From Lepisosteus oculatus (lineage: Eukaryota; Chordata; Actinopteri; Semionotiformes; Lepisosteidae): a stretch of 64,000 nt of DNA. Made by a program: the position numbers and the translations under genes. The DNA lies in the NCBI RefSeq assembly GCF_040954835.1, contig NC_090709.1, forward strand, positions 43,222,490-43,286,489, written 5' to 3'. Positions 1-64,000 of the stretch are shown here, piece after piece. The notes beneath the pieces are model-generated. The model saw nothing but the letters and a program-made list of their open reading frames with translations, did not search any database and had not been told where the DNA came from. Within the stretch, counting starts at the first letter, position 1, and the number at the start of each line of letters is the position of its first letter.

Positions 1-2170
1 ACATCTGTGTCAGAATTTTTAGACATTTTTATAACCAGGAGGTAGGTTCGATCACCCTCTGCTCATCCTCAGTTAACCATATAGTCTCATATGCCATGTT
101 CTAAATGTCCCATTTAAAACTGCTATATTAAAATTTCTTGTAAAATGCAAGAGTTTGAGACTTTTTATGATCAGAAGGCAAGGTCGTGGAAAATATGCAG
201 GAAGTGCCAGTGAATTTACGTTTTGCCTTTGTCTTATTTACTCGTGGTATAACATGCCAGTTTGTTTTATTGTGAGTTGTGTTTCTGAAATGTGTTTCAT
301 ACAAAAATGCAATTTGGACAGTCTCTACTTACATATTCCCCTTTACTGAGGAAATGTACAATAATACATCCGGATAAGTATTTTTAAAAATGACTGTAGA
401 GAGCCATCTACAGGCGAAAGACGACATAACATCACAGCAGTAGCATTTAAGATGGAACGAAAAACACAAAGCAGCAGCTGGCGAATAAGAAGCCAACTTC
501 AGCCTCCTTAATGCAATAGCATTAGGTGAGGTGGAAAAATATTTCTTGCTCTGAATCTTAACATTTTTATAGGAGGTGTTCTAGGACCTCTTGCCTCAGA
601 AAAAAAACTGCCAGTACATCACTTATTTCTACTCCATCAATAGAAGCAGTGTTATCAGTACTGAGGCCTAAATGTACAGTAGGTCCTATCATCATATAAA
701 AAGTCGAAAGTATCGACTGCATTCAACTGATAAAATGTATCTTCTATGAGAGTTATATCTTTATCCAAAATACATCAGAAACAAATGTGCATGTTTTTTG
801 GGGGGGATCCTGAAGACTGAGACTCAAAACTTTTTTTTCCTTCTTTCCAGGAGGAAGGATTATTCAGATGCAAACATTGTCCCAAAATCGATGTACTTTT
901 CAATGATATTCAAATCCTCAAATTCTTCATCTGAATGTCGATATTGAAATATGATATCGTACAAATTGTGGTTTTCTTTTTAAAGCAAATTTTATGCTTT
1001 AAATTAAATAAATTGTATTTATTATGAATGTGCCGGAATTTTTTCAGTACTTTAGAGGGTTCTGCCATTTTAGATGTTATGCTGTTCCTGTCTGATTTAT
1101 CAAATGTGTCATTTAAATCTCCCGTCATTTCTATATCAGCCTGAAGGCCTTGAAGTAAAGATTGCAATTCATCCAAAAATGCAATTCATCCAAAAAAAGT
1201 TTCCCACTGGTGATACATACAAGGAAATGAATGTACATTTTCCCCCCAAATCAACAAATTTAAAATCAAATACCTCCCTCATTTGCAGGTGGAGAGAATA
1301 ATATCAGAATAAATACAGGTTTAAAAGTCAGGAGCATTGATAGTCCTATTTTAAAATTACACTAAAATGCTCACAATATATTAAAAAGCTCTGTAAAATA
1401 ATAAAAAAATTAAAAAAGGTAAAAAGAAATAATACACAGTTATAAAGCTCAGGAATTATCAATGGGAACTTACAATGGGTTGATATGATTTAAAAAATAA
1501 AATATTTGAAAAAATCCACTTACAATATGCTAAAAATGGCAAGAATACTTAAAACAGGTTTTAAAATTTTAAAAAAATAAAACAAGTTAAAAATAAATAC
1601 TAAAAGGGTTTAAAATTCAGGAATGTGATTGGTCAGATGCTTACAATGAGTGTTGCTGGTGTTTCGTGTGATTTACTGAAATGAAAAAATATTCAATTTA
1701 AAAACGGCAAGAGCTCGTATGAAAAAAAAGTTCTTAAGTATCTTTGTTGTAAGAGCTGCACCAGAACTAGTGTATTCATATACATCAGAAAAGTAGCTGA
1801 ACGTGACTGGTTTATATTCAGTTATATGCATTGGGGACGAAAAGGAGACTTACATGGATTTTATTAGGTTTTAGGAATCAGAACATTTATTTTTACACAT
1901 TTATGCCTACGAGCAGAAATAACTTCCTGCTTTCAGCGCTTTTATTGTTTCTGCTTGTAACCTCGAACAGAGAAACCTAGTACTGACTCACAGAAACGCC
2001 CCGGAGTTTCTGTGTTTCTGGGATTTAAGAGGGATGTACTGTATGAAGACAGTAAAGGGAGTTTTTTTTTCCCGCTGTAGAGTATGAAGGCGGTTTGATG
2101 AGTCTGGAGGGAGGAGACGAGCATTCCGCACGGGGAGCGCAGAACAACAAGTTTCACCTGCAGCTCGCCG
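1..2170. other. AT-rich intergenic DNA, no gene recognised
   Basis: No ORF resembles a known protein; the short ORFs are chance frames in AT-rich sequence. The left part contains a dispersed repeat listed separately. Around 1320-1620 the sequence is a loose series of A/T-rich units mentioning the same words (ttaaaa, aaaataaaa), with no clean period. Confidence 0.6.
155..440 (+). repeat. Dispersed AT-rich repeat, copy 1
   Basis: This stretch matches 36015-36262 in the same orientation. Shared landmarks are a run reading roughly catacaaaaatgcaatttgg, then cattcccctttactgaggaa, then a block containing aaaaatgactgtagag and ending gacataacatcac. Divergence is substantial, so it is an old copy. 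I do not recognise the family. A third weaker echo of its left end lies at about 1-50, so the element may extend to the window edge. Confidence 0.6.
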
Positions 2171-2180
2171 AGTCCTGTCC

Positions 2181-2187
2181 TATATAA
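2181..2187 (+). promoter_or_regulatory. TATA-like box without an identified gene
   Basis: TATATAA lies in a locally GC-richer stretch (2090-2220) standing out from AT-rich surroundings. No conserved coding sequence follows; the next 100 bases lead into decayed LINE sequence. It may be a relic promoter or chance. Confidence 0.25.
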
Positions 2188-2339
2188 CCGCTGAGCCTGG
2201 GACACACTGAGTCTCTAACCAGTGTTTGAGATGTAAAGGGTTAAACCCAGAAGTCGAGAGTGGAGTTTTTGTATAAGTGTAAGATTAAGGGAATAGGGTT
2301 TTGGTGGGTTTGGTGCACAGCAGAGGTTTCGGTTTAGGT

Positions 2340-4780
2340 TAAGTTTGCTTTTGACACATTTGTAACGGCCATGGCGGCCTGTAGAGTCGGCATGCACCGT
2401 TACTTTTGCTCACTTTTGGTGTATAAGGGTGGTGAGGGTTCGGCTCACTCGGGTGATATTTCACGGTTGGACTTTTCAAGGAAGGTGTTACAGAAAGGAT
2501 TAAGGCATTAGATGTCAAATGCTTAATCACTTTGCTGAAGGGAATTGGTTTTGACATTAGTTTCAATCGGCGAAGTTACTGGAACAATTTTGGATAAAAA
2601 TAGAGTAGAAAAAAAGATGTGGGCCTGATTAGAATGTTTGAATGGCAGAAGCTGATGGATCTTTCTAATGTGGTGTGAGCCTGGTCAGTACCTGGATGGG
2701 AGACCTCCTGGGAAAAACCAAGGTTGCTGCTGGAAGAGGTGTTAGTGGGGCCAGCAGGGGGCACTCACCCTGTGGTCTGTGTGGGTCCTAATGCCCCAGT
2801 ATAGTGACGGGGACACTATACTGTAAACAGGCGCCGTCCTTCGGATGAGATGTAAAACCGAGGTCCTGACTCTCTGTGGTCATTAAAAATCCCAGGGCGT
2901 TTCTCGAAAAGAGTAGGGGTGTAACCCCGGTGTCCTGGCCAAATTTCCAATTGGCCCTCACCAATCATGGCCTCCTAATAATCCCCCCCTATGAATTGGC
3001 TACATTACTCTGCTTTCCTCCCCACTGAGAGCTGATGTGTGGTGAGCATTCTGGCGCACTATGGCTGCCGTCGCATCATCCAGGTGGATGCTGCACATTG
3101 GTGGTGGTGGAGGGGAGTCCCCATTACCTGTAAAGCGCTTTGAGTGGAGTGTCCAGAAAAGCGCTGTATAAGTGTAAGCAATTATTATTAATTAATAGGA
3201 CTGTGATTGTTCGCATGTTTAATGAGATGGTGATGAAGGAAGATGTTTTGACATGGTTGTCTAAGTATTGTTTAGTGAAAGGTGAGCTTCAGAAAGTCTT
3301 GGATGATGATGGCATCTGGAACTGTGCATGGAGAGTACCTGTTTCATTGCATGAAGACAAAAAATGGTTATGGTGGATTTAAACACATTCCTTCTTTGAT
3401 TGGATTAGGTGAAAATAGAGGCCTTGTGTTCTACCAAGGGCAGCCAAAACCGTGCAGGAGATGTGGGGAGCTGGGTCACTTTGTGGATGCCTGTACAAAG
3501 GTGGTGTGTGTTAAGTGCAAGGAAATTGGACATGCATATACTGAATGTACAAGCGTGAGGAAATGTAATCTCTGTGAGTGTGAAGGTCATGTGTTTAAAG
3601 ACTGTCCAAATTCCTTTGCAAATAGAACAAAACTGGGAAGACCATTGCTCTTCCAATAGCCTGCCACCTGTGGAGACTGAAAGTGCTCAAATGAAATGTA
3701 CAGAACAGAGGGTGCAGTCTAAAAGAGACATTGGATTTAGAAAATGATTGAACTCCGAGTAGAAGAGTGAGGGAAGATCATTTTCCGAGTCCTCGGGTAG
3801 GTTCTCCCATGGGTTTAGATGTCTCTAATATATGTGATCTTACTGACCAAGCTTTAGAACCAAAGACTCAAGGAGGGCAGGTGGTGAAATATCCTATGGA
3901 TTGTGGGGGTGGTGGAGGAGGAGACAATTAAAGCAAAAGGGGGGGGAGGCCTGTTGGGTAGGTGTCACCTACTGAATGATTGTAGCCAGAGCTTTTAGTC
4001 TCCCCTGGTCCTACTTTAAGTATGGCTCTTAATATTGTGTCAATAAATGTGAGAAGCATTCGCTCCAAGTTAAGGGCAAGGAATATCCTATCATTTGTGA
4101 GGAAGGTAAATGGAAAAACTGGGGACATTGGGCCCATCAATCTGGAGTGGGTCCAAAGAAAATAAATCTGATGGTATAGCTGTTCTAATTAAAAATAAGA
4201 TGGTAGAGGTACGTCAGCACCTTGTAGTGAAACCAGGGAGAGCACTGGTGGTGTATCTGGGTTTCATGAATGTCTAATTTAAACTCTTAAATATATATTG
4301 TCTGAGTTGCTCACATGACAGATATGTCCTAATTCAGGAACTGAGTATATTTATTGGGATGGGAACCAGTGGTTTTAGCTGGGGATTTTAATTCTCTTTT
4401 AGAAAGAGAAGGCAGAATGAGGGGCGAGAGGTGGGTCCAATTTGATAAATCATCAATATTATTGCAAACATTATGTAAAGATTTTAAACTGAAAGATGGC
4501 TTCAAACTTCATAGTCAGGGGAGGGCAGGTTTCACAAGGCACTAGTCTAATGGGACCCAAGCCTCACGCCTTTTGTTTGATACGTGATTTTACTTGCAAG
4601 ACCACAGGCCTAACCCCTGTTTTTTTTTCTCTGACCATTGTCTGCTGTCATGTACAATTTCTATTCCAACAGCTGTTACTGTGGGGAAGGGTGTGTGGAA
4701 GCTCGATATTTTGCTTCTGGAAGGTGAGGAAGTGACGCACAGGTTCAGGGAAAGATATAAGGAATGGCAGTCTTTGTATG
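2340..4780 (+). mobile_element. Decayed Tx1/L1-type LINE, ORF1 and endonuclease remnants
   Basis: The plus strand carries an ORF1-like piece from about 2340 to 3657. It has three CCHC zinc knuckles between 3450 and 3620 (CRRCGELGHFVDAC, CVKCKEIGHAYTEC, CNLCECEGHVFKDC), as in ORF1 proteins of fish Tx1-type LINEs. A second part starting near 4021 begins like an apurinic endonuclease (NIVSINVRSIRSK) and contains the family hallmark GDFNSLLER at about 4380-4410. Several frame breaks and stops separate the pieces and no reverse transcriptase follows, so the copy is dead and 3'-incomplete. A 5S-derived SINE sits inside ORF1. Family is assigned from the triple knuckle plus endonuclease order; the exact clade is uncertain. 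Confidence 0.8.
2675..3192 (+). mobile_element. 5S-rRNA-derived SINE (SINE3-like)
   Basis: The left end matches the internal part of 5S rRNA (gcctggtcagtacctggatg, then gggagacc). The body contains gtgacggggacactatactg and ggcgccgtccttcggatgag. The right end has taaagcgctttgagtggagt and a (TTA)n tail. The same element recurs at 43905-44570 (+) and 62585-62828 (-). It interrupts LINE ORF1 here, so it is younger than that LINE. Confidence 0.88.
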
Positions 4781-4787
4781 ACCTGTT

Positions 4788-4885
4788 TGGCACAAGAGCA
4801 CAGTGGCCAACCCGCTCTGACCCCCAGCTTCTCTCCCTGTCTGTGTGACTCATGGAGTTAGAAAGACTACAAGCTGTGCAAACTT
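4788..4885 (+). mobile_element. Fragment of tRNA-derived SINE
   Basis: Contains the block ctctgacccccagcttctct followed by a variant of the ccctgtatgtgtgtctcaagg block found in the complete SINE at 7108-7386. Only the 3' body is present, with no tRNA-like head. It follows directly on the LINE endonuclease remnant. Confidence 0.7.
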
Positions 4886-5470
4886 CCAAATCTGTAACAT
4901 CATTTCAAGGGTGTATGATAGATCATTCACAAGATCAAATGGCTGTTTATTATTGTAAGAACTGTAGTTCACTACTGTTCTTTTGACTCTTGAGCTTGCA
5001 TTATACAGCCGTTGAGTGCATTTTGAACCTAAGAGATATCCAACTGATTCAACCTGTCTGATGAATGTTAAATGGGTTGTGACTTTTGGCAAAGTTTTTT
5101 GCAACATTATTTGTTTCATGAATACCATTCATCTCTATAACAACTTTCCTGTACCCTGAACATATGTTTTAAATTGCTTGATCCCATTTGGTGCAAACTT
5201 TCCATTGTACTGGTAATGTGTTGTTTGCATTAGGAGTGTGTTAAATAAGCAGAAAAGAAGCCCGTTTCTTCTACTGCTTCTGATCTTATATAGTGGTCAG
5301 AATCTCTCATCCAAAAGCTGATGAGTGGGAGGGGGGGAAATTAGTGCATAAAAAAACATTAAAGAGCATAAGGGTTTTCATCACATGGACTTGTTTGACT
5401 GTTTAGGATTAATGTTTTGGTGCCAGATCAATTAAAGGACAACAACCAGAAACACTGGTTCTCAGACTGA
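4886..5470. other. Intergenic, nothing recognised
   Basis: No coding or RNA feature seen between the SINE fragment and the Penelope-like element. Part of it could be eroded Penelope-like sequence. Confidence 0.5.
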
Positions 5471-5474
5471 ACGC

Positions 5475-6965
5475 ATTCTCCTTCAATAATCTTTTTTACC
5501 AACAGGTGAGTGGAGTTGCCATGGGCACCAGAATGGGACCCAGCTATGCCAATATCTTTGTTGGCTGGGTAGAAGAACGCTTCTTCGCTTCCTACACTGG
5601 CTATGTCCCTGACCTCTACAAGCGATGTATTGATGACTGCGTCAGTGCCGCCACATGCTCCAACGATCAGCTTAAGTGCTTCCTGCACCATTTCACCAAC
5701 TTCCACCTGTACCTCAAATATATAGTTAACATATCTTCAACTACTCTTCAGTTTCTGGACATCAACTTCTCCATCAACTACCACAGACTCTCCACTTCTG
5801 TTTATTACAAACCCACAGATTCACACAGATATCTTGTATAGCTCATTTCACCCCAAACATACTAAAAATCTCTCCCTTTTTCACAGTTCCTTCGGCTACA
5901 ACAAATATGCAGCGACGACATCGAATTCCAGAACCAAACCCTCAAAATGAACTCCTTTTTCATCAACAGAGGATACCCCAGCAGTGTTATTGACAGGGCC
6001 CTTGCCCGAGCCAAAAACACCCCTCGGACCATCAACCCAATCAGGAACTCCCACCGTAACAACCGCATTCCTTTGGTGCTTCCCTAACACACTTCCTATC
6101 CCCAGGACTGTTAACGACAACTTTTCCATCCTACAGGATGATCCCTCTGTTGGGGCCCTCTTTTCTGACCGCCCCATCATCTCATATCACCAGTCACCTA
6201 ATCTGCACAACCTTCTTGTTCACAGCTCCCTTGACCGCCCTCAGCAACCATCCACACCAGGTACTTTCCCTTGCAACAGAGCTCGCTGTATCGCCTGCAA
6301 GTACACATCCAACACCACACTCATTCAAGGCCCCTCAGGACAATTCTGGATCACCCAGATGGCATCTTGTACCTCCAGCAACCTTATTTACTGTATCTCT
6401 TGCAGTAAATGCCCAGTTTCTCTCTATATTGGAGAAACAGGAAGGAGACTTGGAGACCGCTTCAGAGAACATGTCAGGGCTATGAAGATTAAAGATCTCT
6501 CCAAAAACCACTGTTTCTCATTTCACCTCTGATGGCCATGACCACTCTAATCTCTCCATCTGTGTTCTCAAAGATGGTTTTCTGAACTCATACATTAGAA
6601 AGAAAACCAAAACCAAACGTATCCTGCAGCTAGGATCACACCTTACCCCTTCTCTAAACGAAAGACTACTATTCTACTAAATTTTCTCCATTCATTGGAA
6701 GTTTCATTTCACACCTCTCAACACCTATTCTGACTTCACACCTCTTGATTGGCCTCTCTTTCTGTCCCCTGCTCCCGCCTCTCACCCCTCTTCCCTCCCA
6801 GCCTTTGTTCTCCCACTACATTACCTTTGCCTACTGCCTTCTCTCTCTCACACCTGAGTGAGGCTCCACGGCCGAAACATTGTTTTCTCTCTTCTTTTTT
6901 TTCAGCATGGAATAAACCTATTACTTGTTCCTTAACAACCGGAAACAATATCTTCGGTCTTTCCA
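5475..6965 (+). mobile_element. Penelope-like retroelement, 5'-truncated and broken
   Basis: The left part encodes a Penelope-type reverse transcriptase segment (SGVAMGTRMGPSYANIFVG, then YKRCIDDC and LQFLDINFS). The right part encodes a GIY-YIG endonuclease region (YCISCSKC, SLYIGETGRRLGDRFREH) at about 6380-6480, the order expected in this family. The element looks 5'-truncated and has several breaks, so it is not active. The 3' non-coding end (6840-6930) recurs in inverted orientation at 7400-7470 and in direct orientation at 35590-35690. Penelope-like elements are known to carry such terminal repeats in direct or inverted arrangements. Confidence 0.88.
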
Positions 6966-7097
6966 GAGCTGTAAGTAGTCATTCCAAGTTTATTAACTTG
7001 TCTCTGTGCTTGTATGTACTCTTCAATAGCCACTGATGTTCTGTACAACAGCTATTTTTACAAATAAATTTGCATTTTTTTGGACTTCTTTTAAAGA

Positions 7098-7396
7098 ATT
7101 GGCACATTTGGCAGAGCGGCGGCTCTGTGGCTAAGGATCTGCACCTGTGGCTGAAAGGTTGCTTGTTAACATCCCACGGTCGGCAGAGGAATCCTACTCC
7201 ATTGGGCTCCTGAACAAGGCCCTTAACCCCAACTGCTGCAGGGGTGCCGTATAAATGGCTGACCCTGCGCTCTGACCCCCAGCTTCTCTCCCTGTATGTG
7301 TGTCTCAAGGAGAGCAAGCTGGGATATGCAAAATAGGAATTTCTAATGCAAGAAATTGTATATGGTCAATACAGTGATCTTATCGTATTGGCACAT
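7098..7396 (+). mobile_element. tRNA-derived SINE with 10-bp target-site duplication
   Basis: The SINE body (7108-7386) has a tRNA-like head (tggctaaggatctgcacctg, with a decayed B box near 7160-7180), a body with ctcctgaacaaggcccttaa, and a 3' end taatgcaagaaattgtatat. It is flanked on both sides by ATTGGCACAT (7098-7107 and 7387-7396), a perfect target-site duplication. Perfect flanks suggest a fairly young insertion. It landed between the Penelope-like element and that element's inverted terminal fragment. Confidence 0.88.
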
Positions 7397-7399
7397 GGT

Positions 7400-7470
7400 A
7401 ATCTCCAAGGAACAAGTAATAGGTTTATTCCATGCTGAAAAGAGAAGAAGAAAACTGTCAGAAATCCTCA
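7400..7470 (-). mobile_element. Inverted terminal fragment of the Penelope-like element
   Basis: The reverse complement of this stretch matches 6880-6940 (ggaataaacctattacttgt and flanking pyrimidine run). With the direct copy at 6840-6930 it forms a long inverted repeat around the tRNA-derived SINE. Confidence 0.7.
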
Positions 7471-8035
7471 GTGAAAAGGTATGCAGATCCTGTGCAGATG
7501 CAGGAGCAAGTAGTTATTGAGACAGGCGAACAATCCAGAACGAGATTGTTAGGTGAAAGGTAGATCGAAATACTGGAAATACAGAGAGAAGCAAACAATT
7601 CAAAACAGAAGGTAAGGTCCAAGGTCGAGAGGCAAAAGGGAGTTCAGTAACCAGTAAGCGAGATTCAGAGTAAACGCGAGGTAGTGCTCTCAAAGAGAAG
7701 ACTCAATACTGAGTAGCAGGAAGCGGGTTTGAATGGTTAAAACAGTGCTTTGCCGCACAGCAGAGCATGTGCTGGTGGATTAACACATGTTATTATTAAC
7801 CCGCTGCTGGTACTGGTTAGTTATTTTGTGAGTTGATCTCCCCTGGCTGGTGGTCGTGACAGTGACAGAATGCCGTTTTGTGATTGATGCTATATCAAAA
7901 TATAGGGTCCCTCAAAAATTAAACACAGAAATAAGAACATTTAATGGCTTGTACATCTGTTGCACTCCTACACTATTAACATCCATTGGGAGTTGAATTT
8001 CAATTATGTTTCCACTTCATTCAGATGTGTTCCCT
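7471..8035. other. Intergenic, nothing recognised
   Basis: Purine-rich stretch at 7500-7720, then unremarkable sequence. No gene, RNA or repeat recognised. Confidence 0.5.
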
Positions 8036-8039
8036 ATTT

Positions 8040-9110
8040 TTCAGATTGTTGGCAATGCCACATGTTAAAAGAGGACAGAGGAGTAGGAGGCCAGACCTGT
8101 GGTCAAGGGCTGGTGAAGTAGGGAATGAGATCAAAGAATTTCTGAAGTTTTCTAAGCTAGAAAAAAAATTAGGTGGCATGACAATATGTGGTCAACACTG
8201 TCAAACAGAGTCCTTGGAGAGGATTGCTCCAGCAACAGGAAATGGTTATCAGTGATTTGGCATGAAGATAGAAAAAAGTAAGAACCCAAGTGCTTAGGGC
8301 GCAGAAGGAGGTGAGTATTGGTAAGGATTCCAAACCAGATGACAGTACACAATCTATAGTCCATATTTCAAGTCAAAGTGAGGGACATAGTTTGGAAGGC
8401 AACACAGAGCTCAGAAGTTCATCAGAAGATACAGAAGATGCATGGGCTGCACACAGCAGCACAGACAGTGGTGACATGTTTGAAGGAGAAAAAATCTGTG
8501 TAGAATCAGAAAAAAATCCTGAAGAGCACAGTGAATATTCCCAGGGGGCAAGCTTACCTGGGACATCACCTCAGGATAAAAGGGGATTAAGAAAGATTAT
8601 GTCTGTGCCTAAAACTTTCCAAGTATGTCTGAAGGCTGAACAATGGAGAATAATACCACCATTAAAAGGTACATCTAAACTAAGATGATCATGGACCCAT
8701 ATCTTATATAGAGAGTTCAGGAAGATAAATCCTTGCTGCCCAATAGCCTTCAAATACATCAGGAAAGAGAACAGCAGAAAAAAAACTTTCTTATAATTAA
8801 AGCAGTCTGTACTTTCAGTTCCTACCTTCAGTACCTTCAGTTCAGTACTTTCAGTTCCTGTAATGTAAAATACACAATGACAACAAGACACAAACCAATG
8901 GGCAATGATGACATCACAATTGATGTTGTACGAGTAGGGCAAATACAACACAGTGAAAGGGAAACACAATTTCGACAGGCACCTCAGCCTTATCGTTGAA
9001 AGATTGCCCGTGCCCTCACAAAAGGAATCAGCAATGTGTACTACAGGCAGCTGAACAGAACTCCGCTTGCTGAAATTGCAGCAGCCAATTTATCTAGGGC
9101 TCACAAGCAA
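8040..9110 (+). pseudogene. Decayed ORF of unknown, probably transposon-related, origin
   Basis: Three plus-strand open stretches follow each other in shifting frames: 7986-8255, 8290-8688 and 8733-8999. The middle one is acidic and serine-rich (SSEDTEDAWAAHSSTDSGD). The last contains a short cysteine-bearing piece around KAVCTFSS and SSCNVKY. Downstream codons continue in a similar style past a stop (RALTKGISNVYYRQLN) to about 9110. The string of frames on one strand suggests a once longer protein. It recalls ORFs found in multicopy fish elements, but I cannot name the family and give no function. Confidence 0.4.
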
Positions 9111-9737
9111 GTATTAAACTTGCTCGGCAAGTTCGGCATTTCATTTAGTCTGCGGAAACATCGTATCGGAATGAACTGCCCGAGATAAAAGAGTAATTGC
9201 GGCTTCAGGTTGTTTTTACAGAGCATTGCGTTGTTCTGTTCATGCTGACTACACGCTTAAAAGTAGTCATTTATTGCAAGCGTTGCTTTTCCAGGTTTTT
9301 CTGAAATTCCTCGCATTTGAGCCAGTACTAAAACATTTCATTCCCGTCGCTGAATACATCGTGGAAACGGTATTTGCAACGGAATGCTGTCACACATGAA
9401 ACCTTTTCGTTATTCGGTTCTGAAGTTTGAAAATGAAAATAAAACGGGGGTCACTTCATAGGCTTGAAAGAAGTCCACGCAGCATAAAAACACGCAAATT
9501 CTCACAAATTGCATTGTGCTGCACCTTTCTTCTGCTGCTGTTATAAATCAGCCTTAAACATTTGAATGCATACCTTACTGCTGCTAATCACATTCACGTG
9601 TTTACGAAGCTTTTTTCTGTCCGTTATGTTTTTGCATAGCAGTTTCTCCGTTTTCCTCGTATTGTGATTGTCAGCGAGCACAACAAGACTGAAACAGTGT
9701 AAAGGCAGGTAAAAAAGACAGGGTAAAACGGCTGATT
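9111..9737. other. Intergenic, nothing recognised
   Basis: No gene, RNA or repeat recognised upstream of the Leu-like tRNA. Confidence 0.5.
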
Positions 9738-9844
9738 GTCGGGAGTGGGATTTGAACCCATGCCTCTATTTGGAGAGCGAAACACAAAGCTTTTAAGACA
9801 CGCAGTTGTGAATTTGCTGTTTTAAACTGCTCGACTATCCTGAA
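9738..9844 (-). tRNA. tRNA-Leu-like gene with intron, probably a pseudogene
   Basis: Read on the minus strand it starts TTCAGGATAGTCGAGCAG and ends with T-arm GGTTCAAATCC and TCCCGAC. This is the body plan of vertebrate tRNA-Leu(CAA), including the long variable arm (tccaaatagagg) and room for an intron of about 25 nt after the anticodon. Only about five of seven acceptor pairs form. The triplet at the anticodon position is ambiguous (CAC by alignment, CAA one base on). The mismatches argue for a decaying copy, but A-box- and B-box-like sequences remain. Confidence 0.55.
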
Positions 9845-9949
9845 AAATGTGTGCTGATTGCACCAGTCACATGCAATTTTCCACAACTTTAGGACGATTG
9901 ATACGACTGGACTAACACAATTTGTGGCGTTCAGCATGACATGGAAAAC

Positions 9950-10420
9950 GGTAGCGGAGCATTCGGGTCCGGACTACCAGACTCAGAAACAGTTTTTAAC
10001 CCCGCACTATCAAACTATTAAACTCCCAGCCTCTCTCACTCTCTCCTCACCTCTCACCTATGATCTGAACCTCACAGTGCCTTCTTTCTTACCAAAACCC
10101 AAACACACATTGAAAATCTACCTCTACCATACATGTCAAAAGCTCACTCCCCATCATTTCTATCCCTTTATTTCATTCTTTTGATGCATGTTTTTGCACA
10201 TAACCTGTTACATTTTTATTGTTTTGCACACTGCCTGTTGTTGTTTTTTGCACATCGGCTGTTGTCTCTGTCTTTCTTTTGTTATACAATTGTATTGTTG
10301 TTGTGTTTTTTTCTTTGTACTACTTATGTCCGAGAGCTAGCTAAATAGCCTTTCGTTATACCATATACCTGTGTATGAGTATAATGACAATAAACTTGAA
10401 CTTGAACTTGACATAGTCTT
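9950..10420 (+). mobile_element. 3' end of a LINE-type retroelement
   Basis: Matches 29370-29740 in the opposite orientation. Shared blocks include ctcccagcctctctcac, cccatcatttctatcccttt and a terminus taatgacaataaacttgaac with short tandem repeats of the last bases. A polyadenylation-like signal before a simple repeated tail is typical of non-LTR 3' ends. No reverse transcriptase is attached here. Confidence 0.65.
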
Positions 10421-10780
10421 GCAGGCAGTATATTATTTTATCGTTTACTTGTTTAAAAAAACACGGTCTTCTCGTTCCTAATTCAGATTTTTAGTGCTTT
10501 CGAACGTTACTTCCAACCTGGACTGACAGCTCACCCGATCTGTTTGTGATCAGACCATGGAGTCGGGGGCTGTACCAAGCGCACGTTCCTTCCCAATGCT
10601 GAGACGATCATTCGGAAGATGGGTGCGAAGAGAGATAAGCTTTGTCGACTAAAAAATCAAGGCAGGATATGCAAGAATACTAATCACTGGCGACAGTTAT
10701 GTTCTCTTATTATTGAGATCCCTACATTGCGAGTTCTTTTAAGACTTTGAAACTGAAGGAAAGCGGTGACAAATGCAACA

Positions 10781-10851
10781 GGCACGGGTGGGGCTTGAAC
10801 CCACGCTCTTCGGTTTACGAGACCGACGCCTTACCTCTTGGCCACCGCGCC
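10781..10851 (-). tRNA. tRNA-Thr(CGT)
   Basis: The minus strand reads GGCGCGGTGGCCAAGAGG at the 5' end, then an anticodon loop with CGT (GTCTCGTAAAC), T arm GTGGGTTCAAGCCCCAC and 3' CCGTGCC. The acceptor stem pairs throughout with one G-U. It matches the vertebrate tRNA-Thr(CGT) consensus closely and looks functional. There is no intron and CCA is not encoded. Confidence 0.93.
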
Positions 10852-10974
10852 TTCGAATAAGCATGGGAATAAGGTTGTTCAAATTATTTTTTTCTGAATC
10901 AGGTTTACATCGCCAAATGTAAACTGGAGGCAGCAACAACAATAAAAGGGATACTTGTCCTTAAACTCGGACGT

Positions 10975-11740
<766 letters not shown>

Positions 11741-11744
11741 CAAG

Positions 11745-13074
11745 CTAAACGAAAAGTCCGAAAATTCAGAAGTTCGTTTCTACCAGCAAGGGAACTAAAA
11801 TCTGCAGTGTTCTGCTCGCTTTGAGTCCGTCAAGCACCCATCTCTCGTCGCCTTCAATGTTGTGTATCTTAATAAAGAGACGTTTTTATATTATTTTAAC
11901 TATTTTATTAACTACACAGATCACGCCCTTACACCATATATTCCTGCCTTCTACTCTCTCGTTCTGTTGTCTGGCGATGTTTACTCACTATACTACATTT
12001 AGCATGACTTCTTGTTGCAGTTGAGCTCAAAGCTGGAGATGATCTCCATATTCTACCGCACTATCTAGTCCGAAACGTAGTACACAGTACATACTTTTTT
12101 AAGTGAAGTCAGGTTGTTAAAAAATTAAACCAGCGCCCTGTTACAGAAACGTACCCCCAGTCTCCCGCGCAAAAAGCGGGGGTACTCAGCACTATACTAA
12201 AGAGGAGCGCTTGTCTGCAGCTGAGCGTCAGCTCTGTTTACTGTCAGCAGTCATTTCCTCATTTCCAAAGACTTTTTCACCTGCTCTCAGCTTTTAAAGA
12301 CAGTCATAAACGCTCAAGAAGTAATTCATGTCAGTTGGAAGTCTGTTTCTGTTGTCTCAGCTCTTGATAAAGAAAAGCCGTGCGTGGGAGACTCCCTCTC
12401 TGAAGAAGTTTGCTGTCACCCTGCGAGGGAGAAGAGCCATCAATCACCGAGGCAACCACTGAGACAGTTAACATTAAACACGTGAAATGCGAGATGTTGT
12501 GATTTTTTTCCCGCTTAAGGCTTCTATCGTTTCTACTCTAACGAGAAAGACCTCTTTATTAGAAGTGAGATTTTAACAAACGTCTCCAGGGTTAACTGCG
12601 ACCTGAATGCAACGCTTAAGACCATAGCAGCGCTCAATAAAAATGATCAGAAACCGAAAGCGCTTCCTATCCGGATCAGTATATTCCGATACCACTGGTT
12701 CTACCGAAGAAATAAGAAAACCCGAACTCAAAGCACTGTGTTGCCATTACGGGTACTCTGTCTGCAGCTGCTTTAAGATCTACTCACACCGTGTTGCCAT
12801 TAAGGCTACCTAGTTAAAAAAAAACTTATCGTCACCTTTTTGAACGTGATTATTAGACACCCGTTAAATCTCCACCGAGGTTTCTTGAGAGATCGTTCAG
12901 CGAGCGAGTAATAAAAAACTACGTCGCTTCCAACCTCTGCTGTCACTGTAAACTCGGACGTGATGTTTTGCAGATGTGCAGTGCGCCTTTCCTCTTGTCG
13001 TATTCAAGAGTACTCACTGTGTGAGCTCCTCACTGCGTGTTCTGTACTCTACTGTGATTTAATTTAGATGATTA
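11745..13074. other. Intergenic between tRNA genes, no gene recognised
   Basis: A block around 12951 (aactcggacgtgatgttttg) echoes 10960, so a small duplicated piece is present. Short direct repeats containing tgttgccatta occur at about 12740 and 12792. Nothing else recognised. Confidence 0.5.
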
Positions 13075-13414
13075 CGTGGAGTAGAGTGACAAGATCTACT
13101 TGAACATTTTCGGTTTGTGAAATGAAACACTAAATACACTACTGTAAATACAAGTAATGGACATTTAAAATAACCACAGTACAGCTAGAAGAGTGAAAGA
13201 TAAAAGACTATTTAGAATGACATTCACAATAGACTTAAGAACAGCACAACCGCCCGAACAGGGACTTGAACCCTGGGCCCTCAGATTAAAAGTCTGATGC
13301 TCTACCGACTGAGCTATCCGGGCTCTGAAAGCAAGTCGACACTGTCGGGATCCTCGCAAGTTACGTGTCTCTTGTGCCGAAGAGCAGTCATACCTGACCC
13401 GTCTGGAATGACCA
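13075..13414 (+). repeat. 340-bp segmental duplication, copy 1 (carries tRNA-Lys)
   Basis: This block and 16171-16510 are the same length and nearly identical, from cgtggagtagagtgacaaga to gtctggaatgacca. The duplication takes the whole tRNA-Lys gene and about 175 bp of its 3' side plus 90 bp of its 5' side. Confidence 0.93.
13251..13323 (-). tRNA. tRNA-Lys(TTT), copy 1
   Basis: Minus strand: GCCCGGATAGCTCAGTCGG at the 5' end, anticodon loop CTTTTAA with TTT, T arm CAGGGTTCAAGTCCCTG, 3' TTCGGGC plus discriminator G. It agrees with the vertebrate tRNA-Lys(TTT) consensus apart from one base between the anticodon arm and T arm. All stems pair, so it should be functional. Duplicated at 16347-16419. 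Confidence 0.95.
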
Positions 13415-14642
13415 CTGACAGACTTTATCCAGAAGCGACGGCACCACTCCCAGTAGAATGAGTGAGAAATACAGCATGACATGGGTAGTTAAGCGGCTCC
13501 CACAATCCATCTTTCCTCACATTACTAATTTTTTTCAATAGCATTTTGACCTTTTTTCACATTCAGATTTTTTTTCTCATTTAATAAAATCTTTTAATCA
13601 ACAACATTAAAAAGAAAACAAATGGAATGTTTTTTGGAACAATGATTAAAAAAAAATATTTCAATGCCTTGGTTGTATACGTGTGCACACCCTTTATATA
13701 GGGAGTTGCAACAGTGCTGAAATTTAAAGAGCATTTCTGTAGAGAAAACAGCCTTGATGTTTAGCTTAGGGAGCCTGTCTTTTCGAAATTCTATTTCTTA
13801 ACATCTTGCACAGCCTCCCGACAGACTAACAAATATTTTTTGGAGAAATTGGCTCACACACCGGAAGACACTAACGTTTATTTACGTGAGAGTATGTGAA
13901 TAACACTTTAACCGAAAAAGTTTGTAATTGTGATTTTGTTAAAATTCAATAAATCGTCTATCAACAGTTAGAATTTATTAAGAAATTGTTTTATTTCATA
14001 AACTATAAGACAATTCAGAGAGTTTATAGGTCATATCCGTCGCTTATGTTCTTTTAACTCTAGAGTTCAGGATCCAAACCCAGCTGCGGACGATTGTGTT
14101 TCTTGAATCTCTTGTAATCATCAAAAGTCGATGTGTAGTCCTTCAGTACTTTCTCGAGTTGTGCCATGGATATTTTATACGATTAATACTTGTCATGCTC
14201 TTTTGCATTTTCATTAACAAACGGAAAAAGTTTAAAGTGTGTTTATGGCTGTGCTTCACATCTACACGAGAGCAGTACAGGACACGCAGTGAGGAGTTCG
14301 TGAAGCTTTCAGTTTAGTGCGGAGTTCAGAAGGAGGATTCGCTCGCTGAATAATCTCTCAGGAAATCCCGGGTGAGATTCAACAGGTGTTTTCTGCAACA
14401 GCCACGACAAGTGTGAAGCAATCTCTGGATTTCCTGAATTTGAACTAAATTATTAGTTCAAATAATTTAGGATTTAACAGAACTAAATGAGGTACATTTA
14501 GAACAGCAGCGCAACCCTGCAGCACGTCGAGTTTAATTGTGTAAACTGCATTTAATTGTGTAAACCTGGCTCTCTCTGAACACGAGCAAAGAGTTCTCAC
14601 TCAACAGAAAACTGCGATGTGAGTACTGTAATATAAAGCACC
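13415..14642. other. Intergenic, nothing recognised
   Basis: AT-rich; no coding or RNA feature seen apart from small chance repeats of aactaaattatt at about 14445-14470. Confidence 0.5.
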
Positions 14643-14714
14643 TGGAGATGCCAGGGATTGAACCCGGGACTTCATACATGCAAAGCATGCGCTCTGCCAC
14701 TGAGCTACATCCCC
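14643..14714 (-). tRNA. tRNA-Ala(TGC)
   Basis: Minus strand: GGGGATGTAGCTCAGTGGC, anticodon loop CTTTGCATG with TGC, T arm CCGGGTTCAATCCCTGG, 3' CATCTCC plus discriminator A. Length is 72 nt. It is close to the vertebrate tRNA-Ala(TGC) consensus, with one extra base in the D loop and one mismatch in the T stem. Likely functional. Confidence 0.92.
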
Positions 14715-16170
14715 GATGTAAAAGGCTATGGAACAGACTTAGAAATGTGCAAATGCTCACTGATCACACCACTCACGAAAAATGCCTGCAGTTTCCCACT
14801 TTCGCGTTTCTTCTACTACAGAGTAAATTCATAGGAATGAAGAAATAAGGAAGGAAAAATAATCGCATCGAAGCTTAAAGAGACTGGGCACAAATTAATC
14901 TGTTATTTTTGTATCCAGTTACATGGGCGACGGTGGTTGATTCCCAGACGGGGGAGTGCTTTTTTTCTACCTCCTTACTCGACTGTCTTTCAGTTCTATT
15001 TTATTTGAAAGCTATTTGCATCTTTTAAGTGCTCTTGATTAAACTATGCATAGAAAAACAGCAGTGCTGATGATTTAACGTAAAAGGGTGAAACAACGCC
15101 CCAACCACAGGAATGGTAACAGGAAGGATCGTGTTCTTATTTAATATGTCCTTTTGAGATGTTTTGTCAATGCACACAGGCAGTAGAGCTGAATAATTTA
15201 CTTTTACTTCTTTCTATACCAGGGAGAAAGGAGCAGACTTTAACTTTAAGAGGCAAAAATGACACCTTGTCAAAGCTATTATTAAAATGACATCACAACA
15301 AAAGAGTGGAGCCTTGAGTGAATAAAGCCTTGAGTGGAGCCTTGAGCTTTCATTGGATGTCTGTGTCTCCATAACTTTGTAGGTGAGAGAGAGGATTGTG
15401 ATAATTTGCAGGTGCTTCTCGGGAGTGCGTTGATGGTACAGGCGCCTTCCAAATAATTGAGTCGGGTTTGAATCCCAGCCAGTGCAAACCCAAATCTTTT
15501 CAAGATAATCTGCGGTTCGCTAACACATCTTTTGAAACACTACAACAGGTAACACCCCGTGTGAAACATCATGAGCATCTGTTAAACCTCTCTACCTGCC
15601 CGTTCCTAGCAGAGACATGCCAAGGGTCTAAAGGGACATTTTGAGCCGTAGAAACATTTTATCATTCCATACTTTCCTGTGCAGTCAGGCCAGTTCCACC
15701 TTAACTGCACCCAACAACGGAGGTCGTTTTGAAAACTACGAGAGTAAAGGCACACTGCACGTCTGCAGAACATCACGTCCGAGTTTAAGGACAGCAACAT
15801 CAGAGATTGGAAGCTAGGGAGTTTCAGGTCTGTGTTTTTATTATAGGTTCAAGAAAATCTGAATACCTTTTCAAGAAGTATTTCAGAATCCCAGTCAAAG
15901 ACAGTACGAATGCTGCATAGATCTGCATTGTACAATTAGTATACTGTTTGTCCCTTGAATCAAACACGCCTTATGAAGCATTTCTAAAACAGGAGAGATC
16001 GTTAGGGAATGCATCTTCCTGTAAAAATAAAATGACTTCAAGGGCACTATAAGCAGAGGTGCTCTACAGAAGAACTATAGCCAGAGATGCCAAAGAGGTC
16101 GAGATTTCACCACGTGAGAGAAAGCATCTCAGAAATGAAGTTGCGGTCGTTTCCACGCCTCATAAAACCC
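14715..16170. other. Intergenic with one tRNA relic
   Basis: Apart from the Gly-like relic at 15427-15486 I see no gene, RNA or known repeat. Confidence 0.5.
15427..15486 (+). pseudogene. tRNA-Gly(TCC) relic with deleted D arm
   Basis: The stretch starts GCGTTGATGGTACAG, then jumps to CGCCTTCCAAATAATTGA (anticodon loop CTTCCAA, TCC), then T arm GGGTTTGAATCCCAG and a 3' end CCAGTGCA. Compared with tRNA-Gly(TCC) it is about 12 nt short. The loss removes most of the D arm and part of the anticodon stem, so it cannot fold as a normal tRNA. Confidence 0.75.
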
Positions 16171-16510
16171 CGTGGAGTAGAGTGACAAGATCTACTTGAA
16201 CATTTTCGGTTTGTGAAATGAAACACTAAATACACTACTGTAAATACAAGTAATGGACATTTAAAATAACCACAGTACAGCTAGAAGAGTGAAAGATAAA
16301 AGTCTATTTAGAATGACTTTCACAACAGACTTAAGAACAGCACAACTGCCCGAACAGGGACTTGAACCCTGGGCCCTCAGATTAAAAGTCTGATGCTTTA
16401 CCAACTGAGCTATCCGGGCTCTGAAAGAAAGCCAACACTGTCTGGATCCTCGCGAGTCACGTGTCTCTTGTGCCGAAGAGTAGTCATACCTGACCCGTCT
16501 GGAATGACCA
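16171..16510 (+). repeat. 340-bp segmental duplication, copy 2 (carries tRNA-Lys)
   Basis: Second copy of 13075-13414. It stops at gaatgacca exactly where the 3' end of the minus-strand LINE begins. The continuation found in copy 1 (ctgacagactttatcc) is not found on the far side of the LINE. Either the LINE insertion came with a deletion, or the duplication boundary and the insertion coincide. Confidence 0.93.
16347..16419 (-). tRNA. tRNA-Lys(TTT), copy 2
   Basis: Same gene as 13251-13323 with a few changes: TCGGTAGAGC has become TTGGTAAAGC in the D arm, and the discriminator is A instead of G. Anticodon loop and T arm are unchanged. The lost D-stem pair and changed discriminator (G73 is usual for this tRNA) suggest it may be weakening, though A and B boxes are intact. 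Confidence 0.9.
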
Positions 16511-17920
16511 TAGAGACAGATAGATAGATAGATACTTTATTGATCCCGTGAGGGAAATTGCAGTGCAACAGCAGCTTAACACACACAACACAGCCACAGT
16601 GTAACGAATTATATACTAATAGTACAATACATACAATACAAGAGTTACTCACAGTCCGGACACACAAGAGGAAACTAGAACAGTACACAGAAAATCGTAT
16701 CACACGTATGAATATAAATATAGATGTAACCATAGATATAAATATAAATGTATTGCACAGGTCCCTGGCATATATTGCACAAAAGTGGTTGTAAACGGGA
16801 AAAAGAAAAAGAAAAAGAAAAAGAAAGAGAACAGATGTAGCAGTAGATGTGTATATGCGTTTAGTCCAGAAACAGGTCACTGTCGCCTCTGCCAAGACGC
16901 AAGGTGGATGCGTTGTATAGTCTTATGGCAGACGGCAAGAATGACCTCCTGTAGCGCTCCCTGTCGCACCGTGGATGAATCAGTCTATTGCTGAACGTGC
17001 TCTTCATTCCTGCAAGCCTGTCATAGAGGGGATGGGAGAAGTTGTCCATGATGGCCTCTAGTTTGGACATCATTCTCCTCTCAGCCACTACCTCCAAGGG
17101 GTCCAGGTCAGACCCAATGACAGAGCTTGCTCAGCCTTTTGGAATCTACTGCTCTAATCCCAGAGCCCCAGCACACCACTGCGTAGAAAATGGCACTCGC
17201 TACCACCGACTGATAAAACATGTGTAGCATCTTACTACACACATTGAAGGACCTGAGCCTCCTCAAGAAGTAAAGTCGGCTCTGTCCGTTCTTATAGATG
17301 GCCTCGATGTTCTTAGACCATTCCAGTCTATCGTCGATGTGCACTCCCAGGTACTTGTACGAGTCCACCATCTCCACGCCACTCCCATGGATGTAGACAG
17401 GAGTAGGTTTGACCTTTTTCCTCCTGAAATCTACCACCAGTTCCTTTGTCTTTGTAACATTCAGTTCCAAGTGGTTCACCCCACACCACTCCACAAAGCT
17501 GCTGACCAGTCCTCTGTACTCCTCCTCCTGCTCACCCTTGATACATCCCACAATTGCAGAGTCATCTGAGAACTTTTGCAGGTGGCATGACTCTGAGTTG
17601 TACTTAAAGTCCGAAGTATAGAGGGTGAAGAGGAATGGAGAAAGAACTGTCCCTTGAGGTGCCCCTGTGTTACTCACTACCAGTTCAGACACACAGTTCT
17701 GAAGTCTCACAGACTGTGGTCTGCCCGTCAGGTAGTCAGTGATCCACGAGGTCATGGAGGCATCGACTTGCATCTCCTCCAGCTTCCTCCTTAGAAGTAA
17801 GGGCTGGATGGTATTGAAGGCACTGGAGAAGTCAAAAAACATGATCCTTACAGTGTTGCCAGCCCTGTCCAGGTGTGAGTAGGCCCTTTGCAGCATGTAG
17901 ATGATCGCATCCTCCACACC
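16511..17920 (-). mobile_element. L2/CR1-type LINE, 5'-truncated
   Basis: The minus strand encodes the C-terminal half of a reverse transcriptase. Motifs are FFDFSSAFNTIQP, then GAPQGTVLSPFLF, then the catalytic box FSDDSAIVG, then YKYLGVHIDDRLEW. The reading continues from 17917 to 17108, and a C-terminal piece (RRSFLPSAIRLYN) is in a second frame at 17097-16861. The 3' end at 16511 has the (ATCT)n tail and gatcaataaagtatct typical of fish L2 elements. 5' truncation at about 17920 and the frame change mean it is inactive. Confidence 0.9.
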
Positions 17921-17924
17921 AACA

Positions 17925-18595
17925 CTGGGTTAGACAGGGTTAGGGGTGGGGTGGCAGAGGTAGGGCTAGGGGTAGAGGAGGAGGAGTGGGCTAGGGGGAG
18001 GTGGAGGCTAGGGTAGACAGGGGACAGTCAAGGAGAGGTGAGGGAGGAGGAGTTGGTAGGGGGGCCTAGGCCAAGGAGGTAGTGGGGGGGTGGAGAGAAA
18101 GGGGGGGGGGGGGCAGGAGAGGTGAGGGAGGAGTGGCAGGTGGTCTGGGCCTGAGGGGCAGTCAGAGAGGAGTTGGGAGGGGGGCCAGACACCTCACAAT
18201 TTGTCTATCTCCCCCAATGAGTCTCTCTCTGCTGGGAGGGATTCTAATAGCAAAATGTGAGTTGCCTGCCCCCACCACCACTCTTTCATCCCCCAACTCC
18301 TCTCTGACTGCCCCTCAGGCCCAGACCACCTGCCACTCCTCCCTCACCTCTCCTGCCTGCCCCCCTTTTCTCCCCACCCCCACCTTGGCCTGGGCCCCCT
18401 CCCCAACTCCTCCTGCTGCCCCTCAGGCCCAGGCCACCTGCCATTCCTCCTCCCTCACCTCTCCTTGACTGCCCCCTCTCCTACTCTCCACTCTACCCCC
18501 ACCACTACCCCTGTCTACCCTAGCCCACTCCTCCTCCTCCTCTACCCCTAACCCATCCTACAGCTCCCCCTAGCCCACTCCTCTATCTAACCCAG
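17925..18595. repeat. Long G-rich/C-rich inverted repeat
   Basis: The left arm (about 17925-18185) is G-rich and starts ctgggttagacaggg. The right arm (about 18285-18595) is C-rich and ends atctaacccag, its reverse complement. Matching inner landmarks are ggcagtcagagaggagttgg (left) against ccaactcctctctgactgcc (right), and gcaggtggtctgggcctgag against ctcaggcccagaccacctgc. A spacer of about 105 bp separates the arms; they differ by several small indels. A 13-base G run lies in the left arm. The open frames here are by-products. It abuts the 5' end of the L2-type LINE. Confidence 0.88.
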
Positions 18596-18660
18596 CAACT
18601 GCCCTGCCTCCTCCACCCCTCCCCATCATCTTGCCCACATACTCACCTTGGTTTACTTAC

Positions 18661-18909
18661 CAGGGATCAGCCAGGACTTGAACCCACAGCCTCCTGGTCA
18701 TAAGCACAGCACCATCTCCACTCCTCCACATGCTCCAGGCCCAAGGGGAGAGGGATTCGGTCCGGCTCTTATCCCTCCGTTTCAGCCCTGACCTGGGAAG
18801 AAGACCAAGAGCCCACAGGAGCCCCAGACCAACAGGGACATGGTGGCTCTGTGGAAGAGCTCTGCCTCTGTACCAGAGAGGTTGTGGGTTCAAATCAAGG
18901 GAGAAACCA
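18661..18909. repeat. Unit of two head-to-head tRNA-like sequences, copy 1
   Basis: On the minus strand (about 18661-18735) a tRNA-like segment carries gctgtgggttcaagtcctgg (B-box-like). On the plus strand (about 18836-18908) another carries tggtggctctgtggaagagc (A-box-like) and gttgtgggttcaaatcaagg (B-box-like). About 100 bp lie between them. Neither folds into a standard cloverleaf that I can assign to an amino acid. The arrangement repeats at 18995-19244. Confidence 0.55.
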
Positions 18910-18994
18910 GGTGCTTGTTTTATTCAATTTAATTCTTGAAAACAGAGACATGTTGATAAATAGACACCGAGATCATGTACTTTTCTTACCAACC

Positions 18995-19244
18995 TCAGGT
19001 CCCACCTGGGATTTGAACTCACAACCTCCCAGTCATGAGCACAGCACCATCTCCACTCCTCCACCTGCTCCCGCCCTGAGAGGAGACGCCATCACTCTGC
19101 CTTTTACTACTCAGTCTGGAACGCTGAGCCGGGAAGAACAAGAGCCCACAGGAGCCCCAGCCTGCAGAGAGACACGGTGGCTCTGTGGAAGAGCTCTCGC
19201 CTGCTCCCCTCCAGCCTGTAGGTTCAAATCCTCCACAGGACAAG
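18995..19244. repeat. Unit of two head-to-head tRNA-like sequences, copy 2
   Basis: Same plan as 18661-18909. The minus-strand member (about 19001-19076) has ttgtgagttcaaatcccagg and a CAT-containing loop (gctcatgact). The plus-strand member (about 19171-19242) has ggtggctctgtggaagagct and tgtaggttcaaatcctccac. The linker shares agagcccacaggagccccag with copy 1. Divergence between copies is uneven: the outer boxes are better kept than the linker. Confidence 0.55.
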
Positions 19245-22200
19245 TGTTTTACATTGAATTCTCACAAACGTTAATTATTTTACTCATCCCAGAAGACTAC
19301 TTGCTCTTTTTTATTTGAATTGGATTTATTTCCCTCGCCGACGGGCTCAGCTACTTCAGGAACAGCTTCTGTGCCACTCGCTCTGGACGCTGTGAGGGGC
19401 AGCAGGTTCAGGCAGCAAGATGTCAACTCCATTTCCCAGCAGGCTACACCAAATAATTACCTGGCTAACTGGTGGAAGCCCATTGGTCGGGAAACATTTA
19501 AAAAGCAGGCAGCGGAGCCCTTTAGTCTGGCCTTGGCTGGGGAAGAGAGTGGTTGTGCTGAGTGGAGCAGGAGAGAGGAGCTTCAGAGCTCTGCTGCTGC
19601 GTCAGAAGAGGAGAAGGTCTGAACTGGGAGTGCTGGCTTTCTTGCCACAGGCCTGGTTTGAAGCTGGTGGTGGCTCCAGGTAAGAGCGAGGGTCTGTCTT
19701 GTGGTTTCTGGGCTGCTGTGTCCCTCTCTGTGAATAAAGAGCACTGCGATCCCTTACCTTGTGGCTGTGAGTGTTTGTGCCCAGAGCTGCCCTGCTGGGC
19801 CTCCTGCACTGGAGGACTGGGCCCAGGTGAGAACCTCGACCCCTCCCAGCTAAAAAAGATGGGAGAACAACCAGTGATGAGTCTCCAGCTGAGCCCTCTT
19901 CCTGAGGGTCCGACTACATGGTGGGTGTCAAATGAGAGAGAGTCACCAGCACACATCCATCCCTGGTCCTTGAGCAACAAGCAAAGGAAGAAATAAGGGC
20001 CCCTGCCCAGTCTAGTTCTAGAGGTTCATGAGGGCTCCTGCTGAGCCTCCACGGTGAGGAAAGAGAAACACTGGCCCTGCCTGCACCCCAGAGCCGCCCC
20101 CCCCCGGCCTTCAAGCAGCAGGAACACAGATCCCCCTCCCAGGGGAGAGGACTGATTCAGGAAGAGATTAATAACACCTGAACCCAACCCCTCGCACAGC
20201 TCCTAGTTCGTTGAGAACCACCCAGCTTTTCCCTCCCTCTCTTCCTTTCTTAAAACTGCTGCCAGTTTCTCTGCAGCTCAGATGTCCTCTACCCACCCCC
20301 AAGTCCAACTAACTGAACAGACCCCTGCCTCCATCTTCCACCCCTCTGCAGGAGCTGAGCTCCCATACCCTCCTTATATACACCAGCTGAGCCTCATTAA
20401 CCCAGGGGAGGCAGCCTATCGGCCACCACAATCCTCATGGTGTGCTGGGAAATGTAGTTCATGAAGTCGTGCAGCGGGACAGTCCCAGTGAGAGAGTAAC
20501 AGAGGGTTGAGACTGTACCCCTCCCTTGGCCCAGTTTAAACATTCCTACACTGCAACACCTGTATCTCAGTGCAAGACCAGTCCAGCCTGGAGTGGATGA
20601 CTGCAACGGGGAGCGAAGAGCAAGGTGGTGTGTTAGATTGAAAAGAAAGCCAACTGGTTGTCTCTGTTGTCTCCCTCTTGGACAGTTAAGAGCTCCTGCT
20701 CAATCTCTATCGCTCGTATCCAGAGGCAGCAGGTGGATTAATATTCAGTCCCACCAGTACTTACTGGCTTCACTCACAGCTCAGTCAGTTCTCCCCCCTT
20801 TCAGACAGAGGCGTGGTGTGTTTGTACACAGCTCCTGCTGCACACAGGCTACATTTCCTCTTGAAGAGCTAATATTCCTTCTACTGGCACACAGACACCA
20901 CGCAGAGCTCGGCCCTGGAGCACAACTCCAGCCATGAGTCACACACCTCTCCAATAACCCTGTCACAGCTCAGAGCAGTTAAATCAAGGAGCGGTACAAC
21001 CTTAAAAACACATCTAGGGTCCATCCCCACCCCCCCCCCCCCCACAGTCACAACACAAAAGAACACCCGACAGATCAGACTGGCCCCTGGGAACAAGTCC
21101 ACTTCATGATGACCACAGAACAGAACTAGAACTCGAGGTGCATGTTCCTGTTCCCATGGGGTAGGGAGAGATGAAGCAAAAAACAAACGGCGATGAGCTT
21201 CTACCAGAAAAAAAGCAATTGTACCTGAACACCACCGTACCAAAAAAAGAAGTCTCCCCCCTCCTGCCCGTCTACACCCACCAACTCTGAACACATCTCC
21301 CCCCTCTCTCTGAAACAGCACTCACCTGACTTCATTTCCCCCAATCCCACCTCTCGGGGGGCCTGTGTGGTCTCATGCTCCCTGTTTGAACACCTCCAGC
21401 ACAGTGGTTTTATTAACGTGCAGCACCCAGGGGTGGGGGGGAAAAAAAGGCTGCAGCTGAAGCCTCACCCAGCACTGGTGTAAAACAGGAAACAGCTCAG
21501 CACAGGAACAGGTCAACATCTCAACCGCTAAAGCTTAAAAAAAAAAGGGGCAGTGTGTCACTTACAGCAGCATATGGGGGAGTGGACACCGGCAGACTAA
21601 AATACTAGCAAGAGTTTAGTACAGACATCTCACCCCTTCACCCTAGAGCAGTCCCCAACTGCGTGTTACAGTACTGATGACCGAGTACAGTAGAGAGGTG
21701 GGGGTATTACCACAGCAGCTCAGAGTCCAGTCAGCAAACCCCAGCACATGACACATGTTAGACTATTGCAATCGAGTTCAAGTGAGTATGGAACAAGTCT
21801 GGATATTACACTGCAATCCAATAAACGCTATAGGGGTAACAGATTTAGACATAAGTGAGTATGACACTGAAGCACAGACCAGAGTATTACAACACAATAC
21901 AGGTATCAGAGCACATAGCAGTACAGTACACAGGGTTGAGACTTACAATCAATTATAGGTGACAGTTTCAGGTAGAAACTGTTACACAGACAAAGGAAAG
22001 AGTGATTACTCAGACTGAACTTGTGATACTCAGTGATCAAACCATTTCTGTAACCTTCACTGGCAGTGTATTTTAATACTCTAAGCTCTAATATAATACT
22101 CAGTCCTGTGTACTGTGCTGTTATAATAGAGTGGTGCACTGAAGTGTCGCTTGTACACTTCTGTAACAGTTATTCTTTGAATTGTATTTCAGTGTGACAC

Positions 22201-22340
22201 CCAGCCTTCTGCCCAAATCTTTCAGCTGTACCTGATTGTAAAACCCAGACCTGTGTACTGTAGGGTGATGTGAACTGTCACTTGTACTGTGATGTCACCT
22301 GGCCCCTGTACTGTGCTTTAATATCAATTCATGTGTATTG
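19245..22340. other. Large stretch without a recognisable gene
   Basis: Open frames up to about 150 codons occur on both strands (for example 19562-19996 and 20881-21321), but none shows a known domain or convincing protein-like composition. A C-run lies at about 21028-21043. From 21740 to 22340 the sequence is AT-rich and reuses words such as gtacagt and gtattac, without a clean period. Confidence 0.5.
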
Positions 22341-22369
22341 TATTACAGTGTAATAACACAACCAGTGTA

Positions 22370-23720
22370 CCAAACCTGGAAACTTCATACACAAATGTCG
22401 GGCTCTGCACATTTCCTGGAAAATAAGGAAAAAAAAACTGGGATAGAGCAGCTAACCTCTATCCCAACTCCTCATACATACCGGTCTTCCCACTGGCAGC
22501 CTCTGGACATTCTGGAAAACTACAGAAATGATCACAGGACAGAGCGTCAACCTCCATTCCCACTAATCTTCCCACTATCTTCCTCGGAACATCCTGGAAG
22601 ATTAGGGAAAAAAAGAACACAGGAGAGGGTTCAATCTTCATACAAATCCATCTTCCCCACTATCGGCCTCTGGCCAGCCTGGACAATTAAGGAAAATATA
22701 GTCCAATGTCAATCCCAGGACATTCTGGGAAACTACAGAAATGAACACAGGGCAGAGCGTCAACCTCCATCCCAACACTTCAACCACAGTGGTCTTCCCA
22801 CTGGCTGCCCCTGCATTGGAGTCCATCTTGACCTTTGACCCCTGACATTTTGGTGAAAACAGGAGACGTTGCTGGAGACAGGAGAGACCATCAATCCCCA
22901 TTCTATCTTCCTATCCATACCCATCTTCCCCGTGTCAGCCTCTGGACATCCTGGAAAATTAAGGAAAACAGTCCAATGACAATCCCAACAACTCATCCAT
23001 ACCAATCGTCCCACTGGAAGCCTCTGGACTCTGAAAAATAAATAAGGGAAAAGAGGAGTGAGCATCCAACCTCCATTCCAACTCCTCATCCATACCCATC
23101 TTCCCCACTGTCTGCCACTGGACAGCCCATCGTCTTCCCACTGGACATTTTGGGAAAACTACAGAAATGAACACAGGACAGAGCATCAACCTCCATCCCA
23201 ACACTTCATCCACACTGGTGTTCCCACTGGCAGTCTCTGGACATCCTGGAAAATTAGGGAAAAGACACAGGAGAGAGAGTTAACCTCAATTCCAACTCCT
23301 GCTCCATACTCGTTTTCCCACTGTCAATTTTATGGACATCCTAGAAAGTCGGGGAAAAGATTATAGGAGAGAACATCCAACCTCCATCCCAGCCATTCTT
23401 GTCTCTCCACTGTCTGCCCCTGGAAAATTAGGGAAGAGAAAACAGGAAAGGGTTCAATCTTCATACAGCCCGTCATTTTCCCACTGGACATTTTGGAAAA
23501 CTACAGAAATGAGAAGAGGACAGAGCATCAACCTCCATCCCAACACTTCAACCACATTGGTCTTCCCACTGTCTGAAAAAAAGATTCCCACCTCCATTCC
23601 AACTACCCTTCCACTCCATCTTCCCACTGTCAATTCTTCTGGACATCCTAGAAAATAGGAGAGGGTTCAGTCTTCATACATACAGGTCTTCCCAGTGTCA
23701 GCCAGCAGACTTACTGGAAA
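22370..23720 (+). repeat. Degenerate tandem repeat, unit about 100 bp
   Basis: A loose array of units built from the blocks caacctccatcccaactcct, catccatacccatcttccca, ctggcagcctctggacatcc and tggaaaattagggaaaa. I count roughly a dozen units with many indels. Long frames on both strands come from the repetition and are not genes. Confidence 0.8.
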
Positions 23721-26640
23721 ACGGAAAACAATTCAACAATAATACTTCACCAGGCTCTAATATCAATACTAGTAACTTTATAACAGTTCTCCTCTCTCAC
23801 TAGTAGGGTTGTGTGTTCATGCCCTGAGTGTGGCACAGGAGTGACAGTAACCTGACCTTGTGCTCGTGCTGGAGGTTGGTGATGGACTCGGGTACGAGAG
23901 CATAGTGCCAACAGCACACTGACCAGGTTCTTGTGGGCAAGAGACAGCAGGAGGTCAGGACACAGCCCTGAGGGTCATCCCCTGACACCCCAACAGGAGG
24001 AGTCCAGCTCTCCACCTGGCCCAGGGGCATCAGCAGCACTTCATCACCATCCTCACAGGTTCCAGCAGGCAGGGAGGAGGAGGAAGGCTGTCAGGACATC
24101 CTGTCCGTCTCCCCGAGACGACTCCTGCTCTGCCCCCTCGGAGTGTGTCAATCCCAGACTGGTCCGATCACATCCCTGCAGGATCAATGAAGACCAGCGT
24201 CACTTGTGAGGGAAATCCAGCGAAGGAGAGACTCACCTGCTCTGCACTTACCTTCCTCCTGCTGTGAGGACAGTGGCCCTGAGGTTCTCAATGGAGGCCC
24301 TGGCTCAACTCCCCCCCCCCCAATCACCAACAACAGGGCCCAGGGTTCGACTCCTGACCCAAGACTCGGCTCCCACAGCGAATCCCAGAGTCCAGGCCAG
24401 GACTGGGAGCAGACCGGTCAGGGGCGAGTCCAGGAGATCCACTTCAGACCTCTGCCGGCTCTCTTCCTGAAGAGCTTCCTGGGAACCTGCTGGAAGGCCC
24501 CTCTGAGACACCCGTCCACAAACACGACCCCATCAGCCCGCAGACACAATCATCACCAGCCCACTGCCTGCAGGTGCACCCCCATCCATCACGAGAACCC
24601 CAACCTGCCCTGGTCACTCCACACTCGCCATTTCACACCGACGTCTCGCACAATAACCGACATTCATGCAAAACTCCACCTGGTGTACAGAAGACACTGG
24701 TTCTGCCTGAAGCAACCTTATTAGCAAATACTAATATTTTAAATGAAATTTCCCCCTGAAGTAAGAAGAAACAGCACACATCTACAGCCTAGGTGTTGAT
24801 TTACAAGAGAAGCCTGTAAAACAAACCAGCAGGACTAAGCTGTGGATTGAAAATGACTCAAGACAGAAACAGAACTGAGAACAGTCCCTCTGTCTCAGCT
24901 ACACTCTCTCTGACTCTCGCTCATGTTAATGTGTATCAGAAAAACCCGTTTGTTGTTTTGAGAGGGTGTAACGTAGCGGCCCTGGCATAAATATTTTTCT
25001 TTTTGTTTAACAATATACAAATACTACACGAAATAAAATCTATTGCTTTCATCTTCCGGTTGTTTCTTTATCATATAAACAATTCACATTATGCCAGCAC
25101 AGATAACACCAACACGGTCTTTCAAAGAAATAATCACAGACCCGTTTTAATGATTACTTTAAGAGCAGCTGTGTGCATCTTTTGCTATTTAATGCTGTAA
25201 ACAAACATTACTTTCTATTATAAAGTCATTGGGTATTTTTTGTGGGTCAGTTTTATTATATTCAGGGTTAAAAACGTCATTTGACGACAAAAATATTTTC
25301 TTTGAAGTATTTAATGGGCTTTGAAACCTCATGTTAAAGCACCGGTTTATCACATAAAAAACAGAAACTGAACCAAACAATGGATTTGTGTATAAAACCG
25401 ACCCGAGCTGAACCATCAAGATATCGGATGTCTTTAAGAAGCACAGACACACACTGCTGGGTCTTTAACTTTAAACAGCCCACAACAGACACACCCGACT
25501 ACACGTGTGTATTTGCTTACAACGCGACGCTTCTCAGTTCCCCAAACAATTTGAAATCGTTTCTCAAAATAAACAGAAACGCCTCTAAACACGAACATTA
25601 ATTTTGTTTTCAAATCAATTCAACTATTTTGTAATAAACGAGTCAACACTGACAAAGGCACTTCAGACAGGAACTGCGCAACGGGCAAATAAAATACATT
25701 TTTACCCGCAAAATCATAACACCACCACGGACTAAACACCACAAAACAAGACTTTGCAGAACCGTGTTGTGTCACCAGACACAACCGCACAGAGCAAACG
25801 AACCTCTTTCACAGAAATATTCACCTCGCGTTTCAGTTTAAAACACGCCAAAGCACATCGCTCATTTATCAGCTTTCCAGCAAATGTTCCCTTAATCGCC
25901 CAAAAACGCTTCCCCTTACCTTGAAAACAACGTTTTAGAACAGTTTAAAACACGACAGAGCATATCGATAATTTATCGGTAACATTTAAAGCAAAGGTTT
26001 GCTAAAGGTGCATCGAAACGGTTTCCTTCACCTCGAAAAACCACCCGTCTGTTCTCGCAGTAAAATCAGCGCACCTGTTCGCTTGAACACACCTCACAGC
26101 CGGAATGACGACCAGCCCCTCCCACCGGCTCAAATAGCCCGGCTGTGGAAACCGCTCCTCTAATAGGTGGAAACCTTGTCACTCAGCGACCTCTGGCCAA
26201 TCAGAGACTGGTCTCCATCGCGCACCCGCCCGCTGTGCTTTCCCACCCTGTTTCTCATTAAGACCTCAGACCAGCTCACGGTCACCTGCACAGGTGCGAT
26301 GACAGGCTTATGCGGGTGTAGGCTCCAGGACAGAGACATTGAGGAAACACCAAAAACACAAACACACAGCAGCAGCAACAAGGAGTTAAATAACACACAT
26401 CTTAAAAAAGAGAGCATCGGTGTGAGTCGGTGGTGGGGTAGAGTTCAGAACTTGAGTCACTTGGGAGAAAACACAGAAACGTGCAAGTAAAAAAAAAGGG
26501 TAAAATCGCTTTTTTAACTTTAAACATTAAAATAAGCCCCATGTAGGACCAACAGTAGTGAGATACATCATCAAAATAATACATCAATTAAATCATCTAA
26601 GGGGGTCTCTTTAATTCAAGACCCAGCCAGGCCTGCACTC
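23721..26640. other. Stretch without a recognisable gene
   Basis: GC-rich until about 24700, then AT-rich. A two-copy tandem repeat of about 105 bp starts at about 25830 and 25935 (each begins cagtttaaaacacg). Each copy contains a sequence that, on the minus strand, resembles a splice donor (near 25918 and 26028). No exon can be named, so I treat these as chance. Confidence 0.45.
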
Positions 26641-27375
26641 AGCTCCCTTTAAGTGCCCAGCAGCCTGATCCGCTCCAGGTGTGACAGTGCTGTCAGTCAG
26701 ACTCCCAGTGCGCAGCAGTCTGATCCACTCCAGGTGCGACAGTGCTGTCAGTCAGACTCCCAGTGTCCAGCAGTCTGATCCGCTCCAGGTGTGACAGTGC
26801 TGTCAGTCAGACTCCCAGTGCGCAGCAGTCTGATCCGCTCCAGGTGTGACAGTGCTGTCAGTCAGATTCCCAGTGCGCAGCAGTCTGATCCGCTCCAGGT
26901 GTGACAGTGCTGTCAGTCAGATTCCCAGTGCGCAGCAGTCTGATCCGCTCCAGGTGTGACAGTGCTGTCAGTCAGACTCCCAGTGCGCAGCAGTCTGATC
27001 CGCTCCAGGTGTGACAGTGCAGCAGTCTGATCCGCTCCAGGTGTGACAGTGCTGTCAGTCAGACTCCCAGTGTGCAGCAGTCTGATCCGCTCCAGGTGTG
27101 ACAGTGCTGTCAGTCCGACTCCCAGTGCGCAGCAGTCTGATCCACTCCAGGTGTGACAGTGCTGTCAGTCAGACTCCCAGTGCGCAGCAGTCTGATCCGC
27201 TCCAGGTGTGACAGTGCTGTCAGTCAGACTCCCAGTGCGCAGCAGTCTGATCCGCTCCAGGTGTGACAGTGCTGTCAGTCAGACTCCCAGTGTACAGCAG
27301 TCTGATCCGCTCCAGGTGTGAAAGTGCTGTCAGTCAGACTCCCAGTGCGCAGCAGTCTGATCCGCTCCAGGTTTT
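26640..27375 (+). repeat. Minisatellite, 55-bp unit, about 14 copies
   Basis: The unit reads cagcagtctgatccgctcca, then ggtgtgacagtgctgtcagt, then cagactcccagtgcg. Copies are highly alike; one near 27021 is shortened to 33 bp. Differences are mostly single bases (cgcag/tgcag/tccag). Confidence 0.95.
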
Positions 27376-27826
27376 ACAGTGTTATCAAAGACTCAATCCT
27401 ATAAGAGCTCTTCAGGCATTCTGAATGTGTCACAGCCCTCTCACTGTCTAATTCTGAGCCTTTCACACACAAGCCCAACACTAGTGACACTGAGCCCAAC
27501 AGTTAATTTCCCAATCCCAGCTCCGCCCAACCACAGCCCTCATCCCACTACATTCAGAAACCCAGGATCCGTCTCACCACCACACTGCCCTGCAGGAGGA
27601 TCTGCCTCACTTCCCTGGAGGGGTGTCAACATCACACCTGCCTTCCCTGGGGGATGATGGAGGACCAGTTCCCCTCGGACAGGAGCTGGGCGCCCTGCGT
27701 GTGCGGTTCTGCAGGCTGGACGGCCATCAGGAGACGTGGAGAGACGCCACAGCCCCCCCGTCAGTCTCGTTTCCCCTGGACTCTGCCTCCTTCTGCAGCG
27801 CGAGTCTGCAGGGCGCCGCCGGGCTC

Positions 27827-28150
27827 CGAGCAGCAGGACTGGGAGTCTGGACAAGAGGACAGCGCCACTGGGCTCCGAGCAGCAGGACCGGGAGTCTGGA
27901 CGAGAGGACAGCGCCACTGGGCTCCGAGCAGCAGGACCGGGAGTCTGGATGAGAGGACAGCGCCGCTGGGCTCCGAGCAGCAGGACCGGGAGTATGGAAG
28001 AGAGGACAGCGCCGCTGGGCTCCGAGCAGCAGGACCGGGAGTCTGGACGAGAGGACAGTGACGCTGGGCTCCGAGCAGCAGGACTGGGAGTCTGGACGAG
28101 AGGACAGCGCCGCTGGGCTACTAGCAGCAGGACTGGGAGTCTGGACGAGG
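27827..28150 (+). repeat. Minisatellite, 49-bp unit, about 7 copies
   Basis: The unit runs gggctccgagcagcaggacc, gggagtctggacgagaggac, agcgccact. Because 49 is not a multiple of three, successive units are read in rotating frames. This produces long open frames on both strands (27736-28479 plus, 27540-28472 minus) that I judge non-coding. Confidence 0.92.
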
Positions 28151-28785
28151 GGACCACTCCCACTCTCCTCACGGAGGTCAAGACCACCGAGATCTCAGGG
28201 AGAGCGCGTCTGGCCCCTGGGGGCCGGGGTTCGAGTACAGAGCGGGCTCCCAGGCCCAGGTCTCCCAGGGGACCGACTCTTCTCGGCTCGGGGACAAGGG
28301 ACAGCGGCTCTCGGGCTCCCCCCCAGAGAGACCGGAAAACTGGGACTGGGAGCTTCCGAAATAAGAACGCCTTCCGGAGACAAAGGACAAACAAGCCTGT
28401 TGTGTCATGTTTTTTTTCATTTATTGAAAAATTAAAAAATACTGTACAAGGTCCAAACAGAACCGGCATCAATAAGTGATAAAAGTTAAAAGATTCTGAA
28501 CGAAGAACGAAGAGGTATCTGGAATATCACAGCAGCAGTGTTGCATATTCTGGAACATATTGTAAGTGCCTGCAGTGTGATAAACATTTACAACTTGGCT
28601 CATTCCATCTCCTGCTCTGAATCTGAATTTGATCAAGTCTCCATATTAAAGCAACATTTTTTATCTTGGGCACTTGTAAACACTGCCAGTGCACAAAGAC
28701 AGCGCTTGAGGAATAAAAGAACACCAGCAAGAGATTGCTGGTAGTTAATGGCTCATTGATGTCTTGGCCTCTTTGGCAAGGATCT

Positions 28786-28940
28786 GCTTCAACCACAGGG
28801 CTGGACAGCCTGTTCCCCACCCCCACCCCCCTCTGTGTACAGAAGAGCCTCCTGTCCTGACTGGAGGAGCTCACCCAGCTGTGTCTGGAGAGAAGACGGG
28901 GTATCGGCTTCAACCACACGGCTGGGCAGCTTGTTCCAAC
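28786..28940 (-). repeat. Dispersed LINE-3'-end fragment (family R), two partial units
   Basis: Contains, in reverse orientation, the block ggggtggggaacaagctgcc, cagccctgtggttgaagcc, ctctccagacacagctgggt. Translated on its sense strand it reads like the C-terminal tail of CR1/L2-type reverse transcriptases (GNKLPSPVVEADTLASLQTQL-like). Related copies lie at 32858-32965, 38400-38575, 43072-43165, 45775-45915 and 49378-49740. Confidence 0.75.
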
Positions 28941-29369
28941 CCGTAAAACAAGATTGTAAACTTAAAATCACAGTTCAACATCCCATTGGTCAATGTCTTT
29001 GGAACCGTAGCAACTTACAATTATAACATTCTCACAAAATTTTACAGAGACGTAGACAAAGAAAATAAAAACCACAATGAAAAACAAAGAAGTGCCCGAC
29101 TCCGTGACAGCAGAGCTGAAACCAGGTTTTAAACCCCAAATGGATCTGACAGCTTCCTCAGCAGAACTATGAACACTGAACACCTCACAGACTCAGTTCA
29201 GTGCACGAGTAGCCCTGTAGCTCCAGGAAATAGTTTTTCAAGAACACTTTTACTTCATCTAGGTCTGTTCTTCCCTTCATTACAACCAGTGAACATTTTC
29301 CTCAGTTTGCACAACAGCAAACTAAATGTAATACAATTTCAATGAATCTGTCATCCGAGCTGAATGTAT

Positions 29370-29880
29370 TGTTCAAGTTCATTGTCATTATACTCATATA
29401 CAGGTCTATGGTATAACGAAATGCTATTTAGCTAGCTCTCGGACGATAAGTAGTACAAACAAAACAACAATACAATTGTATAATACAATAAAACAAAGAC
29501 AGAGACATTAGGCAGTGTGCAACACATCAACAGAATGAAATAAAGGGATAGAAATGATGGGGAGTGAGCTTTTTGACATGTAAGGTAGAGGTAGATTTCA
29601 ATGTGTGTTTGAGTTTGTGGTAAGAGAGAAGGTACTGTGAGGTTCAGATCAGAGGTGAGAGAGGCTGGGAGTTTAGTAGTTTGATAGTGCAGGGATAAAA
29701 ACTGCTTCAGTTGCTGGGCGTACACACACAGCTTTGGCTGAGCCCAGTTTGTGTTCTCACTGCAACACAACAGAACGTACATCACCCCTGTGCAGGCATC
29801 GCTGCAACAGCTTCCAGTTGGTAACAGAATATAGCTTAAAATTGGTGTAAACTTCCCCAAATAATTTTCTATTACCCTAA
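29370..29880 (-). mobile_element. 3' end of a LINE-type retroelement, minus strand
   Basis: The reverse complement matches 9950-10420 block for block, ending in the same tgacaataaacttgaaca-type tail (seen here as tgttcaagttcattgtca). No reverse transcriptase is attached. Confidence 0.65.
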
Positions 29881-31832
29881 AATAATTAAAACACCAAAAG
29901 ACACCTTAAATATAAAATATATTGCACAAAAACAAAAATAAATATATATATAAAAAATATTAAATGGTTATGTTTTTCGTCACACTATAGGGGAAATCAT
30001 ATCTTGGCATCTAATCTTTTGGCAGTGTTATAATGAACAGCTGTTACCTGGCAGCAGGAGAATCGGATTTCCTGAACTGAATTAACAGGACAGGCCCTTA
30101 ATTACTGAACCGCCATTCGAACCCCTGATCAGCTTACAAGAAGTACCATTTTTGCAACCGCTGGTCTTTCGTGCATCCTTAAGATTAATGCCTTAGAAAA
30201 AATGTATAATGCTCAGTGATTACAGAACTCCCTACTTCCTTCTGCTAAAAAATCACCTTCAACTGCAGTTTCTAAATCTAGTTACTTTCAAATATAGTTT
30301 AATATTTTTATTGTCTTTTGTTTTACTTTTTCAGTAAAACAAATATTTTTCTAGTCCTGCATGTTTTCAGAAAACAGAAAAAGCGCTGCAGGGAACTGGG
30401 GGAGGTATTGAGCGTGACAGACCAGCGGATCTGAGGAAGTCAGGAGAAAGAGGCTTCGAGGGAGGAGAGCAAAAGTCGCTGTGGAGTCAGACTTGTCAGG
30501 GGGCAGAGTGTCGTACTGTGTCAGTGAATGGCACACCCTGTAGACCACCACAGACTCCTGCTGGGGTCTTCCCTCAGCACCGCGGGTCAGTCTGGGGACA
30601 GTGCAGAGCAGCTGCTGTTAACACAGGGAGCTGTGGACCAGAACACTGAGCAGAATACATAACACACCCCCAGCCTGAAGGGGTGTTCCTCAAGCACCTC
30701 CTACTGGATACGTACAGGAAAAACAATAAGTTATCAATACTGCATTATCGTTCTTCCTGAAGGACCCGAAGGTGCTTCACACATAGGAGGGCACTGTTCA
30801 CCCAAAAATCTCAGACTGTTCAAGCTCTGATCTGGACAGGAATGAGGTCAGGACACTGACTATGAATACTGCTCAGCTGTTTCTAATCAATACTCATAAG
30901 AATTGAAAAAATAATGTTGGCATTAATTGATTTTGTCTTTCCAAACAATCCCAGGGTGTTTCATGTGTAGGAGGGGACAGTTCAAGCTCAGATAAAGCCA
31001 GGACTCTGGGACAGTGGGACTCCACACCCCTGCTCCTACAATCACTGTCTCTGGGATCTTTAATTAAGCAGGTGGGACCTCAGCTGTAATCCTCCTTTGA
31101 TCTAGTTCTGACCTCCTACAGCTCAGTGTCCCTGGTCCTCTCTAGTACAGAAATGACATCAGGCAGAGTGCCGCCTACTGGTCCACCAGCACTAGGTGGT
31201 TTTTGTTACTGTGGTACGGGCTGGATCCAGCCTGGCCTGGCTCTCCACAGCCCAACTGAATCCAGCCCCCCTGTAGTAAGACTGCTCCCACAGGCAGCCC
31301 CACAGTGGGGAAACCAGAGAGTGGGCTCACTGGTAACCACAGCTGAGCTGCACTGTCTGTCCAGTAATAAGAGGAACACATGCACAAGCACAGAAAGCAC
31401 ATCGATTCACTTGACATCCGGAACAAAATCATAGCATTTTGATTCTGCCCTACATGGTACACGATGTGTCTCCCTTGTTCGACTATTTCAATGGGTCTCT
31501 GACTGTCCTGTAGGTGTTAATGAGGAGATACGCACAGAGGCAATGTGTCAGTCTTAAGGCACAGTGCTGTGTAACATACATTAATGCTCAAATGTCGATT
31601 AATGGTCTTTCACCTAACCTCTTTCTAGTGTAGAATATCACTTAATTACTGTAGAACAGCACCCAGTACTGAAATGTGTAATTAAGAGCACCAGTTGTGT
31701 GTTAAGGACAGATTCTACCGCTGTGCTGAGTGAGAGTGGGAGAGAACATACAAACTCAACACAGGGAGACCTACACTTGATCTCAGGAATGCACACATCA
31801 GGATTCTCCCCATCCCACTGTCAATGCTTAGT
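29881..31832. other. Stretch without a recognisable gene
   Basis: Related blocks near 30740-30850 and 30940-31030 (both with aggaggg/aggaggggaca and ctgttcaagctc-like words) suggest an old dispersed repeat. This stretch lies downstream of the minus-strand receptor at 31833 and may include its 3' UTR. Confidence 0.45.
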
Positions 31833-32857
31833 TTAACAGGACTCCTCCTGCTGGGATCCACCAGACTGGGGCTGGGCTGGAGACTGGGGGAACTGTGGTG
31901 TTACCAGAGGGTCTGCAGGCCCTGGGTCATCTGGGCGATTTCCAGCAGCTCCGTCTCCCAGCAGCTCCACATCAGGCCCAGGGGAACTCCGAGGCGATGG
32001 CCCTGCTCTGCTGGAGCCGTTAGCGCAGAAGGTTCTGAGACGCTGACCTAACCACAGGTGTCTGACCAGCCCAAATATAACCCCAGCAGCCACGAGCACA
32101 ACCAGGATACCGACAATCACAGGAGCCAGCTAAGTGACTTGGGGAGCCACCCAAGTGGAGTCAGAGTCTGGAAAACATCCAATAAACCTTAACAACCGAC
32201 TTCATGCAACAGACAGATTTAAGGACCAGGACGAGCATGTTTAACTACAGACAGCTGAGTAATTCAGAAACAGGACGGCGTTAACACATGCTCTGTCACA
32301 GCCTATTCTACAGCCTATTCTAATGTGCTCTGTCTCCTGTCCTACCTTCCACACGGACTCTCACAGTGCTGATGATCCTGTCGGTCCTGAGGTCCAGTAC
32401 TGTGTAAGAGCCCTGATCACTGAAGGAGACTCCAGACAGCTGGAAAGTCTTGTCCTGGACGGAGACTCTGGGATTGTAGAGCTGATTTGGGGTCACTATG
32501 CTCTTCTCTACAGCACACACTAGCACAGAGACTCCAGGGCCCTCAGGAGTAAACTGAACTTTCACAGCCTCCCTGGTGTAGAGACTGATGTTCAGAGGGT
32601 GTCCATCAGTGACAGTGACATTCTCTTCATGACCTGCACACAGAAAGGAAAAACTCCCAAGAGTGAGAAGAGTCAGGGCACGTCTTGTCCCATCACCCTC
32701 TCCTGTGCAGCACTACTGTAGGTCACGTGACAACGACCTCATCTGGGTCGAGCCCCAGACTCACAATGCAGCTCTGTAACAAACCCCACAGTTCACAATG
32801 TCAGATTAATCCCTTCACCCCCCTCACTTACTCTTAACCAGATTAATTTAAGGCCTT

Positions 32858-32965
32858 ATTCTGTACACAGAGGGAGGTGGGGGTGTGGAACAAGCTGCCC
32901 AGCCCTGTGGTTGAAGCCGATACCCTGGCTTCTCTCCAGACACAGCTAGGTGAGCTTCTTGAACC
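32858..32965 (+). repeat. Family R fragment in the V-C intron of receptor A
   Basis: Carries gtggaacaagctgcccagcc and ctctccagacacagctaggt, a copy of the LINE-3'-end fragment family. It lies in the intron between 32993 and 32633, antisense to the gene. Confidence 0.8.
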
Positions 32966-33354
32966 AAGCAGCTACTTCTTACCTCTCACAGACAGACGCA
33001 CATTCCCCAGGAATTCCATGTTTCTGTCCCGATCGATGTATTTGCACTCGTAGTTTTTCTCTTGAGCGAATGTCACGCCGTGCAGAGTCAGCGAGAGGTC
33101 ACCCTGTCCGACCTTCTCTCTGGAGACTTCAGCTGTGGTCTCGAACCCGGGGCCAGGGATGACCGATCCATTGAAGAACTCCAACACAGGATCTAAATCA
33201 TTGTCTGCCACTTGACGCCATGCTGCTCTCCAGAGGTGACTGCAGTGGTATCTTTCTTACAGGGCAACCTGACAGAGTCTCCAAATTTCACCGACACTGA
33301 GACAGGATCTGAGGAGACACAGCAGATACTGAGAGACACAGAGACAACTCGACA

Positions 33355-34665
33355 CCCCCTGGAGAGAGAGAGACACAGCGACACAACTAGACACCCCCTG
33401 ACAGACACACACTGGAGAGAGAGACACAGCGACACAACTAGACACCCCCTGACAGACACACACTGGAGAGAGAGACACAGCGACACAACTGGACACCCCC
33501 TGACAGACACACACTGGAGAGAGAGACACAGCGACACAACTGGACACCCCCTGACAGACACACACTGGAGAGAGAGACACAGCGACACAACTGGACACCC
33601 CCTGACAGACACACACTGGAGAGAGAGACACAGCGACACAACTGGACACCCCCTGACAGACACACACTGGAGAGAGAGACACAGCGACACAACTGGACAC
33701 CCCCTGACAGACACACACTGGAGAGAGAGACACAGCGACACAACTGGACACCCCCTGACAGACACACACTGGAGAGAGAGACACAGCGACACAACTGGAC
33801 ACCCCCTGACAGACACACACTGGAGAGAGAGACACAGCGACACAACTAGACACCCCCTGACAGACACACACTGGAGAGAGACACAGTGACACAACTAGAC
33901 GCCCCCTGACAGACACACACTGGAGAGAGACACAGTGACACAACTAGACACCCCCTGACAGACACACACTGGAGAGAGAGACACAGCGACACAACTAGAC
34001 ACCCCCTGACAGACACACACTGGAGAGAGACACAGCGACACAACTAGACACCCCCTGACAGACACACACTGGAGAGAGACACAGCGACACAACTAGACAC
34101 CCCCTGACAGACACACACTGGAGAGAGACACAGTGACACAACTAGACACCCCCTGACAGACACACACTGGAGAGAGACACAGCGACACAACTAGACACCC
34201 CCTGACAGACACACACTGGAGAGACACAGCGACACAACTGGACGCCCCCTGACAGACACACACTGGAGAGAGAGACACAGCGACACAACTAGACGCCCCC
34301 TGACAGACACACACTGGAGAGAGAGACACAGCGACACAACTAGACACCCCCTGACAGACACACACTGGAGAGAGAGACACAGCGACACAACTAGACACCC
34401 CCTGACAGACACACAGTGGAGAGAGAGACACAGCGACACAACTAGACACCCCCTGACAGACACACACTGGAGAGAGAGACACAGCGACACAACTAGACAC
34501 CCCCTGACAGACACACACTGGAGAGAGAGACACAGCAACACAACTAGACACCCCCTGACAGACACACACTGGAGAGAGACACAGTGACACAACTGGACAC
34601 ACCCTCACACACACACACTGGAGAGAGAGAGAGACAGACACAGCGACACAGCTAGACACTTCCTG
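33355..34665 (+). repeat. Minisatellite in receptor A intron 1, 49-51-bp unit
   Basis: About 26 copies of cacagcgacacaactagaca, ccccctgacagacacacact, ggagagagaga. Early copies are 51 bp, later ones lose two bases of the GA run (49 bp). Because 51 is 17 codons, the array stays open in several frames on both strands; these ORFs are artefacts. It fills almost all the intron between the signal-peptide exon and the V exon. Confidence 0.96.
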
Positions 34666-35589
34666 GAGAGGAACAGAAAAACACAACTCTACAGCACCTA
34701 TAACTGTGTGAGATACCAGACACACCCATACCTGTGCAAGATGGGTTAAAAATCAGACATTATTTTCTAGATATGATTTCAAAGCCCTTACCGTTCAGAA
34801 CACTCCCGACCAGAAACAACAGAAATGTTATCCTCTTCATGATTAAAGATCTGCAAAACAGACAGAGATACCGTAATGACAAGAGCAGAAGTCATGACGA
34901 CAGCAGAGGTGGCCCACAGTGATATACATCTTTCGTGGAGTGGGGTATTTTATTGAGAGTGTGGGGGTGATCAGGTCATGTCAGCCCACTGTCACAGCGT
35001 TAAGGCTCCTAATTTTAGCACTAATGGCCACCGCGCAGGTCAGTGAATGGACACCTCTCGTCACAGAACATAGATGCGAAAGCAAAATGGCAGGTGTGCA
35101 AATTCTTGATCGCAGAACAAACTTGATGTCTGAAGCTCTGTCTTTGCAAAAGGTGAACCCGAGTCAAATATACCAGCGCAGGGGTAGCGCCCCTGAAGAA
35201 GGAAATGATACCATAATACAAAATACATCAATAATACTTTGTACACAAAGAAAAATACGTTGAAAGTTACAAAAATGCTTCTTAACGTTTCGTACATATT
35301 TTTAAAAAATATTCCGCATGATGCCTTATTCGGTCTTCTCTTAAGGATATTATACGTTTCAGTAAGGACTGGTGGGGGTGCTGGGGGTGTTGTCTGTGTA
35401 ACTTCATTGGAGTTTGTTATCCTTCTCGGAAGTGGGAAACTGGTAGAGTTGGGAGTCGAGGGATCCGATGAGATTCGTTATAGAAGGAACACGAGGAGGA
35501 GCTGTTGCCCAGAAACATTCCTTCACTTTTTTGATGTTGTCAGCAAAGATAAACTGCAGACAGCAAAGAGGAAAAGATCATTATCCCTG

Positions 35590-35690
35590 TCTTTCTCACA
35601 ACTGAAGAGGGCTCCACAGATGAAACGCTGCCTTTCCTTTCCTCTCTTTTCAGCAGGGATAAACCTTTACTTGTTCCTTTCCAGCCTACG
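35590..35690 (+). mobile_element. Terminal fragment of a Penelope-like element
   Basis: Matches the 3' end of the element at 6840-6930: ggctccacagatgaaacgct against ggctccacggccgaaacatt, then a pyrimidine run and a variant of cagcatggaataaaccta, then acttgttcc. No coding part is present. Confidence 0.65.
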
Positions 35691-36014
35691 CCTGCTGGTG
35701 CAGCTGCCCACCTGATATATAACATCCCTCTAATCACAGCTATGAATGTCCACTGTGGGCATTTTCCCCTTGATTATTTATTCTGGCATTGAAGCACATT
35801 TTATGTCATGCAGAAGTGTCCCAAGCACTGAAAAAAACGTTTTTCATTCAGGAAGTGAGACAATCACTATGAACTGCAGTTAGCCTGCCCTGATCTAGGT
35901 TTCCTATATACTTGAACATGCCGTGTTCACAGGGTCGTATTTTAAAAACGGTACGGTAGATTTTCTGGTACTTCAGGGTTTTGACAGTCTGTTACACTGT
36001 GTCTCACACCTCGG

Positions 36015-36262
36015 TGTCAGAACTGTGAGACGTTTTTATAATCAGCAATCACAGTGCAAGTGCGCTTTTCCCAGTGCACGTTCGTGTTATTGTGAGTTTT
36101 TTTTAATTGGTTTGCGATTTTCTGAATATATTCCATACAAAAATACGACTTGGACAGTCGCTGTTTATTTGGATATTCCCTTTTCACCGAGGATATGTTC
36201 AGTAATCCATCCGGATTAGTACATTTAAAAATGACTGTAGAGCGAAAGGCGACATAACATCA
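36015..36262 (+). repeat. Dispersed AT-rich repeat, copy 2
   Basis: Copy of the 155-440 repeat in the same orientation, sharing the ordered landmarks listed there. Family unknown. Confidence 0.6.
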
Positions 36263-37984
36263 CTTCGGAAACGGAAAAAAATGTTTGTTAAAAGACACTG
36301 TTCGTAATAAAAACTGGACATTGTTTATCCAGTTCAAGAGATTTATACAAAAGAAACACTTTACCTTTAATTCCTCCGAAAAAACATCCTTCGTGAAAAT
36401 TCAAGAACGTCTCTTATGCATAAAATCCGATCGCCCGAAAAAAGGAAAACAAATGAAGACATTTGACTGTCAATGTCCAGAAACAGAAACAATATATGAA
36501 GTATCTTAAATGTTCAATACAAAACTGTTTCTGCTACTACTTAGGCATATAATTAGATCCCACAACCGAAACTAAAAGTAATTTGAAAACGAGTTTGACG
36601 AAAGTTAAACCGAACTTTTTTTCTATTGTCTTCTGAGGCAGGTAACAGAAAGACGTTCTGTTATGTAGTTAGACGACATACAGTATGTCCATCTCCTTCA
36701 CAACTCGACCGCTGTCCAGCTAAAACTGGGGGTTTGATTTCGTACAAAAAAATGGTGGCTAACAAACCTTCTCTTTCTGAAATCGCACAAACCCTTCAGC
36801 GGATGTTATGTTCATGTTACGCAGTACAATATTCTCGAAGCTTCCCCGCCCCCCTCAATTGAAGGTGTTAATCTTTGCCGGACACCGCCAGAGGACAACA
36901 TTTCTACCACTGAAAAACTCTTGTGTGAGGGGTGTGGCTGTGGTCAAGCAGCCTCAAACCCGCTCTGTGTTGTGGGCTCCCCACCCAGCACTACGGATTT
37001 ACCATAATGACGATGCTCTCACCGCAGTACAATGACTGGACAGTCTGATTTTTCAGCTTTAAGAAGGAGGGAAAACCTCAAGCACACAGTCGGGGGCTTG
37101 TTACCCGCTCTGGAGCACAAATCGTCTCTTTGTAGGCAATGTGTCGGAGTTGGCCCAGCAGAGGAATAATTTAACATCGGCGGGGGAAATCCTTCCATTG
37201 TCACGTTTTGAAATCAGGATTTGCAATCAGAGTTTTAGATCCGAGATCACACTGGCTCGTGGTGGTGCTGCAGCATGGAAAGAGCACCAGAAGTCTAATT
37301 ATATTCAGAAGCTCGATGAACAAATGATAAGCTCGTTGTCTTAGAAAACATGTGGTGCTGGTGTGGGTTGTTGACAGTTCTCACCAGACTGGAGTCTGTC
37401 CTGTATCTTGGATGTGATCGAGCATGAACTCGCCCGTCAGCTGAACTGTAGATCTTCTCAGTGCACAGTTTGCAGTGAATATGCTAATAGACCATGTGAC
37501 ACTCGCAGAGGTCCGTGGATGTTTCATCAGACCTCGTCTTTATGTAACTTTGCATAAAAACAATTGTGCATTAATTAGTAGGTATATTTTATTAGTAGGT
37601 GATTAAGTGATAAAAGCTCAAAATCATATTCTCAGTCGTTAAAATGCATCGTTTAGCAGAAGAGTTGTACATGATGACAAGACGTTATCATTCGCTTAAG
37701 GCCGTCTTGATGCATTACACACAAACGCCCACTAGAGGGGAGTGTTTAACACAGAACAATCATTACCTTCTGTATGAACAACCACTGTAGGTCCTAAAAT
37801 ATGTAAATTGATCGGTTTAAGTAATTGTCCAGATGGAAAGATAAACCGTTCACAAACTTTACTAGTTTAAACAGTTAAGACAGGAGCAGTACGTAGAGAA
37901 TTGCTAAAGTATTACCCATTTACATAAGGAGCGACAAAACCATCCCAAATAATTCTAGACCATTGTGTTTGTCTTCTATTTATT

Positions 37985-38575
37985 TCAGTCTGAAGGGAGC
38001 GTTCTACACTGACAGGCTGGAGGAACTGAGTCTCTTTAGTCTGAAGGGAGTGTCCCACACTGACAGGCTGGAGGAACTGAGTCTCTTTAGTCTGAAGGAA
38101 GTGTCCCACACTGAAAGGCCGGAGGAACTGAGTCTCTTCAGTCTGAAGAGAGTGCCCCACACTGACAGGCTGGAGGAACTGAGTCTCTTTAGTCTGAAGG
38201 AAGTGTCCCACACTGACAGGCCAGAGGAACTGAGTCTCTTCAGTCTTAAGGGATGTCCCACACTGACAGGCTGAGGGAACTGAGTCTCTTTAGTCCTGAA
38301 CAGAGAAGACTATTAGGTGACCTGATAAGTTTCAAAGGCATTAATGACAAAGTCAACCCAGAAGAAATAGGTGGAACAGAAGCGCATTTAAAACAGAGAA
38401 CGTGAGGTACTTCTGTACACAGAGGGTGGTGGGGGTGGGGAACAAGCTGCCCAGCCCTGTGGTTGAAGCCGATACCCTGGCTTCTCTCCAGACACAGCTG
38501 GGTGAGCTCCTGGGATCAATTAACGACCAGATGGCCCGAATGACCTCCTCTCATTTATAAACTTTCTTATGTTAT
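37985..38575 (+). repeat. LINE C-terminal fragment with an internally expanded 51-bp minisatellite
   Basis: From 37985 to 38280 a unit tctgaagggagtgtcccaca, ctgacaggctggaggaactg, agtctctttag is repeated about six times. Downstream the sequence continues as a LINE-like C-terminal coding segment (RRLLGDLISFKGINDKVNP-like) and then a family R block (38400-38575). The repeated unit encodes DRLEELSLFSLK-type peptides, matching the part of the LINE that normally precedes RRLRGDLI. The minisatellite therefore grew out of LINE coding sequence, and 51 bp keeps the frame. Confidence 0.75.
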
Positions 38576-38768
38576 TGTGTATAATTACTGCTTCATATAC
38601 CGGTAAACAGTCTGTATGGACTCCTCATAATTGCGATCTACACAGAAAACGCCCTTCTCTATGTCAAGATCACGACGACAGTGACACCTTCGTCAGTGTA
38701 CTGTAGGTCGACTATCAGAGGAACTGAAATAGTTAATTCGTTGTTAGACGTGTAATAGTTGGGCCTCC

Positions 38769-38800
38769 GACCAATGAGAATCCGGGTAAAGTACAAAATA
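38769..38800 (+). promoter_or_regulatory. Candidate promoter of receptor B
   Basis: A CCAAT box (gaccaatgag, about 38769-38778) is followed about 20 bp on by an AT-rich tacaaaatagg that could act as a weak TATA element. The signal-peptide ATG is at 38849, leaving room for a short 5' UTR. Confidence 0.4.
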
Positions 38801-38848
38801 GGCTGAGAACTAGCAGGTCTTCTTTACAACAGCAGCGCAGAGGATGAC

Positions 38849-41800
38849 ATGGACGCAGCGCGCACCCTGCCCCTCTTCCTCTGTGAGTGACATGCTGGTG
38901 TTACCGGCTGAATCGCCAATATGTGGGAATTCTTTGACTTCGATAAAAACTAAACGCTCGGCGGACTTCGTACTGATCATGCTTATTGATAAATACAATT
39001 ATTTAGAACTGGGGCACTTCTCAGTTAAGCGCGTTCTCCGAATATCAGATCGATTGCTGATATAGTTATATCAATTACGCAAGTTAATAACATACTGTAG
39101 GTCCAATAGCCTCAGTTTGCAGTATGTAGTGTCTTTTTACATGATAGTTTTTAGTTTGATTGATGCCGCCTGTGCCTGTTGCTCACGATGATCTTTATTA
39201 TTTTTGAAAACTTGAGGTTGAAATCAATCATTTCTGTCTCTTCTTCTGTGGGGTTTTTCCGAATGAACGGTGTTGCACCCGCCAGCAGAAAGCGATTGAA
39301 ATGAGCGACATTAGCGCGTCTTCCTTACGAAGTGGTCTCGCCAGTGTGATTACAGTTTTATTATCTGTGTCTTGCAGAAGACAAAATATTTTTTTTTAAA
39401 AATTAGGAGACGGGCAAAGGCTGGTTGTGTGCCGATCAAGGCCAAGGCCAGAGAAAACAATTCAGGTCTAGGAAAGAACAGCTCAGCTTTTGTAAACTTA
39501 TCTCCCATCTGTATAATTAAGTTATTTATATTGATGATTTTGTTCATCTTTCCTCTACCGCTATTTTGATTTTCACTTGCCAAAGCGTTTTGATCTTTTT
39601 CGGATTTCTGTAATAACCAAGAACCAATTCGTTCCGAGCTTCTGAAAAGGACTGACGCGAGTTTCCTGTCTCAGGTGTCTTCCTGGCGGGGGGACTGTTC
39701 GCTGGCTCGGCCGGGGTCGTGGAGCTGCGGGTCCGAGCCGGAGACACGGTCACCCTGCCCTGCGACATCAGGCACCAGACCGAGACGCTGTGGATGATAC
39801 AGCGGCCCCTGGAGGTGCCGCTCGTCGCCGCTGTCGGTCAGGTCAGCGGCTCCCAGGTCAACGGCTCCCAGATCATCAAGGAGACTGAACGAGCGTACGA
39901 GTCTCGCCTCTCCCTCGTCCTCGAACCCTCGACCCTCTCCGTCAGCCTGACGCTCGCCAACCTGACGGAGTCCGACCGGGCGCTGTACTACTGCGCCGAG
40001 AGAGCCGGCGGGCGGCTGCGCTTCGGAAACGGGACGGAGCTCGTCTTCCCCGGTGAGCCCCAGCCACCGCCCGACACCCCGATAACCCCTCACGCACACT
40101 AACACGCGAGCAGTTCCAGTCTGTGCACCCGGTCCCCTACACAGCACAGACACCCCGGGGTCCCACTCCTTCACTGTTCAACACTGCAGTCTTGTTCGGT
40201 ACCGGTTCCGGTGTTGCCATGCTCGTACCCGACACCGGCTGCTTTCCTTTTCCACACCTGCTAAGTGCTAGGTCGTTACCCCATTTTTACTGTGCTTTAT
40301 TACAACGCTGTACAGTAAACACTTCCAAAATGTCTGTGAGAGTCGTTTCGTCCCCCACAGGATGCAGCACAAAGTTCGATTTTCAACGATACTGAGTTTT
40401 ATATCACAGATGAAAACAAGGATTCTTTTTTTAAAAAAGTTTCACGATTGATGAACCCCAGCTTTGTGACCTCACTGAAACGATGCTGATGGGAAAAAAG
40501 AACCGCACCCCTCCTCCTCCACACTCCGGCCCTCCCGTCTGCGTGGCTCAGGCTGGAGAGGACCTGATGCCCCTGCTGACCAGTCCATCGCCGCCCCTGT
40601 CCGGCCCAGGCCAGTCGGCTGTGAGGTCGAGGAGGTGGGAGCAGAGGTCACCCTGCTCTCAGGCCAGCAGCCTGGAGCCTCACTGTCCTGTCACTGATGC
40701 GGACATTGTGTCCGCCTGCAGGTTCAGCAGCAGTACCAGTGGCAGAAAACTCCTCCTTGGAAGAACCAGACCGGACAGTGGTCAGTCCCAGTCCCTGCTT
40801 GACGTGCTGGACTCTTCTGCCCTCTGTGAGTGTGGTCTGTGTCATCGTGTCCTCCGTCTGCGTTTTCTCCTGCGTTTCCCTTAGAAGAGGTAAGACTGCC
40901 CACACGGCTGTGTTTTTCTTTATTAGTGAAAACAGAAATACAGTCTGGGGAAAACCTGCTGTATGTTTGCGATACATTCAAACATGTAAACGTGGGAAGG
41001 CTAAAGAACCGAGATACTCTGACATCTTGCATTGTGCTGCTGTTACAGCGATATTGATGACGTATAATTCAGTTGGGCTCCCTAGTCTTGTATGGCTGTG
41101 AGCAGCTGGTCAGTCCGTTTAACTCAATAAGAAAAACAGGAGAAAAGGACTGAAAAACAAAAGTATCGGTTTAATTCTAACTTTAAGGGGGCAGAGATTT
41201 TCATGTCCTAAACCGGAATGTCTTATTTCTGACTTCTTTTGCATAACAATGCTTTTAGTAGTTGCATCAGAACAGCGGTACTTACTGAACATCCTACAGC
41301 TGTGTTTATACACCTCTTCTCCCTAACTAAGATAAAGAAACACGTCTTTTACGGTGCCGTAGGGTAGGGCAAAATATTTATTTCCTTTTTTTCTGGTCAC
41401 CTTTTGTGTGGGAAGACATCATTTTTTTAACTCTGGTTCTCCGCACAGTAGGTTCTCAGGGTACTAAGTAATGTGTTGTGATAAACGTAGTACAGTCATT
41501 GTCATTTCTGGGGGTCACAGCGGAGTATAACTGTGTTTCCTCTTTGAAACCAGGCAGTAGAAGCTCTGAGAGTTGCCCCCAGACTGGAGGACACAGCGAG
41601 AGACAGGACAGTCAGGTACCGATCCGATTTTTATTTCAGACAGGACACTGTGTCTCATCACCTGGAGTGTCTGCCTCTGTCTGTGATATAACACATTCTC
41701 AGATCATATCTCGTTTCAACAGACACAACTTAAAGACCATGAGTGAATGTGTGTGATCCAGTTGTTTTTAGTAATTATTGTATTTGTGAAGATATGGCAA

Positions 41801-41901
41801 TTTTTATGGGCCGCTAAGTGTTTTTCTGCAGTTTTGATTTTGACTGAAACAATTTGGCCAGTCTTATCAGCGTGTGTCAGGAGGGTCACAGATGAAATTT
41901 G

Positions 41902-41942
<41 letters not shown>

Positions 41943-44900
41943 CAGACTCATCGTCACCAGCAGCTGTGCTGTGTGTCTGTGTGTTTGCAGGAGGAGGAGG
42001 CAGGACTGCAGTACGCCACTATAGAGATCAGCAGGCAAAACACGAAGCACAAGAAGAGAGGTGTACAATACACAACACACTACCAGCCTCAGGACAGCAC
42101 TGCTAGAGCTCCACAACCCAGACTCAACCACATCACAGCACAGATCAAACAGCAATATCTCACACACTGGGACACACACACACAAACACAACATAAACTG
42201 GAATGCTACAGAACCCTCAACAGACAATACACACTAGCTGAATATCTAACCAAGCTAAATAACAGCAAAGAGAAACAGACCCTGACGAAGTACAGGGTCA
42301 GTGACCACAGCCTGGACACACACACTGGACACAGGCAGACCTGACTGTCCAGAGAGGACAGGCTCAGTGACCACAGTCTGGACACAGACACTGGACACAG
42401 GCAGACCTGACTGTCCAGAGAGGACAGGCTGTGCTCCCACTGCCAGCGGGGAGAAATAGAGACAGAGGTGCACTTCCTACTGCACTGTGACAGATACTCT
42501 GGGATTAGAGAAACATTCTTCCCTAAATTCAGAAATCTAGTCCCAGAGTTCCCACACCTGCCAGAATCCCAACGGGTCCCAATCCTACTGGGAGAGGGAG
42601 GAGGGAACTCAGCTGAACTGGCAGCCCAGTGTGTGATCTCCTGTCCCAGCCTGAGGAACAGACAGTGAGCCTGTCTCTCAATAATAATAATAATACAGTG
42701 TGTGATCTCCTGTCCCAGCCTGAGGAACAGACAGTGAGCCTGTCTCCGAATAAAAACAATACAGTGTGTGATCTCCTGTCCCAGCCTGAGGAACAGTGAA
42801 TCTGTCTCTCAATAATGCTCCATAAATCTATATGTAAATATTTTAGAATTGTGTCTTTATTGTAAATGTCTGTAGATTTTTGTTTTATGTAAATTGTATT
42901 TGTTTTACTTTGGCAACATTGGTTGTACTCATCGGTCATGCCAATAAAGCACCTCGAATTGAACTGAATACAGGGCACAGCTGGCCTGATGGGTAGTTAG
43001 TAGTTAATCCATCCAAGTGTCAGCTGGAGATGAGAAAATCACAGTTTGAAGATTCTCATTCTTAAAAGAAATAAGGGTATCGGCTTCAACCACAGGGCTG
43101 GGCAGCTTGTTCCCCACCCCCACCCCCCTCTGTGTACAGAAGAGCCTCCTGTTCCCAGTTCTAAATGCCCTTCAATGTAGATTTCCCTTGTCTCCTCTGG
43201 CTCATGTTTCTCTATTCATTCTACCAGAGATTCAGTTTCTTCAGCCCGTCAGTGTGTTTTCTGGAGCTTAAGGGAAGCATCTGGTTGTTCTTGCCTGGGC
43301 TGATGCCAGAGCAGCGATATCTTTTCTACGCAGAAGGATATGCATTAGATGTATGGATAAAAAGGGGAGATGAAAAATATAGATCTGTGCAACATTTTCT
43401 TTATAACGGGGGGACCATAACTGCACGTAGTATTTCACTGTGTAAAGAAACGACTCCTAGGCCCCAGTTTTAAAGATTCTTCTCCAGAATGACCCTTGTG
43501 AGGTGGAGAGGAGCTGCAGAATTATTTGGATCACCTTTGCCGATACCCATTTAGTATAGTATACCTAAATATAAGAATAAATCTTTTCAGTAAACATCTA
43601 CGTTGTTCACCTGCCTGTTAGGACTAACACCACACACACACACAGCGGTTCATCCGGACCGGGTCGGCCTGACGAGATTCAGGCCCAGAGCCGGTGGTCA
43701 CTGCCTCCCCCTGCTGGCCGGACGTGGTAGCGCCGCTTCACCGCACTGAAGAAACCGAGAACGGAAGGAGAATTTCCAAGCTGTCTGGAGCGCCTGAACT
43801 CAGAAGCGTCATGCAGCCTCTCTGCGTGCGAACAAGAGCTCAGGAGATTCACCTCCTTTCAGCGTGCGGGGGGCCCCGACTGATGAATCAACCAGTTGGC
43901 CAGCGGCCACATCACCCTGCAGCTCCCCACTGGCAGCCCCACTGGAGCCCAGCAGGGGGAGCCTGGCCAGTACCTGGAGGGGAGACTCCTGGGAGAGCCG
44001 AGGCTGCTGCTGGGAGAGGTGTTAGTGGGGCCAGCAGGGGGCGCTCTCACCCTGCGGTCTGTGTGGGTCCTGATGCCCCAGTATAGTGACGGGGGACACT
44101 GGACTGTAAACAGGCGCCGTCCTTCGGATGAGACGTCAAACCGAGGTCCTGACTCTCTGTGGTCATTAACAATCCCGGGGTGTCTCTGGAGAAGAGTAGG
44201 GGTGTTACCCCAGTGCCCTGGCCTAATACCCCCCCTGGTCTTTACCCATCATGGCCTCCTAATCACCCCCCTCTCTGAACTGGCTCCATCCCAGTGGATC
44301 TCCATCCACTGGATCCCAGCTCCATCATCCAGGTGGGGCTGCACACTGGTGGTGGAGGGGATCCCCATTACCTGTATTAGTGTAAGACATTATCATTATT
44401 ATCCCTCTGCTCTCCTCCCCACTGAGAGCTGCTGTGTGGGGGGAGAGGAGTGGAGCATCATCCAGGTGGGGTACACACTGGGGGGGTGGGGGGTGGAGGG
44501 GAACCCCATTACTGTAAAGCGCTTTGAGTGGAGTGTCCAGAAAAGCGCTCTAGAAGTGTAAGACATTATCATTATTGTATATCGCCGTCGCTAGTCTCCT
44601 CCTACGACATAGTGATATTAAAAACAGAACAACAGCGCCACCTGCTGGATTCCTAGTGTACTGCTACACCCGAACCGCCGAATAGGTCTTCCCTGTAGTT
44701 CTTGAATCCAAGTCAGAGCACAGGCGTCGCACATGAGCTACTGGTCCCCTGCAGCGTGACCCGTCCTGAAGCCTCTTCTGCAGTTTTCATTCCACACCTC
44801 AATATGAGGGCTCTGTCTTTTTTTTTTTAAAGGAACACATCTCACAACCAGAGGAATAAAGGGTCCTTCCATTTTTTTTCTTCAATTACAGGAAAGCGGA

Positions 44901-44978
44901 GAAGAGCTGAAATATTCGGAAATCCAGCTCCCATCTGGATCACGGAACGGCCACTTTCTGTTGCTTTGTGACACCTGA
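38849..44978 (+). CDS. Receptor B: NITR-like inhibitory receptor with two alternative ITIM tail exons
   Basis: Exons inferred from splice consensus and phase: 38849-38882 (signal, MDAARTLPLFL), 39675-40052 (rest of leader plus V domain), 40722-40889 (stalk and TM), 41554-41615 (short cytoplasmic), then either 41991-42344 or 44892-44978. The first three junctions are phase 1; the one into the tail is phase 0. The V domain has the B-strand cysteine (VTLPC), tryptophan in LWMIQRP and YYCAERA. It ends with a J-like FGNGTELVF in the same exon, the hallmark of novel immune-type receptors. The TM (SVSVVCVIVSSVCVFSC) has no charged residue. Both tails carry an ITIM-like motif: LQYATI in the first, LKYSEI in the second. 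Predicted lengths are 331 and 242 residues. ITIMs recruit SH2 phosphatases, so an inhibitory surface receptor on immune cells is expected. There is one V domain and no membrane-proximal Ig domain. Confidence 0.82.
41905..41941 (+). repeat. (GT)n microsatellite
   Basis: About 18 GT units ending about 50 bp before the acceptor of the tail exon at 41991. A long GT tract this close to an acceptor can affect splicing and is likely length-polymorphic. Confidence 0.95.
42065..42965 (+). mobile_element. LINE 3' end overlapping receptor B's upstream tail exon
   Basis: From somewhere near 42065-42110 the reading frame becomes that of a fish LINE-type C-terminal region (KLECYRTLNRQYTLAEYL, TKYRVSDHSL). 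After the stop at 42342-42344 comparable coding sequence continues in shifted frames: a cysteine/histidine piece at 42430-42490, then FFPKFRNLVPEFPHLPESQR. Two tandem copies of about 80 bp lie at 42270-42430, and three copies of a gtgtgatctcctgtcccagc block at 42630-42800. The element ends in tgccaataaagcacctcgaa, giving AATAAA at about 42943-42948. The left boundary is uncertain. Confidence 0.7.
43072..43165 (-). repeat. Family R fragment
   Basis: Reverse-strand copy (ggcttcaaccacagggctgg, cagcttgttccccaccccca) of the dispersed LINE-3'-end fragment, inside receptor B's last intron. Confidence 0.75.
43905..44575 (+). mobile_element. 5S-rRNA-derived SINE, long copy with duplicated 3' part
   Basis: The head covers more of 5S rRNA than the copy at 2675 (cggccacatcaccctgcagc, then gagcctggccagtacctgga). 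The body matches the same family. The 3' end appears twice: a first terminus near 44375-44402 (gtgtaagacattatcattat), then a second block ending at about 44575 with taaagcgctttgagtggagt and the same tail. Lies between receptor B's two candidate tail exons. Confidence 0.85.
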
Positions 44979-46690
44979 CGGACACCCCAGTTTCCCAGTG
45001 ATGATCCCCAGAACCCACTCCGCCCAGGAGGCGAGCTGAAGCGAGTTCAGCTCAGCAGACAAGAACAGCAGACTCAGAGGACGATCTAACAATTCACGTT
45101 TTATTGTGTTTCTTTAGTGCAAGTGTAGCGCTACAGCTCAGAAAATGACTTTTGACAAGTGTAAATGTATCTTTGTACCCTGCAGCGATTCCTCCAAAGA
45201 GAAATGTTGGCCATTTTCAGAGTCTTTATAGCTTAACGGCGGGAACTGTTTTTCCTTATTCTCACCGTGGGATTAAAATGTACTTGTTCCTTTAGAAACG
45301 AAACATTCCAGTATCTATTATAAGAAAATCCAAAGACTGCAAAAAGAATCAACAACAAGAGAAACTACGACTCAACGCAAAGTGATATCGTACAAAAATG
45401 CCTACAGTCAGCAAGTAAATGAGGTAGGAGAAACAATTTTTGGCACAAGAATCTTAAATGCTAGACCATAAAATAATTATTCCTTAGAATGTCCGGACTG
45501 TTAAAAGACAAAACAAAAAGGACACTGATTATACATTCACACATAAAAACCGTTTAAGTGCATAACTGAAAAACTGAATGCCAACAGGAAATTTCTTAAA
45601 GTAACACGTTCCTTTCTGTGCTAATTCTGAGACACAGGCAGTGTCCATCAGTACTGTCCAACCCTACCTCAAACAAAACCGTCTCATTCAATTCCAAAGG
45701 GGAGTTAAAATGAATTTGCCCCCCTCCCACTTCCTCCGGAAGTGTCACTCCAGGGAAGCGTCGTTAATACTGAGAAGAGGAGGAACGTCTTTACACAGAG
45801 GGTGGTGGGAGTGTGGAACAAGCTACCAGCTTCTCTCCAGAGCTGGAGAAGACCCTCAGATCAATTCACTACCCTCTACCAAATAAGTCAGAATTATTTG
45901 GACTAAATGGCTCCTCGTTTGTAAGTAGAGATGAACAAAATCGCAAACATTAAAATCATGACATGACTGTTTCGTGGAAGAACAGACCTACTGTTCAATG
46001 AAGACATTAATAAATAATTAAAAGGTAACTGCTGTAGCTATCTATAACTGTTCTTAAATACCTTCACACTTCATTTCAAAGACATGCTATTTTAAACATT
46101 TACCAAATGTTCCATTAAATAAATACGGATATGACTTCTTGTTAAACATCTCAGGTGCTGACAAAAACAAACTAAAAAAACTTCACCGCGGTACCGGAGA
46201 GAAAATCGCTTTACCTTTTCTTTAATGGGGGTCCCGTTCAACCGCTGCGCAAGACGGGGAAGCAAGCTCAAGATTTTTTTTAATGAAAAAAAAACACTAC
46301 AATTAACTAAAACCTCCCCCACTTCTTGGACGGAAAACGTGTGAAGTGATATCAAGATATCAAGCTGCGCCGCTTGTCAACACTGAGTCTGCAGACGTCC
46401 TCTTCCGGAACAGGCAACTGACCAATGAGCTTCGAGTAGCTGGTCAGGTGATGCAGGGAGCCCCCCCAGAGGATTCTGGGGAATGTAGTCCGACATTCTA
46501 GGGAATGTAGGTTGTGCTCTCGCGATGTCCCTAGGATCTAATGTGAGAAACAAGACCACACTGAGTCAATTGGGGGTGATCTGACCAAATACATTTTGCA
46601 GGCCACTGAGCAGAAACGTATTATGTTGGGGTTGTTATTCACATCGATCTCATGGTCACCACCAGAACTCCTTGAGTGTAAACCAAAAGC
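44979..46690. other. Downstream of receptor B, no gene recognised
   Basis: Mostly AT-rich. No clear AATAAA follows the 44978 stop within 300 bp (the nearest variant is gattaaaatg near 45270). One family R fragment (45775-45915) is present. Confidence 0.5.
45775..45915 (+). repeat. Family R fragment, diverged copy
   Basis: acacagagggtggtgggagt, gtggaacaagctaccagctt and ctctccagagctggagaaga are diverged forms of the family R block. Confidence 0.65.
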
Positions 46691-46694
46691 AACT

Positions 46695-46940
46695 ATTGCT
46701 GTCCCAATACATTTAAAGGGAAGGCACGGTATTTGTCGTTATACTTACACAGGTGCATAGTATAGTGAAAAGTGACAATAGACAGTAACACAATAACAAA
46801 AACAGTGTAATAACATAACAGTGTAATCCAAACTGTGCAAATACGCCAGCAGAGAAAAGTATACAAACAGGACAGAAACAGTGCAAAAGTAATTCGGGAA
46901 ACAGTGCAAAAAGAGTACAATGACTAATAAATAGCACAGT
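46695..46940 (-). mobile_element. Retroelement 3'-end-like repeat
   Basis: On the minus strand it contains repeated tttgcactgttt-type words and ends gtgtaagtataacgacaaat. This resembles the termini of the repeats at 10330-10420 and 29370-29440. Family not assigned. Confidence 0.45.
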
Positions 46941-48293
46941 TTTAAGTACAGTTTCGGTTTGCGTTCAGTTGTCATGTATGTAGTGGTGTTGGATTAGGAA
47001 GAATTGAGGAGAGATCACAGTGTGGTGGGAGGGAGTGGGGGACACACAAGTCATGACTGGGGTGAGTGGGGAGTGCGGGCGCTCTCTCGTCTGTGATCTT
47101 CTACCCTGTATGTGATCTCTTTGATGTGATCCCCTATATGCAAATTAGTTTAGTGACTTTTGTCAGGAATCGGGAATCTTTACCAGTTACAAAAAAGACG
47201 GAGCAGACGGAATCTGGATTATTTTGTGCAGTAACTGCAGTAACTGCGCGATCTGCACGGATCTCCTACTGTACCTCGTTGCTGATGTGAAACAGGTGAT
47301 CTCTCACAGCCGTCAAGTTGTGGACCGCGACACACACACACACCTAGCGGCCACGAGGAACAAGCAGACTCGAGGTGTCGACACTGGTTCGCACGCGTTC
47401 CGCCCCACGCGTGTCCGAGAGCGGAAACGACCCGGTCTTTCCTGTGCCGGCTGAGCCTGAACGCTTCGAACACGTTTCCGCACGGTGATCTTATAAAGAA
47501 AAAGAGCGTCTCTGTATTTTTATATTTCCATTGTATGTCTCGCCTTTTGATTCTGTACGTTTCTAACAGAATGTTAATTAAAAAAGGAATTCAACTTTAA
47601 TAGAGGGAGCAGTGATAGACCATTCACGTTTGTGGATAAAATATTTAGCCACAACAATGAACAGATTAATGATACAAACGTCCTTTATCCCAATCAGATC
47701 TCACAAATTCACCCACAGTCACAGAAACGCGCCAGGTCCTTGTCATGCATCGCGTTGTGTGTGTGTGTGTGATGTCCCCAGCCTGTGTAAGGATGTATCT
47801 GTGTGTGTGACTTCCTGTGACCAGTAACACAGGCCCAGAGAGACAGGCCAGCAGCCCGCCCCCGCTCCACCTGTGTGAAGTGCTTGCTGTGGTTTTGAAC
47901 TCAGCTCGCTGAAGTTCCGGTGGGGGGGGGAGATCAGGTCTGACTTGTGTGAAGGTACACCCCAAGAGCTCCCGCACGCTGCGTACTCCAGCCCCGTTTG
48001 AGCCGCTGAGATCTGGTTTTACTGAGCTTTTCTGCGAATGCACGACCCCCACCACCACCAAAGGGCGTCGGAGCAGTTCGGGGGTCCGGACGGCGCAGAT
48101 CCCTGGTTGCAACAGCTCTGTCCCGTCGAAGGCCGGCGTCCGGACTCAACTGTGCGACCCGCCAACGGTGGAAAAAATGCCCTTTAATTGGGGGGGAGGG
48201 GGACGGCCAGCCAGAGGAAACGATACGTCGTCGTCTCTGGTGGTCTGAAGCCCAGCCACCGCCCTGGACCAACTGCCCCTGGACCGGGAGGAG
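46941..48293. other. Upstream region of receptor C, no gene recognised
   Basis: CpG-rich patches occur at 47330-47480 and 48040-48290. The second may be the promoter and 5' UTR of receptor C. No TATA box stands out. Confidence 0.45.
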
Positions 48294-51200
48294 ATGGACG
48301 CGCCGGCGGCGGCGAGAATCGCGCTGGTCTTCCTCACCCGTGAGTAGGCTAGCGTCCCCGTCAAATGCGCCTCTTCGGGGTTCATGCACGGCCAGACCGG
48401 ACCGGACCGGAGCGACGTTGCGCGCAAAAACGTGCGGCGCTCAAGCCGCTTGGCGGGCCGCGCTGGGGTCGAGGGCGCTGCTTTGGATTTGCTGTGCGGC
48501 GGAAGCGATTCAGATGAGCAAAATCGTGTTTTTTTCTGTTCTCTTCTTGATAAGCGGGGCATCCTCGCTCCTGAAACAGCAACGGAGCGTGAAACGTGTT
48601 TCCCTCTTAGTTCTGGGTACCAGTCCGAACCGGTACTTCATAAGGCCAGCAGTCTGAAATAAACCGCACCAATGAGCTTCGGTCCTCTGTAACTGTCCTG
48701 TTAGCGAGCAGTGTACCCGGACGGATCTGAAATCAGCCCGCCAGCCCCGTCCTGCCGGTGTCTGAGAAGGACTGACGCGAGTTTCCTGTCTCAGATGTCT
48801 GCATGACGCGGGGGCTCGGGGCCGAACCGGCCGCGGTCGTGGAGCTGCGGGTCCGAGCCGGAGACACGGTCACCCTGCCCTGCGGCATCAGGCACCTGAA
48901 GGAGACGCTGTGGATGATACAGCGGCCCCTGGAGATGCCGCTCATCGCCGCCGTCGCCCAGGTCAGCGGCTCCCAGGTCAACAAGGAGGTGGAAGAGGGG
49001 TACCGGTCTCGCCTCTCCCTCGTCCTCGAACCCTCGACCCTCTCCGTCAGCCTGACGCTCGCCAAACTGACGGAGTCCGACCGGGCGCTGTACTACTGCG
49101 CCGACAGAGCCGGCGGGCGGCTGAGCTTCGGAAACGGGACGGAGCTCGTCTTCCCCGGTGAGCCCCAGCCACCGCCCCTCAGCGCGGATCGCTCTGTCCT
49201 CAGCTCTCTGATCCGTTTTGCGGGCAAGAATACAATCGTTCATCTGCCGTCAGCCCTCCGGGAGAGCAGCACGTTGTGCTGAGGTCGGGTTTATGCAGTA
49301 GATTTACAGTTCCCCCCTAATTTCAACGACCAACCCCACCTTTTCTTTACCGTGCAGTGTCCTGGGCTCCTGTCAGCGTGAGATACATAGAAGGACATTT
49401 AAAACTGAGAACTGGAGGCTCTTCTGTACACAGAGGGGGGCGGGGGTGGGGAACAGGCTGCCCAGCCCTGTGGTTGAAGCCAATACCCTGGCTCCTCTCC
49501 AGACACAGCTGGGTGAGCTCCTCCAGTCAGGACAGGGGGCTCTTCTGTACACAGAGGGGGGTGGGGGTGGGGAACAAGCTGCCCAGCAGTGTGGTTGAAG
49601 CCGATACCCTGGCTTCTCTCCAGACACAGCTGGGTGAGCTCCTCCAGTCAGGACAGGAGGCTCTTCTGTACACAGAGGGTGGTGGGGGTGGGGAACAAGC
49701 TGCCCAGCCCTGTGGTTGAAGCCAATACTCTGGCACAATGGGGTTTCATTAGAGAGGTTCCCAGTCTGGGGCTCGGTGAGGTGACCCAGACACGGTCCCG
49801 GTCCCCTGAGGGCTGTTTCCTTGTCTGTGGCAGGAGGAGGCCCGGAGCGTTCCCCACCCGTTCACCTCCAGCTGTCCTGCCTGCTCGTCCTGCTGTCGGC
49901 TCTGCCTCTGAGCGCCCTGGTGTCCTCTTGCTGCGCCTACTGCCTGTTCGCGAGAGACGGTACGGCCGCTCGGCCCTGCTGGACAGGACCGTGTCCAGCT
50001 CCGTGCACTGTGAATCACGACGGGACCTCTCGCACCAGGAACAGGGATCCTACCTGTGAGAGCTGGTGTTCGCTCTGCCAGCTGCTGTGTCCTGGTCTTC
50101 CTAACCTCCTGCTGCAACGTCTCCCTACAGCTCCTGAGCTGTGTGTCGCCTGTCGGAAGAGATCGAGGGCAAGACGTCAGCCCAGCATTCTGGTAATTCA
50201 GACGTTACACTTTCTAGATCACAAGACGGCAACAGAACGAATCGCAAAATCTAAAGGGCAGCCGTGCTGGGGCTCTGGGTTCAATGATGGACCTGGGGTG
50301 CTGTCTGTGTGGAGTCTGCATGTTCCCTTCATGTTGGTGTGAGTGTCCTCCAGGAGCTCCAGTTTCCTCCCACAGTCCAGAGACAGGCTGGAGGGCTCAT
50401 GGTAGGAAAACCATGAGCCCTCTAGTGTGTGTGTGTGTGTGCCCTGTGATGGACTGGTGTCCTGTCCAGGGTGTGTGAGTGTGTGTGTGTCCTGTGATGG
50501 ACTGGTGTCCTGTCCAGGGTGTGTGTCTGTGTGTCCTATGATGGACTGGTGTCCTGTCCAGGGTGTGTGAGTGTCTGTGTCCTGTGATGGACTGGTGTCC
50601 CGTCCAGGGTGTGTGAGTGTGTGTGTGTGTCCTGTGATGGACTGGTGTCCTGTCCAGGGTGTGTGAGTGTGTGTGTGTGTCCTGTGATGGACTGCTGTCC
50701 TGTCCAGGGTGTGTGAGTGTGTGTGTGTGTCCTGTGATGGACTGCTGTCCTGTCCAGGGTGTGTGAGTGTGTGTGTGTGTCCTGTGATGGACTGGTGTCC
50801 TGTCCAGGGTGTGTGTGTGAGTGTGTGTGTGTCCTGTGATGGACTGGTGTCCTGTCCAGGGTGTGTGAGTGTGTGTGTCCTGTGATGGACTGCTGTCCTG
50901 TCCAGGGTGTGTGAGTGTGTGTGTGTGTCCTGTGATGGACTGCTGTCCTGTCCAGGGTGTGTGAGTGTGTGTGTGTGTCCTGTGATGGACTGCTGTCCTG
51001 TCCAGGGTGTGTGAGTGTGTGTGTGTGTCCTGTGATGGACTGGTGTCCTGTCCAGGGTGTGTGAGTGTGTGTGTGTGTCCTGTGATGGACTGCTGTCCTG
51101 TCCAGGGTGTGTGTGTGAGTGTGTGTGTGTCCTGTGATTGACTGCTGTCCTGTCCAGGGTGTGTGAGTGTGTGTGTCCTGTGATGGACTGCTGTCCTGTC

Positions 51201-51691
51201 CAGGGTGTGTGAGTGTGTGTGTGTGTCTTGTGATGGACTGCTGTCCTGTCCAGGGTGTGTGAGTGTGTCCTGTGATGGACTGGTGTCCTGTCCAGGGTGT
51301 GTGAGTGTGTGTGTGTCCTTTGATGGACTGCTGTCCTGTCCAGGGTGTGTGAGTGTGTGTGTTTGTCCTGTGATGGACTGCTGTCCTGTCCAGGGTGTGT
51401 GAGTGTGTGTGTCCTGTGATGGACTGGTGTCCTGTCCAGGGTGTGTGAGTGTGTGTGTCCTGTGATGGACTGCTGTCCTGTCCAGGGTGTGTGAACATGA
51501 CACCAGCAGGGGGAGCTCAGGACAGGCTGCAGAGGGGCTGAGCTGATCTGGCTTCTCACTCCTGGTTTCCCTGTGGTCTCGCCCCCCTGCAGGCGGCGCC
51601 AGGCGATCAGACGCAGTACGAAAACGTCGAGGAGACCGTTCCCCCGGCCGCCCCCAGGAACAGAGACGTCCGCAGGACGAGGCCCGTCTAG
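48294..51691 (+). CDS. Receptor C: NITR-like receptor with ITSM-like tail
   Basis: Exons: 48294-48339 (signal, MDAPAAARIALVFLT), 48795-49157 (leader end and V domain), 49834-49959 (stalk and TM), 50131-50192 (short basic cytoplasmic exon), 51593-51691 (tail). All have GT/AG ends and phases 1,1,1,0, identical to receptor B; the product is 231 residues. The V domain is very close to B's (VTLPC, LWMIQRP, YYCADRA, J-like FGNGTELVF). It has a shorter loop in the middle, where B reads SQVNGSQIIKE and C reads SQVNKEVE. The TM is LSCLLVLLSALPLSALVSSCC, uncharged. The tail contains TQYENV, which fits the ITSM consensus TxYxxV/I, and no ITIM. Intron 4 is filled by a V-SINE-derived minisatellite. B and C are tandem duplicates; the exon sequences are far better conserved than their flanks. 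Confidence 0.85.
49378..49740 (+). repeat. Family R fragment, three tandem copies
   Basis: About 120-bp units, each with cttctgtacacagagggggg, ggggaacaagctgcccagc and tggttgaagccgataccctg, at about 49410-49535, 49535-49660 and 49660-49740. The tandem arrangement in receptor C's intron 2 keeps a frame open for 120 codons, which I consider an artefact. Confidence 0.85.
50265..50440 (+). mobile_element. V-SINE-like element
   Basis: Contains the conserved central domain of vertebrate V-SINEs: ggtgctgtctgtgtggagtc, tgcatgttcccttcatgttg and agtttcctcccacagtccag. The tail block tgatggactggtgtcctgtc leads straight into the following minisatellite. Located in receptor C's last intron. Confidence 0.7.
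50440..51495 (+). repeat. Minisatellite derived from the SINE tail, 38-50-bp unit
   Basis: About 23 units of cctgtgatggactgctgtcc, tgtccagggtgtgtgagtgt plus a variable GT run; the GT run explains the length variation. Each unit contains the tgatggactggtgtcctgtc block of the V-SINE immediately upstream, so the array appears to be an expanded SINE tail. The long minus-strand frames here (up to 611 codons) are artefacts of repetition. Confidence 0.93.
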
Positions 51692-51885
51692 TCCCTCCTC
51701 GGGGCTGCAGTCCGGCCGGAAACGAAGAGAGAGCGCTCCTCGTGCTCCAGTATCCCACCCGACCCGAAGCCACAGGGATCGGCTCCGCGGACCGCAGGCC
51801 CAGAGCTCCCTCTGTCCTCCGTGTGCCTCAGCCCTGTGTTTGTTTCGACTGGAGACAGCATGTACGAGCCACGCCTGTGAGCCGA

Positions 51886-51891
51886 AATAAA
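51886..51891 (+). terminator. Polyadenylation signal of receptor C
   Basis: AATAAA about 195 bp after the stop at 51691, the first good signal downstream of the tail exon. Confidence 0.7.
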
Positions 51892-53949
51892 CACAGGCCG
51901 TGCCCAGCTGCGTGTGCCCACCTTGTTCCCCGCAGAAACGCCAGCCCGGCCCTCTCCTCCCCCTCGGGAAGCCAGGCCGAGGGAGAGCGCGGGCGGAGAG
52001 AGGCCCCACGCCGCTGTGACCGCGCGCAGTGGACACAGCCGACACCAGAGACACTGGGGGGCTCCTCGGCTGGGGGTCTGCGATGAAAGAGCCGCGATTC
52101 GTCCTGCTGGGCGCAAATCAGGCTGGAGGCTCTGAGCGAGTTCTGGAAACGCAGGGCGAAGAGGCAGGGGGGAGACGGGGGGGCTCGGCCCGCAGAGGGG
52201 ACAGAGAGTCTGTGTAGGCTGGCAGGAAGGGGCAGGGGGGCTGCGCTGGCGTAGGTGTGTGTGGGCCAACAGGAAGTAGAGTAAGACAGCGACACAGCAC
52301 TGGCCTCAGCCCTGAGCAGGTCGCTGGGCCGCAGGGGCAGGGAGGGTGGAGCTCGTTCTCGGAGGTCCAGACAGAACGTCCCAGCCCGAGGCCTGACAGG
52401 ACAGGAAGTGTGTGTGTGTGTGTGTGTCCTGGATCATGACAAGGAACAACCGAGTTCGATACAGCTCCCCATTCAGGACCAGGAGACAGGAGACCCCCGC
52501 TTGACTTTAGGATTATGCCGCCCTCTAGTGGGCTGGAACAGAAATTTCTACTCTGAGAGAATTTAGAAATAAAAACATGGCAGGATCTTTCAGGACATTT
52601 TAAAGACCACATCTGTGAGGCTACAGATCAGTATCTTTACACACAGTAAGAGAGTGTAGATGTTAAGTCAACAAAACAATTGCTTAACAGGACTTCTTTA
52701 CTCGAACACTGACTGTAATGATCACATAGAGGTGAAGGATCAGAGCTGAGGCCTGGAGTCAGTGTCTTCGCCCAGTAGGAGCCGAGACAGGTACAAGTGG
52801 AGATGTGAAGATCTGACCAGCGTCTCCACTTCCCAGCCTGAGCTGGCAGGAACCCAGACTGGTCCCGGGCTGGAGAGTCACTACCAGCAGGGTATTTACT
52901 CAGCGTGATCTCCCCCTGACAGCCTGAACTGCCCCTCTCCCTGGAGCCTGAGGTCACTCTGAGCCGACAGCTGGACTGTACCTGAACATTCAGAAACTGG
53001 GACAGGACCTTCCCAGAGGACTTCATGAATACTAGGAGCCAAACAGAGACACACACACCTGGATATAAAAAAGTAGTTTTATTTATTATAAATTGCTAAA
53101 ATACCGATCTCGGAGAGGTCAGCATTAGTAAAAATAATTTTATATGTAACTTTTTATCTAAAAATCATTTGTTCATTTTAATCTTGTGTAAATATATACA
53201 ATATAAATATACAAGTAATTTATCTATAAGCCTAATCAAATACTATTTTAATTTCAAATTTCTTTAAAATGAAATTAAAGCAAAATATTGATTTTTATAA
53301 GTTTCATTTTTTAAAACATGTGGATTAAAAAGTTAAATTAGAAACTATTCAGTGCAGCCCTAAGTCCTGCCCCTACTGCAGTGTAACTCTCAAGTTTGGC
53401 AGCAGCACACGAAGGAGTCCTGAGGGCAGGTTTTTGTCCAGATGCATCTTTACAGATCCAGCGCCGAGGGGCTCTGTCAGCAGGGCTGGGCCCAGTGGAA
53501 CCAGCAGAGGGAAGGTCCCAGTCAGTACCCAGCAGCTGCCACTAGGGGGCGGCAGAGTGTCAGGGCTGCCTGGGTCCTGAGGCTCTCTTCCTGATCTCTT
53601 CCATGTTTTGTTCAAGGCAGACTGGTGGTCTTTGTTCAGCTCTGCAGCAGGCAGGAGAGGGGCCCCTCTGTGTGACGGTGAGGCTCCTGTGGGGAGAGTC
53701 GCCCCTGGATGAAGATCAGGCTGGTGGAGGTGGGGAAGAGCTCTGTGGGTCCAGGGGGTCTCTCTCTGCCTGCGTCTTTGAAATACACACAAGCTGTGAG
53801 GGAATAAAAACTTAGTTCTATTGCGCTGAAATGTGGAAGGAGCTCAAGTTTACTGTGCAAAGGCCGGTCTGGCTTCCTGCACTGTCTGACGGGGATGTCC
53901 GACAGCTGCACCAGTAACTTGGCCGGCTACACTGGCTGTGATGGTCAGG
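51892..53949. other. Between receptors C and D, no gene recognised
   Basis: The right half is probably 3' UTR of receptor D. On the minus strand overlapping AATAAA signals lie at 53087-53078 within a very AT-rich patch (53070-53350). Minus-strand frames at 52637-53056 and 53373-53792 show no known domain. Confidence 0.5.
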
Positions 53950-56493
53950 TCACTGATCTCCTCCATCAGACAGCAGAGGCTCTTCCAGACTCGACTGGTC
54001 TTCAGGGTCAGCTGGGGTCGACCCTCCACTGAGCTCCTGGACTGTCGATTCTTCTTCACCTGCAGGAGGCTGCTCACCATCATCCTCCTCAGATGGATAT
54101 CCTGAGTCTGTCTTCTGCTCTGGGTCTTTCACAATAACTGTGCCTAAAGGGATTCCTGCAGTAACACTGGGAGAACTGGATCCACTGGGAACTGAAGCAG
54201 ACTGATTCACCACTGGAACAATCTCACTTCCTATACCATAGTCTTCCTCCATGTGCAGGGACACAGCATCACTGAACTTCTCAGATCCCTCAAGGATTCC
54301 ATTTTCTTTATGGATATTAATATTGTTGCTTTCAGCTGGTATCATGTTTCACTCCTCTCTCATCTTCCACCGTCTCTGACACACAACAGCACCCAGTGCA
54401 GCACCCATCAGCACAGCCACTATCGCAGTGATGACTAAAACAATTCCAAGCCATGACACCCTCCTCATCTCTGAAAACACAAGAGCAGAGACAGTCACAC
54501 AGAGAGCAAACCTACAACAGCAAGAAGGAAAAGAAAAACTATCCAGCAGCCGGTGTGAGAGAGAGTGTTCTTGCTGCCCAGTTTCACATCCCAGCTCAGA
54601 GCCCGAGAAACACCAGGAGAGGAGCTGGAAAACTGCCGTCTCTGAAACACCAGCTGACACACTGGACCTGTGTGATCGGCTTCAAACCACAGGAGAAAAT
54701 CAGCACTGAAACAGCTCAAGTATTGTTTCTTCATAAGCAGGTAAGTTCAGGTGGAGATCAGTTTAACTCAGTTTGTCCTGTAATGAAGACTCACCTCCCC
54801 CAGTGACAGTGACGATCGCAGTGCTGATGGTGTTTCCCTGAAGGTCCCTCACTGTGTAGCTCCCCTGATCAGCTGGTGTGAGGGAGCGCAGTGTCAGAGA
54901 GCCGTCCTGCACCCACACTCTCTGCTCGTACCCGGGGCCAGGGAGCCCTGCGCTGCTCAGTAAGACTCTGGGAGACTGGGCAGATCCTGCAGGATCAAAC
55001 AGCACCTTCACTGGAGCAGCAGTGTGGAGAGGGAGAGTCAGACTGTCTCCAGACTGCAGGGTGAGGACTTCTGATCGAGCTGAAATTCAAGGAAAGGAGC
55101 AGAGTGAAAGAATGATGCAGACAGCATGTAAAGACTGCACTCACTCAGAGGAGACAGTATGGATCACATTTAAGTCGTGAACTTGAAGAAAGTTTCATAA
55201 CAGCAACAGTCATTTAGAGTTCTAAGTTCAAATATATTCAAGAACCTTAATGAAAAATCCTGAAAAATGAAATGTCAGGTAATCAATACCTAATCAAATA
55301 CCTCCTATTGACCCCACACATCAGGGACTGACACTGGTGAAAGAGTCACACTGGAGCCCCACTCTCACCTCCCACAGTGACGTGGACAGTGCTGATGGGG
55401 GTCCCCTGGGAGTCCTGCACTGTGTAAGTGCCCCCGTCTTCAGCTCTCACACTGGAGATCTTCAGCACCTGGTCTTGAACCTTCAGCCTGCTGGAGTCTG
55501 GGGTCACAGTGCTGTCGAGCACAGAGCACAGCCTGCGAGACCCTCCTCCCTCAGGCCTGAACCACAGCTCTACAGCCTGCTGTGTGCGCAGAGGGACACT
55601 GAGGGGGTCTCCCCAGGAGAGACTGATGTTGTCCTCGTGTCCTACAGGAAGACATTGACAAGGGAGCGGTCAGCAACACCGGGCAAGTCACATGGTCTTC
55701 TCCCAGAATTCCCTGTCTGGTCTGAAGAGTGAATTCAGTCATATACCCCAACATCGTCTGAGTTGAGCCCTGGCTAAAATTCACCAGGGGTCCTGATCTG
55801 GGGTTTGGGATGAAGGAGATGGAAAAAAATGATAAACAGAAGATGCTGGTGCACCCTGGAGAACTGAGAGAGAAAACAGCTGTAGGTCAGGTTAGTCGAC
55901 ACGAGTCAGGAATCACTACACTGTAAACACCCGCTTCCCTCAAACTGCTCGGATCACAAGGGAGAGAAAGGAGATTACCTAGAACTGTGAGCTTCACATC
56001 TCCCAGGAATTTCCTGTCGCTGTTGTCATCCACAAATCGACACTCGTAGATATCTTGATCCGAGAACGTCACTTTATGAAGGATCAGGGAGAAATCCCCA
56101 TCTCTCATCCTCTCTCTGGACAGCTCAGCTCTGTTCTCGAACCCTGGGTAAGTGTGGATTTGGCCACTGTAGAACTCCAGCACACGGCGGTCAGCTGTCT
56201 CCCACAGTACAATCTTCTTCTCCTCTGGAAAGTGTCTGTAGGAGCTCCCATCACAGGGCAGAGCGACAGTGTCCCCATAGAGCCCAGACACAGGGAGGAG
56301 AGCAGAGCACACTGGGAGACAGAGGACAGAGACAGAGAGACACTTCAGCTCCCTTAAAACACACAACAGTGAGACAGCTCTCTGGACGTGACTGTACCTG
56401 CTTGTGGACATTTCTTCACAGGCGAGCGAACGACAACTCTGATCTCTTACCTTGAGAGCAAAACACCGTCAGGACAACACCCAGGACCGTCAT
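53950..56493 (-). CDS. Receptor D: V domain, two cysteine-less Ig domains, TM; tail cut by a stop
   Basis: Minus-strand exons: 56493-56451 (signal, MTVLGVVLTVFCSQ), 56311-55979 (V-set), 55641-55369 (Ig-like 2), 55079-54795 (Ig-like 3), 54470 onward (TM and tail). All junctions are phase 1 with GT/AG. The V domain has VALPC, VLWETADRR and IYECRF. Domains 2 and 3 both lack the core cysteines: B strands LSVPL and LTLPL, F strands TYTVQD and SYTVRD. The TM is GIVLVITAIVAVLMGAALGAVV, then QRRWKMREE and a TGA at 54351-54349, giving 351 residues. The same frame stays open after the TGA for 132 more codons to 53950. That stretch encodes an acidic, Ser/Pro/Glu-rich segment without tyrosine-based motifs apart from DSGYPS. 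The product would be a nearly tail-less surface receptor unless the stop is allelic, an error or read through. B7/butyrophilin-like in style; ligand unknown. Confidence 0.78.
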
Positions 56494-56834
56494 GATGAGG
56501 GACCTGCAGTAAGATTGCAATATGAGTGAGGCAATTAAAGCTGAAAAGAAAACCAGTGTCCACTGTGGTTTAAATTATCAGTTAGGAAAAGAGAGAGAAA
56601 GCTCTTTGTAAAATGATGAAAAAAGACACCAGGATCCAGCAACAAGGAGCACAGTGAATTGTACAAATAAAATGTACAACGTTGTAATAATTTTCAATAT
56701 GTTCTTTCACACTAGAACAGCAAGATAAATGTGCACATTTCTCCCCATTTCCCATTTTCACTTACAGTGCCTTGCACAAGTATCCAAGTCCTATCCAAAG
56801 TTTACTAATGGAAACGAGCTCTTACTATCTGTTA

Positions 56835-59397
56835 ATGCTCCGTGGTGGAATGGTGGGAGTCGGTGAAGGACAGGACCCGAACCCTGGCGCAGACGTACTG
56901 CAGACGGAAGGCGGCCAGGGAGAGGAAGGAAGCTGCACGACTCCAGAGGCAACTCGAGGAGGAGTACAGCTCGGCTAACGGGGAGGAGCCTTCAATTCAG
57001 CCTGGACGAGAGCGACAAGGTAGAAGCGGCCACCGCTTTCTACATGGAGCTCTTTTCAGAAAAGCAGACGGAGGTGGAGGCAGGCGATGCTTTTCTGGAG
57101 GGGCTGACGGCACGAGTACCGGAGGAGGTGAGGGAGGACTTGGAGGGTCCGATCACGGCCGAGGAGCTGAAGGCGGCGCTCTTGTCCATGGAGAATGGCA
57201 AGGTGCCGGGGCCGGACGGACTCCCCAAGGAATTCTACACCTGCTTCTGGGACACCCTGGCGGCAGATCTGGTGGAAGTGGCACAGGAGATCTTCCGCCG
57301 GGGGAAACTCGGAGACACCATGAGGGAGGGCATCATCTCCCTGCTCTTCAAGGGAGGAGACGCCGCCGACCTCAAAAACTGGAGGCCGATCACGATGCTC
57401 TGCGTGGACGTAAAGATCCTGTCCAAGCTCCTGACCGGCAGACTGAGAACCGCCCTCCCCCACATCATCCACAGCGACCAGACGTGTGGGGTGGAAGGGC
57501 GATCCGTCAGCTGGAACCTCCAGCTGACCAGAGACGCCATCGCCTGGGCCGAGGACTGGAACGTGCCCATGATGGTGGTCAGCCTGGACCAGGAGAAAGC
57601 CTTCGACAGAGTGAACCACAGCTATCTGTTCAGGGTGCTGGAACGCTTCGGTTTCGGAGAGAGTTTCAGCCGCTGGATTCAGATTCTGTACTCTGACGTG
57701 GGCAGCAGAGTGAACGTGAACGGAAACCTGGGGGATTTCATTCCCCAGGAATCAGGAGTGCGACAGGGCTGCCCCCTTTCACCCCTTCTCTATGTTCTCT
57801 TCACAGAGCCCTTAGCAGAGGCGGTGAGACGGGACCCCGTCATCGACTAACCCTAACCCTGAAGATCTCCCAGTACGCCGACGACACGACGCTGTTCCTG
57901 AGGTCGGACAGGGGGCTGAGGAGGGCCCTGCAGGTCATGGAGCAATACTCCAGAGCCTCGGGGTCGAAGCTCAACCGCCGAAAGAGCAAACTGAAGTTCT
58001 TCGGGCCCTGGAAGCACAGGACGACGGCGCCGGAGGGTCTCGAGCTCTGCACGGAGCCCCTCAGAATACTGGGGGTTTCCTTCCAGAGCCGGGACAACGA
58101 GACCAACAACTGGACCGAGAGGATCGCCAAGGTGAACACGAAGCTGGGTCTGTGGAAAACGCGGTCGCTGTCCTACACAGGGAAAGTGATGGTGTTGAAA
58201 GCAGACATCCTGCCGGCTTTGGTTTACCTGGCGGTGGTGTACCCGCTGCCGGCCAGACTCAGACGGGCGCTGCAAGGGATGATCTTTGGCTTCGTCTGGG
58301 GCGGCAGGTACGAGTCCATCATGAGAAACCGGATGTGTCAGCCGGTCGAGGAAGGGGTTCGGGATGTCCCACATTTCCCCCTGAAACTCGACTGCATCTT
58401 CTACTGCAACCTCTGTCGGGCGCTGCGGGAGCCCATTGGCCACAAGTACCAGTACTTTGTCAGGCTGTGGCTCTCCGTCCCGATGAGGCACTTGGTCCAG
58501 TGGTCAAACACTGGGTCCAAGGCAGAGAGGCGACCGAAGTTCTACACCCACGCTGTCAAGTGGAGCAGGAGGTACGAGGCCACGAGACAGCCAGAGCTCT
58601 GCACCAACCACAGAGCCCTGTACAAAGAGGTGAGGGGGCATTTGGTCGCTGACGAAAGGCTGCAGGTTCCCAGACAAGTCTGGGAAAGGACACAGCCCAA
58701 AGAACTTGACAACCAACTGAAGGACCTCAACTGGATGGCTGTACACAAGAGACTGGCTACCAGAGAGGTCCTCTACAGACACTCGCTAACCAGGAATCCG
58801 CATTGCCCCCGGGACACGTGTTTTGTCGAGGAGACTCAGGAGCATGTGTTCTGGAGCTGCCTCTTCGCCAAGGTGGTGTGGGGCAGAATGGACAACATTA
58901 TGCAACTCCTGGGAAAGGATGCGGTGCTCAGTTACCAGTACATTCTGCTGGGGGCTGGCACCCACCAGACTGGACAAGGGGACACAGGACCTGTGGGGGC
59001 TGCTACTGTCCCTCACAAAACAATGACTGTGGAAGGCGAGGAACACTCTCATCCGGCACAACATAAAGTGGGGGGCGAGGGAGCTGGAGGAGAGGATCCT
59101 GGCGGACCTCAGGAGGAGGACGAAGCACCACGTCGCCAAATGGGGTTTCCCCACGGCGAGGGAGCGCTGGAATGGACTTTGGGCCATATACAGGGATTAA
59201 AGGACAATAGCAAGTGGTAGGTTTGGAGGGACTCTCTTAATTGCGCAAATCCGCCCCCACTTGCAAAGATTGATAACGGACAATCAATCTCCGTTCCGCC
59301 GTTGTTTTTTATTCCATGGAGTGCTAATATGAGTGAGATGTTCCTTTTGAGATGTTTTCTTTTTGCGGAATAAAGTATATTTTGTAGAACAAAAAAA
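56835..59397 (+). mobile_element. Tx1-type LINE, 5'-truncated, with telomere-like sequence in the RT
   Basis: Reverse transcriptase runs from about 57010: GKVPGPDGLPKEFYTCFW, LKNWRPITMLCVD, VSLDQEKAFDRVNH, SGVRQGCPLSPLLY. It is interrupted at 57848 and resumes with ISQYADDTTLFL (catalytic YADD) in the frame running to 59220. Downstream comes a long C-terminal region with DRLQ-like and cysteine/histidine parts (PRDTCFVEETQEHVFWSC). The upstream piece (56842-57000, KDRTRTLAQTYCRRKAARER) is in another frame. The 3' end is gaataaagtatattttgtag followed by an A run at 59391-59397. The break in the RT is occupied by ctaaccctaaccct. The rest of the RT is well preserved, so the insertion may be fairly recent. 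Confidence 0.9.
57847..57860 (+). other. Telomere-like (CCCTAA) stretch inside the LINE
   Basis: ctaaccctaaccct is 2.3 units of the vertebrate telomere repeat, C-rich strand on plus. It replaces the loop between RRDPVID and LKISQYADD, which in related Tx1 elements is a short glycine/proline-containing stretch. Confidence 0.8.
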
Positions 59398-60130
59398 ATC
59401 TTATGACAAGGTTTACAAGTTATCTGTTGAACTACATTCTAATAGGTGTGGTCACATTCCAGGTCATTTGTTTACGTTTTTGTTTCTGCAGCAACTGTTA
59501 GATGAAATGTGCTAATATGTAACCTAACTCCAGTGTGAATAACTAGAAGAGGGGAGCAGCTCCACTCCAGACCAAGGGAGCTTTGAGATTGGCTGGGCCA
59601 GATCTCTCATTTGCATATCTGATTTGGAAATATAACACTACACCCCCTTCTTGCATGGATTTAACTTGCACCCAAGAGTCCCCTACTGTGTATTGCTACT
59701 TATTTTTTTATGATAAGTGGTGATTACCAGTTGACAGGTTTTATTTGTTGAATTATAAATGGTTTTGTATTATCATCCTGAATGGCCTGTACTCAAGGTT
59801 TGGTAGGGAATGTGTTTTCATTTCATTTACCAAATTGAATTTTTGCTCTTTTAGTATTTGTCTAGAAGGCTTTCTGAAGTCAGGAAGCCCATTTATTTGG
59901 TGAAAAAAGATTCTGTATTAATATTAATATTGCTCATACAACATAAATAGGGTCTTTTATGAATAAAAAGATCTTGCACTTGGAAATCTTGATAAAGCTG
60001 TGTGCTTCCATACACTCGAGCAGTTTTGATTCCTAATATTTGACCTTAGGTGTGGGAACGGGTCTTTTTTGCATTTGATTTCCAATTGATCAGCACAGAT
60101 CAGCATAGAAAATAGACCCATAAAGCAACC
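59398..60130. other. Intergenic between LINE and histone H4, nothing recognised
   Basis: AT-rich; no gene or known repeat seen. Confidence 0.5.
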
Positions 60131-60134
60131 TCAG

Positions 60135-60152
60135 CAGTGACAAATGTCACTG
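60135..60152 (-). other. Hairpin 3' of histone H4, not the histone consensus
   Basis: cagtgacaaatgtcactg has perfect 8-bp arms around two bases and lies about 50 nt after the H4 stop, where the histone mRNA stem-loop is expected. The consensus (GGCTCTTTTAAGAGCC-type, 6-bp stem, 4-nt loop) is absent. Confidence 0.6.
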
Positions 60153-60202
60153 GGTCACTTGGGTTTATACGTCAGGGTCCGGTAGTGAAGCTCCGCTCCT
60201 GT

Positions 60203-60517
<315 letters not shown>

Positions 60518-60572
60518 CTAGTTATCAGCTGTGAACACGACACACACTGCTCATCTTTGATGTATAATAGAC

Positions 60573-60609
60573 ATCTTTCTTTGATGTCTATTAGACATCA
60601 AAGAAAGAT
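60573..60609. repeat. Perfect 18-bp-arm palindrome at the H4 start region
   Basis: ATCTTTCTTTGATGTCTA and its exact reverse complement flank a single T. It sits between the TATA box (60616-60607, minus) and the ATG (60514), roughly where transcription should begin, so it would form a strong hairpin at the mRNA 5' end or a cruciform in DNA. Confidence 0.9.
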
Positions 60610-60616
60610 TTTTATA
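60607..60616 (-). promoter_or_regulatory. TATA box of histone H4
   Basis: The minus strand reads cctataaaaatc about 95 bp before the ATG. No H4-specific site II element (GTCCG-type) was recognised. Confidence 0.6.
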
Positions 60617-60619
60617 GGT

Positions 60620-61255
60620 GTAGAAACTAGTAAATAAAGCCAATGATTTGTTTTAGAAATGTATTCTTAAAATATACAATTATTCACACCTTAACAATAT
60701 GTAGTTCAAATTATACATTATATACAATATTGTATTCAAATGTCTAATCATTATAAAAAACACAACTAGTAAACTTCAGTTACAAATTCTAGTAACATGG
60801 CAATATATATAGTAATGACAAACACAAACTAATTACATGAACACGCTAATATTTAACTCAAAACCACATTTCGATTCAGATATAAATTTTTAAAATTTAC
60901 AACTTCTTTATTTTCACGAAAATATTATTAATGTAGCACAAACGCTACTTTCTAATAAAGACAAAAAGAAACAGTTTTGTGTCTCATGGTGATCCTCCTC
61001 TCGAGACTAATGAAATGTTTAATATGATCCCTCGAGGAAAAAAAGGAATCAATTTCCGCCTGTAATGATTGATGCCCCATCAAACATTTTGTAATATCCC
61101 TGGAAGTTTATACAGTAGAATTCTGGTTCGTGGCTTAAATTCAAGGTAAATGAGACTAAGGAAACGAGTTGGAAACTTGATGTCGAAGTGGGATTTAAAT
61201 CACCCATTTCACATTTTACTTCATTGGGCAGTATGTGCCTGAAAGCAATGCCACA
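60620..61255. other. AT-rich intergenic, nothing recognised
   Basis: Very AT-rich, no gene or repeat family seen. Confidence 0.5.
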
Positions 61256-61260
61256 GCATC

Positions 61261-61348
61261 CCTTCGATAGCTCAGTTGGTAGAGCGGAGGACTGTAGTAG
61301 AGTCAACAAGGAATCCTTAGGTCGCTGGTTCGATTCTGGCTCGAAGGA
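61261..61348 (+). tRNA. tRNA-Tyr(GTA) with 15-nt intron
   Basis: Exon 1 is 61261-61297 (CCTTCGATAGCTCAGTTGG ... GGACTGTAG). The intron 61298-61312 (tagagtcaacaagga) lies one base 3' of the anticodon GTA, as usual. Exon 2 is 61313-61348 (ATCCTTAGGTCGC, T arm GGTTCGATTCT, 3' TCGAAGGA). The acceptor stem pairs fully. One T-stem position differs from the vertebrate consensus. Likely functional. Confidence 0.95.
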
Positions 61349-62584
61349 AGGTGCTTTTTGTGTAATTTAATCAAAGAGTTAAAAACGTTTTATTCAGACA
61401 TTGATCAAAAGCTCAATAATCGACTAAGCAAAGGCTCCTGTTCCGAATTCAGCCCACGTCTGATTGTCTTGTTTTGGCCAAGATCTGATCTTTGAATTAA
61501 GGGACTAGACTGTCTGCTTTGTAATTCAAAAATACATACAAATGTCAAGTTTTTTGTAGATATAAAGGTGTTCTCTGTTTTCAAAGGATAGGTACTTAAT
61601 TGGCATAATGATTTGGTATTGATTTTGTATCGTTGTATTATAAAGTTTGTGCTTTCTGTGTTTTTATCGTATTGTGAACTTATTTTTTAAACAAATGCTT
61701 ACAAAGGCAAACACGGCACACATCTGTTTATACCAGCGGTGAATTGTACATTTTTATTAAGTACAAGCTACTGTGCACTTCTGGGAGTATAACAGGTTCG
61801 ATATAAAGTGGCAAAAATATAAAAGGGGAAAATACCCCAGACTGCATGTAAAGCCCTCATTGTGACTGTTTTAGATAAAATGGCGTACTGTGCACGAAGT
61901 GTTGCAGAAACACAATCTGATATTTTGATACAGGTAGGCCAGCGCTTCCAAAGCACAAAAATTCGTATTCTATATTCTGGTCGCTTGCAGATTAGAATGG
62001 CATATGTTTAGCAATAATATTATTTATGGTACCTGAAAGTTTCAGGTTGTAGCACAAAGCTAAGGTATGCGTATACGTGATCTGACAACTGGAATCAATT
62101 TCCTGTCGTTAAACTCTGTTTATTTTTAAGTTGAGGCCCAGGATCCAAATCTTCAGTTCTGATTTTTTAAAGTGATATCTTTCCTTCCTGTCGTGGAAGT
62201 CACACGATGTGAGCAATTGTTTTTTTTACGTTGCGATCCAAAGAGCCTCAGACGCACAGTCTAACAGTAACCAAACCAGAATGGATTCTGCTGGGAGCCG
62301 GGCTGAGCTCATTCTCACTCCCTGTGCTGAAAACAGAATTAGCTCTTCCCCGAACATCGTCTACAGATCACTTGTGCGCTTTTAACCTTCTCGCAGCTAC
62401 GGGCGAGACTGACGCTCATGATATGAAGGCACCCGCTGGAACACATTCTCTAACTCTCACAATCGCGACAGACTTCGCTTTTTTTTAAAAAAGTAGATAT
62501 AGCCCTGAAAAAAGCATTAGCTTTATCAGTTTTTACATTAATCTATTTTGAATCAAAGTTTGATTTTTTTATTGCATTTTACAT
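61349..62584. other. Intergenic, nothing recognised
   Basis: No gene, RNA or repeat family recognised. Confidence 0.5.
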
Positions 62585-62828
62585 TATAATAATAATAATT
62601 ATCATCATCATCATTATTGCTTACACTTATATAGCGCTGTTCTGGATACTCCACTCAATGCGCTTTACAGGTAATGGGGACTCCCCTCCACCACCACCAT
62701 TCTCCTGAATGATCACAGGACCTCGGTTTTACGTCTCAGCCGAAGGACGGCACCTGTTTACAGTTTAGTGTCCCCGTCATTGTACTGGGGTATTAGGACC
62801 CGCATGGACCGCAGGGTATGCACCCAGC
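62585..62828 (-). mobile_element. 5S-rRNA-derived SINE, 3' part
   Basis: Reverse-strand copy. The (TTA)n/(TGA)n tail is at 62585-62620, followed by agcgctgttctggatactcc and then ggtaatggggactcccctcc. The body gaaggacggcacctgtttac extends to about 62828; the 5S head is missing. Confidence 0.85.
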
Positions 62829-62872
62829 GACAGAAACCAGATGTGTGTCGGGCTCGGCTGTGAGCAGGACAA

Positions 62873-62920
62873 TGACGTCACGGGGAAAAAGTAGAGGAAA
62901 TCAAAACGGTTCTATAAAAG
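62873..62920 (+). promoter_or_regulatory. CRE plus TATA promoter without a visible gene
   Basis: A perfect cAMP-response element TGACGTCA (62873-62880) lies 32 bp before TATAAAAG (62913-62920), good promoter geometry. No ORF with a known domain follows in the next 1 kb. Confidence 0.55.
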
Positions 62921-63204
62921 ACCTGTGTCAGCTGTTGGTTTGCAGTCTGGACTCTAAATCCTCCGATCCGATTTTAAATCTCTCTAATACCTGAGCGGCT
63001 TCTTCCGAGTATTTATTCGTATACTTATTAGTAGTATGAAGGATGTGACAAATTTATGATTTCTTGGAACAAAATGGTTTTAATTTGCATTCGAAATGAA
63101 GCGGAATTTTAGCGCGACACACAAACCCTTTGTCTTTTTTAGATAGTGATTTTTAAACAGATATAAATGTAGAAAACGTGTTTTATTTTAGCACTACAAT
63201 AGCA

Positions 63205-63282
63205 GGGTCAGTGGCGTAATGAATAACGCGTCAGGACTTCCATCAGAAAATTATACTGTAGGTTGGACTGCCGTCTGGCTTG
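63205..63282 (+). pseudogene. tRNA-Arg relic
   Basis: The 5' half GGGTCAGTGGCGTAATGAAT and AACGCGTC closely follow tRNA-Arg(ACG) (GGGCCAGTGGCGCAATGGAT). The 3' half AGGTTGGACTGCCGTCTGGC matches its T arm and acceptor with changes in the B box. The anticodon region (GACTTCCATCAGA) has lost ACG, and extra bases lie before the T arm. Non-functional. Confidence 0.7.
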
Positions 63283-63593
63283 TTTCGTTTATACCACTTA
63301 CATTCTTTTATATAAATGAACTCCACCTGAAAGCTATAGAACACACTTTAGGTAAGTTGTCTGCAGCCTCATGCGAATTTCAACAACTTACCCAAAACAC
63401 TGTACTGTCTGGAGTTCAGCTCCAGCTCTGAACTCAATTGCAATGAAAAACCATGCGTAACAAAACTGGAGAACAGCTGAACTTGTGCTCAGTTCGGTGA
63501 TGAGGGTTCAGAACTGTCCTTGTTGTAATTAGCACGAACTGCACAGGCTCTGAATCAGACCATGTCAATTAGTCTGATCAGTGTAGGACACGT

Positions 63594-63671
63594 TAATGTA
63601 GAATTATTAATAGGCTTATTAGTTAGTTAGTTAGTTCAGGTTTACCCACCTGAACTAATGTAGAATTATTA
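63594..63671. repeat. Palindrome flanked by 16-bp direct repeats
   Basis: taatgtagaattatta occurs at 63594-63609 and 63656-63671. Just before the second copy lies a hairpin with 11-bp arms, ttagttcaggt (63631-63641) and acctgaactaa (63648-63658), preceded by (TTAG)n. It looks like a small insertion or slippage product. Confidence 0.6.
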
Positions 63672-64000
63672 CTTGGTCTGTCTCTTGTTTGTATATAAAT
63701 GAATGTCTCTGACAACTTAATGTTAGTTTTACGATGTAGGTCAGGCGTTGACATATGCACGAGTATACGAAATGTCTCACTCCTGATTCAACTCATGTTC
63801 TATAGGAGATTGGCGATTCCTCCTGTTTCTCGTACAACCATATCAGAACAGAAGACTGTGTCACCCATCTGTGATTCAAGATCGACTCGCATCTTTATCC
63901 CTTTTTTGTTCGTGATCATTATTTTCTTTAGTTATGATCAATATTGAACTTTTTTTAAATGAAATGACAATAATCAAACATGCAGGCAGATTTTTGAAAA
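63672..64000. other. Intergenic to window end, nothing recognised
   Basis: AT-rich; the 82-codon frame at 63699-63947 has no recognisable features. Confidence 0.5.

Follow-up and report, generated by a model that had tools for sequence, protein, structure and literature searches.

The window, i.e., the whole stretch of 64,000 nucleotides analyzed here (C14:43222490-43286489), probably contains a fish inhibitory-type Ig receptor gene whose tail exon was fused to a LINE by a genomic deletion. The parent form of the tail, the fused form, and a sister copy that has the element close by were all found in one genome (1.2 Gb and 813 contigs searched), and the tail change is thereby well bracketed. 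Here, retroelement coding sequence would have become receptor coding sequence through a deletion rather than an insertion. An earlier note on this DNA had recognized the core of the fusion, a LINE in the tail frame, and this part stands. It was overlooked there that a conserved ITSM-type motif had been lost, along with the native stop and the stretch that has the native AATAAA, and that the join arose by a deletion in a copy whose LINE already lay 1.4 kb away.

Exon structure of the receptor gene and its fused tail

The predicted coding sequence consists of five exons (Table 1) that are joined in frame, comprise 996 bases, and encode 331 residues. The order in the predicted protein is V domain, transmembrane segment, one ITIM, and a 93-residue LINE-derived end. 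The leader, V, transmembrane, and short cytoplasmic exons are all open and have GT/AG sites.

Table 1. Positions of the receptor gene features within the window.
Feature	Positions	Strand	Remarks
Leader exon MDAARTLPLFLC, phase 1, donor GTGAGT	38849..38882	+	Homologous leaders in A3, A5, A1
Ig V-set exon, J-like end FGNGTELVF	39675..40052	+	Pfam V-set E 1.5e-9; AG/GT sites
Transmembrane exon, hydrophobic segment uncharged	40722..40889	+	LLPSVSVVCVIVSSVCVFSCV, mean hydropathy 2.4
Short cytoplasmic exon GSRSSESCPQTGGHSERQDSQ	41554..41615	+	AG and GT sites in 9/9 paralogues
Native part of the tail exon, EEEAGLQYATIEISRQNTKHKKRG, ITIM LQYATI	41991..42062	+	Identical protein in 6/8 other protein-search loci
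Deletion junction between tail exon and LINE, few shared bases (ACAA)	42063..42069	+
LINE ORF2 C-terminal sequence in the tail frame, 93 residues (first = junction), with TGA 42342-42344	42063..42344	+
Possible weak donor GTCAGT, from a window-only C-to-G change, in phase with 44892	42297..42302	+
Remaining LINE 3' end, predicted 3' untranslated region; AATAAA at 42749 and 42943	42345..42960	+
Alternative tail exon ESGEELKYSEIQLPSGSRNGHFLLLCDT, ITIM LKYSEI, phase 0 from 41615	44892..44978	+	Present at the window, A1, A7

The leader exon, absent from the finding of the earlier note, was located through a conserved block upstream of two paralogous copies, herein referred to as A3 and A5, and then at the matching place in the window and in the copy A1. 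The homologous leaders read MDTVRTTYKPLFLC in A3, MDTVRTTYNPLFLC in A5, and MDAARTLLLFLC in A1. A lost leader exon, suspected after scans that yielded no convincing leader, was ruled out by the exon at 38849-38882.

The search with the V domain resulted in 53 matches; 20 of these were close (81-100% identity), all located on C14 and two of them in the window. The top matches in the comparison with solved structures were all antibody-type V domains, which does not by itself name the family. A 5-residue insertion near VNGSQ, by eye a short tandem duplication, was observed in the V domain (39675-40052); neither the six other B-type V exons read nor the window's second V exon has it. By our own placement, it sits where CDR2 is expected. 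The hydrophobic transmembrane segment is nearly identical in 9/9 paralogues. The 5' part of the transmembrane exon varies among the copies: at the projected start, AG is present in A1 alone and a stop in A3 and A4, the true start being mapped in none of the eight paralogues besides A1. The short cytoplasmic exon is 12 bases shorter in A3 and A4.

The tail exon starts at 41991, directly after the acceptor AG (41989-41990), with the codons GAG GAG GAG GCA GGA CTG CAG TAC GCC ACT ATA. Its frame, EEEAGLQYATI...KLECYRTLNRQYTLAEYL...GHRQT, is open up to the TGA at 42342-42344 and gives a product of 117 residues, 24 of them native and 93 from the junction onward. The claim that the LQYATI exon continues in frame into the C-terminal part of ORF2 was thus confirmed, and the start of the LINE frame, previously set within about 40 codons, is after 24 codons (codon 25, 42063). 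The stop was said to stand where related elements have Trp after RQT, and TGG was indeed found there in L006 and in the first unit of L002. The exon had also been called an upstream tail exon; the tail exon is real, but in all nine other copies read it is the last exon and has a stop of its own.

The splice between 41615 and 41991, with the donor GTACCG directly 3' of 41615, is supported by conservation in the paralogues, because the 41615 donor is present in 9/9 of them and the 41991 acceptor AG in 8/9, the remaining copy being A6 with an unmapped exon start. Two further donors at the end of the native part were considered and rejected. GT 42061 also occurs in the paralogues, where it is part of the codons read through to the native stop; GT 42063 is not shared with them (GG in 9/9). 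These sites scored -0.6 and -6.8, respectively, versus 0.0 to 6.0 for the four donors of the gene, by a simple donor matrix that puts GT 42061 only narrowly below the gene's donors.

The sequence after 42063 is repeat DNA, with 134 matching pieces among 40 scored of 3,658 candidates. The fused frame belongs to a 1,177-codon open frame found in 20 of the 150 scored LINE copies; because so many copies are open, the LINE family seems to be young. RVT_1 (E 1.1e-41) is the sole Pfam match of a 733-codon piece of one open copy, and the best solved chains for this piece include LINE-1 ORF2. The piece starts at VLLCGDLNARTG, read by us as the end of an apurinic-type endonuclease domain, which in APE-type non-LTR retrotransposons is N-terminal. 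Neither an ITIM nor an ITSM was found in the LINE-derived part of the tail, where the single YxxL is YRTL, and the fused tail had no significant match in Pfam (one chance-level match, E 0.22). The AATAAA claimed at about 42943 in the LINE end is present together with a second one at 42749; these are the first two AATAAA 3' of the window stop, and both are inside the LINE. Of the proposal that a retroelement gives part of the tail and the polyadenylation site, the DNA bears out the tail frame and the first downstream AATAAA, both in a gene that is otherwise intact.

Native tail of the paralogues and predicted forms of the receptor

Nine tail exon loci were found by the protein search and one more, C14:45617383, by the DNA search, which makes the window and nine others. 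The DNA search gave 14 rows: ten correspond to the window and the nine loci read, three are short fragments, and one (C14:56859490) was dropped as containing intron only. All nine other tail exons run natively to their own stop, typically as KKRGGYNTQPTTYAEIKHG. Past the KKRG region, the paralogues typically read GGYNTQPTTYAEIKHG; in A1, A3, A6, and A9, the stop is preceded by RRV. Among the window and nine loci, only the window copy reads KKRG-VQYTTHYQPQDS.

The native tail contains an ITIM, kept as LQYATI or LEYATI in 8/9 paralogues, followed by an ITSM-type motif. The usual ITSM pattern is TxYxx(V/I). The second motif is TTYAEI in seven paralogues, TVYAEI in A6, and RTYAEI in A2; thus, TxYxxI is matched by 8/9 paralogue tails, the exception being A2. 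The native AATAAA is located 533-538 bases from the exon start in 7/8 paralogues scanned (the scan covered all but A6), with none there in A1; the first AATAAA of the window copy is 758 bases from the exon start. At the level of DNA, this comparison shows an ancestral tail with an ITIM, an ITSM-type motif, and its own stop, and a window copy in which the second motif and the native stop are gone, together with the stretch of the native AATAAA.

As a separate observation, A6 (C14:45613694-45618200; L015, L033) has lost the first ITIM (GETTIEIS) and kept TVYAEI, being a mirror image of the window copy.

In the preferred reading, the gene would be transcribed, spliced like its paralogues, and polyadenylated at the LINE AATAAA at 42749 or 42943. 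The mRNA should escape nonsense-mediated decay because the stop is in the last exon. The product would be a membrane receptor with the V domain of the family and with weaker or different inhibitory signaling, because one ITIM remains and the ITSM-type motif is gone. ITSM-type motifs are docking sites for SH2 proteins, e.g., SHP-2 or SAP-type adaptors. The LINE-derived part, having neither ITIM nor ITSM, is probably a spacer. By analogy with KIR3DL3 (PMC6360152), weaker inhibition or dependence on clustering is expected if the gene is expressed. Such a receptor would be a natural test of ITSM-type motif loss with the membrane and ITIM parts unchanged.

Two rivals of this reading are serious, namely a dying copy and the use of the 44892 exon. 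According to the first, the copy is dying or unexpressed, the fused exon is a scar in the genome, and its open frame is a leftover without meaning. This rival accepts the deletion too, and its probability, although on the unlikely side, overlaps that of the best explanation. Tails in the family do decay, as the lost ITIM of A6 demonstrates, and the LINE part is without measurable constraint. The region 42063-42287 was compared base by base with nine LINE copies, one of them partial; away from the junction, the only window-specific changes are at 42110 and 42218, both in the third position and silent, and at 42081, beside the junction, the window differs from most LINE copies. These changes are too few to show constraint or its lack.

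Against a dying copy stand the five open exons linked by GT/AG sites and the comparison with A1 (C14:40485 kb), which is the sister of the window copy in the tree of ten loci (support 100/100). Versus A1, the transmembrane stretch tested has one silent and no replacement change in 35 codons, and the tail stretch has no changes in 24. Other differences from A1 weigh against the preferred reading. The short cytoplasmic exon has one replacement, Cys for Arg. In the V exon, about 7.8 silent and 15.2 replacement changes were counted over 121 codons, a divergence above what the introns (97.7-98.9% identical) lead one to expect; this exon therefore has a history of its own, and parts of it may have come by conversion. 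If the gene is unexpressed, the fusion is still an instructive scar.

According to the second rival, the working tail is made by joining 41615 to the exon at 44892 with its one ITIM, LKYSEI, whereas the LINE-fused exon is left out or serves only in a minor terminal form. We regard this as rather doubtful. The 44892 exon may be a true alternative terminal exon, as judged from its pyrimidine-rich acceptor, right phase, ITIM, and retention at three loci, with residues alike at 28/28 positions in A7 and 27/28 in A1. However, only 3/10 loci having the tail exon also have this one, and the 41991 acceptor is unchanged. The likeness to A7 perhaps reflects recent copying rather than constraint: positions 43180-45572 of the window are 99.5% identical over 2.4 kb to C14:45410508-45412900 (A7; L028, L036), about 2.1 Mb apart, whereas A1 is only 95-98% identical to the window there. 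We read this as very recent copying or conversion between receptor loci.

Both tail exons could also be used in one transcript. At 42297, the window has G and 8/8 other LINE copies read have C; the change replaces Leu by Val and creates a GT. A donor at 42297 spliced to 44892 would make the LINE an in-frame linker and put both tail motifs in one receptor, with the tail consisting of LQYATI, 78 LINE-derived residues, and LKYSEI, i.e., two ITIMs. At the two other loci with both tail exons, the native stop separates the ITIMs. This form is highly improbable; if true, a retroelement has altered the number and spacing of motifs in an inhibitory receptor.

Origin of the exon-LINE junction

The window copy and A1 are collinear, with 95.9% identity at 39637-42083, 93-96% in the LINE, and 94.6% at 43076-44374. 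The alignment between them breaks at about 42065-42083 and resumes from 42065 (LINE) through 43152 and at 43076-44374. In A1, the same LINE is located about 1.4 kb downstream of the tail exon, and the intervening stretch is missing in the window copy. The A1 stretch absent from the window measures about 1.4 kb to the second LINE repeat unit and about 1.5 kb to the third. The distance to the LINE is similar in A2 (C14:45431 kb), whose flank matches up to 43152 and is itself partly repeated sequence.

The simplest history from these alignments is a deletion of about 1.4-1.5 kb that fused the terminal tail exon to the downstream LINE, rather than a new insertion. It would be a single event on the window branch, because the native end is present in 9/9 other copies. 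One breakpoint lies in the codon that follows KKRG and the other within the LINE; at the join, the sequence common to both sides is limited to a few bases (ACAA). By our own reckoning, landing in the ORF2 frame was about a one-in-three event, given the orientation of the LINE.

An assembly error, with two places wrongly joined, is very unlikely to have produced this deletion. Near-identical copies and short repeats form a mosaic in this region, which speaks for such an error, but the few bases shared at the join are short for a false overlap, and both flanks are diverged counterparts of those in A1, with order and orientation preserved. That the LINE was inserted directly into the tail exon, as suggested by the LINE abutting the coding sequence in the window, can practically be dismissed: A1 has the same element and the same 3' flank 1.4 kb further down (A2 similarly), and the intervening stretch is missing in the window, unless A1 and A2 gained it later.

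At A7 (C14:45409527-45410508; L028, L036), pieces of the same LINE were observed in both orientations, and one piece abuts the 43180 flank; this is another rearrangement of the element near a receptor.

Comparison with known systems and neighboring genes

The NITRs of bony fish have a V-set domain with a J or J-like end, FGXGTXLX(V/L) or part of it, and contain one or two Ig domains, the I domain with six conserved cysteines being not present in all members (PMC2442602). The window gene shares with the NITRs, as described there, the clustered arrangement in a fish, V domain, J-like motif, uncharged transmembrane segment, and ITIM tails in cytoplasmic exons (PMC2442602). Its V domain matches V-set (E 1.5e-9), FGNGTELVF is J-like by its FGXG part, and the inhibitory form is represented by the ITIM LQYATI and the hydrophobic segment without charge. 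No exon for a second Ig domain (I domain) was noticed by eye among the frames listed at 40053-40721. The gene is not filed here as a NITR.

The fused tail would also belong among retroelement-derived terminal exons, having coding sequence of element origin in frame with receptor coding sequence. One described case is CD274-L2A, a soluble PD-L1 from an intronic LINE-2A (PMC6877088). In both this form and the window gene, which belong to the immune Ig-superfamily, a LINE provides the terminal coding end and the polyadenylation site (predicted here), and the canonical 3' untranslated region is omitted (PMC6877088). CD274-L2A is formed by alternative splicing and polyadenylation, which add 18 residues and drop the transmembrane domain (PMC6877088). 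In contrast, the window gene has a genomic fusion in the assembly that adds 93 residues and leaves the membrane anchor and one ITIM in place.

LOR1a is an LTR element. IL13RA1-LOR1a is a retroelement-exonized isoform of a cytokine receptor (PMC7617988) and is similar to the predicted form of the window gene in that retroelement exonization leads to a partly signaling-defective form of an immune receptor; from this report we infer that the cytoplasmic end is what changes. IL13RA1-LOR1a is an alternative isoform alongside the canonical one, and its expression and signaling were tested in cells (PMC7617988). In the window gene, unlike this case, the native exon form is gone from the gene.

In KIR3DL3 of great apes, the second ITIM was repeatedly lost in independent events and the first kept, which was read as attenuated signaling (PMC6360152). 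The likeness is an inhibitory NK-type receptor with the first motif kept and the second lost; the difference is that the losses described in that report came through small mutations or through acquisition of an 86-base segment, and none involves a retroelement tail (PMC6360152).

Retroelement-derived ends of immune proteins are thus already known as alternative forms, going by these two accounts (PMC6877088, PMC7617988). A genomic deletion replacing an ITSM-type motif by LINE ORF2 in a fish receptor would be a new variant. No case of a retroelement-made receptor tail in fish was found in the literature searched, whose scope left out most subscription journals.

Additional receptor genes or candidates for such genes were observed in the window. 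A second receptor of the family is located at 48294-51691 and has another tail (TQYENV, ITSM-like by eye); one of its introns is filled by a long tandem repeat at about 50400-51490, also by eye. On the minus strand, a further Ig-like receptor gene is apparent by eye at about 32300-33260, and a long tandem repeat at about 33200-34750 lies beside it (by eye).
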